In this document: piece after piece, positions 1 to 59,160 of the stretch
Layout: each line of letters starts with the position of its first letter
Numbering within the stretch: the stretch's first letter is position 1
DNA from: a virus
Length of the DNA: 59,160 nucleotides
Reading direction: 5' to 3' (one strand)
Virus record (IMG/VR): IMGVR_UViG_3300042516_004109
Coordinates: 1-59,160 of that record
Position numbers and translations under genes: made by a program
The notes under the pieces: generated by a model
The model's input: the letters and a program-made list of their open reading frames with translations, nothing else
Database searches by the model: none
Told to the model about the DNA's origin: nothing

Positions 1-2
1 AT

Positions 3-170
3 AACATCTTTGACTTTATTCGAATTTGGGACAAGAAGATTTCTGATGATATCATCTATCCCAAAGTGTCAAGAAAGGTGCGCAAGTATGGTGCTTTTCT
101 TGCGGTGAATGTTGACAAGTATAAACTCTTGACAAAAGAAACTTTACTTGCTCAACGGAATACTATATAA
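3..170 (+). CDS. 59: Probable gp59-like helicase loader, C-terminal fragment
   Basis: The window opens inside a reading frame that runs to a TAA at 168-170, giving about 55 residues of the C-terminus. The visible segment, rich in basic and aromatic residues (IRIWDKKISDD, then KVRKYGAFLAVNVDKYKLLTKETL), resembles the C-terminal end of T4 gp59. That protein loads the gp41 helicase onto gp32-coated forks. The assignment rests on this short match and on position, because gene 59 directly precedes gene 32 in T4. The start is outside the window. Another replication protein cannot be excluded. Confidence 0.55.
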   Translation, partial: NIFDFIRIWDKKISDDIIYPKVSRKVRKYGAFLAVNVDKYKLLTKETLLAQRNTI

Positions 171-174
171 TAAT

Positions 175-240
175 ATGGTAATGAAGAAAGTGGATAAGCA
201 AAATACAATTTATACAACGCTATACGGAGAATACAAATGA
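175..240 (+). CDS. 21-codon mini-ORF in the gp32 leader
   Basis: A short frame begins at ATG 175 (alternative ATG 181) and ends in a TGA that shares bases with the gp32 start as ATGA. The peptide is basic and aromatic (MVMKKVDKQNTIYTTLYGEYK splits as MVMKKVDKQN then TIYTTLYGEYK). The GGAG that should serve gp32 lies inside it. No convincing ribosome binding site precedes it. It could be a leader peptide coupling translation to gp32, or chance. T4 gp32 regulates its own translation through its leader, so this region is worth noting, but coding is unproven. Confidence 0.25.
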   Translation: MVMKKVDKQNTIYTTLYGEYK

Positions 241-1133
241 GTTTATCAAATCTAAAGAAGGGTTCGTCCCTTGATAAGTTGAAGAAGGCAGTTGAGCAAT
301 CTTCTGCTGGTAATACTGGTGGCAAGAACGTTGATGATCGTTTCTGGCAACCAGAGGTTGATGCCGCTGGTAATGGTTATGCAGTAATTAGATTCTTAGA
401 CACTCCTGCAGTAGATGGCGACGATGGGCTCCCTTGGTGTCAAATATGGTCCCATGGTTTCCAAGGTCCAGGTGGTTGGTACATTGAGAACTCTCTCACT
501 ACTATGGGCAAGAACGATCCAGTTTCTGAGTACAACACTGTTCTTTGGAACTCTGGCATCGAAGCAAACAAGGAAATCGCTCGTAAGCAGAAGCGCAAGT
601 TGACATACATCGCAAATGTGCTTGTCGTCTCTGATGCAAAGCGTCCAGAGAATGAAGGAAAAGTTTTCCTCTATAAGTTTGGTAAGAAGATCTTTGATAA
701 GATCAAGGAAAAACTTGAGCCTCAGTTTGCTGATGAGACGCCGCTGAATCCGTTTGACTTTTGGAAGGGTGCGAACTTCAAGGTCAAGATTCGTCAGGTC
801 GAAGGCTATCGTAACTACGATAAGTCTGAGTTCGAGGCTGCTGCTCCATTGTTCGCTGGTGATGATGCTCAGATTGAAAAGGTCTGGAAGTCTGCTCACT
901 CGCTCAAGGATTTCTTGAAGCCTGAGAACTTCAAGACCTATGACGAACTGAAGGCAAAGTTGAACAAGGTTCTTGGTGCTGGTGGCGTTGCTGGTGCAAC
1001 TGCTACTCGGATTGATGACGAGGAGGCTGATGCTCCTGTTGTTCGTTCTGCTCCTGCCAAGAAAGTGACGGCTGAAAGTGTCAGCGTCGATGACGACGAT
1101 ATGGCGTTCTTTGAGCGTCTGGCAAAAGACTAA
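237..1133 (+). CDS. 32: gp32 single-stranded DNA-binding protein
   Basis: This 298-residue protein matches T4 gp32 (301 residues), the cooperative ssDNA-binding protein of replication, recombination and repair. The N-terminus has the basic LAST-type cooperativity region (SLDKLKKAV). The OB-fold core includes WCQIWSHGFQGPGGWYIEN and the KRKLTYIANVLVVSD segment. The C-terminus is the expected acidic tail (VDDDDMAFFERLAKD) that recruits partner proteins. The start has GGAG about 8 nt upstream. Of the T4 zinc ligands (His64, Cys77, Cys87, Cys90), only the histidine (SHGF) is kept. The cysteine positions are replaced in IENSLTTMGKNDPVSEYN, so the zinc site appears lost. A strong terminator follows. 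Confidence 0.95.
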   Translation: MSLSNLKKGSSLDKLKKAVEQSSAGNTGGKNVDDRFWQPEVDAAGNGYAVIRFLDTPAVDGDDGLPWCQIWSHGFQGPGGWYIENSLTTMGKNDPVSEYNTVLWNSGIEANKEIARKQKRKLTYIANVLVVSDAKRPENEGKVFLYKFGKKIFDKIKEKLEPQFADETPLNPFDFWKGANFKVKIRQVEGYRNYDKSEFEAAAPLFAGDDAQIEKVWKSAHSLKDFLKPENFKTYDELKAKLNKVLGAGGVAGATATRIDDEEADAPVVRSAPAKKVTAESVSVDDDDMAFFERLAKD

Positions 1134-1175
1134 ACATCGCTTATAAGCACGGTGTGCGTTCCATAGTGATGTTTG

Positions 1176-1204
1176 GGGGGACTAGAAATAGTCCCCCTTT
1201 TTTT
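1176..1204 (+). terminator. Rho-independent terminator of gp32
   Basis: A perfect 9-bp stem (GGGGGACTA at 1176-1184 with TAGTCCCCC at 1189-1197) closes a GAAA tetraloop and is followed by seven T residues at 1198-1204. It ends the plus-strand gp32 transcript. The opposite strand has no U-tract, so it should not terminate the convergent minus-strand gene, whose stop codon (1203-1205) touches the T-run. Confidence 0.95.
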
Positions 1205-3878
1205 ATGCAATAATCGCTGAAGTAAATGATGTTGGGTGAGCAAAATCTCTTGATATTGCTCGATTAAATGCATTTTCATCTGATCTAGTTGATGCTTTTT
1301 GCATTGGCTGGTTTGGTGGTGGAGTTGCTTGTTTACCGCCGCCACTCGAATTATTGACTACCATTGGTGCTGCTGTTGGTGGTGCCGCTTGTGCAGTCAT
1401 TTGTGATGATGCCAGTTGAGCAGAACCTTGAGCAACTTGATTTCCTGTTGTACTTACTACAGGAGTTAATTGCGCACTACTAGAAGGAGCTGCAGCGACC
1501 ATGGAAGGTGCTGCTGTTGAAGGTGCTGCAGCGACCATGGAAGGTGCTGCTGTTGAAGGTGTTGCAGCGACCGAAGGTGCTGCTGCAGGAGGTGCTGCTG
1601 AAGGTGCTGCAGCGAACATGGAAGGTGCTGCTGCAGGAGGTGCTGCTGTAGTTGAACCGCCACCACCACCACCACCTCCACCGCCTCCACTAGCTGGTGC
1701 ACCAGCAGAGGCAACGAGACCACTCTCTCCAGAATATGCATTCACTTTAGCAAGAATTTCTGCGCCATAACCTTTTGTTAAATCTAGATTACCACCAATT
1801 GCTTTTGTAACTGCATAATTTGCTGTCTTTTGATCTGCAAAATCTTGCTTACCCTTTAGAGCTGTCATCACATATGACGCAGAGATTTTGGCTGCAACTG
1901 TAGGGTCATTGGCTAAATCTGGATTTTTCACAAGATCTTCACCAACCTTTTTTCCATAAAATCTGTAATTATTTTTGCCAGTTAATTGAATGTATCCTCT
2001 ACCGCGATACTTAAATCCATCTCCAGGTTCAGTATTGCCCATTGATTGTCCAATTGACGTATCCTTACCATACATCAACTCACCCATCGATGTTGGACTA
2101 GATTTAATTTGTGTCAATTGTGCATCATCGTATCTTGCTGCACGCTTTCCAAAAATTTTGCGAATTCTATCAAGAGCTGTATTCTTGTAATTCATATTTT
2201 CAGAAATTGGTTTAAAATTAGATTCTTTTTTAATATTTGCGAGCAAGGCAATTTGAGCAAATTTATTATTCAGACCAGCCTCTTGCATTGCAATATTGAT
2301 AGGTGATCCAGTCATATTTTTTATATCACTACTCACTGACTTATCTGTTTCTGCAAGACTTTGAGTTATACCTGCTTCAGTTGAAGATACATCAATAGAC
2401 CCTCTGCTACCGCCGCTGCCACCGCCAGTTCCACCGCCGCCAGTTGCAGCAGTTACAGGACCTGATCTCGCAGCTGCAGTTGCTGTTGAAACAGTTGATG
2501 ATCCAGGCATTGCACCTCGATTGGCTGCACTTACAGGAGAAGCTGGCGGTTTAGGGGCTGGTGCTGCAACTGCAGCTGCAGACTTAACGCTTAATTTCAA
2601 TGCATTATATTTTTCAGGATTGGCGTTAATTCTGGCAATAGCATCGCGAGCTGTTGCACTTCTCTTATCTCCTGGACCATAAGCATCAATAAGATCTTTA
2701 TATTCTTGTGGTAAATCATTGAGCCCATATTTCTTACCATCTACTATGTAACCAGTAGTTGCACCTTTAGGATCGTAAAGAACTTTGAGACCATAAATTC
2801 GCTCTAACTCTTTCATAGGTTTCTTTGCTTCATCTGCTGCTTTGCCTGAAGCCATGTAAGCAGCACCACCTACGACTAATCCTACGGTTCCAATAGCTGT
2901 AGCTGCCACTGTAGCACCAGGTGCTGCTGCTCTCGCATATCTTAATGCGCGGAGAGCGTTAGTTTTGAATTTACCTGGTTTTTTGTTTGTTTTTGGGTTT
3001 GGGCGATTTCTTCTTCTATCTGGTGTATCTATATCAAAGCCATCATCGCCAGAATTATTTTTTCGTATTAGATCATCAAGTTTTTGATGAATTGATTTAT
3101 TATTGTCTTGACCTAAACTTTTTAGAATCGATTCTACCGTATCCGCTAAACGAATCATTGGATCTTCATCTGCCGCAATTGCTGCGCTCAATGCATCTGT
3201 TCTAGAGATACCTGTGTTTCCTCGTTTTACTGCACCAGTTTCTTTAAACTGCGCAAAGGTTGCATCTGAACTTTTAGCAAATTTTCCTTTAGCGTCTCGA
3301 TATAAGGTTTTTCCAGTTGTTGGATCAATCTCTGATTTAAATCCTCTATTTACAAGAGTAAATTTTGCAAGGGCGCGTACATTTTTTTTAATCTCTACAA
3401 TATCACGCACTAAATTTTTAAAACCTGAGATATCATCTCTTTTTTTGACACTTTTTATTTTGTCTTTATCATTTTTTTTATCTAGATCGAACTTTGCTCG
3501 AGCTTCTTTAACTCGATCAGCAGATTCCATTTTTTCAAGACCGAGATTTTTAAACAAATCACCTAAATCTTTTCCAAGTAGACCCTCAAAAAATGCTTGT
3601 CGACGACCTGTCGTCCCTTTTATCGCAATGGCATATTCTTTTGCCATTTCAGACCTTGCTGATGCTGATGCAAAGGCACCTCCGATAAGCCCCTTTCCTT
3701 CTCTTGCAGCTGCGGCTGCAGCATCTGCCGCTTTTTCATATGCAGCTGAACGCTGTGAACCTTTAGAGGATTTTTTATTCTTTGCAACTTCTTTGATGAT
3801 ACTATCCAAAACACCTTTTGGTGCATTTGGTAATTCTCTCTTTAAAGTTTCTTGTAATTTTTTTGGATCTATTTCCAT
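1203..3878 (-). CDS. Large tail protein with GH19 lysozyme domain; probable tape measure/hub protein
   Basis: This is an 891-residue protein. Residues 1-310 are mostly helical and charged. A glycine/alanine-rich hydrophobic segment at roughly 317-343 (TAIGTVGLVVGGAAYMASG) looks membrane-spanning. Residues about 520-690 match GH19 chitinase/endolysin domains: a candidate catalytic Glu in ANIKKESNFKPISENMNY, and GNTEPGDGFKYRGRGYIQL. The C-terminal 170 residues are a poly-Gly run and Ala/Pro repeats, ending in a conserved-looking RSDENAFNRAISRDFAHP segment. It lies directly downstream (6 nt) of the gp26/gp51 pair. A long helical protein with a membrane segment and a muralytic domain at that position is typical of tape-measure proteins. 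I infer it digests peptidoglycan at entry. A baseplate hub or spike role is the alternative. The exact T4 counterpart (gp29?) is not established from sequence. Confidence 0.7.
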   Translation of the reverse strand: MEIDPKKLQETLKRELPNAPKGVLDSIIKEVAKNKKSSKGSQRSAAYEKAADAAAAAAREGKGLIGGAFASASARSEMAKEYAIAIKGTTGRRQAFFEGLLGKDLGDLFKNLGLEKMESADRVKEARAKFDLDKKNDKDKIKSVKKRDDISGFKNLVRDIVEIKKNVRALAKFTLVNRGFKSEIDPTTGKTLYRDAKGKFAKSSDATFAQFKETGAVKRGNTGISRTDALSAAIAADEDPMIRLADTVESILKSLGQDNNKSIHQKLDDLIRKNNSGDDGFDIDTPDRRRNRPNPKTNKKPGKFKTNALRALRYARAAAPGATVAATAIGTVGLVVGGAAYMASGKAADEAKKPMKELERIYGLKVLYDPKGATTGYIVDGKKYGLNDLPQEYKDLIDAYGPGDKRSATARDAIARINANPEKYNALKLSVKSAAAVAAPAPKPPASPVSAANRGAMPGSSTVSTATAAARSGPVTAATGGGGTGGGSGGSRGSIDVSSTEAGITQSLAETDKSVSSDIKNMTGSPINIAMQEAGLNNKFAQIALLANIKKESNFKPISENMNYKNTALDRIRKIFGKRAARYDDAQLTQIKSSPTSMGELMYGKDTSIGQSMGNTEPGDGFKYRGRGYIQLTGKNNYRFYGKKVGEDLVKNPDLANDPTVAAKISASYVMTALKGKQDFADQKTANYAVTKAIGGNLDLTKGYGAEILAKVNAYSGESGLVASAGAPASGGGGGGGGGGGSTTAAPPAAAPSMFAAAPSAAPPAAAPSVAATPSTAAPSMVAAAPSTAAPSMVAAAPSSSAQLTPVVSTTGNQVAQGSAQLASSQMTAQAAPPTAAPMVVNNSSGGGKQATPPPNQPMQKASTRSDENAFNRAISRDFAHPTSFTSAIIA
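1492..1575 (-). repeat. 36-bp tandem repeat coding an Ala/Pro linker
   Basis: Two near-identical 36-bp units (1492-1527 and 1528-1563) and part of a third encode repeats of the type AAPSMVAAAPST in the C-terminal linker of the GH19 tail protein. They sit beside a (GGT/GGC)n poly-glycine tract at about 1660-1690. This is a low-complexity flexible tether and probably varies in length between related phages. Confidence 0.8.
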
Positions 3879-3884
3879 TTATTT

Positions 3885-4082
3885 TTATCTTCTGCGTTGC
3901 ATTTCTAACATCTTCATCTTTTCATTTTGCTCTTTTACCATCTCTTGTAGCATAGTTATGTAAATTTGTTTTTCCCAAGGTATCAGATTATCTAACTCAC
4001 TTAAAGAATACTTATGATGTTGCATCAATGAAAAATTAGTTGTATAGTAATTTTTCAAGTTCTCATAACCAAGAATTAATCG
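3885..4082 (-). CDS. 51: gp51-like baseplate hub assembly factor, -1 frame extension of gp26
   Basis: An open frame of 65 codons follows gp26 in the -1 frame and ends at TAA 3887-3885. It has no ATG until codon 20 (position 4025), so an independent start would give only 46 residues; a TTG at 4058 is also possible. The peptide has the short HHKYSLSELDNLIPWEKQIY motif, then a charged helical tail (MLQEMVKEQNEKMKMLEMQRRR). This resembles small gp51-type hub proteins and the T-domains of tail-assembly chaperones. The gp26 frame carries a T TTT TTC slippery heptamer immediately before its stop. I therefore interpret this as the frameshifted C-terminus of a roughly 303-residue gp26-gp51 fusion. Identity with T4 gp51 is by position and pattern. 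Confidence 0.6.
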   Translation of the reverse strand, partial: RLILGYENLKNYYTTNFSLMQHHKYSLSELDNLIPWEKQIYITMLQEMVKEQNEKMKMLEMQRRR

Positions 4083-4795
4083 AAAAAACTTAGAATACCC
4101 TCCACATGCACATTATGCACGAATTGACATTTGCTGCATGTCAGTTCCTGTTCTAGAACTACACGAGGGCTGGTTAAGAAAAACTGCTTGATATTTTGCA
4201 CTTGATCAAGCGTTAAATTATCAAAGAATGCCATTAATTCTTCTTTTGTGACAGAGTTTTTTTTGTAAACTTGATCTTGATCATAGATATAATCAAGATA
4301 CTCTGCAATTATCTCATATCCACCATCATCAAATTTATCATCTAATGCTGCTTGTGGAATCGATATCGATGGATAATTAAACTTAACTCCCACATTTTCT
4401 GTTAATTTGATAATACTAGAATGATTTTCTATATCTTGATACTTGATATTTTTTAATAGAAGATCAAATTCTGTAGCATGACCACATTCTTTATCCTCTA
4501 CAACATTGTTACATGTATGGATCATCTGGGCTGTTTCGCCGACTGAGTTAATTCGCAGATGTAAAAAGAACATCTCAACATCAAATGTTGGAAGATTGTC
4601 GACATCTATTTCATCTATACAACAATTTGTAATGATTTGTTTGATAGTTGATGTGATTTCATTTAAATTGTCTGCTTCTTTTGCAATCAAAAGAAGTTTT
4701 TCTTCTTTAACAAGAAATGGTCGAAAACGAATATTCTTATCAAGCGATTTTAAATACACTTCATGTATAGGATGTTCAATTTTTGGCAAAGGCAT
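4076..4795 (-). CDS. 26: gp26-like baseplate hub assembly protein
   Basis: This 239-residue protein resembles the T4 baseplate hub family containing gp26 (208 residues in T4), which acts in assembly of the central baseplate hub. Visible features are the N-terminal PKIEHPIHEVYLKSLDKNIRFRPFLVKEEKLLL segment (split here as PKIEHPIHEVYLKSL and RFRPFLVKEEKLLL) and cysteines near HTCNN, KECGH and a CSKC pair close to the C-terminus, which could bind zinc. The gene lies between the gp19-fold gene and the gp51-like frame, in the T4 order 26-51. Its last codons hold a candidate -1 slippery site. If tail-assembly chaperones of other phages are the right model, gp26 and the frameshifted product would handle the tape-measure protein encoded next. 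Confidence 0.8.
   Translation of the reverse strand: MPLPKIEHPIHEVYLKSLDKNIRFRPFLVKEEKLLLIAKEADNLNEITSTIKQIITNCCIDEIDVDNLPTFDVEMFFLHLRINSVGETAQMIHTCNNVVEDKECGHATEFDLLLKNIKYQDIENHSSIIKLTENVGVKFNYPSISIPQAALDDKFDDGGYEIIAEYLDYIYDQDQVYKKNSVTKEELMAFFDNLTLDQVQNIKQFFLTSPRVVLEQELTCSKCQFVHNVHVEGILSFFD
4082..4103 (-). promoter_or_regulatory. Candidate -1 programmed ribosomal frameshift signal
   Basis: On the minus strand GGAGGG (4103-4098) lies 9 nt upstream of the heptamer T TTT TTC (4088-4082). The heptamer is in frame with gp26 codons agT TTT TTC, two codons before the gp26 TAA. A purine-rich internal Shine-Dalgarno-like element about 10 nt before a slippery heptamer is the arrangement that stimulates -1 shifting in E. 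coli dnaX. Slipping would lead straight into the open gp51-like frame. Only a weak 4-bp stem (TTCT/AGAA) is seen downstream. Confidence 0.6.
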
Positions 4796-4817
4796 AATTT
4801 ACTCCACAGTTTAAAAA

Positions 4818-5552
4818 TTAATAACTACCACTTGCACCACCACCAGCAAATCCTCCTCCTCCACCACCTTGAAAGGGTGGTTGTGTTGTTTGCGGTCTTG
4901 ATGATGGTCGTTGATCGGTGACAGGTGGTTGAGAACCAGAGGCAGGTTGACTTGGATTCGATGGGGTTCTACCATCTTTATATACTGCTCTCTCTAGATC
5001 ACCAGTTAACCAGTACTCATATCTAAATGTTACAGCGAGACGATGAATTCCATCATCTGCCCAATTTAAATTCATTGGTGCAATTGATGTAGGAAATATA
5101 TTGTAGAATTGCACTTTGTACATGATTATTGGGCGATCATCTTCTCCCTCAACTCCTTGGGTTGTAGCCTCTGCAAATTGATTGATTTCAAGCGATGGAG
5201 CTAGATATGCAATTCTATAATTTGGATTATAACTTGTATTAAATGGAATAACAAGATTTAGCCATTTATCAAATAATTTTTTCTCCCAGAAATCACCAGA
5301 GCAAATAAATGTTAATGTTAGATCTCCAAATGTAGGAAAAGAGGCAACTGGTGCAGCAACACCATAGTAGCGACCGTCGACGGTATTTACAGTATATCCT
5401 GGGAGTTCTGTTGTTTCGCATTGAAAGCGAAGGTCAGTGGCATCTAAACCTAATCTGGTTGGTGCAGTAATTCTAACATCGAATTTCGAAGTTTTTGCGA
5501 AATCATCATGTTTTGCAAAATGATCTCTAAATTGATTTATATTAAATGCCAT
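4818..5552 (-). CDS. gp19-fold tail tube/baseplate protein, possibly gp54-like
   Basis: This 244-residue protein opens with MAFNINQFRDHF, nearly the same as the tail tube protein at 50420 (MAFNVNQFRTQL). It keeps the tube-fold landmarks: the ETTELPGYTV loop, GDLTLTFICSGDFWEKKLFDKWL, and the closing INYRFEYW-like strand (AVTFRYEYW). A proline/serine/glutamine linker and a glycine-rich tail follow residue 185. gp48 and gp19 are assigned elsewhere, so this may supply the gp54 role (tube initiator on the baseplate), but that is inference. It starts at a TAATG junction with the upstream gene, implying translational coupling. Confidence 0.7.
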   Translation of the reverse strand: MAFNINQFRDHFAKHDDFAKTSKFDVRITAPTRLGLDATDLRFQCETTELPGYTVNTVDGRYYGVAAPVASFPTFGDLTLTFICSGDFWEKKLFDKWLNLVIPFNTSYNPNYRIAYLAPSLEINQFAEATTQGVEGEDDRPIIMYKVQFYNIFPTSIAPMNLNWADDGIHRLAVTFRYEYWLTGDLERAVYKDGRTPSNPSQPASGSQPPVTDQRPSSRPQTTQPPFQGGGGGGFAGGGASGSY

Positions 5553-6100
5553 TAAGATCTATACACCATCTTTTCAAAAGGAAGAAATATTGCTGTTTCC
5601 CAATTATCTGGCTCGATATAAATTAATGGAGACATGATATGAGAAAACAAATAACGCTTTATGCAAGGTTCAATTAATCGATATCTTCTAGATTTAGAGA
5701 GTAAATCATATGACAATCTAAACTTTGTCGTATCATCATATTTATCATTACTTATAAAGTCATGTAAACGATCTAAAAGAACTAAACGACTTGACGGGTC
5801 TAAGTAATGTAGATTTAATCCTAGGAACCCATCACTATATGTTTCCATAGGAAGAACCAGTGGAAATTTGTCCCACATCGGAAGAATGTCTTTAAGTTTA
5901 GGGTCATAATGATACAGGTACATTCTTCCTACAAAGGCTTGCGACGAAATTCGTTTTGCATCATTTAGAAGATTAGATCGATTAGACGGAATCTTGAGTT
6001 TTGAGAGCTGTGCTCCAATAAATCCACGAGCTGCCTCGGTGCGAGGTTTAATGCCTGCGGCTGTCATCTCTTTATTCAATTTATCAAATAATGATGGCAT
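5552..6100 (-). CDS. 2: gp2-like DNA end protector/head completion protein (tentative)
   Basis: This 182-residue protein has the conserved pattern MYLYHYDPKLKDILPMWDKFPL, then GFLGLNLHYLDPSSRLVLLDRL, and a C-terminal SPLIYIEPDNWETAIFLP. That pattern is found in a myovirus family often labelled gp2, the DNA end protector that binds packaged DNA ends and protects them from RecBCD. It is shorter than T4 gp2 (about 274 residues). It is preceded by gp4 at a one-base-overlapping TAATG, and in T4 genes 2 and 4 are neighbours. The family label comes from memory of annotations and could be wrong; a virion structural role is safe. Confidence 0.5.
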   Translation of the reverse strand: MPSLFDKLNKEMTAAGIKPRTEAARGFIGAQLSKLKIPSNRSNLLNDAKRISSQAFVGRMYLYHYDPKLKDILPMWDKFPLVLPMETYSDGFLGLNLHYLDPSSRLVLLDRLHDFISNDKYDDTTKFRLSYDLLSKSRRYRLIEPCIKRYLFSHIMSPLIYIEPDNWETAIFLPFEKMVYRS

Positions 6101-6534
6101 TAGATACCTATATCTTTTTCAGTAACAACCTTAAACTGCCAATTTCGATCTTTACAGTATTCTACAGCAGCCTTCCATTTTGCTTCATTTACACCCCAAG
6201 TCATAACCTCATTGATGTATTTTCGAGTTATTTTGCTTCTTTTCTCTGGGGGTTCAGCCTGACTTTTTGGCTTAACTTCGAGAATCATCGCCTCTAGAAT
6301 CCCTTGTTTGTTCCGAACTCTTGCAAAAAAGTCAGGAAAATATCGATGCCAACGATTGTCTATTGGAGATAAATAGGGTATTATAATCTCCTCATTAGAC
6401 CATTCAATTACATTTGAATTTATATCCAAGTGTGTCATAACTCGGCGTTCCCACAGAGATCTATACCAGATGTTTGTAGGATCACCTAAATATTTGTTAG
6501 TATTCTTAGGACTAAATTTACCAGAGTAAGCCAT
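6100..6534 (-). CDS. 4: gp4 head completion protein
   Basis: This protein matches T4 gp4/gp50, needed to finish the DNA-filled head before tail attachment. Conserved blocks are AYSGKFSPKNTNKYLGDPTN, WYRSLWERRVMTHLD, WSNEEIIIPYLSPIDNRWHR, YFPDFFARV and ILEVKPKSQ, followed by NEVMTWGVNEAKWKAAVEYC. The E-x(n)-D...EVK arrangement resembles TnsA/restriction-type nuclease folds. I chose ATG 6534 (144 codons) because MAYSGK is the family's normal start and it avoids overlap with the divergent gp48 gene. The longer frame from 6567 adds eleven unconserved residues. A minus-strand CTAAATA lies at 6546-6540, very close to this start. Confidence 0.9.
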   Translation of the reverse strand: MAYSGKFSPKNTNKYLGDPTNIWYRSLWERRVMTHLDINSNVIEWSNEEIIIPYLSPIDNRWHRYFPDFFARVRNKQGILEAMILEVKPKSQAEPPEKRSKITRKYINEVMTWGVNEAKWKAAVEYCKDRNWQFKVVTEKDIGI

Positions 6535-6560
6535 GCATTTATTTAGTAGAGAACAATATA

Positions 6561-7706
6561 ATGTCAATTATTGATTTAAAAATTGCAAGAGGTCCAAATA
6601 AGCTCTTCGAAGGAACTAATTTTGATTTTAAAGATTTAAGATTTCCTCCAGGCGTTGGTAATAATCCAAGGCTATTACATTCTATAAAATTTACTCCTAC
6701 TGTTCAGAATAAATCTAGTTATACTGTAACAAAAACGACAGGTCCAAGTGCGGCAGATGTAAATCGAGCGGGTGGTGCGCAACTTGGAAGTAATACAGAT
6801 CCATTTGGTGTTGGTTCTGCTTTAGGAATTACAGCGGGATTAGGTACACTTGGTGGTATAGCTGCAATAGGGAAGGCGGTTGATGATATCTCGAAAGGTG
6901 ATATTGGTGATGTTGCTAAAGTTGGGATCAATGCTGCGGGTGGTGCAGTAGCTGGTGTTGGGAAGGGTGCATTAGCTGGTGCAATAATTAGTGCAATTGA
7001 TCTAACGAGAAAAACTCGAAGAGCTGCAGGTTCAATTACTCTCTATATGCCCGATACTGTAACTCAAACTCAAGTAGCGAACTATGATGCAGTTTCTATG
7101 ACAGAGGCTTTTGGAGATGCTGGATTGATAGCGCAAGCAGGTGGATCTGTAATTGAAAGTGCGTTTGCTGCAGCAAAGTCAGATAGCATTAATTTCGGTC
7201 AAACACCAGGTTCAGGTGCTATAGCAGAGGTTGGTGCGAAAGTTGCAGGAGCAACTGGAGCATTTGGTGGAAATATTGAAAAAGCACTTTTATTTTCTGC
7301 TGGAGTTGCAAAAAACCCACAGGTTGAATTACTATTTGAAAACATTGCAAATAGAGAATTTCTTTTCGACTTCAAGTTTGTGCCAAGAAATCCACAAGAG
7401 TCGAAAGATATTATTAAAATTATTCAAACCTTTAGATTTTTTGCTGCACCTGAAATTCCAACATTAGGAAAAGGTCGCTATTTTATACCACCATCAGAAT
7501 TTGATATCCAGTTTATGGTTGGCAATAAAATAAATCCAAATCTTCCTCTTATCTCAACATGTGTGTTAGAAGGCATTGATGTAAATTACGGCAGCGCAGG
7601 ACAATGGACTGCATTTTTTGATGGTATGCCAGTTGAAATTTCAATGCAGCTTCGATTTAAAGAAGTCGAAATTTTGCACAAAGAACTTATACAACAAGGT
7701 TACTAA
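6561..7706 (+). CDS. 48: gp48 baseplate tail tube cap
   Basis: This 381-residue protein corresponds to T4 gp48 (364 residues), which caps the baseplate hub and starts tube polymerisation. Visible features are the N-terminal KFTPTVQNKSSYTV block, a glycine/alanine-rich hydrophobic stretch at about residues 85-145, SITLYMPDTVTQTQVANYD, and the C-terminal tube-like part (FKFVPRNPQESKDI, then GRYFIPPSEFDIQFM). It is the first gene of the long plus-strand structural cluster and overlaps gp53 by one base (TAATG). Divergent gp4 lies 27 nt away. Confidence 0.8.
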   Translation: MSIIDLKIARGPNKLFEGTNFDFKDLRFPPGVGNNPRLLHSIKFTPTVQNKSSYTVTKTTGPSAADVNRAGGAQLGSNTDPFGVGSALGITAGLGTLGGIAAIGKAVDDISKGDIGDVAKVGINAAGGAVAGVGKGALAGAIISAIDLTRKTRRAAGSITLYMPDTVTQTQVANYDAVSMTEAFGDAGLIAQAGGSVIESAFAAAKSDSINFGQTPGSGAIAEVGAKVAGATGAFGGNIEKALLFSAGVAKNPQVELLFENIANREFLFDFKFVPRNPQESKDIIKIIQTFRFFAAPEIPTLGKGRYFIPPSEFDIQFMVGNKINPNLPLISTCVLEGIDVNYGSAGQWTAFFDGMPVEISMQLRFKEVEILHKELIQQGY

Positions 7707-8383
7707 TGAAATACTTCGAAAGTTTTCCTGGAACAATTTATACATTCGATAAGAATACTTTAAACAATCAACTTGTAACAAATATTCTTGCAAGATCTAC
7801 ATTTTTAAAGGAAATTGCAAATAATACTAGCATTGCATATGAATACGAGGTAAAAGAAACCGATACTCCAGAGATTATTGCATATAAGATTTATGGTGAT
7901 GCAAATCGAAGTTGGATCATCCTTTTGTTTAATCAAATTATTAATCCTTACTACGATTTTCCATTAAAAAATGATGCGCTTGAAACATTCATTCAACAAA
8001 AATACAATCAAACAATCAATGAAGCACTTACAACGATTCATCATTATGAAAAAGAGGTAACAAAAGAAACATTTTATGGGCAATTATTGATAGATAAATC
8101 AACTCAAACATACAGTATTGGTGAATTTGATGTAGATTATTCGGATAATTCAATAATACCTAACACGCTTCCTGGTACAGCAGATACATCTTTACCTATA
8201 AGTATAGAAACTGTAGTTTTTCCTGAATATACTTTAAAAATTACTACTATACATAAAGCAATTTCTAATTATACAAATGAATTAAACATAAATGATGCAA
8301 AACGATCAATCAAAATCTTAGAAAGTGTATATGTTCAACAAGTTGAAGATGAATTTAGGAGTTTAATGGCTGATGGCAGATAA
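7706..8383 (+). CDS. 53: gp53 baseplate wedge protein
   Basis: This 225-residue protein is homologous to T4 gp53 (196 residues), a wedge subunit that contacts gp6, gp25 and the hub. The signature YEVKETDTPEIIAYKIYGD, then WIILLFNQIINPYYDFPL (residues about 48-95), is the LysM-like core typical of gp53. The C-terminal part continues with ANDAKR-type helix residues (LNINDAKRSIKILESVYV). The start overlaps the gp48 stop and the end overlaps the start of gp27 by 11 nt, so these hub/wedge genes appear translationally coupled. Confidence 0.88.
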   Translation: MKYFESFPGTIYTFDKNTLNNQLVTNILARSTFLKEIANNTSIAYEYEVKETDTPEIIAYKIYGDANRSWIILLFNQIINPYYDFPLKNDALETFIQQKYNQTINEALTTIHHYEKEVTKETFYGQLLIDKSTQTYSIGEFDVDYSDNSIIPNTLPGTADTSLPISIETVVFPEYTLKITTIHKAISNYTNELNINDAKRSIKILESVYVQQVEDEFRSLMADGR

Positions 8384-9665
8384 TGGTGTAAATAACTCAA
8401 AAGACTATGAGATAAAAAGTCTAGAGTTAATTAATTCTGGTGGTCAAACGATCGATTTGCGAGACATTTTTGTTGAATTGCAAATTTTTCAAGACATCTA
8501 TTCTTCTGTCATGAGTGGAAACATACTTATCAATGATGGTAATGATACTTTTTCTAATTTTTATTTGTGCGGTAATGAATATCTAAAGGTAAGCATCGAC
8601 AAACCTGGATTAAATCGTCCATTAGAAAGACTTTTTAGAATTTACAAAACTACAGATAGAAATCCATCGACTGATTCGGGTCAAACATACCTTCTTCATT
8701 TTTGTTCTGATGAATTGATATCATCACAAACACTAAATGTGAGTAAAGCGTATAAATCGACTAAAATTAAAAATATTGTTTCAGATATTCTATTAAACGA
8801 ACTAGGTGTTGATCCACAGAGAATTGCAAATTTAGAAGATACTTCTGGATCTTTTGATCTAGTTATTCCTGGGTATAGACCATTTGAAGCAATTCAATGG
8901 GTAACTTCTCGTGGGTATGATCAAAAGAAATTTTGTTATTTCTTTTTTGAGAATAAAAATGGGTTTAATCTGATATCGTTACAAACCATGATTAAACAAA
9001 AACCATATAAAAAAATTAGATATGAGATTAAGAAATCACAAAGTGATCCAGCATTAAATAAAGATTCGATTGACGATTTTACTATTTTAAGTGATTTTGA
9101 TATGCTAACCTCAATATCAAATGGGTCATTCTCTTCTCGATTGCTATCGATTGACATATTCTCGCAAAAATTTGAGAATGTTGATTATAATTTGCTTGCA
9201 GCAGAAAGCCAAGGAAATTTAATAAACAAATTTAAACCTGTAAATTCATTTAAAAATTCTAAGAATGAAACTCTTTTCAATTCACCATTTTCATTCTATA
9301 GAACTTACCTGACAACCAATGATACTATCTCAGAAAAAAGTAATGATATTAAATTTTGGTTATTACCAAGAGCATTACACATGACGCTACTGAATCACTT
9401 TAGAATTCGAGTTGTAGTTCCTGGTGATATTGAGATGAAAGCAGGTGATATGATTGATTATGAATTTCCTTTATTTGAAAGTGCTCAAACAGGCGGTAAA
9501 AAGTTCGATAAAGCAAGAAGTGGTAAATATTTGGTTGCCTCAATCAATCATAAATTTAGAAGCACCTCCTATGAATGTGTTGCAGAATTAGTTGCTGATT
9601 CTTTTTCTGAAGCGATGCCTGTGGCAAAAGATGGATTAAATAAATTGACTAAAAAAGGTAAATAA
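8373..9665 (+). CDS. 27: gp27 baseplate hub subunit
   Basis: This 430-residue protein corresponds to T4 gp27 (391 residues), the trimeric hub ring that holds the gp5 spike and connects to the tube. The N-terminal barrel has YEIKSLELINSGGQTIDLRD and IFQDIYSSVMSGNILINDG, a pattern shared with tail hub proteins. The middle has GYRPFEAIQWVTSRGYD, and the second barrel domain includes GDIEMKAGDMIDYEFPLFE. It overlaps gp53 and is followed 7 nt later by gp5, its physical partner. Confidence 0.85.
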   Translation: MADNGVNNSKDYEIKSLELINSGGQTIDLRDIFVELQIFQDIYSSVMSGNILINDGNDTFSNFYLCGNEYLKVSIDKPGLNRPLERLFRIYKTTDRNPSTDSGQTYLLHFCSDELISSQTLNVSKAYKSTKIKNIVSDILLNELGVDPQRIANLEDTSGSFDLVIPGYRPFEAIQWVTSRGYDQKKFCYFFFENKNGFNLISLQTMIKQKPYKKIRYEIKKSQSDPALNKDSIDDFTILSDFDMLTSISNGSFSSRLLSIDIFSQKFENVDYNLLAAESQGNLINKFKPVNSFKNSKNETLFNSPFSFYRTYLTTNDTISEKSNDIKFWLLPRALHMTLLNHFRIRVVVPGDIEMKAGDMIDYEFPLFESAQTGGKKFDKARSGKYLVASINHKFRSTSYECVAELVADSFSEAMPVAKDGLNKLTKKGK

Positions 9666-9672
9666 TTAAGTT

Positions 9673-11370
9673 ATGCCAGGAGCAAAAAAAAGTTTTATTG
9701 GACTTGAGGGATTTATCTGGTATATTGGCGTCGTTGAAGATCGCCAAGACCCAGAGCAACTTGGTCGTGTCCGCGTTCGCTGCTTTGGTTGGCATACGGA
9801 TGAAAAAAGTAAAATTCCAACAGAGCAATTACCTTGGGCGCATCCAGTAATTCCTGTTAACAGTCCAAATGCATATACACCGAAAGAGGGTGATATGGTT
9901 TTTGGGTTTTTTATCGATGGCGATAATGCACAGAACCCTGCAATCATGGGTGTGCTTCCAGGAAAGCCTGATGGCAAACCGAACTATACAAATGGATTTA
10001 GTGATCCAAGAACGAGTTTTGGGTCAGCACCAAATAAACCAGATGATCCTGCAGAAGCATATCCAAAGGGTAAGTATCTCAAAGAACAAACTACAAATCG
10101 TCTTGCTCGCGGCAAAGCAGATTCAACTGTAATTGCTACAAGAAAAAAGAATCTCAAGAAGAACATCGTTTCAGCAGGTGGAGTTTCTTGGAGCGAACCA
10201 CCTCCTGCGTTTGCGCCAAAGTATCCATATAACAATGCTCTTGAAACTGAATCGGGGCATGCATTAGAATTCGATGATACTCCAGGTCAAGAGCGTATTC
10301 AATTGGCTCATCGTAAAGGTTCGTTCATTGAAATTGATCGAGATGGTAACGAAGTACACAAAGTTGTAAAAGACAATTATGAACTTGTGATGGGTTCCGA
10401 CTATGTCTTTATCAGTGGTAAATGTTCTGTCACAGTTGGTGGAGATTGCAATCTAAAGGTTGGCGGTAATATGAATGTAGAAGTTGCTGGTGGCATTAAT
10501 ATGTCAGCTGGTGGCGATATTCGTATGAAAGGCAAGAGTGTGTTTGTAGAATCAACTGCAACTATGGATTTGAAATCTGGATCTACAACGAGCATCCAAT
10601 CTTCAGGTAAATCAAGCATCAAGGGCAGTCAAGTTGCTCTAAGTGGCAGCAGTGTAGAGGTAGACGGAACTCTCAACGTTAAGTCTGGAACTAACTTGAA
10701 GGCAACTGGTGCAGATTCACGAGGCGATTCTCATAATCTAAGCGTTTCTGGTTCTGGTGCTTCTTCTGCATCGAGTGCCGCTGGTGCTGGTCTTTCTGCG
10801 GGAGGAATGGCTCCAGAAGTATCTGATCTTCAGGCTGCAACCGACGCAAATAAGGCTATTGAATCCTCAGTTAGTGCCGCTTCTTCAGTTGCGGCTGCGA
10901 CTTCTGCTGCAGCCGCTGCAATTACTTCTGCATCAGATTCTATAGTTTCTGTTGGATCAACAATTGGTAAATCTGTTGCAGGAATTACAGAAACTATCAA
11001 TAATGTATTCACCGATATAACTAAAAACGCAGACGTAATTATTAAAGATTTTAGCAGTAAATTGCCAATCGGAGAATTGACACAGAAGGTGCAAATCTTC
11101 GAAGGTGTTGTTAATATGAAGCGAGGTGAAATATTATCTCTCAAGGACGACTTGAGAAATGTAGTCATAGATAAAATCGGCAATATCGATGAACTATCTG
11201 CACTCAGAAATATTGAATTTAATGTAGATTCAGATCTACTACCACAGAAATTAACTGAAAAAATTCAAACGGTTCTTGGCAAGCGAATTTATCCTTTAAC
11301 AGAAAGCATCTCTGTAGTCGATCAACAAATAACAAATGAGATAGACAGAACGTTGAATAGATTGATCTAA
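9673..11370 (+). CDS. 5: gp5-like spike protein without lysozyme domain
   Basis: This 565-residue protein has the gp5 OB-fold at about residues 12-110 (WYIGVVEDRQDPEQLGRVRV, then WAHPVIPVNSPNAYTPKEGD and QNPAIMGVLPG). A linker and conserved YPYNNALETESGHALEFDDT lead into the triple beta-helix needle (HRKGSFIEIDRDGNEVHKV, then repeats such as SVTVGGDCNLKVGGNMNVEV) at about 200-360. The T4 lysozyme domain that should sit between OB-fold and needle is absent; only some 80-90 residues of linker occupy that place. Beyond the needle, about 190 helical, alanine-rich then charged residues (375-565) form a C-terminal extension not present in T4. The muralytic function may have moved to the GH19 protein at 1203-3878. 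Confidence 0.88.
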   Translation: MPGAKKSFIGLEGFIWYIGVVEDRQDPEQLGRVRVRCFGWHTDEKSKIPTEQLPWAHPVIPVNSPNAYTPKEGDMVFGFFIDGDNAQNPAIMGVLPGKPDGKPNYTNGFSDPRTSFGSAPNKPDDPAEAYPKGKYLKEQTTNRLARGKADSTVIATRKKNLKKNIVSAGGVSWSEPPPAFAPKYPYNNALETESGHALEFDDTPGQERIQLAHRKGSFIEIDRDGNEVHKVVKDNYELVMGSDYVFISGKCSVTVGGDCNLKVGGNMNVEVAGGINMSAGGDIRMKGKSVFVESTATMDLKSGSTTSIQSSGKSSIKGSQVALSGSSVEVDGTLNVKSGTNLKATGADSRGDSHNLSVSGSGASSASSAAGAGLSAGGMAPEVSDLQAATDANKAIESSVSAASSVAAATSAAAAAITSASDSIVSVGSTIGKSVAGITETINNVFTDITKNADVIIKDFSSKLPIGELTQKVQIFEGVVNMKRGEILSLKDDLRNVVIDKIGNIDELSALRNIEFNVDSDLLPQKLTEKIQTVLGKRIYPLTESISVVDQQITNEIDRTLNRLI

Positions 11371-11378
11371 AATCGCTA

Positions 11379-11385
11379 ATAAATA
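11379..11385 (+). promoter_or_regulatory. Late promoter motif ATAAATA before gp25
   Basis: ATAAATA within CTAATAAATAACATA lies 35 nt before the gp25 ATG. It is identical to the last seven bases of the T4 late -10 element TATAAATA and recurs before many late genes here. Confidence 0.6.
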
Positions 11386-11420
11386 ACATATAATTCTGCA
11401 CTCACGGAAACATCAAAATA

Positions 11421-11813
11421 ATGAGTTCGATCGTTCGAAAATTCTCTGATCTAGATCTTAATTTTTCAGCTCATCCTGTAACAAAAGATGTGATAAAAAA
11501 ATTAAATGATAATGCGATTGCAGGCTCAATTCGAAATCTATTGCTAACCTCGCATTATGAGCGTCTATTTAATCCAGAACTTGGATCAAATCTTAAAAAG
11601 ATGCTATTTGAACCAATCGATAATATCACTACCTCTATTATACAAGGAATGATACTTCAAACCATAAAAAATTATGAGCCACGAGTAACAATTCAAGATG
11701 TAATTGCAACACCAGATTATGATAACGATAGATACGACATTAAAATTGTATTTTTTGTAAACAATACTTTAGAGCCGATCACGGTCTCTTTTTTCCTAGA
11801 ACGGGTAAGATAA
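11421..11813 (+). CDS. 25: gp25 baseplate wedge protein
   Basis: This 130-residue protein belongs to the GPW/gp25 family (T4 gp25, 132 residues), a wedge protein essential for starting sheath assembly. It shows the N-terminal FSDLDLNFSAHPVTKDV, the SIRNLLLTSHYERLFNPELG core and the family-diagnostic EPR motif (NYEPRVTIQDV). A late promoter motif precedes it. The stop is followed by one base before gp6, so the two wedge genes are likely cotranslated. Confidence 0.93.
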   Translation: MSSIVRKFSDLDLNFSAHPVTKDVIKKLNDNAIAGSIRNLLLTSHYERLFNPELGSNLKKMLFEPIDNITTSIIQGMILQTIKNYEPRVTIQDVIATPDYDNDRYDIKIVFFVNNTLEPITVSFFLERVR

Positions 11814-11814
11814 C

Positions 11815-13884
11815 ATGGCAAATGTTGACTCAAAACTAAAAGTTGCAGAATTAGACTTCGAAGCAATCAAGTCTAATCTAAAAGGTTTCCTTAAATCTCA
11901 ATCAGAGTTCAGCGACTATAACTTTGAAGGTTCTGGTTTGTCAATTTTGCTTGATGTTCTTGCCTATAATACTCATTATATGGGCTATTATCTGAATATG
12001 GTCTCGAACGAGATGTTTATCGATACCGCAATCAAACGCGAATCAGTTGTTTCTCACGCAAAACTACTCGGATATGTTCCTCGTTCACGAGTTTCTCCTC
12101 GTGCATTGATTGATCTAGAAATTACTCCAGTTCAAAATGATTCAAATAGTGCGATTGCAATTCCACGATTTACTAAATTTGTTTCTGAAACTATCGACGG
12201 TCAAAATTTTATTTTTGTGAATCCTGCTACTAGAGTTGTCTCTAAAAATTTAAGTACTGGATTATTTGTTGTTGAGTCTCTAGAAATCAAAGAAGGTCAG
12301 CCAAACGGCATAACCTTCTCATATAATTCTCAAACTAATCCAAAGCAGATCTTTGAATTACCAGATATTGGCATTGATACATCAACACTTCAGATTAAAG
12401 TACAACGATCAGCTCAAAATGCTAATCAAGAAACTTATATACTCGCCGAAGATGCTACGAATGTAAACGAGGATGCTGCTGTTTATTATCTAGAAGAAAA
12501 TAAAAATGGAAAATATCAAATTTCTTTTGGTGACGATGTAATCGGTAAGGCATTAGTTGAAGGAAATATTGTTATTGTCTCATATTTGATTACATCTGGA
12601 ACACTAGCAAATAATTTGAAAGAATTTAGACCTCTAGATACTATTTTAAATGGAGCAACGGTTGTCACAACTCTAGTTAGTGCCTCTACTTCAGGCGCGG
12701 CAGCAGAAAATATCGAAAAAATTCGTTTTACTGCGCCAAAAGCATTTATTTCTCAAAATAGAGCAGTGACAAAAAACGATTACATTGCTATTATTAATCG
12801 TGAATATCCATATTTTGAAGCAGTTAATGTGTGGGGTGGTGAAGAGAATATTCCACCAGTTTATGGTAAGGTATTTTTCACTGCAAAACCACTTGGTGGC
12901 TATGAAATTACTACAACTGAGATTGAATTTGTAAAAAATTCTGTAATTAAGCCATATTCAGTGCTTACTGTTACACCTGAATATGTTGAAGCGGATTATA
13001 ATTACCTTAATCTTGATGTCGAAGTCAATTTTGATCCGACAAAAACAGATAAAACGGCTGGTGAGATTGATGCTGCAGTAATTTCAGCGATTAGATCGTA
13101 TGCAAGCACTAATCTAAACAAATTTAACTCTTCATTTAGAGTTTCACAGCTGTCAAGAGCAATAGATGACGCTGATCCATCAATTATAAGCAATGATGTG
13201 AAGGTGTATCTAGAAAAACGATTTGCTCCAGATGTGAATCGCACATTAAGTTATACTCTTAACTTTGGAACTGAATTAAAACAAGGCACAACAACCGAAA
13301 GAATTCTTTCAGCTCCATCATTTAAGTATAATGATGATTCTGGAATTGTAAGAGACTGTTTTATCGAAGAAGTTTTGCAATCATTTACTGGAGTAGAATC
13401 AATTGATGTTGTAACTGGTGGAAGTGGTTATGTTTCTACACCAACAGTTGTAATCAATGGTGATGGCACTGGTGCTTCTGCGAGAGCATTGATTGTAAAT
13501 GGTGCTGTAAAACGAATTGAGATTACTAATCCTGGAACTGGATATACCTCTGCAACCGTTTCAATTAGCGGTGGTGGTGGTTCGGGTGCAATCATCAAAG
13601 CAAGTCTTGAAGGTCGTGTTGGTCGTTTAAAAATCTATTACTTTGACACTCAAAATGTAAAGAAAACATTAAATGATAATATCGGATCTGTTGATTATAA
13701 TAGCGGAGTTGTAACTTTAAATAGTTTTGCGCCAGTAGAGATCTCTGATGCGTTTGGAACATTAGTCCTAAAAGCAATTCCTACAAAAAGAGTATTTTCT
13801 TCAATTAGAAATAGACTTACTGTTTTAGATATAACTGATCCAGCTTCAATTGTAACAAAAATTAACGCTGTGGTAGAGTCATAA
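11815..13884 (+). CDS. 6: gp6 baseplate wedge protein
   Basis: This 689-residue protein matches T4 gp6 (660 residues), which forms the continuous ring joining the baseplate wedges. The N-terminus (LDFEAIKSNLKGFLKSQSEF, then DVLAYNTHYMGYYLNMVSNEMF) and the J-like core (AVTKNDYIAIINREYPYFEAVNVWGGE) are diagnostic. Residues about 530-600 carry an inserted glycine-rich beta-module (VTGGSGYVSTPTVVINGDG, then TNPGTGYTSATVSISGGGG), which also occurs in gp7, gp8 and the 1063-residue protein. T4 gp6 has no comparable repeat that I know of. Confidence 0.92.
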   Translation: MANVDSKLKVAELDFEAIKSNLKGFLKSQSEFSDYNFEGSGLSILLDVLAYNTHYMGYYLNMVSNEMFIDTAIKRESVVSHAKLLGYVPRSRVSPRALIDLEITPVQNDSNSAIAIPRFTKFVSETIDGQNFIFVNPATRVVSKNLSTGLFVVESLEIKEGQPNGITFSYNSQTNPKQIFELPDIGIDTSTLQIKVQRSAQNANQETYILAEDATNVNEDAAVYYLEENKNGKYQISFGDDVIGKALVEGNIVIVSYLITSGTLANNLKEFRPLDTILNGATVVTTLVSASTSGAAAENIEKIRFTAPKAFISQNRAVTKNDYIAIINREYPYFEAVNVWGGEENIPPVYGKVFFTAKPLGGYEITTTEIEFVKNSVIKPYSVLTVTPEYVEADYNYLNLDVEVNFDPTKTDKTAGEIDAAVISAIRSYASTNLNKFNSSFRVSQLSRAIDDADPSIISNDVKVYLEKRFAPDVNRTLSYTLNFGTELKQGTTTERILSAPSFKYNDDSGIVRDCFIEEVLQSFTGVESIDVVTGGSGYVSTPTVVINGDGTGASARALIVNGAVKRIEITNPGTGYTSATVSISGGGGSGAIIKASLEGRVGRLKIYYFDTQNVKKTLNDNIGSVDYNSGVVTLNSFAPVEISDAFGTLVLKAIPTKRVFSSIRNRLTVLDITDPASIVTKINAVVES

Positions 13885-13885
13885 T

Positions 13886-16800
13886 ATGACTGCAACTTCG
13901 AAAACAATATCTTCATTAATTAAGTCTCAAGTTCCAGACTTTATTAATGCTGAACACCCAAAATTTAAGAGATTCTTAGAGCTGTACTACACTTGGCTTG
14001 AGAATAATTCAGCCAATGGAATCTCCAATACCGCTGGTAATACAATTTATCATGCAATGGGCATAGAAAATTATAGAGATATTGATCAAACACCACCAGA
14101 ATTTATAAAGTATTTTAAGCAAGAATTGCTTCCACATTTTCCAGAAAATACTGCTCTCAGCACAGAAAAGATTCTAAAAAGCGCAAGAGAATTTTATAAT
14201 AAAAAGGGAACTGATGAGTCAGTTCGTTGGTTATTTAAAGCATTATTTGACGAAGATATTGAGATAACATTCCCAAAAGAATCGATCTTAAAAACATCAG
14301 ATGGTAAGTGGATAAAACCAAAAGCATTTCGAATTAATATTTCGGAGTCTAATAAAAATCTAGATGTAAATCTTCTTGAGAAACGATTGATTCGAGGAGT
14401 TGAATCTGGCGCGACTTGTATTGTTGAATCTGCAAATAGAAATATTGATCCAACAAATGGTCGTGAGATCATGGAGATCTACATTTCTAATATCAAGCAA
14501 AATTTTAATAATGGAGAATTCATTGAAATTGATTACTTAGATGGAAATGGTATTGCAAGGGTATTCAGTGAACAAATTATTGGTACTCTCTCAAACATTC
14601 GACTCGATTCAAATATTCGTTCAGACCCACAACAGCGACGCCGTGGATTATTATATAATGTTGGTGATCCAGTTGTGGTTACTGGTGGTCTTAGAAATTC
14701 TGCAGAAGCAGATGATGCTATAGCAATTGTTGGTAATGTTACACTTGGTTCTATCGAAGCAGTATTAAGAATTTTCCCTGGATATGGATATCGTCTTCAC
14801 TCAAATACAGAAACAATTGTCTTCAGAAGTATTGGTGATGATCCAAATTCAAATCTTTCTACTGATTTGCGCGTTTTAGCATTAAATTTAACTGCGTGTA
14901 CATCAAACAGCCAGCGTAATTTCATAGAATCTATCACTTATGATAAATCAGTTATTGATTACTTATCTGATACCGTTATTGGAGATGCTAATCTTGCAGC
15001 ATTTACAACGAATAACATAAATTCGTTGATCAATGTCACTGAAAATGATAAAGATGATCCATATGATAACTTTGAGGAAATTTGGGCAAATGGCACTAAC
15101 TTTTTTGATGCATTGTTTACTGCTAAAATAGCAACACCAAATAACGCTATATTTGGTGTTGGCGGAGTTAGTGCAAATACTGGTAATTTATTTGTTTATG
15201 ATGTTTCGAACACTGGACCACTTGCAACAGTATTAACTGGTGCTCAAATAAACACGAAAAATACCACTAAATCTTTTATATTTAATAGTGTGACAAATGC
15301 AAGTGTTCCTGCAAATGCAAATAGTTTGATTATTCAGTGTTTAGATTTTGAAACTGTAAATACAGGTGGTGTTGCTCTTGTATCTGTGCTAGATGGTGGT
15401 GCAGGATTTAGAACAGAACCATCGATTCAGATTACATCTCATTATGATACACATTTATCTGAGCAATATAATTATGAAACGCAAAAATCATTAAAGAAAA
15501 CATATTGGCAAACATTTAAAGACCTTGGTTTAATTGCACATGTTTCCATTGAGAATGGTGGTAGTGGATATGTTATTGGAGATGGATTGCGATTTACTGG
15601 TCGTGGATATGATGCTAATGGATATGTTCAAACTGTTGGTGCAAATGGAGCAATCACATCAGTAATATTAGATAATAGAGGTGAGGGTTATTATGCACGA
15701 CCATCAATCGCCGTTCAATCTAGCGGTGGTTCTGGTGCAGTTTTCACTGGTTATTTGTTTGGTGATGGTGAAGAGCACTCTATTGAAACAAGTGCTCTTG
15801 GTCGCATTAGAGACATTCGTTTAGTTTATCGCGGATTTGACTATGTTAATACTCCAAATGTTTCATTAAAAGTTGTAGACACAGTAATCAATCCAGTTCC
15901 AGAAGCCAATACATTTACAGAAAATGAATTTATTTTTCAAGGGGCATCACTTGCTGCTTCAACTTTCCGCGCTAATGTGAAATCATATAATGCTACTTCG
16001 GGAGTATTACGACTTTTCAACTTCTCTGGCGCGATAAACAATACAATAGATTTGATCACATCAAGTGGTGTTTTTTGTAATGTAAACACATCTGCGAATG
16101 TTCCCGCTCCCGCTCAATATACATCATCTATTATCGATATTGGATTACCAAATCCAATGTACTACGGTAATGGTCGAGCAAAAGCCAATGCTCTATTTGC
16201 TAATGGACTAATCGAGTTTAATGGATTTTTCTTAAACACAGACGGATTCTTAAGTGCAGATAAAGTTCTGCAAGATGATACTATCTATCACAATTTCTCA
16301 TATATTGTACGATCAGATAAAAATCTTGTTGATTTTGAAACACCAATTAAAAATATTGTTCATCCGTCTGGTCTAGAATTAATTTCCAAGACTATGATTC
16401 GATCGGAAGAACAAGTCGATATTCCAGTGTTTGCAAATGTCGATTTAATCATGCCTGGAAATGGAACATCAAATGTACAGGTATCTAATTCGTACTCAAA
16501 CATAGTTACTGGGAATTCAACATTGTTCTTACCAAATGTTGGAAGTATTGATTATTCGAATACACGAGTAAATGTGGGTGATTTATTGATCATCGCTGAT
16601 TCTACAAGATTGCCTATCTCTAAAATTGTATCAAATGTTACAAGTAACACTCAACTTGAGGTTTTTGGTGATTTTATTTACGCTGGACAGGGATTAGTCA
16701 AGAGCAATGTTCAATTTACTAATCTTACAGGGACTGTAAGTACAACCAACAGTAACAATGTGATTGTTGGTATAGGAACTACGTTTAACACACAATTAAT

Positions 16801-17392
16801 TGCAAATAATATAATTAAAGTTAATAATGAAACAAGAGAAGTCATTACTGTTACAAATGCGTTACATTTAATTGTAAACGCAAATTTAAACTTTACCTCC
16901 TCTGGAAATACACTACAAAAACTTGCAAATACAACACTCGTTGTCTATGGTAATACAAATGGTGTATATGAGATGGTGCAGGCAGGAGACAATGTTTCAT
17001 TTAATATTGCAGCAGCCAATGTAATGGGTGCTCAAACTGGAACTGTACAAGTATTTACGACAAATACTCAAGTTATTGGATCATCTACTGCGTTTTTAAC
17101 TCAACTTAAAGCCAATGATGTTGTAATGATTAATGGTCAGTTAAAACAAGTAATAAATATCGCTAATAACACAATGATGAATGTCAATTCTGCATCTATA
17201 TCTGCGCAATCGGGTATAATTTACTTTAAACAAGCAACCAGCCAAAATGCTAATGTTCTTTCTGTTTCTGGAAATAACATCTCATTGAATATTGCTTATA
17301 ATGCGAATGTATCAAATCTTGTGTATCTTGTTGTACCAAACCTAGCAATTGAGAATTACGAATATAAAGTCGTATCTCTTTCAGTATATTGA
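13886..17392 (+). CDS. 7: gp7-like baseplate wedge initiator, enlarged
   Basis: This 1168-residue protein sits where T4 has gp7 (1032 residues), the wedge initiator. The N-terminus (SSLIKSQVPDFINAEHPKFKR, written here as SSLIKSQVPDFINAE and HPKFKRFLELYYTWLENN, then the KGTDESVRWLFKALFDEDIE block) is shared by gp7-type proteins of aquatic T4-like phages. GxGY modules appear at about residues 500-510 and 555-620. Three copies of a second module (GxGTxF...L...D.I.VN...R.V..V) occupy about 870-1110. The assignment is by order (gp6-gp7-gp8) and N-terminal pattern; homology to T4 gp7 over the full length cannot be shown by eye. Confidence 0.65.
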   Translation: MTATSKTISSLIKSQVPDFINAEHPKFKRFLELYYTWLENNSANGISNTAGNTIYHAMGIENYRDIDQTPPEFIKYFKQELLPHFPENTALSTEKILKSAREFYNKKGTDESVRWLFKALFDEDIEITFPKESILKTSDGKWIKPKAFRINISESNKNLDVNLLEKRLIRGVESGATCIVESANRNIDPTNGREIMEIYISNIKQNFNNGEFIEIDYLDGNGIARVFSEQIIGTLSNIRLDSNIRSDPQQRRRGLLYNVGDPVVVTGGLRNSAEADDAIAIVGNVTLGSIEAVLRIFPGYGYRLHSNTETIVFRSIGDDPNSNLSTDLRVLALNLTACTSNSQRNFIESITYDKSVIDYLSDTVIGDANLAAFTTNNINSLINVTENDKDDPYDNFEEIWANGTNFFDALFTAKIATPNNAIFGVGGVSANTGNLFVYDVSNTGPLATVLTGAQINTKNTTKSFIFNSVTNASVPANANSLIIQCLDFETVNTGGVALVSVLDGGAGFRTEPSIQITSHYDTHLSEQYNYETQKSLKKTYWQTFKDLGLIAHVSIENGGSGYVIGDGLRFTGRGYDANGYVQTVGANGAITSVILDNRGEGYYARPSIAVQSSGGSGAVFTGYLFGDGEEHSIETSALGRIRDIRLVYRGFDYVNTPNVSLKVVDTVINPVPEANTFTENEFIFQGASLAASTFRANVKSYNATSGVLRLFNFSGAINNTIDLITSSGVFCNVNTSANVPAPAQYTSSIIDIGLPNPMYYGNGRAKANALFANGLIEFNGFFLNTDGFLSADKVLQDDTIYHNFSYIVRSDKNLVDFETPIKNIVHPSGLELISKTMIRSEEQVDIPVFANVDLIMPGNGTSNVQVSNSYSNIVTGNSTLFLPNVGSIDYSNTRVNVGDLLIIADSTRLPISKIVSNVTSNTQLEVFGDFIYAGQGLVKSNVQFTNLTGTVSTTNSNNVIVGIGTTFNTQLIANNIIKVNNETREVITVTNALHLIVNANLNFTSSGNTLQKLANTTLVVYGNTNGVYEMVQAGDNVSFNIAAANVMGAQTGTVQVFTTNTQVIGSSTAFLTQLKANDVVMINGQLKQVINIANNTMMNVNSASISAQSGIIYFKQATSQNANVLSVSGNNISLNIAYNANVSNLVYLVVPNLAIENYEYKVVSLSVY

Positions 17393-17399
17393 GGAATAA

Positions 17400-19400
17400 A
17401 TGAAATCTTTACTCACACCGCTATTCAGTAATTTTTTGATAAATGATATCAAAGATCATTTTGCTAATGATGCAAATACATTTATTTTTGTCGGTCGCTC
17501 GTTAAACTTTGGTTCTAACGCAGCAAATCTACCCGAAATTGTTTGGTCAACCAATGAACAAAATCAATTATATCGAGAAATAGTCGGTGCTAAAAAAATA
17601 CAAGCCTCAGACATACAACCAGTAGTTTCTAGAGTCGATTGGGCTGCAAATACAAAGTATGACTCATACGATAATAATGTTGAATTGACCTCATACATAG
17701 ATTTTTTCAATATCGGAACTGCAAATTCTAATTCAAATACAGTTCTATCTGGCACGGCAAATATTGCAGGATCCAATGTATTGATAGGAAATGGAACATC
17801 GTTTACAACATTCTTATTTCCTGGTGATCTAATCTCTGTTAATTCGTCAATCAAATCTGTTGTCTCTGTAACCAATAACGATCATTTAATTGTCAACAGC
17901 GCATTTGTAAATGTGAATACTGGTGCATCAATCACTAGAATTGCGAATGCTAGAATTGTAGTCGCAAATAGTGCGGCATTTGTTGGTAATGTTGAAACAG
18001 GTAATGTCATCGTAATCGGAGAAGACGCAAGAGAAGTTGTTGCTATATTAAGCAATAAAGTTATCTCATTAAATGCTAATTTAACATACTCCAATTCTAA
18101 TGTGACTGTTTCTAGAAAAGATAACACTTACCCATATACCGCAAATACCTTTTATGTTCGCAATACTCGTGATCAAATTTTTAAAGTTTTGTTCAATAAC
18201 AATTATGCAAACTCTACAATTGAACCAACGATTGATATTGATGGACAGTTACCAGAAAATCCATTTATTTTGACAGCTGATGGATATAAATGGAAATATT
18301 TGTATACTATTCCACCTGGATTAAAACAAAAGTTCTTTACAAATAAATGGATGCCTGTAGTAAGCGATCCTGCTGTAACAGTTGCATCTGTAGATGGTAG
18401 AATTGATATTATTAATGTTCTTTGGGGTGGTTCTGGATTCATCAGCGGAGGTAATAGTAACATTGCTTCGATATTATCGATAACTGGTACAGACGGCGTC
18501 GGTGCAAATCTAGTCGCTAAAGTTGTTGATGGTAGTATCGAAAGTGTATCTATTTTAAATGGTGGAAATAGTTATACTCGAGGCACTGTAACTGTTAATG
18601 ATAACAGTCGTCTTGGTGCGAATACTCTCCTAGGAACCGTAAATGTTACTGGAACAACAGTAAGTAGTAATCTCTCAAATCTTTCATATTTTGTTGGAAA
18701 TGTGAGAACGAACGATATCATCACAGTTAATGGGCAATCTAGAAATGTTGTTACAGTGGTAAACTCGACTTTCTTAACAGTTAATACTGGATTTAGTGAT
18801 GCAAATACTCAAGTTGCGATTATAACTCGATCAAATCCTGTATTCGATCTACAAATCGGACCGCATAGAGGTCATGGGTCAGAACCAATAATCGAACTTC
18901 GTACACACAGTTTAATGATAACTGTAGAGTTAAATGATACGGAAAACGAAACAATTCCGATGAGTGATTCTACAAATTTATTCGATTTTAATCGTGTGGG
19001 CATTCTGCAAGATCCATTAACAGCGAATGGTGTAGTTTTTGCAAATGCGACAAATTATAGACTATCAACTCGATTATTGGTTAGCGATCCAGGAATAACC
19101 AATTTCACAAACGATGAGACGGTCTATACTGGTACTTCAATCGAAAATGCAAATGCTGTAGCAAATGTTGTACATTGGTCTCCAGGTGATAATTATTTGT
19201 ACATAAATAACATTACTGGACGATTGACAGGGTCGCAGATTATCAAGGGTTTAACTTCTGGTGTAACAGTACCGATCCTTGAGATTGCAAACTCTGAGAT
19301 TAAAACCTTTAGTGGTGATATAATTTATGCTGAAAATAGAACAAATATTGTTCGAAAAGATAACCAAATCGATCAAGTTAAGATCGTACTTTCATTCTAG
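17400..19400 (+). CDS. 8: gp8 baseplate wedge protein with inserted modules
   Basis: This 666-residue protein carries the gp8 signatures: TFIFVGRSLNFGSNAANLPEI written as FIFVGRSLNFGS, the VSRVDWAANTKYDSYD segment, and TADGYKWKYLYTIPPGLKQ, all aligning with T4 gp8 (334 residues). The extra length is inserted beta-modules. Two or three GTSFTTFLFPGDLISVN-type copies interrupt the N-terminal half, a GGSGF/GGNSY module sits at about 340-400, and another GxT..F module follows. gp8 dimers link gp7 and gp10 in T4. It starts 8 nt after gp7 with an AGGA-like site (GAGGAATAA). Confidence 0.82.
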   Translation: MKSLLTPLFSNFLINDIKDHFANDANTFIFVGRSLNFGSNAANLPEIVWSTNEQNQLYREIVGAKKIQASDIQPVVSRVDWAANTKYDSYDNNVELTSYIDFFNIGTANSNSNTVLSGTANIAGSNVLIGNGTSFTTFLFPGDLISVNSSIKSVVSVTNNDHLIVNSAFVNVNTGASITRIANARIVVANSAAFVGNVETGNVIVIGEDAREVVAILSNKVISLNANLTYSNSNVTVSRKDNTYPYTANTFYVRNTRDQIFKVLFNNNYANSTIEPTIDIDGQLPENPFILTADGYKWKYLYTIPPGLKQKFFTNKWMPVVSDPAVTVASVDGRIDIINVLWGGSGFISGGNSNIASILSITGTDGVGANLVAKVVDGSIESVSILNGGNSYTRGTVTVNDNSRLGANTLLGTVNVTGTTVSSNLSNLSYFVGNVRTNDIITVNGQSRNVVTVVNSTFLTVNTGFSDANTQVAIITRSNPVFDLQIGPHRGHGSEPIIELRTHSLMITVELNDTENETIPMSDSTNLFDFNRVGILQDPLTANGVVFANATNYRLSTRLLVSDPGITNFTNDETVYTGTSIENANAVANVVHWSPGDNYLYINNITGRLTGSQIIKGLTSGVTVPILEIANSEIKTFSGDIIYAENRTNIVRKDNQIDQVKIVLSF

Positions 19401-19410
19401 GTAAAAATCT

Positions 19411-22400
19411 ATGCAGTTTAATATTAATCCATACAATGATGATTTTGAGCAAAATGCGTTAGATAATAACTATATGCGCATTATGTTTAAGCCTGGTAGG
19501 GCTGTGCAGACCCGCGAGTTGACACAGATACAGTCAATCTTACAAAATCAGATTAAACAATTTGGAGACCATGTTTTCCAAGATGGATCTCCAGTTATCG
19601 GTGGTAATTTAACGCTCGATAATAAAACTACATTTATTAAGCTCCTAGAAACATTTGAAAATACAGATATCGAGGTCGAAGAATTTAACGGCACGGTGAT
19701 TCGAAACACCTCTGGTACAGTCCAGGCAAAGGTTTTAGCAACGCACTTCCCAACCGACGGTATTCCGACGCTCATGGTTCGTTACATAACTGGTAATGAA
19801 TTTATAGATGGAGATACAATCACTATTGCGGGAACAACAACAAGAGCGCAGTTAATTGCATCAAATTCAACTGGTTTCGGGACCATAGTTTCCATCAATG
19901 AAGGCGTGTTTTATGCTGATGGGTTCTTTGTACAGGTCGGCAATCAAACCACAGTTGTTTCTGCATATTCAACTAGTGCAAATGTTAAAATTGGTCTAGA
20001 AATCAACGAAGAGTTTATTGATAGTGACATCGATGCAACTCTTTTAGACCCAGCACAAGAATCATTCAACTATCAAGCTCCAGGCGCAGATCGTTATCAA
20101 TTTAGTTTGATTCTTTCGACGCGTCCTATTGATACAGTTATCGACGAATCAAAGTTCTTCGAATTAATGCGCGTTGAGAATGGCGCAGTTACAAAACAAG
20201 TTAAGTATCCAATTTATGCTGAACTTGAAAAAACGCTTGCTCGTCGCACATTTGATGAATCAGGCGATTATACTGTAAAACCTTTCCGTGCATCTCTTTT
20301 AGACGGAACAGACGCCAACAACTATACAATTTCCATTGAGCCAGGAAAGGCTTATGTTAAGGGTTTCGAGTTTGAAACTATCGGAACTTTAAAGATCGAT
20401 GCACCAAAACCTCGTTCAGCATCAGATGTCAAGTCTCTTGTTGATACAGATGTTGATTTGTCTTACGGCAATTTTGTTTATGTAACGGCACTTCGCGGTT
20501 CAAGCAATGGATTCATTAATATTGCTGCGCTAGAAAAGATCGATGTTCACTGCGTCGACACATCAAAGGTTGCAGTTGGATTAGGAACATCGGCAAATTC
20601 TCAACTATATCAGAACACTCGTATTGGTTCTGTTCGTGTGAAGAATTTTATTCGCTCCACGGCTGATGCATTTGATGCAGTTGGAGACTCAAACGGTGTT
20701 TATTTGCTTTATATGTCTGAAGTGAGCATGGATCCAAAGGTTGTCAAGGTTACAGCTGCATCTTCTAATTCAAATACTATTCGACTTCAAGATAAGATGT
20801 CAGCAGTTGATAATGCTTATCGTAATGTCTCTGTGACAATTCTACCTGTTAGATTAGATGCAATTGCAAATGTTGCAACAGCAAATGTTTTTGCTGGATC
20901 TTATCGTCTAAATGCTAATTCTGCAGTAGCCAATGTGTTTAGTGGTGCTAATGTAAGTGTTGGTTCTGTTATTAAAGTTGGTAAAGATGTTCGTGAAGTT
21001 GTATCAGTAAATACGATTGGAGACTTCTTGACTGTTAATACTGAGTTTAGTCAAACTATTGTTGGTACAAACAGCTCTACAAATCCTCTACAAGTATTCA
21101 TTCAAACTGCATATAATCAAAATGTATCAAGTCAAACAAGAACCGTTCAACGATATGATGGTACTACAAAAACTATATTTTTAGATGCGCCATTTGATAA
21201 TAATGGTATTGCTGATGTAAATTCAGTTGTTCAACTAGATTTTGATATGGCTCATGCAGAATCATTTATTGCTGGTCCATCTGTGTCAAATGTTCTTGTT
21301 GCAGGCGCAAACGCCTCGATGAACATCTCTATTCAATCTCAAAAGACTGGTGGTGAAACTGTAGCTGAAGATAAATCGCGCAATGCAATGATCTTCCAAC
21401 TCCCAGGAAATTACATCAAACGAGCCTCATTAAATAATGCTGATTATAACTACAATAAAATTGTTTTAAATCGATCAAATACTGGTACATCAAATATTTT
21501 TGCTTTGTCGCAGGGTGCAGGTTTAGAATCATTCGAAACCATCCCATTTGCAGACTCTACGAGAGCAATTCAAGATAATCTAATTGTAATTGTTCGTGAT
21601 AATAATGGAAACACAAGTTATCCAAATGGCACAATGTTACAATTGACTGCAGCAAATGTTACAATAGCATCTCCTGCAACAACCATCACAATTGATACAT
21701 TCGTTCCAGATATTCTAAAAGTTGATATTATTCTCACGACCAAGCAAAATGATTCTGAAGATAAAATTCGTAAGAAAAATTTCTTTAGTAATACAAATTA
21801 TGTTGGAACACGAACTAATTTTACATATCCAACTACAGCAAGTGGAAATACAACAGTTACTATACCAAATCATGGTGTTGTTGCAAATGTTGATGTTGCA
21901 AATGGACTTATTTTCTTGACTGATGTCACTTTTAACTCGGTACGACCTGGCGACTCTATCTCTCTATTTGTGCCTGATGTTGTTAAGATTCGAAAAGTTC
22001 TTGCTGGCAACACAACACATCTACCAGATGTAAACAATGTAAGAGATATAACTGATCATTTCTATGTTGATTATGGTCAACGAGATGATGTTTATGAACA
22101 CGCAAAACTTATTTTAAAAACTGGTTTTGATAATCCAAATGCTAAACTATTAGTGCATCTAGATCTATATCAACATGTGTATATTAGTGGATCAAATGTT
22201 TCATTCTTCTCAGTTGATTCATATTCTGAGAGTAAATATGAATCTGGTTCAATTCCTATCTACAAATCATCAACAGGAAAAGTCTATTATTTGCGTGACT
22301 GTTTAGATTTTAGACCAACTCGCACTATCGGCGATGTTTCAAATTCATTTACAGTTCCGAATTTTCCATCTGTTGATGAGGTTTCTGAGTTGTCGTTGCA

Positions 22401-23625
22401 ATATTATTTGCCTCGCATTGATAAACTTGTTCTTTCAAAAGATAAAGAATTTAGAGTTATTCAAGGTAAGTCTGCTCCGCAGCCTCTACCACCAGAAGAT
22501 TTAGATGATGCTATGACATTATACACATTATATCTTCCACCATATGTGGCTGATATTCGTGAGATCAGAACAAAATATATCGAAAATCGTCGTTTTACGA
22601 TGAAAGACATCTCTTCTATTGAGAAGCGTTTACAAAAAGTTGAATTTTTTGTCTCTCTAAATAATGTTGAAAAACTTGCATTGAGTGATAAGACTCAATA
22701 TGAAGATGGTACTGAAAAAGAAAAATTTGGTATTGTCGGTGAGAATTTCAGAACCTTTAATATTGCAGATTTCAATAATGACGATTTTAGAGTTGCATTA
22801 GAAAATGGGTTCATGATTCCAACCATGAGAACTGTTCCACTTGGATTTAAACCTCTTTCTCTATCAGATACAACCTTAAATAAGAAAACAGTAAGTTTAC
22901 AATTTACTGAAACACCAGCAATCTCACAACCTCTTGTCTCAAACAAGGGAGTTGGTGTGCAACCATTCTTGTTTGGTCAATTTAATGGCAGCGTTGAATT
23001 GAAGCCTGACACAGATTATTGGACAGCAGAAGATTTGAAACCAGAAATTATCTCAGTTCCAGAAAGAATCATTGAACACACAACTGTGATTCGTGATATT
23101 GTTGTTGAACCACCTTCACCACCAACTCTTCCAACTCCAACAAGTAATGCAAATACAGTAATTATTGTAACACCTGGTGGTGATCCACCGCCCCCTTCTG
23201 GAAATGTTGTGGTTACATTACCTGCGCCACCAGCTCCTGTAATTGGTTCCGATCAAGATGATACTGATCGAATTCCAATAGTAATTGACTATGATCCACC
23301 AATCAAATTTGACGACGATCTATGGTGGGGTGGTATTCGTACTGATGGAATCGGCAGACCACCTCGTTTCTATGGAAATTTGTGGCAATTTGGTGGCACA
23401 TTAGGTGGTGATAATTTATGGACACCAAGTTATCCAATTGAAGCACCAATGCAAATTGATCCAAATACAATACAATCTCCAAATCCTGTATCTTCTCAGC
23501 CAATAACGCTAGACAATGGAAACGCGGGTTTTACTGGTGGACTTAATCATATGAACACATTAGATGGTGAAATCAGTGGTGGTGGTTCTGGTACATTCGA
23601 TAATTATAATTACTCAAAGGTATAA
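19411..23625 (+). CDS. DUF4815-type giant baseplate/fibre protein
   Basis: This 1404-residue protein starts with FNINPYNDDFEQNALDNNYM and MFKPGRAVQTRELTQIQSIL, then QIKQFGDHVFQDGSPVIGG, the signature of DUF4815 virion proteins found in aquatic T4-like phages. The middle holds one GxT..F module (about residues 490-550). Residues 1030-1100 keep a conserved YYLPRIDKLVLSKDKEFRVI and PPYVADIREIRTKYIENRRFTM. The C-terminus is proline-rich, then a W/G-rich tail. Position after gp8 suggests a peripheral wedge or fibre-network role (gp9/gp10-like in place), but there is no sequence evidence linking it to those T4 proteins. Confidence 0.75.
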   Translation: MQFNINPYNDDFEQNALDNNYMRIMFKPGRAVQTRELTQIQSILQNQIKQFGDHVFQDGSPVIGGNLTLDNKTTFIKLLETFENTDIEVEEFNGTVIRNTSGTVQAKVLATHFPTDGIPTLMVRYITGNEFIDGDTITIAGTTTRAQLIASNSTGFGTIVSINEGVFYADGFFVQVGNQTTVVSAYSTSANVKIGLEINEEFIDSDIDATLLDPAQESFNYQAPGADRYQFSLILSTRPIDTVIDESKFFELMRVENGAVTKQVKYPIYAELEKTLARRTFDESGDYTVKPFRASLLDGTDANNYTISIEPGKAYVKGFEFETIGTLKIDAPKPRSASDVKSLVDTDVDLSYGNFVYVTALRGSSNGFINIAALEKIDVHCVDTSKVAVGLGTSANSQLYQNTRIGSVRVKNFIRSTADAFDAVGDSNGVYLLYMSEVSMDPKVVKVTAASSNSNTIRLQDKMSAVDNAYRNVSVTILPVRLDAIANVATANVFAGSYRLNANSAVANVFSGANVSVGSVIKVGKDVREVVSVNTIGDFLTVNTEFSQTIVGTNSSTNPLQVFIQTAYNQNVSSQTRTVQRYDGTTKTIFLDAPFDNNGIADVNSVVQLDFDMAHAESFIAGPSVSNVLVAGANASMNISIQSQKTGGETVAEDKSRNAMIFQLPGNYIKRASLNNADYNYNKIVLNRSNTGTSNIFALSQGAGLESFETIPFADSTRAIQDNLIVIVRDNNGNTSYPNGTMLQLTAANVTIASPATTITIDTFVPDILKVDIILTTKQNDSEDKIRKKNFFSNTNYVGTRTNFTYPTTASGNTTVTIPNHGVVANVDVANGLIFLTDVTFNSVRPGDSISLFVPDVVKIRKVLAGNTTHLPDVNNVRDITDHFYVDYGQRDDVYEHAKLILKTGFDNPNAKLLVHLDLYQHVYISGSNVSFFSVDSYSESKYESGSIPIYKSSTGKVYYLRDCLDFRPTRTIGDVSNSFTVPNFPSVDEVSELSLQYYLPRIDKLVLSKDKEFRVIQGKSAPQPLPPEDLDDAMTLYTLYLPPYVADIREIRTKYIENRRFTMKDISSIEKRLQKVEFFVSLNNVEKLALSDKTQYEDGTEKEKFGIVGENFRTFNIADFNNDDFRVALENGFMIPTMRTVPLGFKPLSLSDTTLNKKTVSLQFTETPAISQPLVSNKGVGVQPFLFGQFNGSVELKPDTDYWTAEDLKPEIISVPERIIEHTTVIRDIVVEPPSPPTLPTPTSNANTVIIVTPGGDPPPPSGNVVVTLPAPPAPVIGSDQDDTDRIPIVIDYDPPIKFDDDLWWGGIRTDGIGRPPRFYGNLWQFGGTLGGDNLWTPSYPIEAPMQIDPNTIQSPNPVSSQPITLDNGNAGFTGGLNHMNTLDGEISGGGSGTFDNYNYSKV

Positions 23626-23631
23626 AATTAC

Positions 23632-26600
23632 ATGTCAATTACAACTAATTACGGTAAATTGGTAGTAGATACAAGTCTTATTCCATACATTCGCTATAAG
23701 GATGTAGAATTTACAGCACATAACTTATTACCATTTACATTGGCTAAATTATTTTTTGATGATGTTGCTGTTAATAATTTTTGCCAAGCTGGTGGACAAC
23801 TGCAACTAGATTCAAAGAAAATTATTACGATAAGTCGCAATAATGCCGTTGGTATCACTGCAACAGATATTGTTTTTCAGGGCACATCAAATACTGTTAA
23901 TACATTTAATGGTTTAATTGAATCATTTAATTCAAATGATTCTACAGTTACAATTCGTCGTTTAAGCGGCGATTTTGATGAAACTGCTCAGCTGTTTATT
24001 GAGAGTGTAAGCACTGGTTCAGTATATGCAAACTGTAATGTTGTTTCTGTGACTAATTTTCAAACATCTGATTCGTTTTATCCAGGCGAAGGTATAGTTG
24101 CTCCACAACGCAGTAATGCATTTGCAACTGTTATTGCTACATCTGGAGAAAATAATCTTTATATTAATCAAAATTATATTAATTTAAATGTTGATGCAGT
24201 CGGTGTTAATGTTCTATCGTCGATGAGTTCTGACTATAAAGATGGTGACATTGTATATCAAACAAGTAGCGGAACTAATCGTTATGACCAAGCAACATTT
24301 AAAGGTATTGTTCGTTTCTTCAATGTAAGCGGCGCAGGTTCTATTGCAATTGAGCCATATGAAGGCGTCGTTGTAGCAAATGCTAATTTTGCTGGATCAA
24401 ATGTTCTTGTGCAGATGTGGAATGCTTCAACTCCATCATCGAAACCCCTTGCAGCAAATGCCTTTAATACTCTTGGTATTGCATCAAACAATTTTATTCG
24501 TAGTGTGACAAACACTTCTGTCAATATTAATGTGAGTTCATTTATACATCGTTCTGGTGTGATTGCAAATACATTAGCACCAAACACATCAACAGTGATG
24601 CTTGTTACAGGTAGTGGCAATAATCCTGCGAATGGTAACTTGATTTACTTCACAACTGGCACTGGTGTTGGCGAACTTCGCCGTGTTGTTTCGATTAGTA
24701 ATGAGCAAGCTGTTTTAAATAGTGCTCTATCATTTACACCTACATCAAATACACATTATTCAATTGGTAATTTTGAAGTTGATCAAAATGGAACATTGTC
24801 TGGTATTTTCCATATTCCTTCGTATCCATCTTTCAAATTTAAAACTGGTAATCGCATCTTTACAATTACAGATACTGCTCGCTATAATGATCCAGATTAT
24901 AAGATGAGAGCATCTGCAGTTTATGCAGCAAGTGGTCTTCTAAAGCAAACACAACGCATTCAAACAACACCAGTATTACAGCCATTACCTGAAACATTTG
25001 CTGATATTCCAGTCGTACCATTAAATCCTTCTGATCGTACATTTAATGGAGCATCAACAAAGTCCCCTGTCACTGGTTCTACGGCATCAACCACACCAAG
25101 AATACCACTCGGTGATGGATTGGCTCAAACTTTCTATACACCGAAGCCAGCTGGCAATCAACAAGATTATGGAATTTTCTGTAGTTCAATTGATCTATTC
25201 TTTAAGAGTAAGCCATCAGTTTCGCAACACTTTCAAAATTCTAAATCAATTTCTCGCGGTTCTTTGCAATTACCAGTCACTGTTAAAATTGCTGAAGTGC
25301 AGAATGGGTATCCAACAAAGAATTATTTGGCTTCTAAAACAATACAAGCAAAAGATGTTAAAGTATCAGAAGTTCCAAGTGTTTCAAATACAGCAACTGT
25401 AACGAAATTCTCTTTTGACGATCCAGTTTACTTAGAACCAAATCGTGAATATGCAATCATTGTAGGTTCAGATTCACCAGACTATGAAGTTTGGATTGCT
25501 GAATTGGGAACAGATGTATTTGGAGTTACTCCACCAAGACGCATCTCTGAACAACCATATGCAGGTTCGTTCTTTAGATCTCAAAACTCGTCAACCTGGT
25601 CTCCATATCAAAATCAAGATCTAATGTTTGTATTAAATAAAGCAGTGTTTGAAACATCAGGCACGGCAACATTTAACCTTGAAGATACACCAACCTCAAA
25701 TACTCTGATCGACCGCGTCATGCTAATGTCATCAGATTTAAGATTCCCAGTTGGTATTGTTGACTATAATCTAAAAGGCAAATATGCTATTGATAGTACA
25801 ACAGAACCTTCTGGTGTGTTTTTAACACCACATGTTGCCCTTGAATATGGAACATTACTTGATCGCTCTGGTAAACAATCCTCGGGATCATTCTTAAATC
25901 GTCGCATTCTTGAGCGCGGAAATGCAAACAGTTTTGTTATGTCTGTACAGATGTCGACAAGTGATCCAAATATTTCCCCAATCGTAAATACAGAGCGTTT
26001 GGCAGTTATAGGTGTCGCTTATGGCATCAATAATGCTGGTTTAGTTAACACTGATATTTCTATAACTAATTCTGGTGTAGGCTATAATGCAGTTTCAACA
26101 ACTGGCAATGTGATTAAAGGTGGATCGAATAATTCGATTAACAACTTTGCTCAGTTATACAGACAAACATTCTATGCTAATAATTATAATGTTGGTTTCT
26201 ATAATATAACAATCACGAATAATCCAAACGACAACGGCAGTGGCGCAACTGGCTTTGCTGTTGCAAATACAGATGGATCAAATACAGTTAATCATATTGT
26301 AATTACGACTGTCGGAAGTGGATATCTAGAAACACCAACAATCTCTATTGAAAATGGCAATGCTGCTTCTGCAATTGAAGCTCGTGCTCTTGTTTCTGGT
26401 GAAACAGGAAAGAACGGTGGTAATATTCTTGCTAAATATATCACTCGCGAAATAGTTCTCGGAGATGACTTTGAGTCAGGTGACCTTCGCGTCTTTATGG
26501 ATGCGATTCTACCAACTGCATGCAACATTGATGTATACTACAAAGTTCTTTCCTCGGATGATCCAGAAAAAATTTCGAGTAAGAGTTATCGTAGAATGGA

Positions 26601-26823
26601 AAAGGTTAAGGAAGTATATTCCAAGAATTCAAAAAACATAATTGCATTAGAATATCGTCCTTCTTTGGAAGAAAATAGAATCAATTACACCGAAAATGGA
26701 ATTTCTTATCCAATTGGTGGAGCATTTAAGAATTTTCAAATTAAGGTCTGCTTAACTTCAAGTGATGCGTCTATCGTTCCAAAAATCAGCAACTTAAGAA
26801 TTATTGCTGTTCCAGAGGGTTAA
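23632..26823 (+). CDS. Large baseplate/fibre structural protein (gp10 position)
   Basis: This 1063-residue protein begins with VVDTSLIPYIRYKDVEFTAH, NLLPFTLAKLFFDDVAVNNF, a pattern that opens very large structural proteins of cyanophage-like myoviruses. A central domain at about 490-690 (GDGLAQTFYTPKPAGNQQDY, VKIAEVQNGYPTKNYLASKT, EYAIIVGSDSPDYEVWIAEL) resembles phage carbohydrate/adhesin-like beta-sandwich domains seen in such fibres. GxGY modules lie at about 810-820 and 885-925. It ends with a fibronectin-like segment (VCLTSSDASIVPKISNLRII). A role in the wedge periphery or fibre attachment is inferred from order only. Confidence 0.7.
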   Translation: MSITTNYGKLVVDTSLIPYIRYKDVEFTAHNLLPFTLAKLFFDDVAVNNFCQAGGQLQLDSKKIITISRNNAVGITATDIVFQGTSNTVNTFNGLIESFNSNDSTVTIRRLSGDFDETAQLFIESVSTGSVYANCNVVSVTNFQTSDSFYPGEGIVAPQRSNAFATVIATSGENNLYINQNYINLNVDAVGVNVLSSMSSDYKDGDIVYQTSSGTNRYDQATFKGIVRFFNVSGAGSIAIEPYEGVVVANANFAGSNVLVQMWNASTPSSKPLAANAFNTLGIASNNFIRSVTNTSVNINVSSFIHRSGVIANTLAPNTSTVMLVTGSGNNPANGNLIYFTTGTGVGELRRVVSISNEQAVLNSALSFTPTSNTHYSIGNFEVDQNGTLSGIFHIPSYPSFKFKTGNRIFTITDTARYNDPDYKMRASAVYAASGLLKQTQRIQTTPVLQPLPETFADIPVVPLNPSDRTFNGASTKSPVTGSTASTTPRIPLGDGLAQTFYTPKPAGNQQDYGIFCSSIDLFFKSKPSVSQHFQNSKSISRGSLQLPVTVKIAEVQNGYPTKNYLASKTIQAKDVKVSEVPSVSNTATVTKFSFDDPVYLEPNREYAIIVGSDSPDYEVWIAELGTDVFGVTPPRRISEQPYAGSFFRSQNSSTWSPYQNQDLMFVLNKAVFETSGTATFNLEDTPTSNTLIDRVMLMSSDLRFPVGIVDYNLKGKYAIDSTTEPSGVFLTPHVALEYGTLLDRSGKQSSGSFLNRRILERGNANSFVMSVQMSTSDPNISPIVNTERLAVIGVAYGINNAGLVNTDISITNSGVGYNAVSTTGNVIKGGSNNSINNFAQLYRQTFYANNYNVGFYNITITNNPNDNGSGATGFAVANTDGSNTVNHIVITTVGSGYLETPTISIENGNAASAIEARALVSGETGKNGGNILAKYITREIVLGDDFESGDLRVFMDAILPTACNIDVYYKVLSSDDPEKISSKSYRRMEKVKEVYSKNSKNIIALEYRPSLEENRINYTENGISYPIGGAFKNFQIKVCLTSSDASIVPKISNLRIIAVPEG

Positions 26824-26824
26824 G

Positions 26825-27052
26825 ATGGAAGATAAAGCGCGAGTGTCAGATAATATGGATTTTGTAAAGGATATGAATAACTTTACATTATTGAACACTA
26901 ATAAGTCAGCTGTAGCAAAGCACCAACAAAAAATAGCTGAATTGAAGAAAGCGAAACTCGTAGAGTTAGAGATAAATAATCTAAAGACAGAAGTTTCTGA
27001 AATTAAAAGTATGTTAGGACAAATTTTAAAAGCCGTCGGCGGTGAGAAATAA
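26825..27052 (+). CDS. Small coiled-coil structural protein
   Basis: This 75-residue, lysine/glutamate-rich protein has a clear heptad-like C-terminal half (KIAELKKAKLVELEINNLKT, then EVSEIKSMLGQILKAV), predicting a coiled coil. I chose ATG 26825 rather than the upstream ATG 26804 because 26825 follows an AGAGGG ribosome binding site and clears the previous stop by one base. It lies between a wedge/fibre gene and a fibre gene, so it may be a trimerising connector or chaperone for a fibre. No family is recognised. Confidence 0.7.
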   Translation: MEDKARVSDNMDFVKDMNNFTLLNTNKSAVAKHQQKIAELKKAKLVELEINNLKTEVSEIKSMLGQILKAVGGEK

Positions 27053-27055
27053 AAT

Positions 27056-28609
27056 ATGGCAAACACAATTAATGTTGCAATTATTAGCACAGCAAATACC
27101 TTCAATCAGTGGCGTATTAATGACAATCTCATGGCGAACGACATTAATGAGATTGTTCGCGGCAATTTTGTAAAACCTAAAGGAAATGTTACGATTAATG
27201 AAGGCTTTTTAAGACTTGCAAATACTACTGGTGGTGTTGTTCTCGATGTTGCTGATGATACAAATATCGATGGAACTTTAACTGTATTTAATGTTGAGTT
27301 AGATAATTCAACAAATCATCTATATGTCGACGCTGGTGATATTCATTATCGCCGTATGGGTGCAACTGATCTATATCAGATTAATACAAACACAGTTATC
27401 TATGCAACAAATGTAAGCATCTCAAATGCAACTGTTGGCGGAACATTTAATGTTTCTTCAAATACGCTGATCACTGCCTCGAATGTAACGATCTCAAATA
27501 CTCAGGTTGGCGGAACATTTAATGTGGCATCAAATACCACGATTTCTTCTCAGAAAGTAAGAGTTTCGAACACAACAGCAGATGCAAGATTTAATGTTTC
27601 CCCAAACACTTACTTCTTCGGTAATCATGTCAATATAGCAAACACTCATAGTGCTGCAACCTTCGAAGTTACACCAAATACCTTTATCTTTGCAAGCGCG
27701 AATGTTTCTGCTAATGTCAATGTTGGCGCAAGACTAGAAGTTACTGGTAACGCAAATCTATACTCTAATCTTGCAGTAGCCTGGAATACATTTACTGGGA
27801 ACGCCACTGTAACTCAAAATACTGTTACAGGTAATCTTGCTGTTACCCAAAATACGTCAACGGGAAATCTTGCTGTAACTCAAAATACGACATCAGGAAA
27901 TCTCGTTGTATCAAATAGAACTCAAACAAATAATTTAACAGTAGTAAGTCTTGCAAATATCTCAAATGCTAATTTGATCAATGCAACAATCACTACATTG
28001 ACTGTAATTGATCCGATTCAAGCACCAGCAACAACTGCTGATGACAAGTATATTCTTCGTTTCGGTGCAACAACAGATGGTAACGGAACATTTAGAGTAC
28101 AACGCTCTGCAGTTTCTGGGAATGCTGAATTATTCTGGAATGATATAACTGATTCTTGGAATTTCTTAGCAAATGGATTGCCGACGACTTTAAATACTGG
28201 AAATCTATCTGCTGCAAACTTAACTGTAACAGGTGCTATCAATACAACTGGAAACATCACAGGCACGATGAAGTCTGTGAAGGATTTCTTGGATACAAGC
28301 ACTGTTTCAGGAACTGTGTCTGCAAACCTTGCTAATTCAAACTGGTTCAAATACACTTTATCAGGTAATACAACATTCAATTTTATAAATGCTCCAATTT
28401 CTGGAACTTCAATGACATTCTCGTTGATTGTAATTCAAGGATCTGGTGGTGGAAAAACTGTTACTTTTAGTAATACAGTTTACTGGGCTGGTGGTCAAAT
28501 TCCTCCTGCTACAACAAGTGCTACTGGAAATACTGATTTGTGGACATTTACAACATATGATGGTGGCACATCATATATTGGCACTCTTGCTGTTAAAGAC
28601 GCTCGATAG
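27056..28609 (+). CDS. Tail fibre with N/T-rich beta repeats
   Basis: This 517-residue protein has an N-terminal domain (INVAIISTANTFNQWRINDN, then NDINEIVRGNFVKPKGNVTI) typical of phage fibre subunits. A long series of short beta repeats follows, such as SNATVGGTFNVSSNTLITAS and the near-tandem TVTGNLAVTQNTSTGNLAVT (residues about 120-320). The C-terminal 115 residues (from KSVKDFLDT through TVYWAGGQIPPATTSATGN to AVKDAR) are clearly homologous to the C-terminus of the collagen-like fibre at 36421-40836. That domain is probably a trimerisation or receptor-facing tip. Receptor and partner are unknown. Confidence 0.75.
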   Translation: MANTINVAIISTANTFNQWRINDNLMANDINEIVRGNFVKPKGNVTINEGFLRLANTTGGVVLDVADDTNIDGTLTVFNVELDNSTNHLYVDAGDIHYRRMGATDLYQINTNTVIYATNVSISNATVGGTFNVSSNTLITASNVTISNTQVGGTFNVASNTTISSQKVRVSNTTADARFNVSPNTYFFGNHVNIANTHSAATFEVTPNTFIFASANVSANVNVGARLEVTGNANLYSNLAVAWNTFTGNATVTQNTVTGNLAVTQNTSTGNLAVTQNTTSGNLVVSNRTQTNNLTVVSLANISNANLINATITTLTVIDPIQAPATTADDKYILRFGATTDGNGTFRVQRSAVSGNAELFWNDITDSWNFLANGLPTTLNTGNLSAANLTVTGAINTTGNITGTMKSVKDFLDTSTVSGTVSANLANSNWFKYTLSGNTTFNFINAPISGTSMTFSLIVIQGSGGGKTVTFSNTVYWAGGQIPPATTSATGNTDLWTFTTYDGGTSYIGTLAVKDAR

Positions 28610-28617
28610 TATTATTC

Positions 28618-30360
28618 ATGGCACGCAGACCAGATACATTAGAGAAATCGTGGATTATTGGTCCATCGCGTGGCACACAAACATTTAATGCGCCATCGAA
28701 TCTTTTCATTGATTATGGTCGTCATGTCGCAACAGTCTCTGGTCGTGGTGGCTCTGGAAATGCTCCAGATGCAGTATATACATCAAATTATACCACAAAC
28801 TACAATATTGCTTATCCAATTTCAAATCAACCGATAGCAAATCGCCCAGAAACCGCATGGACAACAAACTACAATGTTGTTTATCCAATTGCAAATCAGC
28901 CGCTTGCAAATCAACCAGCAACTGCATTTACCACGAACTATACCACAAATTATAACATTGCGTATCCAATCGCAAACCAACCAGCGACTGCATACACAAT
29001 CAATTATAACACCAATTATAATATCGTATATCCAGTTGCAAATACACCAGAAACTGGTCGACCTGAAGTTGCGTGGGTAACAAACTATAATACTAATTAT
29101 AACACTGTGTATCCGATTGCGAATCAACCAGAAGCATCAAGACCTGTGACTGCATACTCTACGAATTATAACACTGTGTATCCAGTCGCGAATCAACCAG
29201 AAGCATCAAGACCTGTGACTGCATACTCTACGAATTATAATATTGCGTATCCAATCGATGAACAACCTGTTTTTGAAGTATTAACTGGATATAATACAAA
29301 CTATAATGTGATTTATCCAGTTGCAAATCAACCTGGAACTGGAACTTATAATCCAGCAACTTCGTTTAATTGGAATGCGTATATTGAATATGAGGTTGAA
29401 AAAAGAATAAGTGCACCAGCTGAGCCATTAGAATATTCAGTATTCGTAAGTAATGTGGAAAATAATTCTGGTTCAAATAACACTTGTCCAGTACCAGTTT
29501 ACACGGTTAATGGATTAATAAACAATGCGGCAAATGGACAACAGCAATATTACGCGGAATATACTTGCACACCTGTAGGAAATAATGAAAATTACAATAC
29601 CAATTATAATGTCGCATACCCAGTTGCTAACCAACCTGCAACATACAATCTTGCTTACAATACCAATTATAATGTTGCATATCCCGTAGCAAACCAACCT
29701 GCAACTGCATATTCTATTCTTTATAATACCAATTATAATGTCGCATACCCAGTTGCCAACCAACCAGCAACTGCGTATTCTATTCTTTATAATACCAATT
29801 ATAATGTCGCGTATCCAGTAGCAAATACACCAATTGCAAACCAACCAGCGACTGTATACACAATTAATTATGCAACGAATTATAACATTGCATATCCAAT
29901 CGCAAATCAGCCAGAAGCAGCGAGACCTATAACTGCATACTCAACGAATTATAATGTCGCATATCCAGTTGCCAATCAACCGATCGCAAACCAACCTGCC
30001 ACTGCATACACAATCAATTATAACACCAACTACAATGTAATCTATCCAATCGCAAATCAACCAATAACTGCATGGACGACAAATTATAGTACCAATTATA
30101 ACATTGTCTATCCAATCGCGAATCAGCCATTGGCGAATCAGCCTATCACAAGTTATATTCCTGGAAATGTTGGATCTGCGACTAATGTTCTCGGTGTAAA
30201 TTTCCCAGGTGGACCAATCGATCTTTCTGGGTTTAGTGGTCCTTCTGGAATAGCTCCTTATATCGCTGAAACTGTAGTTCAATATTGGCAGTATCCAGAT
30301 AACTCGAATTATCCCGTAGCAGTTCCACCTGGCGGACAAATTGTTGTCAAAATCGAGTAA
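28618..30360 (+). CDS. Giant-repeat YP-ANQP protein 1
   Basis: This 580-residue protein has three parts. The N-terminal cap (residues 1-52) includes TFNAPSNLFIDYGRHVATVS and GRGGSGN. Then come 16 degenerate units of about 21-27 residues with core TNYN(I/V/T)(A/V/I)YP(I/V)ANQP, interrupted after unit 8 by a roughly 75-residue insert containing two cysteines. The C-terminal cap has NVLGVNFPGGP and NYPVAVPPGGQIVVKIE. The caps look like two halves of one beta-sandwich domain with the repeats expanded in a loop. The second copy follows at 30404. No known family is recognised for the repeat. Position between fibre genes suggests a virion surface or fibre protein; proline-rich repeats are possible substrates of the hydroxylase encoded at 32486. 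Confidence 0.75.
   Translation: MARRPDTLEKSWIIGPSRGTQTFNAPSNLFIDYGRHVATVSGRGGSGNAPDAVYTSNYTTNYNIAYPISNQPIANRPETAWTTNYNVVYPIANQPLANQPATAFTTNYTTNYNIAYPIANQPATAYTINYNTNYNIVYPVANTPETGRPEVAWVTNYNTNYNTVYPIANQPEASRPVTAYSTNYNTVYPVANQPEASRPVTAYSTNYNIAYPIDEQPVFEVLTGYNTNYNVIYPVANQPGTGTYNPATSFNWNAYIEYEVEKRISAPAEPLEYSVFVSNVENNSGSNNTCPVPVYTVNGLINNAANGQQQYYAEYTCTPVGNNENYNTNYNVAYPVANQPATYNLAYNTNYNVAYPVANQPATAYSILYNTNYNVAYPVANQPATAYSILYNTNYNVAYPVANTPIANQPATVYTINYATNYNIAYPIANQPEAARPITAYSTNYNVAYPVANQPIANQPATAYTINYNTNYNVIYPIANQPITAWTTNYSTNYNIVYPIANQPLANQPITSYIPGNVGSATNVLGVNFPGGPIDLSGFSGPSGIAPYIAETVVQYWQYPDNSNYPVAVPPGGQIVVKIE
28789..30150 (+). repeat. Degenerate 66-81 bp coding repeats, array 1
   Basis: Sixteen in-frame units encode TNYN..YP.ANQP. 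Several consecutive units (for example around 29650-29830) are nearly identical at DNA level, sharing the run TATTCTATTCTTTATAATAC. The array is broken by non-repeat sequence at about 29350-29590. Identical units also occur in array 2, giving substrate for recombination. Confidence 0.9.
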
Positions 30361-30371
30361 TTTAATATTCG

Positions 30372-30378
30372 CTAAATA
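30372..30378 (+). promoter_or_regulatory. Late promoter motif CTAAATA
   Basis: CTAAATA lies in the 43-nt gap between the two giant-repeat genes, 25 nt before the ATG at 30404. The same motif and spacing recur before other late genes in this window. Confidence 0.6.
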
Positions 30379-30403
30379 CTATCATACAGTGTAGTGAGCG
30401 AAA

Positions 30404-32422
30404 ATGACAAAGGCTACAAACTTAAGAAAAAGCTGGATCGGTGGAGCTTCGAGAGTAACAACGACTTTTAATGCTCCAGGAAGTTTAACACTTCCATATG
30501 GGCAGTTTAAGGGGACTGTCTCTGGTCGTGCTGGAACAGGTAACGACCCAGTTGCAGCGACATATAGCATCACTTATGCTACCAATTATAATATTGCCTA
30601 TCCGATCGCAAATCAGCCGATCGCAAACCAACCAGCGACTGCATATACAATCAATTATAACACCAATTATAATGTCGCATATCCAATCGCTAACCAGCCG
30701 ATCGCAAACCAACCAGCGACTGCGTTTACTACAAATTATAACACCAATTATAACATTGCGTACCCAATCGCAAATCAACCAGAAGCATCAAGACCCGTAA
30801 CTGCATACTCTACGAATTATAACGTTGCTTATCCGATAGCAAATAGACCAGAAGCTGCAAGACCAGCGACGGCATACTCTACGAATTATAACACGAACTA
30901 TAATGTTGCGTATCCAGTTGCTAACCAACCAGCAACTGCGTATTCTATTCTTTATAATACCAATTATAATGTTGCGTATCCAGTTGCTAACCAACCAGCA
31001 ACTGCGTATTCTATTCTTTATAATACCAATTATAATGTTGCGTATCCAGTTGCCAATCAACCAGAAGCATCAAGACCTGTAACTGCGTATTCTATTCTTT
31101 ATAATACCAATTATAATGTTGCTTATCCGATCGCGGCTCAACCAGAATCATCTAGACCTATAACTGCTTATACTACAAATTATAACACTGCGTATCCAGT
31201 GGCTAATCAGCCAGAAGCATCAAGACCAGCAACTGCATATACTACAAATTATAGTACCAATTATAATGCTCCACTTGATCCAAGCTGGAGCGCATCCATG
31301 GACTTTAGCAATGTTGGATATTTGCAAATTGGATTTGAAGAAGGCATGTATAATAATTCAAATGGATATGAATTATTCCCATATACTGGCACTGGCACAT
31401 CTTTTGATACTGGAACTCAAATTATCAGCACACTTACCACATATGTTATTACTGGCACGCATGACAATTTGGGTCCTGGCACACTAACTATTAATTATAC
31501 TAATTTTCCAGGAAGTCCAGGAAACATTGATAATCAGCCAGTTGCAAACCAACCAGCGACTGCGTATTCTATTCTTTATAATACCAATTATAATGTTGCA
31601 TATCCAGTCGGGAATCAGCCAGCAACTGCGTATTCTATTCTTTACAATACAAACTATAACGTTGCGTATCCAGTAGCCAATCAACCAGAGGCATCTCGTC
31701 CAGCAACTGCATATTCTATCACATATTCAACCAATTATAATGTCGCATATCCAGTCGCGAATCAACCAGAAGCATCAAGACCTGTGACTGCATATAGTAC
31801 AAATTACAACGTTGCTTATCCAGTTGCAAATCAACCAGAAGCATCAAGACCTGTAACTGCATATACTACAAATTATAATACTGTGTATCCAGTTGCAAAT
31901 CAACCGATTGCAAATCAACCAGCGACTGCATACACAATCAATTATAACACCAATTATAACATCGCGTATCCAATTGCAAATCAGCCAGCAACTGCGTATT
32001 CTATTCTTTATAATACCAATTATAATGTCGCGTATCCAGTTGCAAATCGACCAATTGCAAATCAACCAGCGACTGCATACACAATCAATTATAATACCAA
32101 TTATAATACTGTGTATCCAATTGCAAATCGACCAATTGCAAACCAACCAGCGACTGCGTTTACTACAAATTATAATACCAATTATAACACTGTCTACCCA
32201 ATCGCAAATCAGCCAGAAACTGGTCGACCAATAACATCATATACTCCAGGTAATCCTGGCGCATCTACAACTGTTCTTGGTGTATTTTTCCCAGGAGGAG
32301 CAGTTTCTACTCTTGCTCCGACTGTAAGTCCAACTTTGGTCGACTATGAACGATTCCCTGATAATGCAAACTATCCCGTGGCAGTGCCTCCAGGTGGTCA
32401 GATCGTAATTAAGATTGAATAA
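30404..32422 (+). CDS. Giant-repeat YP-ANQP protein 2
   Basis: This 672-residue paralog of the preceding gene shares the N-terminal cap (RKSWIGGASRVTTTFNAPGS, then GRAGTGND) and C-terminal cap (TTVLGVFFPGG, then NYPVAVPPGGQIVIKIE). It holds about 18 complete TNYN..YP.ANQP units plus one degenerate unit. The repeats are split by a different insert of about 95 residues (around 31270-31545; YLQIGFEEGMYNNSNGYELF) with no sequence relation to the insert of protein 1. So caps and repeats are shared while the inserted domains differ, which fits two surface proteins displaying alternative binding modules. Function is unknown. The 2OG oxygenase gene follows 63 nt downstream under its own promoter. Confidence 0.75.
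   Translation: MTKATNLRKSWIGGASRVTTTFNAPGSLTLPYGQFKGTVSGRAGTGNDPVAATYSITYATNYNIAYPIANQPIANQPATAYTINYNTNYNVAYPIANQPIANQPATAFTTNYNTNYNIAYPIANQPEASRPVTAYSTNYNVAYPIANRPEAARPATAYSTNYNTNYNVAYPVANQPATAYSILYNTNYNVAYPVANQPATAYSILYNTNYNVAYPVANQPEASRPVTAYSILYNTNYNVAYPIAAQPESSRPITAYTTNYNTAYPVANQPEASRPATAYTTNYSTNYNAPLDPSWSASMDFSNVGYLQIGFEEGMYNNSNGYELFPYTGTGTSFDTGTQIISTLTTYVITGTHDNLGPGTLTINYTNFPGSPGNIDNQPVANQPATAYSILYNTNYNVAYPVGNQPATAYSILYNTNYNVAYPVANQPEASRPATAYSITYSTNYNVAYPVANQPEASRPVTAYSTNYNVAYPVANQPEASRPVTAYTTNYNTVYPVANQPIANQPATAYTINYNTNYNIAYPIANQPATAYSILYNTNYNVAYPVANRPIANQPATAYTINYNTNYNTVYPIANRPIANQPATAFTTNYNTNYNTVYPIANQPETGRPITSYTPGNPGASTTVLGVFFPGGAVSTLAPTVSPTLVDYERFPDNANYPVAVPPGGQIVIKIE
30578..32230 (+). 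repeat. Degenerate 66-81 bp coding repeats, array 2
   Basis: About 18 complete in-frame units and one degenerate unit encode TNYN..YP.ANQP with variable spacers (ATAYSILY, EASRPVTAYS, IANQPATAYTINY). Many units match those of array 1 almost base for base. The insert interrupts at about 31270-31545. Confidence 0.9.
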
Positions 32423-32427
32423 TATAC

Positions 32428-32456
32428 TTGACATAGTCCAATAAATAAGTTATAAT
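32428..32456 (+). promoter_or_regulatory. Perfect consensus sigma70 promoter before the prolyl hydroxylase
   Basis: TTGACA (32428-32433) and TATAAT (32451-32456) are separated by exactly 17 bp. This is the full bacterial housekeeping consensus, placed 29 nt before the hydroxylase ATG. The spacer also contains ATAAATA (32441-32447), the late motif used elsewhere in this phage, 38 nt before the ATG. The gene may therefore be transcribed both early by unmodified host polymerase and late. It is the best sigma70 promoter in the window. Confidence 0.9.
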
Positions 32457-32485
32457 TTGATTTCGTTATTCTTGAGATTTATTTT

Positions 32486-33088
32486 ATGCCATATCCAGTG
32501 CAACGTTATGCTCGTGTTTTAAATCGTTTTTGTGTCGCTACAAAAGCATTTACCAAAGAAGAAGTAGAAAAAATTCTTGCTCTTGAAGACTTGCAAAAGT
32601 TTCAAAAAGGCGCAATTGGTGGTGGCACAGCAAAGGGTCAAGTCAATAAGAAAAATCGCGATAGTGATGTCATGTGGGTGATGCATGAACAAAATTCTGA
32701 CTGGCTCTATCAAAAATTCTCAAGTTTAGTTTCTGCAGTCAATTATGATCATTTCATGTATGATGTTGAAGGTTTTGAGAACTTTCAATATACAGTTTAT
32801 CGATCTAAAGACAAGCAGCACTATGATTGGCATATCGATGCTGGAAATACATCAAGCCCATTTGAACGCAAGATTAGTGCATCATTAATTCTTACCGATC
32901 CAAGTAAGTATGAAGGCGGTGAATTCGAATGTGTGATGAATGGTCGTGTTGATGAGCCTTTTGTTGCAAAAGCAGAAATTGGTGATGTGATTTTCTTTGA
33001 TTCTCGCATGCCTCATCGCGTTCGCCCAGTTACTTCTGGTGTTCGTAAATCATTAGTATGTTGGATTATGGGCAAGAATACATGGTAA
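32486..33088 (+). CDS. 2OG-Fe(II) oxygenase, prolyl-4-hydroxylase type
   Basis: This 200-residue protein has the prolyl hydroxylase fold. The iron triad is His116 and Asp118 in HYDWHIDAG, with His177 in SRMPHRV. The basic residue that binds 2-oxoglutarate is Arg187 ten residues later (SGVRKSLVCW). The KYEGGEFECVMNG strand between them is typical of the PKHD/P4H group. Such enzymes hydroxylate proline (sometimes other residues) in proteins using O2 and 2-oxoglutarate. It stands between proline-rich repeat proteins and a GT60-like glycosyltransferase, so I infer fibre hydroxylation. Substrate is not shown by sequence. Other 2OG oxygenase reactions remain possible. Confidence 0.85.
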   Translation: MPYPVQRYARVLNRFCVATKAFTKEEVEKILALEDLQKFQKGAIGGGTAKGQVNKKNRDSDVMWVMHEQNSDWLYQKFSSLVSAVNYDHFMYDVEGFENFQYTVYRSKDKQHYDWHIDAGNTSSPFERKISASLILTDPSKYEGGEFECVMNGRVDEPFVAKAEIGDVIFFDSRMPHRVRPVTSGVRKSLVCWIMGKNTW

Positions 33089-33816
33089 ATCTAAAAAAAC
33101 TTAGATTTTGGGATAATCCAATAATTGAGTTTTATTGTCACCCAGAACTCTATGGAATTATTCCTGAGCCAAAAGCGGCAGTAAAGAGTCTGCCTGACTG
33201 GTTTAAGAATTTGGAGCCAACATTTGGTGATGGTAGAGATTCATTTGGCAATAAATCCATGTCTGCTAAAAAATGCCTTCCGCTATTAGATGGAATGTCT
33301 TTAGGATTCACTATTCCGTTATGCGGCGATGTGCATGTAAGATCAAACTATAACAATAGTCAATTTGATATAACAAATCCTCCAGGTATCAAAGTTTGTG
33401 AATTTCATGACGCCAATCAAGTTGGTGGAAATAGTGGAATTAAATTAAACCATGGCAATCCTTTGAAATTCCTCAATCCATGGGTTGTTAAAACTGCTCC
33501 AGGGTGGTCTGCATTGTTCATCAATCCAATGAACAATTATGAACACCCATTCACATGTTTGGGCGCAATGGTTGATACTGACAAATACCCAAAAGAAGTA
33601 AACTTTCCTGCTCTATGGCATGAAACAGATTCTGACTATCATATTCCTGCAGGAACACCGTTGGTGACAGTGATTCCAATTAAAAGACATTCCTTTGAAA
33701 AGAAACCTCGCGTTCGATCAATGTCACCAAAAGAATTCAAAGAGATTTCTGTAATACAAAAACGACAAAATATGCGCACACATCATTATACCTATGATTT
33801 GAGAGAGAAGAAATAA
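33082..33816 (+). CDS. Unknown protein, paralog of the next gene
   Basis: This 244-residue protein starts at ATG 33082, which overlaps the hydroxylase stop (ATGGTAA) and so suggests coupling; a longer frame from 33058 is less likely. It has IIEFYCHPELYGIIPEPKAA, LGFTIPLCGDVHVRSN, a central PWVVKTAPGWSALFINPMNN block and AGTPLVTVIPIKR near the end. These blocks align in order with the following gene. The pattern resembles DUF6065-type proteins found beside oxygenases in aquatic phages. The catalytic role is unknown; a beta-barrel (cupin-like) fold is a guess. Confidence 0.7.
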   Translation: MVNLKKLRFWDNPIIEFYCHPELYGIIPEPKAAVKSLPDWFKNLEPTFGDGRDSFGNKSMSAKKCLPLLDGMSLGFTIPLCGDVHVRSNYNNSQFDITNPPGIKVCEFHDANQVGGNSGIKLNHGNPLKFLNPWVVKTAPGWSALFINPMNNYEHPFTCLGAMVDTDKYPKEVNFPALWHETDSDYHIPAGTPLVTVIPIKRHSFEKKPRVRSMSPKEFKEISVIQKRQNMRTHHYTYDLREKK

Positions 33817-33818
33817 TT

Positions 33819-34553
33819 ATGTTTAATTTTCTTAAAAAAGATAAACCCGATCTTGAATTTATAGATTCATCTGAGGTAGTGTATCCTCACTATCCACCAA
33901 TTCTTGCAAAAGATTTAAAGCCTTTAAAAGAGCATCAAGAAAAAAAGTTTGAGAGTTATATCTTTCCACAATGTCCTGGAATGCATGATTATTCTAGAAT
34001 GGGTTATATAATTCCAGCATGGAGTAATTTTCATATCAAAGCAAACAAGGCTGGTTGCGTTGCATTTTTGGGTAGCGATGGTGAAAATAGAGATAAACGA
34101 GGCACTCCATTAGGTCAACCAAAAAATATGGATGTGAAAATTACTGATGGTTTATTTAAACTTAATGGTATCGATCCTTGTATTTGGAATTTTCCAGGTG
34201 CATGGAAAGTTTTTGGCAATGGGAATGTTTCCGCATTAGTCATGCCAGCATTTTTTCATTCAACATTTTTAGATGATCTTTATGTTTATCCAGGAGTAGT
34301 AGATTATAATAAATTTACAACGCTTAATTTTATATGTTCACCGAAACATGAATGCGAAGTTCAGATTAAAGCTGGCGAGCCAATATTGCATGTGATTCCT
34401 TTTATCACCAACAAAGATATTGTTGCAAGTTATGGTCCTGCATCAAAAGAACAAGATGACTACAGTAAAATACTTAAATGGTTTCATGAATTAAATTTCT
34501 ATAGAAAATACTATATGATTCGTAAAAAATACAAGATAATTAAAAAGAGTTAA
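33819..34553 (+). CDS. Unknown protein, paralog of the preceding gene
   Basis: This 244-residue protein follows 2 nt after its neighbour's stop. Matching blocks are GYIIPAWSNFHIKAN (against GFTIPLCGDVHVRSN), WNFPGAWKVFGNGNVSALVM (against the WVVKTAPGWSALFI block), and IKAGEPILHVIPF (against IPAGTPLVTVIPI). The pair thus arose by duplication and diverged strongly. The C-terminus is basic and helical. Function is unknown. Retention of both copies between a hydroxylase and a glycosyltransferase suggests they act in the same modification pathway, for example in substrate recognition. Confidence 0.68.
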   Translation: MFNFLKKDKPDLEFIDSSEVVYPHYPPILAKDLKPLKEHQEKKFESYIFPQCPGMHDYSRMGYIIPAWSNFHIKANKAGCVAFLGSDGENRDKRGTPLGQPKNMDVKITDGLFKLNGIDPCIWNFPGAWKVFGNGNVSALVMPAFFHSTFLDDLYVYPGVVDYNKFTTLNFICSPKHECEVQIKAGEPILHVIPFITNKDIVASYGPASKEQDDYSKILKWFHELNFYRKYYMIRKKYKIIKKS

Positions 34554-34558
34554 TATCA

Positions 34559-35521
34559 ATGGCAAAAATCTTCGTAAACATTTGTTCATATCGAGATAAA
34601 TTACTCGCACCGACTCTCTATAGTTTGTTGGAAACTGAGTCTGGACGAAACGCTATTACATATGGAGTTTTCGAACAAACAAAACTCGAAGATAGTTTGC
34701 AAACAACACATCCTGATCTTATCAATCATAAACAAATTCGATATAAACGAATTGATCCACAATTTTCTGATGGAGTTGTTTGGGCACGATGTATTAATTC
34801 GATGCAAATTTATGATGAAGATTTCCAGTATCAGATAGATTCTCATATGTTATTTGATAAAGATTGGGATAATCAATTGATACTTGATTATAATGATGCA
34901 TGTAAAGTGGCTGGGAAAAATAAAGTAGTTTTAACTTCTGGCACAAAAAATTACGATCTAGAAAATGAAAGAATCATTAAACACACTTTAACTGATGATA
35001 TTACTGTCAAGTTAGGTTATTTTCAATTCGATAAAGATCTAAGATTGCATGCTCATGGTGCATGGGTTCCAGCAACAGAGCGGGTTACTCCATCAATTCA
35101 TATCTGCGCTGGCAACTTTTTCATGCCTGTAAGTTGGATCAAAGACGTTGGATACAATACAAAGATATTTTTTGAAGGCGAAGAACAGATTTTTGTTATT
35201 AGTTCGATTCTTGCTGGATATAGCATATTCCATCATCGCAAGATTAAAGTATATCATTATCTTCGATCTGGTAGCCATGACACCAAACAAACGATTAATC
35301 CTGTTGCCAGCTCAGAAAAATTAAAGATGAATCACGATCGATCTAAGAAAGAGATCATTGATTACATCTATTCTCTATCCGAGGAACAGCTCGAACACTA
35401 TCGTCGCATAACAGGTGTCGATTATATAAATAGAAAACTAGAGGATCGTGCAATTTCTCGTAAAATCTCTCCCAATCCTGGAATTGTAAATGATTGGGAG
35501 GTGCCGAATAGAGATGGTTAA
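34559..35521 (+). CDS. GT60-like glycosyltransferase (Skp1 hydroxyproline GlcNAc-transferase family)
   Basis: This 320-residue protein begins IFVNICSYRDKLLAPTLYSL, has TYGVFEQ, WARCINSMQIYDEDFQYQID, the metal-binding DSH at 94-96 (QIDSHMLFDKDWDNQLI), a CAGNFFMP strand at 183-190, and FFEGEEQIFV with Glu206-Gly-Glu-Glu209, then KVYHYLR. These are the ordered landmarks of the Pfam GlcNAc family (PF11397). That family includes Dictyostelium Gnt1, which adds GlcNAc to hydroxyproline of Skp1. The donor sugar and acceptor cannot be read from sequence. Its place two genes after a prolyl hydroxylase makes hydroxyproline a plausible acceptor. Confidence 0.72.
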   Translation: MAKIFVNICSYRDKLLAPTLYSLLETESGRNAITYGVFEQTKLEDSLQTTHPDLINHKQIRYKRIDPQFSDGVVWARCINSMQIYDEDFQYQIDSHMLFDKDWDNQLILDYNDACKVAGKNKVVLTSGTKNYDLENERIIKHTLTDDITVKLGYFQFDKDLRLHAHGAWVPATERVTPSIHICAGNFFMPVSWIKDVGYNTKIFFEGEEQIFVISSILAGYSIFHHRKIKVYHYLRSGSHDTKQTINPVASSEKLKMNHDRSKKEIIDYIYSLSEEQLEHYRRITGVDYINRKLEDRAISRKISPNPGIVNDWEVPNRDG

Positions 35522-36046
35522 ATGTCTATAAAGATTCAACAATTTATTGGTGGGGGATGTACTGCAGCTGTTGGTTGTAATATAAGCCTTGAAACGAATG
35601 TTTCACCACAAAAATTCAACTTAAATAAGAGTTATTACCTTCTACGAGGTGGTATTGTTGTTGATTACGAGGGCGAGAATACAGTAAATGTTGTCTGCCC
35701 ATATAATTCTAATTGGAATCCATATGTAGATCAATGGAATTATGATAAAAATGTTATCCTTACGAGTACACCGAATACAAAATTTACAGTTGTATCTGTA
35801 ACCGAAGGTAATACAAATAATTCAGTCGCATTTACTTCTTCTGTACTGATGCTAGAAAACTCTAATTTAACAAAGACAATGAATGCTAACTCTTATTTGT
35901 TAGTTTTTGGATCCGCGTACTCTATCGATAATGTAAATTACCATAATATTAACGGTCAATCTAGAACAATATTTGCTAATTCTCCCCGAGAAGTGCAAAT
36001 ATCGACTTCTAATTCATGTGAATTGATCTATCTTGAAACTATCTAA
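35522..36046 (+). CDS. Unknown beta-rich protein in the fibre locus
   Basis: This 174-residue protein starts directly after the preceding stop (TAAATG). It is rich in Asn, Ser, Thr and Val with alternating hydrophobic residues, suggesting beta-structure: NVSPQKFNLNKSYYLLRGGI, then SVAFTSSVLMLENSNL. It has cysteines at GGGCTAAVGC. No family is recognised. Position between the glycosyltransferase and the fibre genes suggests either a small fibre-associated structural protein or another member of the modification cassette. Confidence 0.6.
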   Translation: MSIKIQQFIGGGCTAAVGCNISLETNVSPQKFNLNKSYYLLRGGIVVDYEGENTVNVVCPYNSNWNPYVDQWNYDKNVILTSTPNTKFTVVSVTEGNTNNSVAFTSSVLMLENSNLTKTMNANSYLLVFGSAYSIDNVNYHNINGQSRTIFANSPREVQISTSNSCELIYLETI

Positions 36047-36056
36047 TTTAAATCTA

Positions 36057-36063
36057 ATAAATA
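36057..36063 (+). promoter_or_regulatory. Late promoter motif ATAAATA
   Basis: ATAAATA in TCTAATAAATAAGAA lies 25 nt before the ATG at 36089, in the gap separating the modification genes from the collagen-fibre operon. Confidence 0.65.
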
Positions 36064-36088
36064 AGAATATCAAGTAGGAACCCTTTAA

Positions 36089-36424
36089 ATGGCGCAATTT
36101 GTAGAAGTAGATCTAGATCAAGGAACAACCTTTAATCTTGATATTGTAGTTAAGAACGATGATGGCAGCAGAATTAATGTTGCAGGCTACACATTTTCTT
36201 CCTCAATGCGCAAATCATTTTATTCTTCAAGTGTGACAGCAAATTTAACCGTTGCAGTGATTAATGCTGCGAATGGTGATGTTAGATTTTCGCTAAATGC
36301 AGCGTCAACTGCTAACATAAAAGCAGGTCGTTATGTGTTTGATATCAAACAAATTAATACTTCAAATGTAACATCGCGTATGTTTGAGGGGATTATTACA
36401 GTTAATCCACAGGTAACGAAATGA
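36089..36424 (+). CDS. Small Ig-like/BppU-type fibre-associated protein
   Basis: This 111-residue beta-sandwich-like protein has [35 protein letters not shown], then [20 protein letters not shown] and VFDIKQIN. The pattern matches small domains at the N-terminal side of phage receptor-binding assemblies (BppU-like). A good AGGA site precedes it and it overlaps the collagen-like fibre gene as ATGA, so the two products are probably made together. It may attach the collagen fibre to the tail. Family assignment is by pattern. Confidence 0.7.
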
Positions 36425-39400
36425 CGACAATTTCAGTTTCATCCACTGCTGGTCCACAAGGTCCACAAGGTCCACAAGGTTCTACTGGTCCTCAAGGACC
36501 ACAAGGTCCACAAGGATCAGTTGGTCCACAAGGTCCACAAGGTCCATCTGGTTCTACTGGTCCACAAGGTCCATCTGGTGCACAAGGTGCTGCGTCAACT
36601 GTTGCTGGTCCTCAAGGACCACAAGGACCACAAGGTGTCGCTGGTCCACAAGGACCACAAGGACCACAGGGTGTAACTGGTGCACAAGGTCCATCTGGTC
36701 CACAAGGTGTCGCTGGTCCATCTGGTCCACAAGGTGATACAGGTCCTCAAGGTCCTCAAGGTGTCACTGGTGCACAAGGACCACAGGGTGCAACTGGTCC
36801 ACAGGGTCCTCAAGGTGTCACTGGTGCACAAGGACCACAAGGTCCGCAAGGCGTCACTGGTGCACAAGGTCCATCTGGTGCTCAAGGTAATCAAGGTAAT
36901 CAAGGTGCACAAGGCATTCAAGGTTTAACAGGTGATACTGGTCCACAAGGTCCTCAAGGTCCTCAAGGTGTTGCGGGACCACAAGGTCCACAAGGTGTCG
37001 CTGGTCCACAGGGTGTCGCTGGTGCACAAGGTCCATCTGGTGCTCAAGGTAATCAAGGTGCACAAGGCATTCAAGGTTTAACAGGTGATACTGGTCCACA
37101 AGGTCCACAAGGTGTCGCTGGTCCATCTGGTCCATCTGGTCCACAGGGTGTTGCTGGTCCACAAGGTCCATCTGGTGCTCAAGGTAATCAAGGTGCACAA
37201 GGCATTCAAGGTTTAACAGGTGATACTGGTGGACAAGGTCCATCTGGTCCATCTGGTCCATCTGGTCCACAAGGTGTCGCTGGTCCACAAGGTGTCGCTG
37301 GTGCACAAGGTCCACAAGGTGATACAGGTCCATCTGGTCCATCTGGTCCACAAGGTGTCGCTGGTCCACAAGGTGTCGCTGGTCCACAAGGTCCACAGGG
37401 TGATACAGGTCCACAAGGTCCTTCTGGCGTGTCAAATGTTCCTGGTCCGCAAGGTCCACAGGGTGATACAGGTCCTCAAGGTCCTCAAGGTCCACAAGGC
37501 GTCACTGGTCCACAAGGTCCATCTGGTGCTAAAGGTGATCAGGGTGAATTTGGTGGCGCAACTTTTGAGTACATCTACTTAACAAATACTGCAAACACAG
37601 ATCCTGGTGTAGCAAATTTAAAATTCGATAATATAACATTTTCTTCTGTATCACGATTGTATATCGACTTTACAGATTTAAGTACTGCAAACGTATTTAA
37701 TTATTTGCAAACTATTGATGACTCTACGTCAACAATCAAAGGAACATTTAAAGTTGCAAATACTGCAAATGTAAGTGAATTTGCATACTTTAATATTAAT
37801 GGATCTCACGAACACGTTTCAAGTTATTTCTCTGTTCCTGTTGCACATTTAAGTGGTGTTACAAGTTTTTCAAATTCTACCAATGTCATCATCACATTTG
37901 TTCGTACTGGTGATAAAGGTGATACAGGTCCACAAGGTCCGCAAGGTCCGCAAGGTCCACAGGGTGCTGGTCCTCAAGGTCCACAGGGTCCTCAAGGTCC
38001 ACAGGGTCCTCAAGGTCCACAGGGTCCACAGGGTCCCCAAGGACCACAAGGTGTCACTGGTGCAAGAAATTACACTGTAACGAATAGTGGTGCCAGTCAT
38101 TATGTGATTGATGGCGCAAATGATCCTACATTGTATTTGATGCGCGGATTCACATATGAATTCTTTGTAAGTGCATCTGGACATCCTTTCTGGATCCAAA
38201 CAGTTCCTGCGCCATACAGTGTTGGAAATGTTTACAGTAGTGGTGTAACAAATAATGGTGACGATGTTGGCACTGTAATATTTGCGGTTCCATATAATGC
38301 ACCAAATACTCTTTATTATGTTTGCCAAAACCATTCTTCAATGTCTGGTACAATTATTATCAGTGATGTGGGTCCAGTTGGTCCTCAAGGTCCACAAGGT
38401 GTAACTGGTGATACAGGCAATCCTGGACCACAAGGTCCAACTGGTCCAGGTGGTAATACTGGTGCACAAGGTCCACAGGGTGTTGTTGGTCCACAGGGTC
38501 CACAGGGTCCACAAGGTCCAACTGGCGCAGATTCAACAGTTGCTGGTCCTCAGGGTCCATCTGGTCCATCTGGTGCTCAAGGTAATCAAGGTGCACAAGG
38601 CATTCAAGGTTTAACAGGTGATACTGGTCCACAAGGACCACAAGGTCCACAAGGTCCACAAGGTCCTCAAGGTGATGCATCGAGTGTTGCTGGTCCACAA
38701 GGACCACAGGGTCCATCTGGTGCTCAAGGTAATCAAGGCGCACAAGGTTCACAAGGCATTCAGGGTTTAACAGGTGATACTGGTCCACAGGGTCCACAGG
38801 GTCCACAAGGTGATGCATCAAGTGTTGCTGGACCACAGGGTCCACAGGGTCCGCAAGGTTCTACTGGTGACACAGGACCAACAGGTCCACAAGGACCACA
38901 AGGTCCACAGGGTGCTGGTCCACAAGGTCCGCAAGGTCCTCAAGGTGATGCATCAACTGTTGCTGGTCCACAAGGACCACAAGGTCCACAAGGACCACAA
39001 GGTGCTGCGTCAAGTGTTGCTGGTCCACAGGGTCCACAGGGAGCAATTGGTCCGCAAGGTCCGCAGGGCGTCACTGGTGCAAGAACATATACAGTGACGA
39101 ATGTCGGAGCTGGTGCTTATTCAATCGATGGTTCTAGCAATCCAACATTAAATTTACTGCGTGGATTTACTTATGAATTTAGTATAAGTGCTTCTGGACA
39201 CCCTTTCTGGATTCAAACAGTTTCTGGTGCATATAGTTCTGGAAATATATATTCATCAGGCATTACAAATAACGGCACTCAAGTTGGAACGCTAACATTC
39301 GCTGTTCCTTATGATGCACCAAGTACTCTTTATTATGTTTGCCAATTCCACGCATCGATGCAGGGTGTGATTAATATTAGTGATGTTGGTCCTATTGGTC

Positions 39401-40836
39401 CACAAGGTCCACAGGGACCACAAGGACCACAAGGTTCAATTGGATCAACTGGTGATGTTGGTCCTCAAGGTCCGCAAGGTCCGCAAGGTCCACAGGGTCC
39501 GCAAGGTGCTGGTCCTCAAGGTCCACAAGGACCACAAGGTGATGCGTCAAGTGTTGCTGGTCCGCAAGGTCCACAAGGTCCTCAAGGTGTCACTGGTGCA
39601 CAGGGTCCACAAGGTCCTCAAGGTGTCACTGGTGCACAGGGTCCACAGGGTCCTCAAGGTGTGACTGGTCCACAAGGTCCACAGGGTCCTCAAGGTGTGA
39701 CTGGTCCTCAAGGTCCTCAAGGTGATACAGGTCCACAGGGTCCTCAGGGTCCACAAGGACCACAAGGTGTTAAGGGTGATACTGGTGAATTTGGTGGAGC
39801 AACATTTGATTATGTGTTTAGTGCTAATACAGCAAACACCGATCCAACAGCTGGTTTCGTCAAGTTTAATAATGCAACACTTCTATCTGCAACTGAGATG
39901 TATATTGATAACATCGATCGTTTAAGCGCAAATGTGTTTAATTACCTGAACACAATCGATGACTCAACATCAACAATCAAAGGCACGTTCAAGATTGCAA
40001 ATTCTGCAAACGTTTTAGAATATGCATTTTTCAATATTAACGGTACTCATCTTCATGTTACTGATTGGTTCGTTGTTCCTGTTGCTGGATTGAATACAAC
40101 ACTTGTCGGATCAAACTTCTCAAATAGCACTAATGTCATCATCACATTTGTTCGTACTGGTGATAAAGGTGACGCAGGTCCACAAGGTCCTCAAGGTGTG
40201 ATTGGTCCTCAAGGTCCTCAAGGTCCACAAGGTGTCACTGGTCCACAAGGACCACAAGGTCCGCAAGGTGTCACTGGTCCACAGGGTCCACAGGGTCCAC
40301 AAGGTGTCATTGGTGATACAGGACCACAAGGTCCTCAAGGTGTGATTGGTCCTCAAGGTCCTCAAGGTCCTCAAGGTCCACAAGGTGTCACTGGTCCTCA
40401 AGGTCCACAAGGTCCACAAGGTCCTCAAGGACCACAAGGTCCTCAAGGTCCTCAAGGCAACACAGGTCCAACTGGACCAAATGAAGGTGCAACGCTTAAA
40501 GCTGTAAAAGACTTTATGGTTTCGAATACAAACACTAATGGCGCAAATACTGTCAGTCTTACAACTGCTAACTATTTCCGTCATACATTAACAGCAAATG
40601 TGACATTTACATTCACGGATGCACCAACTTCTGGAACAGGTCAAATGTTCTCGCTATTATTGTCGCAAGATGGAACTGGTGGAAGATTGCCATCATTCTC
40701 CAATACAATTTATTGGGCTGGTGGATCTATTCCTCCTGCGACAACAGATGCAAATGCTCGTGACTTGTGGACATTTATCACATATGATGGTGGTACGACA
40801 TATTGGGGCACTTTGACTATGAAGGACCTTCGATAA
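36421..40836 (+). CDS. Collagen-like tail fibre with two cupredoxin-like domains
   Basis: This 1471-residue fibre is built from Gly-X-Y blocks dominated by GPQ, separated by globular domains. Approximate order: collagen 11-377; domain A 378-497 ([42 protein letters not shown]); collagen 498-547; cupredoxin-like 548-650; collagen 651-887; cupredoxin-like 888-990; collagen 991-1123; second domain A 1124-1250; collagen 1251-1353; C-terminal domain 1354-1471, homologous to the fibre at 27056. Both cupredoxin-like domains keep a candidate type-1 copper set: His in GHPFWIQT and C-x2-H-x2-M (CQNHSSM, CQFHASM). Triple-helical trimerisation is expected. The C-terminal domain is the likely tip. Confidence 0.9.
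36451..40480 (+). repeat. Collagen-like GPQ coding repeats in five blocks
   Basis: Gly-X-Y triplets encoded mostly as GGTCCACAA or GGTCCTCAA fill about 36451-37553, 37915-38058, 38371-39080, 39391-39787 and 40171-40480. Proline is almost always in the X position and Gln, Ser, Val or Thr in Y. One higher-order unit ([19 protein letters not shown]) recurs at least five times. Confidence 0.93.
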
Positions 40837-40841
40837 GTTCG

Positions 40842-40848
40842 ATAAATA
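40842..40848 (+). promoter_or_regulatory. Late promoter motif ATAAATA
   Basis: ATAAATA in TTCGATAAATAGATT lies 25 nt before the ATG of the glycosyltransferase gene at 40874. This spacing is identical to that at 30378 and 36063. Confidence 0.62.
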
Positions 40849-40873
40849 GATTATATTATTTTATGAGTTTATT

Positions 40874-41869
40874 ATGAAAATACATGTGTTAGCAAATCCG
40901 CGCAATCCTACTGGGTTGATGAATCGCGTTGATCCATTTGCAGTTCATGCACACAAGTATATCAAACATTTGTCTCAACATTTCCATATGATTCATTATG
41001 GAGTTCCAGGCGCACAAGTCGACTGCGAGCATGTCGACATTCCAACAACACCAGTTGAAATTAACGAATTTAATTTGTTAGCAGGTAAAGAGATTCAAGA
41101 GCGAGCAAGCACAGGCGATATTATCGTTTGCTTTTTTGGTGTGGATAATAAAGTTGCTTGTGATATGAATCCTGGATGTAAAATTGTTGAACCATCAATT
41201 GGATATCGCGCCAATGGCGTGTTTGCTCCATATAGAGTATTCACATCATATGCAAACATGCATTATTTTTATGGTGATCGTGACATGTTAATGTCGCCAA
41301 GCTGGTTCGATGATGTAATCGGCAATCCATTTACAGTAAGTGAATTTGAATATAGTGAAAAGAAAGAAGATTATTTCTTGTATTTTGGTAGAGTGTGTGA
41401 AGAAAAAGGTGTACATCTAGCCATTCAAGCAACAGAAAAGATGGGCAAGAAACTCGTCGTCGCTGGTCCTGGATCGTTGCAAGCATTAGGTTATGATAGA
41501 ATACCAAATCACGTTGAAATGTTTGGCGTTGCAAATGCAGAGCAGCGAAAACAATTGATGAAAAATGCAAAGTGTTTGTTTGGACTAACACACTATGTTG
41601 AACCATTTGGTAATATGATCATTGAAGCAAATCTTTCTGGTACACCTGTGATTACAACTGATTGGGGTGCATTTCCAGAGATTGTTCTCGAGGGGAAAAC
41701 AGGATATCGAGTGAGGGATTTCAAATCACTATTAAATGCTATGAATTTAATAGATAAAATAGACTTGTGCGATTGTCGATCATGGGGATTAAATTTCTCT
41801 GACGAAGTTATTCACATGAAGCATAAGCAATACTTAGATAAAGTTATTTTAAATTCATTTTATGCGTAA
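40874..41869 (+). CDS. Family 4 glycosyltransferase
   Basis: This 331-residue protein has a GT-B fold. The C-terminal half carries the usual GT4 landmarks: YFLYFGRVCEEKGVHLAIQA, KLVVAGPGS, VEMFGVANAEQRKQLMKNAK, and the E-x7-E nucleotide-sugar motif in EPFGNMIIEANLSGTPVI followed by GAFPEIVLEGKTGYRV. The N-terminal half is less conserved, as expected for the acceptor domain. It transfers a sugar from an activated donor; donor and acceptor are unknown. It heads a four-gene cassette between the collagen fibre and the neck genes and overlaps the next gene by 8 nt. Fibre glycosylation is an attractive inference; host surface modification is the alternative. Confidence 0.85.
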   Translation: MKIHVLANPRNPTGLMNRVDPFAVHAHKYIKHLSQHFHMIHYGVPGAQVDCEHVDIPTTPVEINEFNLLAGKEIQERASTGDIIVCFFGVDNKVACDMNPGCKIVEPSIGYRANGVFAPYRVFTSYANMHYFYGDRDMLMSPSWFDDVIGNPFTVSEFEYSEKKEDYFLYFGRVCEEKGVHLAIQATEKMGKKLVVAGPGSLQALGYDRIPNHVEMFGVANAEQRKQLMKNAKCLFGLTHYVEPFGNMIIEANLSGTPVITTDWGAFPEIVLEGKTGYRVRDFKSLLNAMNLIDKIDLCDCRSWGLNFSDEVIHMKHKQYLDKVILNSFYA

Positions 41870-42614
41870 GTTATTTGTAGTTAGTTCTTCTATCGCACCA
41901 AAGCCTGGGACTTTTACATACAGTCCAACTCGCTCTGTTTTTGGAGCAGAGGAACGATTTAGGCAAACAATCTTTACAATCAATTCGATACAAGCAGCAT
42001 TTCCGAATGATAAGATTGTAGTTGTAGACTCGTCAGAAGATTATGCAGATTACATTGTGACATTAAGGCATCTTAAGAATGTTGATTATTTGCCTGTCAA
42101 AGAGTATGCGCCAGAAATCTTTAATCTTGTAAATCACCATCAAAATAAAAGTCTATGTGAGTGCGCACTTTTAAATAGTTACTACAAAACATTTAAAAAC
42201 GAAATTAAAGAATATGACTATGTGATTAAGACAACTGGTAGGTATTTTTACTTCAATTTTAACGATGCATTGTTTACCCCAGAGAATAAAGATAAGATAT
42301 TTTTTAAACGACCATTAAATTTTGAATGGAACGATAATTGGAGATACCAATTTGTAGATTATCGAGCGCAGCAAAACAATAACAGACTGCATCAATATTG
42401 CACCGTGTTATATGGATTTGGTATTCATCAATTTGACAAGTTTATAGACATGAATGATGCAGTTATTAATCTATTAGACAATGAAAAGATGGCGCATTAT
42501 GACATTGAAACTTTGTCATATTACTTTACGAGACCATTCGAAAAGGATATAATTGAGACTGATTGGATAGTTTCAGGGTGGGATGGTACCTCAGCACGAT
42601 TTATGTACTACTAG
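41862..42614 (+). CDS. Putative glycosyltransferase-like protein
   Basis: This 250-residue protein starts inside the GT4 gene. Its N-terminus (KLFVVSSSIAPKPGTFTYSP, FTINSIQAAFPNDKIVVVDS) resembles a GT-A nucleotide-binding fold, and YVIKTTGRYFY followed by KIFFKRP suggests a catalytic-domain strand. No DxD motif is obvious. It resembles uncharacterised polysaccharide-type transferases seen near other glycosyltransferase genes. The role is assigned mainly from fold-like pattern and from neighbours. Confidence 0.55.
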   Translation: MRKLFVVSSSIAPKPGTFTYSPTRSVFGAEERFRQTIFTINSIQAAFPNDKIVVVDSSEDYADYIVTLRHLKNVDYLPVKEYAPEIFNLVNHHQNKSLCECALLNSYYKTFKNEIKEYDYVIKTTGRYFYFNFNDALFTPENKDKIFFKRPLNFEWNDNWRYQFVDYRAQQNNNRLHQYCTVLYGFGIHQFDKFIDMNDAVINLLDNEKMAHYDIETLSYYFTRPFEKDIIETDWIVSGWDGTSARFMYY

Positions 42615-42621
42615 GTGACAA

Positions 42622-43179
42622 ATGAAAACTACTTTAATTATTGTTGACGACTTTTATCAAAACCCTGATCAAGTAAGAGCATATGCTTTGTCTCAGCCCT
42701 TCGAAGTCTCTGGAAACTATCCTGGAGTTCGAACAAAGCCATGGCTTCCTGATGATTTAAGGAATTCTCTTCAATACATTATACAAAATGCGGGTGGTCA
42801 GATTACCAATTGGTTTGAAGAATCTGGATATACTGGTGCGTTTCAAATATGTACTGCTCAAGACAGAACATGGATTCATGCTGATAGTTTTAATACTTGG
42901 GCAGCTGTTTGTTATCTGACACCAGATGCACCACTTTCTTCTGGAACTGCCTTGTATCGATGGAAAGAAACAAAAGAATATGAAAGGATCGATCGCGATG
43001 CACCATATCATAATGGATACGATTACACTAAATGGGAAAAGACAGATTATGTTGCAAACAAATATAATCGAATTGTGCTGTATCGTGGAAACTTATATCA
43101 TGCATCGTTAGACTATTTTGGCAATAATTATCAAAATGGTCGATTGTTTCAAACCTTTTTCTTTAATACAGAGTACTGA
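42622..43179 (+). CDS. DUF6445-type 2OG-Fe(II) oxygenase-like protein
   Basis: This 185-residue protein shows the DUF6445 pattern: IVDDFYQNPDQVRAYALSQPF at the N-terminus (written IVDDFYQNPDQVRAYALS), His86 and Asp88 in TWIHADSFNTWAAVCYLT, His160 in LYRGNLYHASLDYFG, and Arg174 in NGRLFQTFFF. H-x-D...H...R is the iron and 2-oxoglutarate site of the oxygenase superfamily, so hydroxylation chemistry is likely. Substrate is unknown. It is the second oxygenase in the fibre region and is coupled (TGATG) to a glycosyltransferase, repeating the oxygenase-plus-transferase pairing seen at 32486-35521. Confidence 0.75.
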   Translation: MKTTLIIVDDFYQNPDQVRAYALSQPFEVSGNYPGVRTKPWLPDDLRNSLQYIIQNAGGQITNWFEESGYTGAFQICTAQDRTWIHADSFNTWAAVCYLTPDAPLSSGTALYRWKETKEYERIDRDAPYHNGYDYTKWEKTDYVANKYNRIVLYRGNLYHASLDYFGNNYQNGRLFQTFFFNTEY

Positions 43180-43925
43180 TGAAGATCTTACATGTAATAT
43201 TCTCTACGAATCGAATCAAGTATCTGATGCCGACTCTAGAGTCTCTAAAAAATCTAGATTATGGCAATCATACAGTTGATAAATTAATTATCGACGATTA
43301 CCCAAGAAATAGAAATCCTGCCATATTTGACCTAATCTCAAAGGTTTATGGTTTTAATTTACGATTTAACGAGACTAACTTGGGTCTATCGGTTAATTGG
43401 AGCGCGTTCTTCGATTGGTTAAAAACACAAGATTATGACTATATCTTACATCAAGAGGACGATGTTCTATTGACGAGTCCGATTCGAATTGACGACTTGA
43501 TAACTATTCTAGAATCAGATGAAAAAATGGCTTCAGTCGTTCTTCAGCGTCAATCATGGTACTTTCATGAAACTGAACCCGTAATCGATGTTACCGATGT
43601 TAAAATTGGAAACTATTACTATAGCCAAAATGTAAAAACTTTTCCAATCATATTCTCGCTCTATCGTAAAAATGTGATCGAATATTCGTTTAGAGATTAC
43701 TGGAAATTTAATGTAAACGAAGGAATGATCATGGTTTATCTAAATTTCTTCCATCAAATGTATTCTGCAACTTTAAAGGGTCCAGAAGGTCAAAATTTAA
43801 TCGTTCATATCGGAGAAGAGACTGTTGGTAAACGACTCGAGCCAGGAGAGCCAAACTGGGAGCAATTCTCTCATATGGACCCAAATCGAGTTTATAACTC
43901 TCGAAATGGTAAATTAATCGAGTGA
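43179..43925 (+). CDS. GT2-like glycosyltransferase
   Basis: This 248-residue protein has a GT-A fold start (ILHVIFSTNRIKYLMPTLES, then LIIDDYPRNRN) and the metal-binding acidic motif in YDYILHQEDDVLLTSPIRID, with ETNLGLSVNWSAFFDWL before it as in family 2 enzymes. It overlaps the preceding oxygenase gene by one base (TGATG). The acceptor may be a phage fibre or a host glycan. The gene ends 30 nt before gp13, which has its own late motif. Confidence 0.75.
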   Translation: MKILHVIFSTNRIKYLMPTLESLKNLDYGNHTVDKLIIDDYPRNRNPAIFDLISKVYGFNLRFNETNLGLSVNWSAFFDWLKTQDYDYILHQEDDVLLTSPIRIDDLITILESDEKMASVVLQRQSWYFHETEPVIDVTDVKIGNYYYSQNVKTFPIIFSLYRKNVIEYSFRDYWKFNVNEGMIMVYLNFFHQMYSATLKGPEGQNLIVHIGEETVGKRLEPGEPNWEQFSHMDPNRVYNSRNGKLIE

Positions 43926-43932
43926 CTAAATA
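43926..43932 (+). promoter_or_regulatory. Late promoter motif CTAAATA before gp13
   Basis: CTAAATA directly follows the glycosyltransferase stop and lies 23 nt before the gp13 ATG, with a GAGAGG ribosome binding site in between. Confidence 0.6.
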
Positions 43933-43955
43933 TAGAATACTTAGAGAGGTTCTAA

Positions 43956-44714
43956 ATGTCGCAACCTAGCACTCGAACTCAACTTAAAGATTACTGTCTC
44001 CGTAAACTCGGATTTCCTGTAATTGACATCAATGTCGATGACGATCAACTCGAAGATCGAATCGATGATGCACTGCAGCATTATTCAACATATCATTATG
44101 ATGGTACAGAAAGAGTATATTTGTCACAGGCTATAACAAATGCCGATAAACTAAATGGATACTTGAAACTATGTGATAATATTGTTAGTGTGTCAAGAGT
44201 ATTTGCATTTACAGGTTCAACTGTGGGTTCAACATCTTCGACTGGTTTTAATATGTTTGATATTAATTATCAGTTGCGTCTCAACGATTTCTATAATCTA
44301 ACATCATCATCCTATACCTACTTTGTTATCGCTCAAGAACATTTAGCAATGTTAGATATGATTATAACAGGTCAGATGCCATACACATATAATAAAAATG
44401 TAAACAGACTTACCGTAATTACTGATTGGGATAGATTTGATGTTGGCAATTTTATGGCATTTGAGGCTCATAGAATTGTAGATCCAGAAACATATGAGAA
44501 AGTATACAATGATATATGGGTAAAAGAGTACACAGCTACATTGTTTAAGCAACAATGGGGCACTAATCTAAAGAAGTATGGAAATTATGTTCTTCCAGGT
44601 GGTTTGGTTATCAACGGTCAGCAAATTTATGATGAAGCATCAGCAGAGTTAGAAAAACTAAATGAAAAACTTCGTGATACTTACGAAGAACCAACTGCAT
44701 TTTTAGTAGGCTAA
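43956..44714 (+). CDS. 13: gp13 neck protein
   Basis: This 252-residue protein matches T4 gp13 (309 residues), which with gp14 forms the neck closing the filled head. Diagnostic blocks are the N-terminal QLKDYCLRKLGFPVIDINVD, DDQLEDRIDDALQHYSTYHY, and the C-terminal WVKEYTATLFKQQWGTNLKK, then YGNYVLPGGLVINGQQIYDE. It starts a neck-terminase-tail run in T4 order (13-14-15-16-17-18-19-20). Confidence 0.93.
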   Translation: MSQPSTRTQLKDYCLRKLGFPVIDINVDDDQLEDRIDDALQHYSTYHYDGTERVYLSQAITNADKLNGYLKLCDNIVSVSRVFAFTGSTVGSTSSTGFNMFDINYQLRLNDFYNLTSSSYTYFVIAQEHLAMLDMIITGQMPYTYNKNVNRLTVITDWDRFDVGNFMAFEAHRIVDPETYEKVYNDIWVKEYTATLFKQQWGTNLKKYGNYVLPGGLVINGQQIYDEASAELEKLNEKLRDTYEEPTAFLVG

Positions 44715-44715
44715 A

Positions 44716-45603
44716 ATGGCAACTAGTGTATATTTTAATAATCAACGAGCAACCGTTGAGCAAAATCTTCTTGAAGATTTGATTATAGAATCAATTAAGA
44801 ATCATGGTATAGATGTTTACTATCTTCCTAGAGAATCACAATCATCAATTGATGAACTTTTTGGTGACGATCCAGTAAAATATTTTCGAAAAGCAATTAA
44901 GTTAGAGATGTATCTTGAATCTTTTCAAAATTATGAAGGTAATCAAGAATTTTTCTCTAAATTTGGTCTCGAAATTCAAGATACTGCTCGCCTTTGCGTT
45001 GCTCGAAGAAGATTTGAGCGTCAAGTTGCTTCAGTAATGGGTGCTGATCGAAGACTTCCAAAAGAAGGCGACCTAATTTATCTACCAATTCAATTTAAAT
45101 TGATGGAGATTAAGTTTGTTCAAGAAGAAAAAAACTTCTTTCAATTAGGTAGAGATTCTATCAATCCATACATGTATGGATTAACTGTAGAAGCATTTAA
45201 GTATAATGGAGAGCTGCTACAAACTGGAACAGAAGAAATTGATCGTATTGCAGATCTACAAAGTAATGTTCTAGAATTAAATTTAAACGCTGGTGGCACA
45301 GGCACTTTCCAACGCTTTGAGGTTGTATATCAAGGGTCTAATCTTGCAACTGCGACAGCGAAAGCAATTGTTGCTGGTTGGAATCTACCGACACAAAAAT
45401 TAAAAGTAAGAAATGTAAAAGGCGCATTTGTAGGTGGCACTTTAGTTAAAGGCTCAACAAGTAATGCTCAGTGGACTCTAAACGGAGCACCAGATTTACT
45501 TAACAATGTTAATGTAGGAAATATTGAAGATAATGATATACTTGAATCAGAAGCTGATGGAATTATAGATTTTACTGAGATTAATCCATTTGGTGAACCA
45601 TAA
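44716..45603 (+). CDS. 14: gp14 neck protein
   Basis: This 295-residue protein corresponds to T4 gp14 (256 residues), the second neck component. The N-terminal half is well conserved (VEQNLLEDLIIESIKNHGID, VYYLPRESQSSIDELFGDD, then FRKAIKLEMYLESFQNYEGN). Residues about 195-260 contain a Gly/Thr-rich beta segment (AGGTGTFQRFEVVYQGSNLA, then KLKVRNVKGAFVGGTLVKGS) resembling one found in gp15 here (VSSWSNTTKVLVVSDVNGV). The start lies one base after the gp13 stop. The stop overlaps the gp15 start (TAATG). Confidence 0.9.
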   Translation: MATSVYFNNQRATVEQNLLEDLIIESIKNHGIDVYYLPRESQSSIDELFGDDPVKYFRKAIKLEMYLESFQNYEGNQEFFSKFGLEIQDTARLCVARRRFERQVASVMGADRRLPKEGDLIYLPIQFKLMEIKFVQEEKNFFQLGRDSINPYMYGLTVEAFKYNGELLQTGTEEIDRIADLQSNVLELNLNAGGTGTFQRFEVVYQGSNLATATAKAIVAGWNLPTQKLKVRNVKGAFVGGTLVKGSTSNAQWTLNGAPDLLNNVNVGNIEDNDILESEADGIIDFTEINPFGEP

Positions 45604-46604
45604 TGTTATCTAATATTCACTTTTATCATCGTATAACTCGTAAAATGGTTGTTGCGTTTGGCACATTATTTAATAATATTCGTTTGGTTCGTTATAATAA
45701 GGCAGGAACTCAAGAAATTGAACGAATTAATGTTCCGTTGCAATACTCACAAAAAGAAAAGTTTTATCAACGCATAACGCAAGATCCAGAACTTACAAAA
45801 GAAGTTCAAATCACATTACCAAGAATGTCATTTGATTTAACATCAATAACATATGACCCAATGAGAAAAAGAAGTTTGTTTACTGAATCTTTTTCTCCCG
45901 AGACACAAACAACAATAAAGTCGATTCGCACAACTCCATATAATTTTGATTTTGAATTAAATATCTATGTTCGTAACACTGAAGATGGCACTCAAATTAT
46001 TGAACAAATTTTACCATTCTTTAATCCAGACTACAATGTAACAATTGATGTTATAGGATTATCAGATCAAAAAGTTGATGTTCCATTTATATTGCAAAAC
46101 ATCTCATACAATGTTGACAGTGTTGGCGCACCAGATACAACAAGAATGATAATATGGACATTAACATTTACAGCAAAGGGTTATATGTTTGGTCCAATCC
46201 TATCTCGTAATATCATTCGAAAGTCTACTGCAAATACATTCAATTCAATTTTTGAATTAGATGGTCTTCGTGAATTGACTATGAATGCAAATAGTGGCGT
46301 AGGAAACTATCAAACTGGGGAAGTAGTGTTTGAGGGTCGATCATTAGATGCAGCAAATTCAACTGCAACAGTTAGTAGTTGGAGTAATACAACCAAAGTT
46401 CTTGTTGTATCTGATGTTAATGGAGTTCTTGAAACAGGAAGAAATCTAACTGGCATAATTACAAATACATCATATAAAATACAATCATTTAGCACAGCAG
46501 AAAATCAATTAGTTAATCTCTCAGTGGTTCCAACGCCAAATAATGCAAGTGCTCAAACTGCGTTTGGATTTGATGAAACAGTTATTGAGTTTCCAAATTT
46601 ATAA
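45603..46604 (+). CDS. 15: gp15 tail sheath stabiliser
   Basis: This 333-residue protein matches T4 gp15 (272 residues), the terminator ring that stabilises the sheath and joins tail to head. The start FYHRITRKMVVAFGTLFNNI aligns with the T4 N-terminus, and LPRMSFDLTSITYDPMRKRS and QIIEQILPFFNPDYNVTIDV are characteristic. It is about 60 residues longer because of a C-terminal insertion (TGEVVFEGRSLDAANSTATV, then NTTKVLVVSDVNGVLETGRN) related to one in gp14. Confidence 0.92.
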   Translation: MLSNIHFYHRITRKMVVAFGTLFNNIRLVRYNKAGTQEIERINVPLQYSQKEKFYQRITQDPELTKEVQITLPRMSFDLTSITYDPMRKRSLFTESFSPETQTTIKSIRTTPYNFDFELNIYVRNTEDGTQIIEQILPFFNPDYNVTIDVIGLSDQKVDVPFILQNISYNVDSVGAPDTTRMIIWTLTFTAKGYMFGPILSRNIIRKSTANTFNSIFELDGLRELTMNANSGVGNYQTGEVVFEGRSLDAANSTATVSSWSNTTKVLVVSDVNGVLETGRNLTGIITNTSYKIQSFSTAENQLVNLSVVPTPNNASAQTAFGFDETVIEFPNL

Positions 46605-46610
46605 AATAAT

Positions 46611-47012
46611 ATGAGTGAAGTTGATAAAAATCTCTCTAATATTCTAAACACTGACTATATTCCTGTAGTAAGTGATAAAGAAACTAAATCGATGATTGTT
46701 CATCAAGATGATTCACAAAATCCTGATGCAGATTACTCGCGTTCTAATTATTACAACCTTATCGAAAGGGGTAATGAGGCTTTGGATGGTATTCTTGAGG
46801 TAGCGAGAGAATCACAACATCCACGAGCATACGAAGTAGCAGCCAACATGATTAAGAATCTCTCTGATGTCACAGAGAAACTTATGATTCTTCAACGGCA
46901 ACAACAAGAATTGCAACCAAAAGAGCAAGCACCAACAAATATTGCAATTGATAAAGCAGTGTTCATTGGATCTACAGCAGATCTATTGAAGCAAATAAAA
47001 AATGAATCTTAG
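46611..47012 (+). CDS. 16: gp16 small terminase subunit
   Basis: This 133-residue protein corresponds to T4 gp16 (164 residues), the small terminase that recognises concatemeric DNA and stimulates gp17. The DADYSRSNYYNLIERGNEAL, DGILEVARESQHPRAYEVAA and NMIKNLSDVTEKLM helices form its central oligomerisation domain. It is slightly shorter at both ends than T4's. It overlaps gp17 by 11 nt. Confidence 0.92.
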   Translation: MSEVDKNLSNILNTDYIPVVSDKETKSMIVHQDDSQNPDADYSRSNYYNLIERGNEALDGILEVARESQHPRAYEVAANMIKNLSDVTEKLMILQRQQQELQPKEQAPTNIAIDKAVFIGSTADLLKQIKNES

Positions 47013-48633
47013 ATCTAAACTAAAGCATTATCTTGGGAATCCCTCTTTAAAACGGGTGAATATGCCAATGCAGCTCACGGAAGAACAAATCCGCGAGTAT
47101 GTTAAATGCTCAAAAGATCCAATCTACTTTATCGAAAACTATGTAAAGATTATTACTCTTGACAAGGGTTTTGTGCAGATATCTTTGTATCCATTCCAAA
47201 AACAAGCAATTACAGATATTAATGATAATCGCCGCGTTATAGTAAAGGCAGGTCGTCAGGTCGGTAAGACTACGATGGTCGTTGGATATATCCTTTGGTA
47301 TATTCTGTTTAATCAAGATAAATTTGTGGCTATCTTGGCAAATAAAGCACCAACAGCTCGCGAAATCTTAAACAGAGTTAAAATTGCGTATGAAGCATTA
47401 CCACTTTGGATACAACAGGGTGTAAAAGTATGGAACAAAGGTGACATTGAACTAGAAAATAACTGTCGTATAATGGCAACCTCTACTGCGTCAAGTGCGA
47501 TTCGTGGTTACTCTATCTCGTTGCTATATCTTGACGAGTTCGCATTCGTGCCAAGTAATATTGCTGATGAGTTCTTCACCTCTGTATACCCAACTATCTC
47601 TTCTGGTACACAGTCTAAAATTCTAATTTCTTCCACGCCAAATGGAATGAATCATTTTTACAGAATGTGGACTGAAGCAGTTGAAGGGCAAAGTGGATTT
47701 AAACATATTGAAGCCAACTGGCGACAGGTTCCAGGTCGTGATCAAGCATGGGCAGATGATCAAAGACGCATTCTTAAAGACGAAAAGTTTTTGCAGGAAA
47801 TGGAATGCGAGTTTATGGGGTCGGCAGGTACATTACTTTCTTCTGCAGCCTTGAAGTCCCTTGCATTTGTAAAACCAATACATCTTTCGGAAAATGGAAT
47901 TAAAGTTTATCAAGCTCCGATTCCAGAGCACAATTATGTAATTATTGCTGATACTGCTCGTGGTAGAGGACTTGACTATTCTGCATTTAGTGTTATCGAT
48001 GTTACAAGTATACCATATAAACAAGTTTGTACATATAAAGATAACAACATCAGTCCTATTGTGTATCCATCAATTATTAGGCGTATGGGTGAATATTATA
48101 ACTCAGCGTATGTATTGATTGAAATTAATGATAATGGTCAGCAAGTCGTCGATTCTTTATTTGATGAGTATGAGTATGAAAATATTCTTTCTACAGTAGA
48201 GATTAAAGGAAAGATTGCAGTTACATGGGGATACGGAAACAAGTCCTACCGAGGAGTTCGAACTACAAAATCTGTAAAGAGACTCGGTTGTTCTATCATG
48301 AAGAATCTTATAGAAGCGCAACAGCTCATTATACAAGATTTTGATACAATATCAGAACTTTCGACCTTTATATCGAATGGAACAAGTTTTGAGGCTGCAG
48401 AAGGAAGTCATGACGATCTTGTTATGACTCTTGTTTTATTTGCATGGTTAACCAATCAAAAATTCTTCTCTGAGTTAACAAATACTGACATCAGATTAAA
48501 ATTGTATGAAGAACAGATGAAACAGATCGAAGAGGAGAGACTTCCTACATTTTTGGGTGGACATATCGATGTTGATCAAAATGACGGAAGTTATCTAGAA
48601 AATGGTGATATTTGGACGCCAGTAAATCACTAA
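47002..48633 (+). CDS. 17: gp17 large terminase subunit (packaging ATPase/nuclease)
   Basis: This 543-residue protein (T4 gp17, 610) is the headful packaging motor and nuclease. The ATPase has Walker A at 83-90 (AGRQVGKT) and Walker B at 174-180 (LLYLDEF). The RNase H-like nuclease has Asp317 in IIADTARGRGLDYSAFSVID, an acidic ENDNG-type motif in VLIEINDNGQ (about 372-380), and the Asp pair 471-472 in GSHDDLVMTLVLFAWL. An internal Met at residue 21 could be an alternative start. The N-terminus is shorter than in T4. Confidence 0.96.
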   Translation: MNLRSKLKHYLGNPSLKRVNMPMQLTEEQIREYVKCSKDPIYFIENYVKIITLDKGFVQISLYPFQKQAITDINDNRRVIVKAGRQVGKTTMVVGYILWYILFNQDKFVAILANKAPTAREILNRVKIAYEALPLWIQQGVKVWNKGDIELENNCRIMATSTASSAIRGYSISLLYLDEFAFVPSNIADEFFTSVYPTISSGTQSKILISSTPNGMNHFYRMWTEAVEGQSGFKHIEANWRQVPGRDQAWADDQRRILKDEKFLQEMECEFMGSAGTLLSSAALKSLAFVKPIHLSENGIKVYQAPIPEHNYVIIADTARGRGLDYSAFSVIDVTSIPYKQVCTYKDNNISPIVYPSIIRRMGEYYNSAYVLIEINDNGQQVVDSLFDEYEYENILSTVEIKGKIAVTWGYGNKSYRGVRTTKSVKRLGCSIMKNLIEAQQLIIQDFDTISELSTFISNGTSFEAAEGSHDDLVMTLVLFAWLTNQKFFSELTNTDIRLKLYEEQMKQIEEERLPTFLGGHIDVDQNDGSYLENGDIWTPVNH

Positions 48634-48646
48634 AAACCTCATTTTA

Positions 48647-48653
48647 CTAAATA
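48647..48653 (+). promoter_or_regulatory. Late promoter motif CTAAATA before gp18
   Basis: CTAAATA in TTTACTAAATAAACC lies 41 nt before the sheath gene ATG, which has a strong ACAGGAGC ribosome binding site. Confidence 0.62.
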
Positions 48654-48694
48654 AACCGTATATTTCTTAATCTCCATTTAACAGGAGCAAAAAC

Positions 48695-50386
48695 ATGGCT
48701 TTTCTAGTATCACCAGGCGTGAATGTATCCGAGATTGATGCAACCACAGTTGTACCATCAGTTTCCACATCCACTGGCGCAGTCGCTGGCGCGTTTCAGT
48801 GGGGTCCAATCGATGTTGCCCGTTTAGTCAGCTCAGAAGATGAGCTCGTTCAAGTGTTTGGCAAACCAGATTCAACAACTGCATTAACTTTCTTCACTGC
48901 TGCAAATTTCCTTGCGTATAGCAGCAGTCTATTTGTATCTCGAGCTGACGCAGCAACTCTAAACACTGCGATAGCTCTAAACGTTGCTGCTATTACTTTT
49001 GCAAGTAATGTTAAGATTCGCAATGAAGATCACTACTTTGATAGTTTCTACACTGCAACAAATGCAAACGTTGCTGTAGCAGCTCGTTATCCTGGTTCAC
49101 TAGGTAACTCGTTGAAGGTTGCATTTTGCGCAAATTCAAATGCTGTAGCATTCTCAACTTGGACATATGCTCCATTTTTCGATGCTGCTCCTGGAACTTC
49201 ACCGTTTGTTGCTGCGAAATTTAAGTCAAATGCGAATGATGAAATGCATATCGCAATTATCGACGAAGATGGTCTAATCACTGGTACTGCAAACACTGTT
49301 CTAGAAAGATATTCAAACGTTTCGAAAGCAACAAACGCTAAAGGTGAGTCTGGTCAAAGCATTTATTGGGTTGATGTTCTCTATAATAACTCAAAATGGG
49401 TATATGGATTAGGTCAAAACAATGCAACATGGGGCGTTGCTGCTAATGCAAGCCACTCATTTGCTGGCGAAAATATAAATGGCATCTCTTTTGTACAAGG
49501 TGTGGATGCTACACCGACTGATGGTAATGTTCAAATTGCCTACCAACAGTTTGCGAGCTCTGAAAATGTTGATATTAGTCTTTTAATGACAGCAGGTCAT
49601 TCATCAACGGTTGCAGCAAATACTATCTCTCTTTCTGACGGTCGCCGCGACTGTGTGACATTTGTGTCACCTGCTCTCGCAAACGTTCAGGCTGCTGATC
49701 CAGTAACAGCAATTACTAATTTCCGCAATTCTCTTACATCAACTTCGTTTGCTGTACTAGATAGTGGCTGGAAGTATCAATACGACAAATATAATGATGT
49801 CTATCGATACATACCACTAAATGGTGATATTGCTGGTCTCTGCGCTCGCACAGATCTAGATCGCGATCCATGGTTCTCACCAGCTGGATTTAATCGTGGT
49901 CAATTAAGAAATGTGGTTAAACTTGCATTTAATCCAAATCAAGCACAACGAGACACGCTATACAAGGCAGGTGTAAACCCTGTTGTTTCGTTCCCAGGAG
50001 AAGGCACTGTTCTGTTTGGTGATAAAACACTATTAACACGACCAAGTGCGTTTGATCGTATTAATGTTCGTCGTTTGTTTATCGTTCTCGAGAAGGCAAT
50101 CAGCAGAGCAGCGAAGGCAAGCCTCTTTGAATTCAATGATGAGTTTACAAGAGCACAATTTATTAATCTTGTTGAGCCATTCCTACGATTAGTGCAGGGT
50201 CGTCGCGGCATCTATGACTTCCGTGTTGTTTGTGACGAAACAAATAATAGTCCAGAAGTTGTTGACCGCAACGAATTTATCGGTGACATCTACATCAAAC
50301 CAGCTAAAGCAATCAACTACATACAGTTGAACTTTGTTGCTGTTCGTACTGGTGTTGCCTTCGATGAAATCGTTGGTCGTTTCTAA
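48695..50386 (+). CDS. 18: gp18 tail sheath protein
   Basis: This 563-residue protein is the contractile sheath subunit (T4 gp18, 659). The N-terminus VSPGVNVSEIDATTVVPSVS, GAFQWGPIDVARLVSSEDEL and FGKPD is the standard sheath opening. The conserved C-terminal core is complete (GVNPVVSFPGEGTVLFGDKT, INVRRLFIVLEKAISRAAKA, then YDFRVVCDETNNSPEVVDRN and GDIYIKPAKAINYIQLNFVA). The roughly 100-residue shortfall lies in the variable surface domains. gp19 follows under its own late motif. Confidence 0.96.
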   Translation: MAFLVSPGVNVSEIDATTVVPSVSTSTGAVAGAFQWGPIDVARLVSSEDELVQVFGKPDSTTALTFFTAANFLAYSSSLFVSRADAATLNTAIALNVAAITFASNVKIRNEDHYFDSFYTATNANVAVAARYPGSLGNSLKVAFCANSNAVAFSTWTYAPFFDAAPGTSPFVAAKFKSNANDEMHIAIIDEDGLITGTANTVLERYSNVSKATNAKGESGQSIYWVDVLYNNSKWVYGLGQNNATWGVAANASHSFAGENINGISFVQGVDATPTDGNVQIAYQQFASSENVDISLLMTAGHSSTVAANTISLSDGRRDCVTFVSPALANVQAADPVTAITNFRNSLTSTSFAVLDSGWKYQYDKYNDVYRYIPLNGDIAGLCARTDLDRDPWFSPAGFNRGQLRNVVKLAFNPNQAQRDTLYKAGVNPVVSFPGEGTVLFGDKTLLTRPSAFDRINVRRLFIVLEKAISRAAKASLFEFNDEFTRAQFINLVEPFLRLVQGRRGIYDFRVVCDETNNSPEVVDRNEFIGDIYIKPAKAINYIQLNFVAVRTGVAFDEIVGRF

Positions 50387-50392
50387 TAAATA
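50386..50392 (+). promoter_or_regulatory. Late promoter motif ATAAATA before gp19
   Basis: ATAAATA overlaps the gp18 stop region and lies 27 nt before the gp19 ATG, followed by a CAGGAG ribosome binding site. It would allow extra expression of the abundant tube protein. Confidence 0.62.
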
Positions 50393-50419
50393 GACTAAAG
50401 ATAAAGTCAGGAGAAAACA

Positions 50420-51001
50420 ATGGCTTTTAATGTAAATCAATTTCGTACTCAATTACAGGGTGATGGCGCTCGTCCAAATCTATTTGAGGTCGAATTAAAT
50501 TTTCCTTCATATGTAACGGGAAGAGCAATATCTACTGCGAAATCAACATTCATGGTTAAAACTGCTGCTCTTCCAGGGTCAACAGTTGGAATGGTTACAG
50601 TGCCTTACTTCGGTCGCGAAGTAAAGGTTGCTGGTAATCGTACTTTTGCTGATTGGTCAGTAACGATTTTAAACGATGAAGATTTCGGAATTCGTAATTC
50701 GATGGAATCATGGGTTCGCGGTATTAATGAAAATGTTACAAACCTTCGCTCAGCAACAGCAAGAACATCACAGCAATATGGTGTTGATGCCACTGTAACT
50801 CAGTATGGTAAAGGGGGTCAAAGACTCAAGAGATATCGTTTAGTTGGTATGTTCCCAACAGATATTTCTCAAATTGATCTAGACTGGGGTTCAAACGACA
50901 CGATTGAAGAATACACAGTCAACTTTGCTTATCAGTACTGGGAATCAATTGATCGTGGTGTTACAACGTCTCTAGTAACACCAGTTGAATCGCTATTCTA
51001 A
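50420..51001 (+). CDS. 19: gp19 tail tube protein
   Basis: This 193-residue protein is the major tail tube subunit (T4 gp19, 163). The tube fold is visible: FEVELNFPS first strand, VKTAALPGSTVGMVTVPYFG loop, RTFADWSVTILNDEDFGIRN, a helix (MESWVRGINENV), LVGMFPTDISQIDLDWGSND and the closing TVNFAYQYWE. It follows the sheath gene as in T4 and is closed by a perfect hairpin terminator. The proteins encoded at 4818 and 57229 share its fold, but this copy has the correct position for gp19. Confidence 0.94.
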   Translation: MAFNVNQFRTQLQGDGARPNLFEVELNFPSYVTGRAISTAKSTFMVKTAALPGSTVGMVTVPYFGREVKVAGNRTFADWSVTILNDEDFGIRNSMESWVRGINENVTNLRSATARTSQQYGVDATVTQYGKGGQRLKRYRLVGMFPTDISQIDLDWGSNDTIEEYTVNFAYQYWESIDRGVTTSLVTPVESLF

Positions 51002-51013
51002 ATATAGTGTGTT

Positions 51014-51039
51014 GGGGGAGGATATCCTCCCCCATTTTT
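51014..51039 (+). terminator. Terminator after gp19
   Basis: An 8-bp perfect stem, GGGGGAGG (51014-51021) with CCTCCCCC (51026-51033), closes an ATAT loop and is followed by A then five T. It limits gp19 messages running into the portal gene. A CTAAATA sits just upstream at 50998-51004, so a transcript from it would meet this hairpin at once. Confidence 0.9.
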
Positions 51040-51054
51040 ATAATGGAGTAATAT

Positions 51055-52623
51055 ATGGCGCAGTCAATTAATCTATTCGGTTTCGAAATTACTCGCACAA
51101 AACCAGAAGGTGCGCCACAGCAGCTTCAACCTCAAGTTTCTACACCTGTTTCTGATGATGGTGCAATAACAGTAACTGCTGGTGGATATTTTGGCACTTA
51201 TCTTGATTTAGAAGCAAGTTTTAAAAACGAAAATGATCTAGTCACTCGTTATCGCGAGATGGCGATGCAACCAGAACTTGAATCTGCAATTGATGAAATC
51301 GTAAATGAATCAATTGTGCACGATGTTACAGGTAAATCTGTTACAATCATAGTTGACGATCTAGAACAACCAGAAAATGTAAAAGAAATGATCCGTGAAG
51401 AATTTCAAAATGTTCTTCGCATGTTAGACTTCTCAAACATGGGATCAGATATTTTTCGTGGGTGGTATATCGATGGAAGACTATTTTACCAAGTTTTGAT
51501 CGATGAAAAAAATCCAAGAATGGGAATTCAAGAACTAGTTTATATCGATCCTCGCAAAATTAAAAAAGTTCGAACAGTTATTAAAAAGAAAGATCCTCGC
51601 ACAAAGATCGAAGTTATCGATGGATATCAAGAATTCTATGTGTTCAATGACAAGGCAACTGTGCAAGGACAAACATTAATCACACAAGTAAATGATACTT
51701 CAGTTAAAATTGCCACTGATGCAATCGTGAATATTAATTCTGGATTACTCGATGCAAAACGACAAATGGTATTGTCTCATGTTCACAAAGCAATAAAACC
51801 TCTTAACCAGCTTCGTATGGTCGAAGATGCTGTCGTAATTTATCGTTTGTCTCGTGCTCCAGAGCGTCGTGTATTTTATATCGATGTTGGAAACATGCCA
51901 TCGAAAAAGGCAGAGCAGTATCTTCGTGATATTATGACGAAGTTCCGTAACAAGGTTGTGTATGATTCTTCAACTGGCGAAGTCAAAGACGATCGCAAGT
52001 TTATGTCAATGATGGAAGATTTTTATATTCCACGACGTGGTGAAGGAAAGGCAACAGAAATTACTACTCTTCCTGCAGGTCAAAATCTCGGAGAGTTGTC
52101 TGATGTTCGCTACTTTGAAAATAAATTATACAAAGCATTAAATGTTCCTATTTCTCGTTTAGAAACACAGACAGGATTCTCTCTTGGTCGTTCAACAGAG
52201 ATTACAAGAGACGAACTAAAATTTTCAAAGTTTGTCGACCGTTTAAGAAATAAATTTACTATTTTATTCGATGAATTGATGAAGCGTCAATTATCTTTAA
52301 AAGGTATTTGTTCTATCGATGAATGGGAAACATTAAAAGAAAAGATTCACTACGATTTTCTCAAAGATAATAATTTTTCTGAGTTAAAAGAAGCAGAACT
52401 TATGAGTGCTCGTTTACAACTTATGGCGCAAATTGATCCGTATGTTGGAACATACTATTCAAAAGCGTATGTTAAGAAACATGTATTACATTTTGACGAG
52501 GAAGGCATTAAACGAATGGATGTAGAAATTGCTGAAGAGCAAGCAGAAAATCCTCTACCAGAGACTAGTGCTGAACCAAATTCAAGTGTTGATCAAGCAT
52601 TTCAATCAGAAATTACTAAATAA
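51055..52623 (+). CDS. 20: gp20 portal protein
   Basis: This 522-residue protein matches the T4 portal gp20 (524 residues), the dodecameric vertex that nucleates the prohead and docks the packaging motor. Strong blocks are YREMAMQPELESAIDEIVNE, GWYIDGRLFYQVLIDEKNPR, LSHVHKAIKPLNQLRMVEDA, VVIYRLSRAPERRVFYIDVG, PSKKAEQYLRDIMTKFRNKV and LETQTGFSLGRSTEITRDEL. An ATAATGGAGT ribosome binding site precedes the start. Confidence 0.97.
   Translation: MAQSINLFGFEITRTKPEGAPQQLQPQVSTPVSDDGAITVTAGGYFGTYLDLEASFKNENDLVTRYREMAMQPELESAIDEIVNESIVHDVTGKSVTIIVDDLEQPENVKEMIREEFQNVLRMLDFSNMGSDIFRGWYIDGRLFYQVLIDEKNPRMGIQELVYIDPRKIKKVRTVIKKKDPRTKIEVIDGYQEFYVFNDKATVQGQTLITQVNDTSVKIATDAIVNINSGLLDAKRQMVLSHVHKAIKPLNQLRMVEDAVVIYRLSRAPERRVFYIDVGNMPSKKAEQYLRDIMTKFRNKVVYDSSTGEVKDDRKFMSMMEDFYIPRRGEGKATEITTLPAGQNLGELSDVRYFENKLYKALNVPISRLETQTGFSLGRSTEITRDELKFSKFVDRLRNKFTILFDELMKRQLSLKGICSIDEWETLKEKIHYDFLKDNNFSELKEAELMSARLQLMAQIDPYVGTYYSKAYVKKHVLHFDEEGIKRMDVEIAEEQAENPLPETSAEPNSSVDQAFQSEITK
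52616..52622 (+). promoter_or_regulatory. Possible late promoter motif CTAAATA before gp67
   Basis: CTAAATA overlaps the portal stop codon and lies 16 nt before the gp67 ATG. This is closer than the other instances, so use as a promoter is less certain. TTAGGAG follows as ribosome binding site. Confidence 0.4.
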
Positions 52624-52638
52624 ATTAGGAGAAAAATT

Positions 52639-52848
52639 ATGGAAAGTTATGAACTAATTGATGCGGCGTTAAATCAAGATAAAGAAACATTTGCAGCTGC
52701 TTTTCAGTCTGCAATTGCAAGTAAAGTTACTGACGCATTAGAAGTTAAAAAAGTTGAGATTGCCTCAACACTTATTGTGCCAGAAGTAGAAGTAGGAACA
52801 GATGAACTTGAAACAACTGAAGTTGAGATTGACGGAAGCGATGCCTAA
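52639..52848 (+). CDS. 67: gp67 prohead core protein
   Basis: This 69-residue acidic protein sits directly after the portal gene, as gene 67 does in T4 (80 residues). The N-terminal helix MESYELIDAALNQDKETFAA, AFQSAIASKVTDALEVKKVE is typical, and the second half is acidic (VEVGTDELETTEVEIDGSDA). In T4 it is a scaffold-core component degraded by gp21. It overlaps the next gene by 47 nt in a different frame. Confidence 0.85.
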   Translation: MESYELIDAALNQDKETFAAAFQSAIASKVTDALEVKKVEIASTLIVPEVEVGTDELETTEVEIDGSDA

Positions 52849-53566
52849 CAACGCTGCGCAATTAAATGCGCTTGTTCGTGCAGGGATAATGAAGTCAGCC
52901 GAGTTGCCAACTCTTAAGATGGCAATGCGTAAACACGCACAGGTTGGCGATGTCGCTAAACTTCCTAAAAATCAACGAGATGTTTTGATGAAGTACAATG
53001 ATTCTTTATCACAAGCAGCTCTTGGTTCTACTCAATCATTTCAAGCTGTTCGTAAAAATTTACAAAACAGTTTTGAGATTACAGACAAAAATCAATTATC
53101 TGAAGCATTGCAAGACGAAATACAACCACCTCCAATGTTGGTTCTTCGTCGTCAAGGTATTCGTATTTTTCCAGATGGAAAAAGAGTTGCTATGTATTCA
53201 AATGAAAAACTTGGATTAACATTTACAATTCCATATCGACCACGCAATGTTACAAATCCTTCAAATGTAGTTCCTGGTTTAACTTCTGAAGATTCAGAGT
53301 TTGAAGATGTAATGGAAAGTCTTGAGCAAGTTGCAAAGTATGCTCAAGAAGAATCGCCAAAACAAACAGCTCGTCATATGAAATTTGGTGACGGTTCTAA
53401 ACTTAAAGTCAGTCATGGTGCAGCAAAAGCCATTCATATGGTCCATGGTGCATTAAACGACGAAAACAAAAAGAAGTTTGCTGAGATGCTTACGACACCA
53501 AAGGGATTTGAAAAGGCAGCAAACTTTGCAATGAGCAAAGTTTCATTTAAAATTGGTGACAAATGA
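52802..53566 (+). CDS. Prohead core/internal protein with probable gp21 cleavage site
   Basis: This 254-residue protein lies between gp67 and gp68. I keep ATG 52802, which has TAGGA 6 nt upstream, because the N-terminus MNLKQLKLRLTE|AMPNN ends in the LxE|A pattern cut by T4-type prohead proteases, like T4 capsid-targeting sequences. A start at ATG 52841 (GGAAG upstream) would remove it. The remainder has PPPMLVLRRQGIRIFPDGKR and a C-terminal HMKFGDGSKLKVSHGAAKAI, HMVHGALNDENKKKFAEM segment of a kind seen in other aquatic T4-like phages. No T4 protein is recognised. It overlaps the next gene by 4 nt. Confidence 0.7.
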   Translation: MNLKQLKLRLTEAMPNNAAQLNALVRAGIMKSAELPTLKMAMRKHAQVGDVAKLPKNQRDVLMKYNDSLSQAALGSTQSFQAVRKNLQNSFEITDKNQLSEALQDEIQPPPMLVLRRQGIRIFPDGKRVAMYSNEKLGLTFTIPYRPRNVTNPSNVVPGLTSEDSEFEDVMESLEQVAKYAQEESPKQTARHMKFGDGSKLKVSHGAAKAIHMVHGALNDENKKKFAEMLTTPKGFEKAANFAMSKVSFKIGDK

Positions 53567-53862
53567 GCATTGTATCAGAAGTAATTAGAGAAATTATTGC
53601 GGAAGCAAATGTTGTTCGAATGGGTCGTAAAAAACTCGTTAAGGCTCGCGTTCGTGGTGGTAAAGTTCAAAGGCGTAAAGTTGTTTCAGGTGTAAAAGGT
53701 TACACAATTCGTGGTGGTAAATTAACAAGAATGACAGCCTCTGAACGTTTGCGTCGCCGTATTGCGCAGCGTAAAGGTAAAGTTAAGCGAAGAGCTAAAT
53801 TAGCAAGATCATTAATTAAAAGAAAACGATCATTGCGTCGTAGACAATCACTAGGAATCTAA
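53563..53862 (+). CDS. 68: gp68-like basic prohead core protein
   Basis: This 99-residue protein is extremely basic (repeated RR, KR and RK motifs ending in SLRRRQSLGI) and occupies the gene 68 position between gp67 and gp21. The N-terminus MSIVSEVIREIIAE|ANVV carries an IxE|A site expected for gp21, and would leave an 85-residue arginine/lysine-rich mature protein. In T4, gp68 is a minor core protein. The strong basicity suggests the mature product stays inside the head and binds packaged DNA, which is inference. Confidence 0.75.
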   Translation: MSIVSEVIREIIAEANVVRMGRKKLVKARVRGGKVQRRKVVSGVKGYTIRGGKLTRMTASERLRRRIAQRKGKVKRRAKLARSLIKRKRSLRRRQSLGI

Positions 53863-53863
53863 A

Positions 53864-54508
53864 ATGAAATTGATTACAGAGACAATCGAATCAGTAAAGT
53901 TAATCACCGAAGAAAAGAACGGTGTTAAAACACTTTACATTTCAGGTCCATTTCTTGTTGCAGAAACTAAGAATCGCAACGGTCGTATGTATAAGACTGA
54001 CACTCTTGCAAAAGAAGTCAATCGTTACAACGAAGAGTATGTAACTAAGAATCGCGCATTCGGCGAATTGGGTCATCCAGATTCACCATCAATCAATCTA
54101 GACCGAGTATCACACTTAATCACTTCTTTAAAGCAAGAAGGTAATCAGTGGATCGGTAAGGCAAAAATTCTTGAAACACCAATGGGTAAGATCGCCAAGT
54201 CCCTTATGGAAGGCGGTGCAACTCTTGGTGTATCATCACGTGGCATGGGTTCACTTAAAGAAGTGAACGGTGTTAATGTGGTACAAGACGATTATTATCT
54301 AGCCACAGCGGCAGATATCGTGGCGGATCCGTCCGCACCAGGTGCTTTCGTTCAAGGTATTATGGAAAATAAAGAGTGGGTGTGGGATAACGGTAAGGTC
54401 AAAGAAATTGACGTTAATGCATATTATGAACAAATTAAGAACGCAAAGCAAAAGCAAATTGACGAAATCTCATTGAAGATCTTTGAGAATTTTGTGTCAA
54501 AACTTTAA
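53864..54508 (+). CDS. 21: gp21 prohead protease
   Basis: This 214-residue protein matches T4 gp21 (212 residues), the serine protease that processes scaffold and capsid proteins at (I/L)xE sites. Key features are ISGPFLVAETKNRNGRMY, the catalytic His71 in FGELGHPDSPSINLDRVSHL, and the nucleophile motif GVSSRGMG at 122-129, followed by ADIVADPSAPGAFVQGIME. The N-terminus may be an autocleaved propeptide. It starts one base after the gp68 stop. Confidence 0.96.
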   Translation: MKLITETIESVKLITEEKNGVKTLYISGPFLVAETKNRNGRMYKTDTLAKEVNRYNEEYVTKNRAFGELGHPDSPSINLDRVSHLITSLKQEGNQWIGKAKILETPMGKIAKSLMEGGATLGVSSRGMGSLKEVNGVNVVQDDYYLATAADIVADPSAPGAFVQGIMENKEWVWDNGKVKEIDVNAYYEQIKNAKQKQIDEISLKIFENFVSKL

Positions 54509-54512
54509 ATTT

Positions 54513-54520
54513 TATAAATA
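54513..54520 (+). promoter_or_regulatory. Perfect T4-type late promoter TATAAATA before gp22
   Basis: TATAAATA, the exact T4 late -10 octamer, lies 28 nt before the scaffold gene ATG and just after the protease stop. TTAGGAG follows as ribosome binding site. It would drive the abundant scaffold and capsid messages. Confidence 0.85.
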
Positions 54521-54548
54521 ATATTACTTCTTTAGGAGTTTAACTAAA

Positions 54549-55739
54549 ATGTCAAAAACATTATCAGAATCTGCTGCTGAAATTCTAAGAGCATCAATGA
54601 ATGCAGGCAAGGAACCAATGCAAACACTTCCTACCCAAATGGATGATCTAGGCGGCACAACAAACGAAAAGCCAGAAGGCGATGAAGTTGGCAAAAAGGC
54701 TGCAGCTGCCACAAAGGAAGCGCCAAAGCCTGGTCAAGTATCAGCCGAAGGCGACAAGAAAATGAATTCAGTCAAGTCTTCAGGTCTTGCAACACCAGTA
54801 GTTGGTAACATGAATCCAAGTTTGGGTGAAGAAACAGAAGAAACAGAGGAAGAGGAAACGATTCTCGAAGACTCTGAAGAAGAAGAGACTCTCATTCCTG
54901 AAGCCAAGTCTGAAGATGATGAAGACGAGGAAGACGAGGAAGATGAAGAAGAAGAAGACGAAAAAGAAATGAAGATGAAGATGAAGAAAGAGATGGTTGA
55001 AAAGTATCGCGGCTCAATGAGAGAAGATGTCGATGCTCTATTCAACGGTGAGTCTCTATCTGAAGACTTCCGTGTCAAAGCAACAACAATTTTTGAAGCA
55101 GCTGTACAATCACGAGTTGAGTCAATTGTTGAAGATGTTCTTTCAGAGAATGACGCAGTGCTCATCGAAGCCATCGAAGAAATCAAGAACGAAATGTCTG
55201 CACAGGTTGATGAGTATCTCAGCTATGCAGTCGAAGAGTGGGTTAATGAAAATCAAGTTGCAATTGAAACAGGTCTCCGCGCAGAACTTGTCGAAGACTT
55301 TATCAATGGCTTGAAGAATCTATTTACAGAGCACTACATCGAAATTCCAGAAGAGAAGGTCGATGTTGCTGAAGAACTTGCAATGACAGTTGCACAACTA
55401 GAAGAAGCAATGACTGCAGCAGCTGCAGAAAAGGCTGACCTTGTTGAAAAACTTAATGTTGCAAATAAAAACGAAGCAATTCGTAAGATTTGTGAAGGTC
55501 TAACCGAAGTACAAGTCGGCAAAATGAAATCGCTCGCAGAGGGCATGGAGTTCACCACAGAGGGTGATTTTAATAATAAGCTCGCAGTAATTCGCGAGAA
55601 CTACTTCCCATCAAAGAAAATGACAAGTGAGGTAAAGGTCCTTCAAGAAACAGCTGTTGAAGAACCAGAAGTAGTTGAAGCATCTGGTATGATGAAACAT
55701 TATGTAAATGCAATCACAAAAACGGCTCCAAAAGCCTAA
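54549..55739 (+). CDS. 22: gp22 prohead scaffold protein
   Basis: This 396-residue protein occupies the gene 22 position (T4 gp22, 269 residues), the main scaffold core. It is strongly acidic at about residues 95-145 (runs of E and D), then helical (VEKYRGSMREDVDALFNGES, LSEDF), with ESIVEDVLSENDAVLIEAIE, and a coiled C-terminal part (EEAMTAAAAEKADLVEKLNV). Several (I/L)xE|A sites (IPE|A, IFE|A, LIE|A, LEE|A) suit digestion by gp21 during maturation. Extra length relative to T4 is in the N-terminal low-complexity acidic region. Confidence 0.9.
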   Translation: MSKTLSESAAEILRASMNAGKEPMQTLPTQMDDLGGTTNEKPEGDEVGKKAAAATKEAPKPGQVSAEGDKKMNSVKSSGLATPVVGNMNPSLGEETEETEEEETILEDSEEEETLIPEAKSEDDEDEEDEEDEEEEDEKEMKMKMKKEMVEKYRGSMREDVDALFNGESLSEDFRVKATTIFEAAVQSRVESIVEDVLSENDAVLIEAIEEIKNEMSAQVDEYLSYAVEEWVNENQVAIETGLRAELVEDFINGLKNLFTEHYIEIPEEKVDVAEELAMTVAQLEEAMTAAAAEKADLVEKLNVANKNEAIRKICEGLTEVQVGKMKSLAEGMEFTTEGDFNNKLAVIRENYFPSKKMTSEVKVLQETAVEEPEVVEASGMMKHYVNAITKTAPKA

Positions 55740-55769
55740 TTTAAACTAAAAACTCAGGAGAGTTATAAC

Positions 55770-57113
55770 ATGTATCTTAACGAAACATATGCAAAAAAGT
55801 GGGCTCCAGTCCTTGATCACTCAGAACTCCCAAAGATCACAGATCCTTACAAGCGTGCAGTTACTGCACTTGTTCTAGAGAACCAAGAACGCGCCCTAAT
55901 GGAAGAATCACGTTCCATGCAAAACCTATGGGAAGCAGGCACTGTCTCTGGCGGCGGTCTACCAAACAACATCGGTGGCGGTTCGTCACCAGTAGTTGGT
56001 GGTGAAGGCTCAATCAAAGGCTTCGACCCAATCCTAATCGGTCTCGTCCGTCGTGCACTACCAAACCTAATGGCTTATGACATCTGCGGCGTTCAGCCAA
56101 TGACTGGTCCAACAGGTTTGATCTTCGCAATGCGTTCAACCTTCGCATCTGCAACAGCACGTGCTGGTGAAGCATTGTTCAATGAAGCAAATACTGGCCA
56201 CTCAGGTAATGCTGCTACTGGTACACAGTCAACATTGGCAGTGAACCCAGGTAATGCAAACTCATCAATCTTCGGTTTAGATAACACTGGTCCAGGATTC
56301 TCAACATCCTTCGGTGAATCAGCAAACCTAGCACAGATGGGTTTCCAAATCGATCGTGTTGCTGTTACAGCAAATACACGCGGTTTGCAAGCATCATACA
56401 CGCTAGAACTTGCACAAGACCTCAAGGCAATCCACGGTCTCGACGCAGAAACAGAATTGACAAATATCTTGTCAACTGAAATTCTAGCAGAAATCAACCG
56501 CGAAGTTGTTCGTACTGTTTATGCAACTGCGAATGCAGGTATCACAAACAGTGCAACGGGTAATGTCTTCAACCTATCTTCTTCAAGCGACACAAGCGGT
56601 CGCTGGCAGGTTGAGAAGTACAAGTCACTCTTGTTCGCAATCGAAAGAGCAGCAAATAAGATTGCTAAAGACACTCGTCGTGGCAAGGGCAACATGCTTA
56701 TCCTTTCAACCGATGTTGCATCAGCTCTCGCAATGACAGGTCTTCTTGACTATAATTCAGCACTAGCTGGTCAAACAAACCTAACTGTTGACGATACAGG
56801 CAATACCTTCGCAGGTACCCTATTCGGACGCATCAAGGTATATGTTGATCCATATTCTGTTGCTGGTACAGACTATTGTGTAGTAGGATATAAGGGCACC
56901 AACGCTTATGACGCTGGTCTCTTCTACTGCCCATATGTTCCTCTACAGATGGTTCGTGCAGTTGATCCACAAACCTACCAGCCAAAGATTGGCTTCAAGA
57001 CTCGTTATGGTCTCGTTGCAAATCCATTCGCAACTGGCGCTGGTACTGGTGCTCTAGCACATGACACAAACGTTTACTATCGTAAGTTTGTTGTTCTAAA
57101 CATCAACCAATAA
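55770..57113 (+). CDS. 23: gp23 major capsid protein
   Basis: This 447-residue protein is the major head protein (T4 gp23, 521). It shows HSELPKITDPYKRAVTALVL ENQ near the start, FDPILIGLVRRALPNLMAYD, ICGVQPMTGPTGLIFAMRS, the YTLELAQDLKAIHGLDAETE helix, and the C-terminal VDPYSVAGTDYCVVGYKG and YCPYVPLQMVRAVDP. A likely gp21 cleavage is LWE55|A56 in QNLWEAGTVSGG, comparable with T4 Glu65|Ala66, leaving about 392 mature residues. AGGAGAG precedes the start. Two GAAA-loop hairpins follow the gene. Confidence 0.97.
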   Translation: MYLNETYAKKWAPVLDHSELPKITDPYKRAVTALVLENQERALMEESRSMQNLWEAGTVSGGGLPNNIGGGSSPVVGGEGSIKGFDPILIGLVRRALPNLMAYDICGVQPMTGPTGLIFAMRSTFASATARAGEALFNEANTGHSGNAATGTQSTLAVNPGNANSSIFGLDNTGPGFSTSFGESANLAQMGFQIDRVAVTANTRGLQASYTLELAQDLKAIHGLDAETELTNILSTEILAEINREVVRTVYATANAGITNSATGNVFNLSSSSDTSGRWQVEKYKSLLFAIERAANKIAKDTRRGKGNMLILSTDVASALAMTGLLDYNSALAGQTNLTVDDTGNTFAGTLFGRIKVYVDPYSVAGTDYCVVGYKGTNAYDAGLFYCPYVPLQMVRAVDPQTYQPKIGFKTRYGLVANPFATGAGTGALAHDTNVYYRKFVVLNINQ

Positions 57114-57133
57114 TTGATGTGCTAGAAAAAGTT

Positions 57134-57186
57134 TTGCCGAAAGGCAATACGATTAAGGGAGGCTTGAAAAAGCCTCCCTTTTTTTT
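57134..57186 (+). terminator. Tandem hairpins/terminator after gp23
   Basis: A small hairpin (TTGCC 57134-57138, GAAA loop, GGCAA 57143-57147) is followed by a strong terminator: 11-bp perfect stem AAGGGAGGCTT (57155-57165) with AAGCCTCCCTT (57170-57180), GAAA loop, and eight T at 57179-57186. The second is a classic intrinsic terminator. The first may stabilise the 3' end of the abundant capsid message. Confidence 0.92.
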
Positions 57187-57189
57187 CAA

Positions 57190-57196
57190 CTAAATA
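57190..57196 (+). promoter_or_regulatory. Late promoter motif CTAAATA after gp23 terminator
   Basis: CTAAATA immediately follows the T-run of the gp23 terminator and lies 32 nt before the ATG at 57229. It restarts late transcription for the next gene. A second partial match (TATAAAT) overlaps at about 57199. Confidence 0.62.
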
Positions 57197-57228
57197 TTAT
57201 AAATGTTTCTGTTTCAGGATTAAACTAA

Positions 57229-57774
57229 ATGTCAGCATTGACTCGAACACCAACAAATACAGATCTACTTCAAAGTACAAAATTTAGAGTAACCTTTGAT
57301 CGCCTACCAGGTGCAACTTACTATTGTCAAGCAGCAAATGTGCCAGGAGTTTCATTGACTGAAATTCCGAGAGTGACACCATTTATCGATCTATATGTTC
57401 CTGGTGAGAAGATGATCTATGATACATTTAATATCACTTTTCTAGTTGACGAAGATATGCGCAACTGGACAGAAATTCATGACTGGATTCGAGCCATGAC
57501 ATTTCCTACAGACTTTAAAGAATATCTGGGGTTAGAACGACAAGCAAAAACTCCATTTATTCGAAATAGAGAAAAAGCAAAACCACAATATTCAAGTTCT
57601 ATACTCACACTCTTTACAAACAAAAATAATGCGAATTTTCGTGTTAAGTTTGTTGATATGTTTCCAACTTCAGTTGGAACAATATTGTTTAATGCGCAAG
57701 ATACTGCAGAAAATATTGCAATTGCCGATGCAACTTTTAGATTCTCTTATTATGAATACGAAAGACTGAGATAG
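57229..57774 (+). CDS. gp19-fold tail tube-like protein
   Basis: This 181-residue protein has the tube-type fold: LLQSTKFRVTFDRLPGATYY, the VPGVSLTEIPRVTPFIDLYV loop, NITFLVDEDMRNWTEIHDWI helix, RAMTFP, then VKFVDMFPTSVGTILFNAQD and the closing ATFRFSYYEYERL. Related genes downstream of the capsid gene in aquatic T4-like phages are annotated variously as tail tube or tail completion (gp3) proteins. It could be a minor tube or head-proximal completion ring. It is clearly distinct from the gp19 copy at 50420. Confidence 0.75.
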   Translation: MSALTRTPTNTDLLQSTKFRVTFDRLPGATYYCQAANVPGVSLTEIPRVTPFIDLYVPGEKMIYDTFNITFLVDEDMRNWTEIHDWIRAMTFPTDFKEYLGLERQAKTPFIRNREKAKPQYSSSILTLFTNKNNANFRVKFVDMFPTSVGTILFNAQDTAENIAIADATFRFSYYEYERLR

Positions 57775-57783
57775 TCTTTATAT

Positions 57784-57855
57784 AACTATTGGTGCGTCGT
57801 TCAAACCAGACATAGTCATTATATAACTTTTGGTTTATCAAGTCAACTATTGGTG
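57784..57855 (+). repeat. Three spaced direct repeats AACTWTTGGTK upstream of uvsY
   Basis: AACTATTGGTG (57784-57794), AACTTTTGGTT (57825-57835) and AACTATTGGTG (57845-57855) lie in the 142-nt gap before uvsY, with start-to-start spacings of 41 and 20 nt, about whole helical turns. The last copy ends 3 nt before the -35 element of the promoter below, so an activator or repressor site is possible. Confidence 0.6.
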
Positions 57856-57858
57856 AAG

Positions 57859-57887
57859 TTGCTTTTATTATTTGTTTGTAGTATACT
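57859..57887 (+). promoter_or_regulatory. Probable early/middle promoter of uvsY-uvsW
   Basis: TATACT (57882-57887, 5 of 6 consensus bases) has TTGCTT (57859-57864, 3 of 6) 17 bp upstream. It lies 29 nt before the uvsY ATG. The weak -35 box and adjacent direct repeats suggest assisted recognition by an activator. No late motif is present, fitting expression of recombination genes before virion genes. Confidence 0.65.
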
Positions 57888-57916
57888 AAACACTCATATA
57901 TCTTTGCATTTATATT

Positions 57917-58360
57917 ATGGAAACACCACCTCTCGAAGAAGTCATGCGTCAATGGGAAAAAGATTCCGATGTTGATGCCACAGAACCTGGAAAGGAAATT
58001 CTCCGCATTCCTTTGTTACACAACAAATACAACAAATATTTGTCGCTGCATAATCTTGCTGGAAAAAGAGCAGGACTAGAGTATGACAAAATCAAGAAAC
58101 TTAAATGGATGTATTACAACGGCAAGTTAGATCAAGATGAACTTGACAAACTTGGATGGGAACCATTTCGTTTCACTCTTAAATCTGATATACAAGTATA
58201 TCTTGATGGTGATGATGATCTTGTTAAACTCAAACGCAAGAAAGCATATCATGAAGAAGCAGCCAAGTTTTGTGAGTATGTAATGAAGGAATTAAACAAT
58301 CGCACTTGGCAATTGAAAGAGTATATGGGCTGGGAGAAGTTTATTCAGGGTGCGAGATGA
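57917..58360 (+). CDS. uvsY: UvsY recombination mediator
   Basis: This 147-residue protein matches T4 UvsY (137 residues), which loads the UvsX recombinase onto gp32-covered ssDNA. Shared blocks are LEEVMRQWEKDSDVDATEPG, RIPLLHNKYNKYLSLHNLAG, KIKKLKWMYYNGKLDQDELD, then GWEPFRFTLKSDIQVYLDGD, DDLVKLKRKKAYHEEAAKFC. Its stop overlaps the uvsW start as ATGA, preserving the T4 uvsY-uvsW order and coupling. Confidence 0.95.
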   Translation: METPPLEEVMRQWEKDSDVDATEPGKEILRIPLLHNKYNKYLSLHNLAGKRAGLEYDKIKKLKWMYYNGKLDQDELDKLGWEPFRFTLKSDIQVYLDGDDDLVKLKRKKAYHEEAAKFCEYVMKELNNRTWQLKEYMGWEKFIQGAR

Positions 58361-59160
58361 TAGAGCATGTTGTTATTGAAAAGGTAAATAACATCTATGT
58401 TCAAGTAACAGCTGAACCAGGCATCTTGCAAGAGATGTCAGAATTTTTTACCTTCTCAACTCCAGGTTATCAATTTTCACCTGCGTTTAAAAGCCGCCAC
58501 TGGGATGGAAAGATTCGACTTTTAAATTTAAACACAAGACAGATCTATCTTGGTCTTGTTCCGTATATCAAAAAGTTTTGCAAGGACAGCAACTACACCT
58601 GCGAGTATATCGATGAAGAACGGGAAGTCTATCCTGTTGATACGAAAAATTTGGCAAGTGCTTTATCACTTCCAATGGAGCCGCGAGATTATCAGTTGCT
58701 CGCTTCTAGTGTCGGACTGACAAAGAAAAGAACTGTACTTATTTCACCCACGGCATCTGGAAAATCGTTAATCATCTATATGATGATTCGTCATCTGTTG
58801 AACACAGGTAAGAAGCGCGGATTACTCATTGTTCCTACGATTAACCTCGTCACTCAGATGCATAGTGACTTTCAGAATTACTCATCTGTCAATGGATGGG
58901 ATGTTGAGAAATACTGCCAAAAAATATTCGGCGGCGAAAGTAAGATTCCCGACAGTGATTTGATTATCTCTACATGGCAGTCAATCTATGATATGCCGAA
59001 GAAATACTTTGCGCAGTTTGATTTTATCATCGGTGACGAAGCGCATACGTTCAAAGCCAAGTCACTAACTTCTATCATGACCAAGTTAATTAACTGTGAT
59101 GTGCGTATTGGCACGACAGGTACACTTGATGATAGCAAAGTAAACAAGTTAGTCCTTGAA
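58357..59160 (+). CDS. uvsW: UvsW helicase, N-terminal part (truncated by window end)
   Basis: The first 268 codons of T4-type UvsW (587 residues in T4), an SF2 helicase that drives branch migration and unwinds R-loops, are present. The N-terminal small domain (FFTFSTPGYQFSPAFKSRHW, DGKIRLLNLNTRQIYLGLVP) is followed by the helicase core: LEPRDYQLLAS-type Q motif (SLPMEPRDYQLLASS), Walker A SPTASGKS, GLLIVPTINLVTQM, and the DEAH box GDEAHTF, then IGTTGTLDDS. The frame is open to the last base of the window. It starts at ATGA overlapping uvsY. Confidence 0.95.
   Translation, partial: MIEHVVIEKVNNIYVQVTAEPGILQEMSEFFTFSTPGYQFSPAFKSRHWDGKIRLLNLNTRQIYLGLVPYIKKFCKDSNYTCEYIDEEREVYPVDTKNLASALSLPMEPRDYQLLASSVGLTKKRTVLISPTASGKSLIIYMMIRHLLNTGKKRGLLIVPTINLVTQMHSDFQNYSSVNGWDVEKYCQKIFGGESKIPDSDLIISTWQSIYDMPKKYFAQFDFIIGDEAHTFKAKSLTSIMTKLINCDVRIGTTGTLDDSKVNKLVLE

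Follow-up and report, generated by a model that had tools for sequence, protein, structure and literature searches.

A candidate -1 frameshift joining gp26 to a gp51-type extension in a clade of T4-like phages, with the layout of lambda tail assembly chaperone genes

Introduction

In phage lambda, the short chaperone gpG is extended to gpGT by a -1 slip on G_GGA_AAG just before the stop codon, and the C-terminal extension is followed by a large gene, that of the tape measure gpH. The dnaX gene of E. coli slips on A_AAA_AAG between a Shine-Dalgarno-like element approximately 10 nt upstream and a strong 3' hairpin, and its frameshift yields the shorter product. For T4-like phages, Vladimirov and co-workers are said to have named T4 genes 26 and 51 in their 2022 study and to have found frameshifting conserved in several groups.

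According to the later papers that cite it (PMC10885494; PMC12846349), the study by Vladimirov, Gautam and Davidson (Virology 2022) identified these chaperone genes in T4-like phages. As relayed there, the system comprises a gp26-type short product and a gp26-gp51-type long product; TAC-N genes of some T4-like groups carry poly-T slippery sequences (PMC12846349), while others dispense with frameshifting and carry two chaperone genes, one short and one long and fused (PMC10885494). In the Vandenendeviridae and Andersonviridae, which are other phage families, the slippery string is GTTTTT, and their -1 site, like that of the locus described below, is T-rich and closes the TAC-N gene, ahead of the tape measure gene (in the window, of a candidate one), with a -1 frame that is always open (PMC12846349).

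The present locus lies in a T4-like phage sequence of 59,160 bases from a virus record; this whole stretch is referred to as the window. The locus has the same two types of predicted products as the T4-like chaperones of 2022 and the same general layout as lambda gpG/gpGT, although no sequence or solved-structure similarity to the lambda proteins was found here and the chaperone role in the window is putative. The idea of frameshifting and, reportedly, the link to T4 genes 26 and 51 date from that study of 2022, and the window adds a further clade, in which gp26 is only 30-38% identical to that of cyanophages.

Anatomy of the gp26-gp51 junction

The features of the junction, all on the minus strand, are listed in Table 1. 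The 3' end of gp26 reads AGT TTT TTC GAT TAA, which places the heptamer in the phase X_XXY_YYZ and bears out the original prediction that T_TTT_TTC stands in the correct phase near the gp26 stop. The predicted GGAGGG was found nine nt upstream of the heptamer, and the string GGAGGG-TATTCTAAG-TTTTTTC-GAT-TAA occurred only once in the whole window. The -1 frame begins at CGA and contains exactly 65 open codons up to the TAA at 3885; as had been claimed, its first 19 codons include no ATG, the first being codon 20, and a TTG at 4058 has no ribosome-binding site. The window has 48 open frames with 150 codons or more. Three of them carry an in-phase heptamer no more than 19 nt from the stop and 13 can be extended in the -1 frame by 50 codons or more, but the two coincided in gp26 only.

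Table 1. Positions of the junction features and the following gene in the window
Feature	Positions	Strand	Evidence
gp26, short putative chaperone form (TAC-N), 239 aa	4076..4795	-	PF12322 T4_baseplate E 8e-56; PHROG 150 E 3e-61; translation
GGAGGG, Shine-Dalgarno-like putative stimulator, 9 nt 5' of heptamer	4098..4103	-	position; codon choice in 79 relatives
9-nt spacer between GGAGGG and heptamer	4089..4097	-	TATTCTAAG
Slippery heptamer T_TTT_TTC, gp26 frame	4082..4088	-	in phase, as TTTTTTC or TTTTTTT in 79/83 non-redundant relatives
GAT codon between heptamer and gp26 stop	4079..4081	-	
gp26 stop TAA, one codon past heptamer	4076..4078	-	
gp51-type C-terminal extension (TAC-C), -1 frame, 65 codons + TAA	3885..4082	-	PHROG 634 E 8.5e-25
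Following gene (891 aa), positional candidate for the tape measure; GH19-type lytic domain	1203..3878	-	PF00182 E 1.3e-9; PHROG 181 endolysin E 3.7e-37

The family matched by the -1 peptide, PHROG 634, is annotated as "baseplate hub assembly catalyst" (gp51), and the predicted gp51-type motif is thus encoded in this frame. The peptide also matched the C-terminal end (the last ~50 positions) of the long PHROG 150 gp26 profile (E 2.4e-5), and therefore that profile covers both the gp26 and the gp51 parts.

Conservation of the slippery site

A scan of viral contigs yielded 54 relatives with identities of 38-100%, and every readable junction among these carried TTTTTTC or TTTTTTT in phase together with an open -1 frame. 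With further scans and named phages, 165 loci were assembled, of which 83 remained once near-duplicates were removed. Searches of viral contigs with HTVC008M gp26, KVP40 gp26, and T4 gp51 added few new lineages. The slippery site itself was not selected for in this sampling because the peptide patterns used to fetch loci map elsewhere in gp26. In 79 of the 83 non-redundant relatives, TTTTTT[C/T] stood in phase 7-13 nt 5' of the gp26 stop, and the -1 frame of all 79 was open and gp51-like; the conservation of heptamer and phase on which the original prediction depended was thereby observed. These relatives include the phages S-ShM2 and S-PM2, the Pelagibacter phage HTVC008M, KVP40, and the Sinorhizobium phage phiM12. 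Two phages beyond the 83 loci also fit: TTTTTTC is present in Aeromonas phage P19, and a near match, T_TTT_TTG, in Rhizobium phage RHph_I1_9. Conservation of the heptamer, its phase, and the -1 frame extends over Kyanoviridae-like phages, the Pelagibacter phage, KVP40, P19, and phiM12.

Homopolymer runs are generally prone to error in some sequencing technologies, and a sequencing or assembly error in the T run could in principle have split a single fused gene. The probability of such an error is negligible, since six or seven Ts and the same frame relation recur in the isolates S-PM2, S-ShM2, KVP40, HTVC008M, P19, and phiM12 and in many metagenomes; the independently sequenced isolates refute it.

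The four relatives without a canonical heptamer belong to the Ackermannviridae or are Vibrio phage K351, and their -1 frame is still open past the gp26 stop. Across the Ackermannviridae and K351 loci this open frame is gp51-like, and ATT TTC ATT TAA, CTT TTC AAG TAA, GCT TTC ATG TAA, and CTT TTT CAA TAA are candidate non-canonical slip sites that resemble the type of T7 gene 10.

Codon choice and candidate stimulators

Codon usage at the site departs strongly from the background of the same genes. All 79 heptamer-bearing loci use TTT for the first Phe (background 69%), and 75 of them use TTC for the second (background 31%). The residue before the Phe pair varies (Ser, Asn, Asp, Ala, or Gly), but its codon ends in T in all 79. 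At the place of GGAGGG, the upstream Glu is encoded by GAG in 56 of 74 loci (background 29%). Of the 18 loci that use GAA instead, 17 continue with GGA or GGG for Gly, even though GGT is the most frequent Gly codon of these genes. The Shine-Dalgarno-like string is thus preserved whichever Glu codon is used. These trends persisted when the loci were thinned to 24 and to 11, and the binomial P-values on codon choice, which ignore residual kinship, are indicative only. Given the strength of this departure, selection at the slip site acts on the RNA, the Shine-Dalgarno-like string included.

Outside the window clade, local stem-loops were more frequent directly downstream of the heptamer than at control positions (mean z -1.70, as against -0.73 to 0.14 at the latter). 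In contrast, no downstream stem-loop was seen in the window clade, where the mean z of -0.31 for pseudoknot-free local folding was the same as at control positions. The excess concerns Kyanoviridae-like phages, among them S-PM2, whose stem-loop 3' of the heptamer has a z of -4.3. The window clade therefore resembles dnaX in the position of its Shine-Dalgarno-like element, as had been proposed, but not in having a 3' hairpin, and this element, to which the codon choice points as a putative stimulator, is the sole visible candidate in the window.

Start of the gp51-type frame

Most database annotations draw gp51 as a gene of its own, and many cyanophage loci have an ATG ~5-8 codons past the slip site. 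On this basis, gp51 could be a separate protein that starts at the TTG at 4058 or at a later ATG and is coupled to the termination of gp26, with the heptamer being incidental. However, in 77 of the 79 loci the first 12 codons after the slip site held no start codon with a Shine-Dalgarno sequence, the first ATG of the -1 frame was scattered from codon 3 to codon 45, and conserved residues stand before the first ATG in the window. Conservation of the heptamer and of its codons also goes beyond what the protein needs, and T4-type gp51 is itself fused to a gp26-like domain. A separate gp51 is accordingly very unlikely. An independent gp51 start was rejected on the 79-locus scan, which revealed neither a conserved start position nor a conserved Shine-Dalgarno sequence. 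Because of the missing Shine-Dalgarno start, the wandering ATG, and the conserved residues before it, the separate gp51 annotation in databases is probably a gene-caller artefact.

Both processes might also operate, such that frameshifting makes the fusion while weak internal initiation releases some free gp51. The TTG and ATG codons of the -1 frame would allow this, but the lack of a ribosome-binding site and of a conserved start position makes it extremely improbable. The frameshift reading, in which the -1 frame is translated as an extension of gp26, is retained below.

Relationship to T4 gp26 and gp51

T4 encodes gp26 (208 aa) and gp51 (249 aa) in two separate genes that have diverged. Both of their products match PF12322 and each other (BLASTP, E 2e-6), and gp51 consists of a gp26-like domain with a PHROG 634 tail at its C-terminal end. 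A profile built from in-silico fused products ran through the junction unbroken on T4-type gp51. No slippery heptamer was found at the end of T4-type gp26 genes. Judged by their sequences, T4 gp26 and gp51 are paralogues of the predicted short and long products of the window. Because the T4 genes are homologous, gp51 is fused, and the heptamer is missing in T4, the short and the fused long form have a gene each in T4, as opposed to the one gene and putative frameshift of the window. The suggestion that T4 26/51 form an equivalent system thus holds for the homology and for gp51 as a natural fusion, but not for the means of making the long form in T4 itself, where the two genes stand apart, have diverged, and lack the slippery site. 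The depositors of Klebsiella phage KP1079 label both gp26 and gp51 as "tape measure chaperone".

The predicted structure of the window gp26 (pLDDT 85) matched structures predicted for gp26 and gp51 from other phages, and the model of T4-type gp51 (pLDDT 83) carries extra predicted C-terminal helices. Neither model matched a solved structure in the PDB, chaperones included, at E<=0.001, and the gp26 profile gave only chance-level matches to PDB sequences.

The downstream gene and other genes of the window

The gene after the gp51-type frame had been called a probable tape measure. Its position agrees with this, but the matches of the 891-aa product are confined to GH19/endolysin families; a tape measure identity is plausible from position. 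In the corresponding neighbourhood of HTVC008M, a gene matching several tape-measure families lies one short gene further on. The gene after gp51 is modular: its N-terminal (~1-270) and C-terminal (~750-890) parts are conserved in relatives, whereas many close relatives lack the middle, which in the window holds the GH19-type lytic domain, or have a different one, and the total length varies.

Elsewhere in the window, a 1471-aa protein (36421-40836, plus strand) consists largely of collagen-like GPQGPQ repeats (PF01391, E 2e-115) and is probably tail fibre material. A 2OG-Fe(II) oxygenase (PF13640; 32486-33088, plus strand) and a glycosyltransferase (PF00534; 40874-41869, plus strand) are encoded among the fibre genes, and it is possible that these enzymes modify collagen-like or repeat fibres. 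Two further proteins (28618-30360 and 30404-32422, both plus strand) are composed mostly of NYNTNYNxAYPxANQP repeats, and the first of these had no match in Pfam.

Proposed mechanism and implications

The anatomy of the junction, its conservation, the codon constraint at the RNA level, and the homology to T4 gp26 and gp51 make it very probable that this is a tail-assembly-chaperone -1 frameshift like that of lambda gpG/gpGT, the layout originally predicted. We infer the slippage and its efficiency, the stimulatory role of GGAGGG, the chaperone function, and the identity of the tape measure as parts of the following scheme. The majority of ribosomes would terminate at TAA and release the short gp26 (TAC-N). 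A fraction would pause, probably through binding of the 16S rRNA anti-Shine-Dalgarno to GGAGGG, and slip back one base on T_TTT_TTC to make gp26-gp51 (TAC-NC), with the predicted sequence ...ILSFF-RLILGYE...QRRR. The short and long forms would then bind the tape measure protein, which the next gene probably encodes, and bring it to the assembling tail tube, as do gpG and gpGT in lambda.

What the window contributes is a further clade, a quantified signal at the RNA level, and a role for the Shine-Dalgarno-like element that can be tested. Many genes of marine T4-like phages annotated as "gp51 baseplate hub assembly catalyst" probably owe this label to misannotation: each would be the C-terminal half of a frameshift product, with its start codon wrongly assigned. 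The chaperone reading would also account for the paralogy of T4 gp26 and gp51, long contradictory as hub proteins. Across T4-like families, the chaperone frameshift may have been rewired several times, which is about as likely as not: the window clade has only a heptamer with a Shine-Dalgarno-like element, many Kyanoviridae-like phages add a 3' stem-loop, the Ackermannviridae and K351 have a non-canonical site (ATT TTC, CTT TTC, GCT TTC, or CTT TTT), and T4 has two paralogous genes instead. If true, this rewiring would form a natural series in which the evolution and the loss of a recoding signal can be followed.
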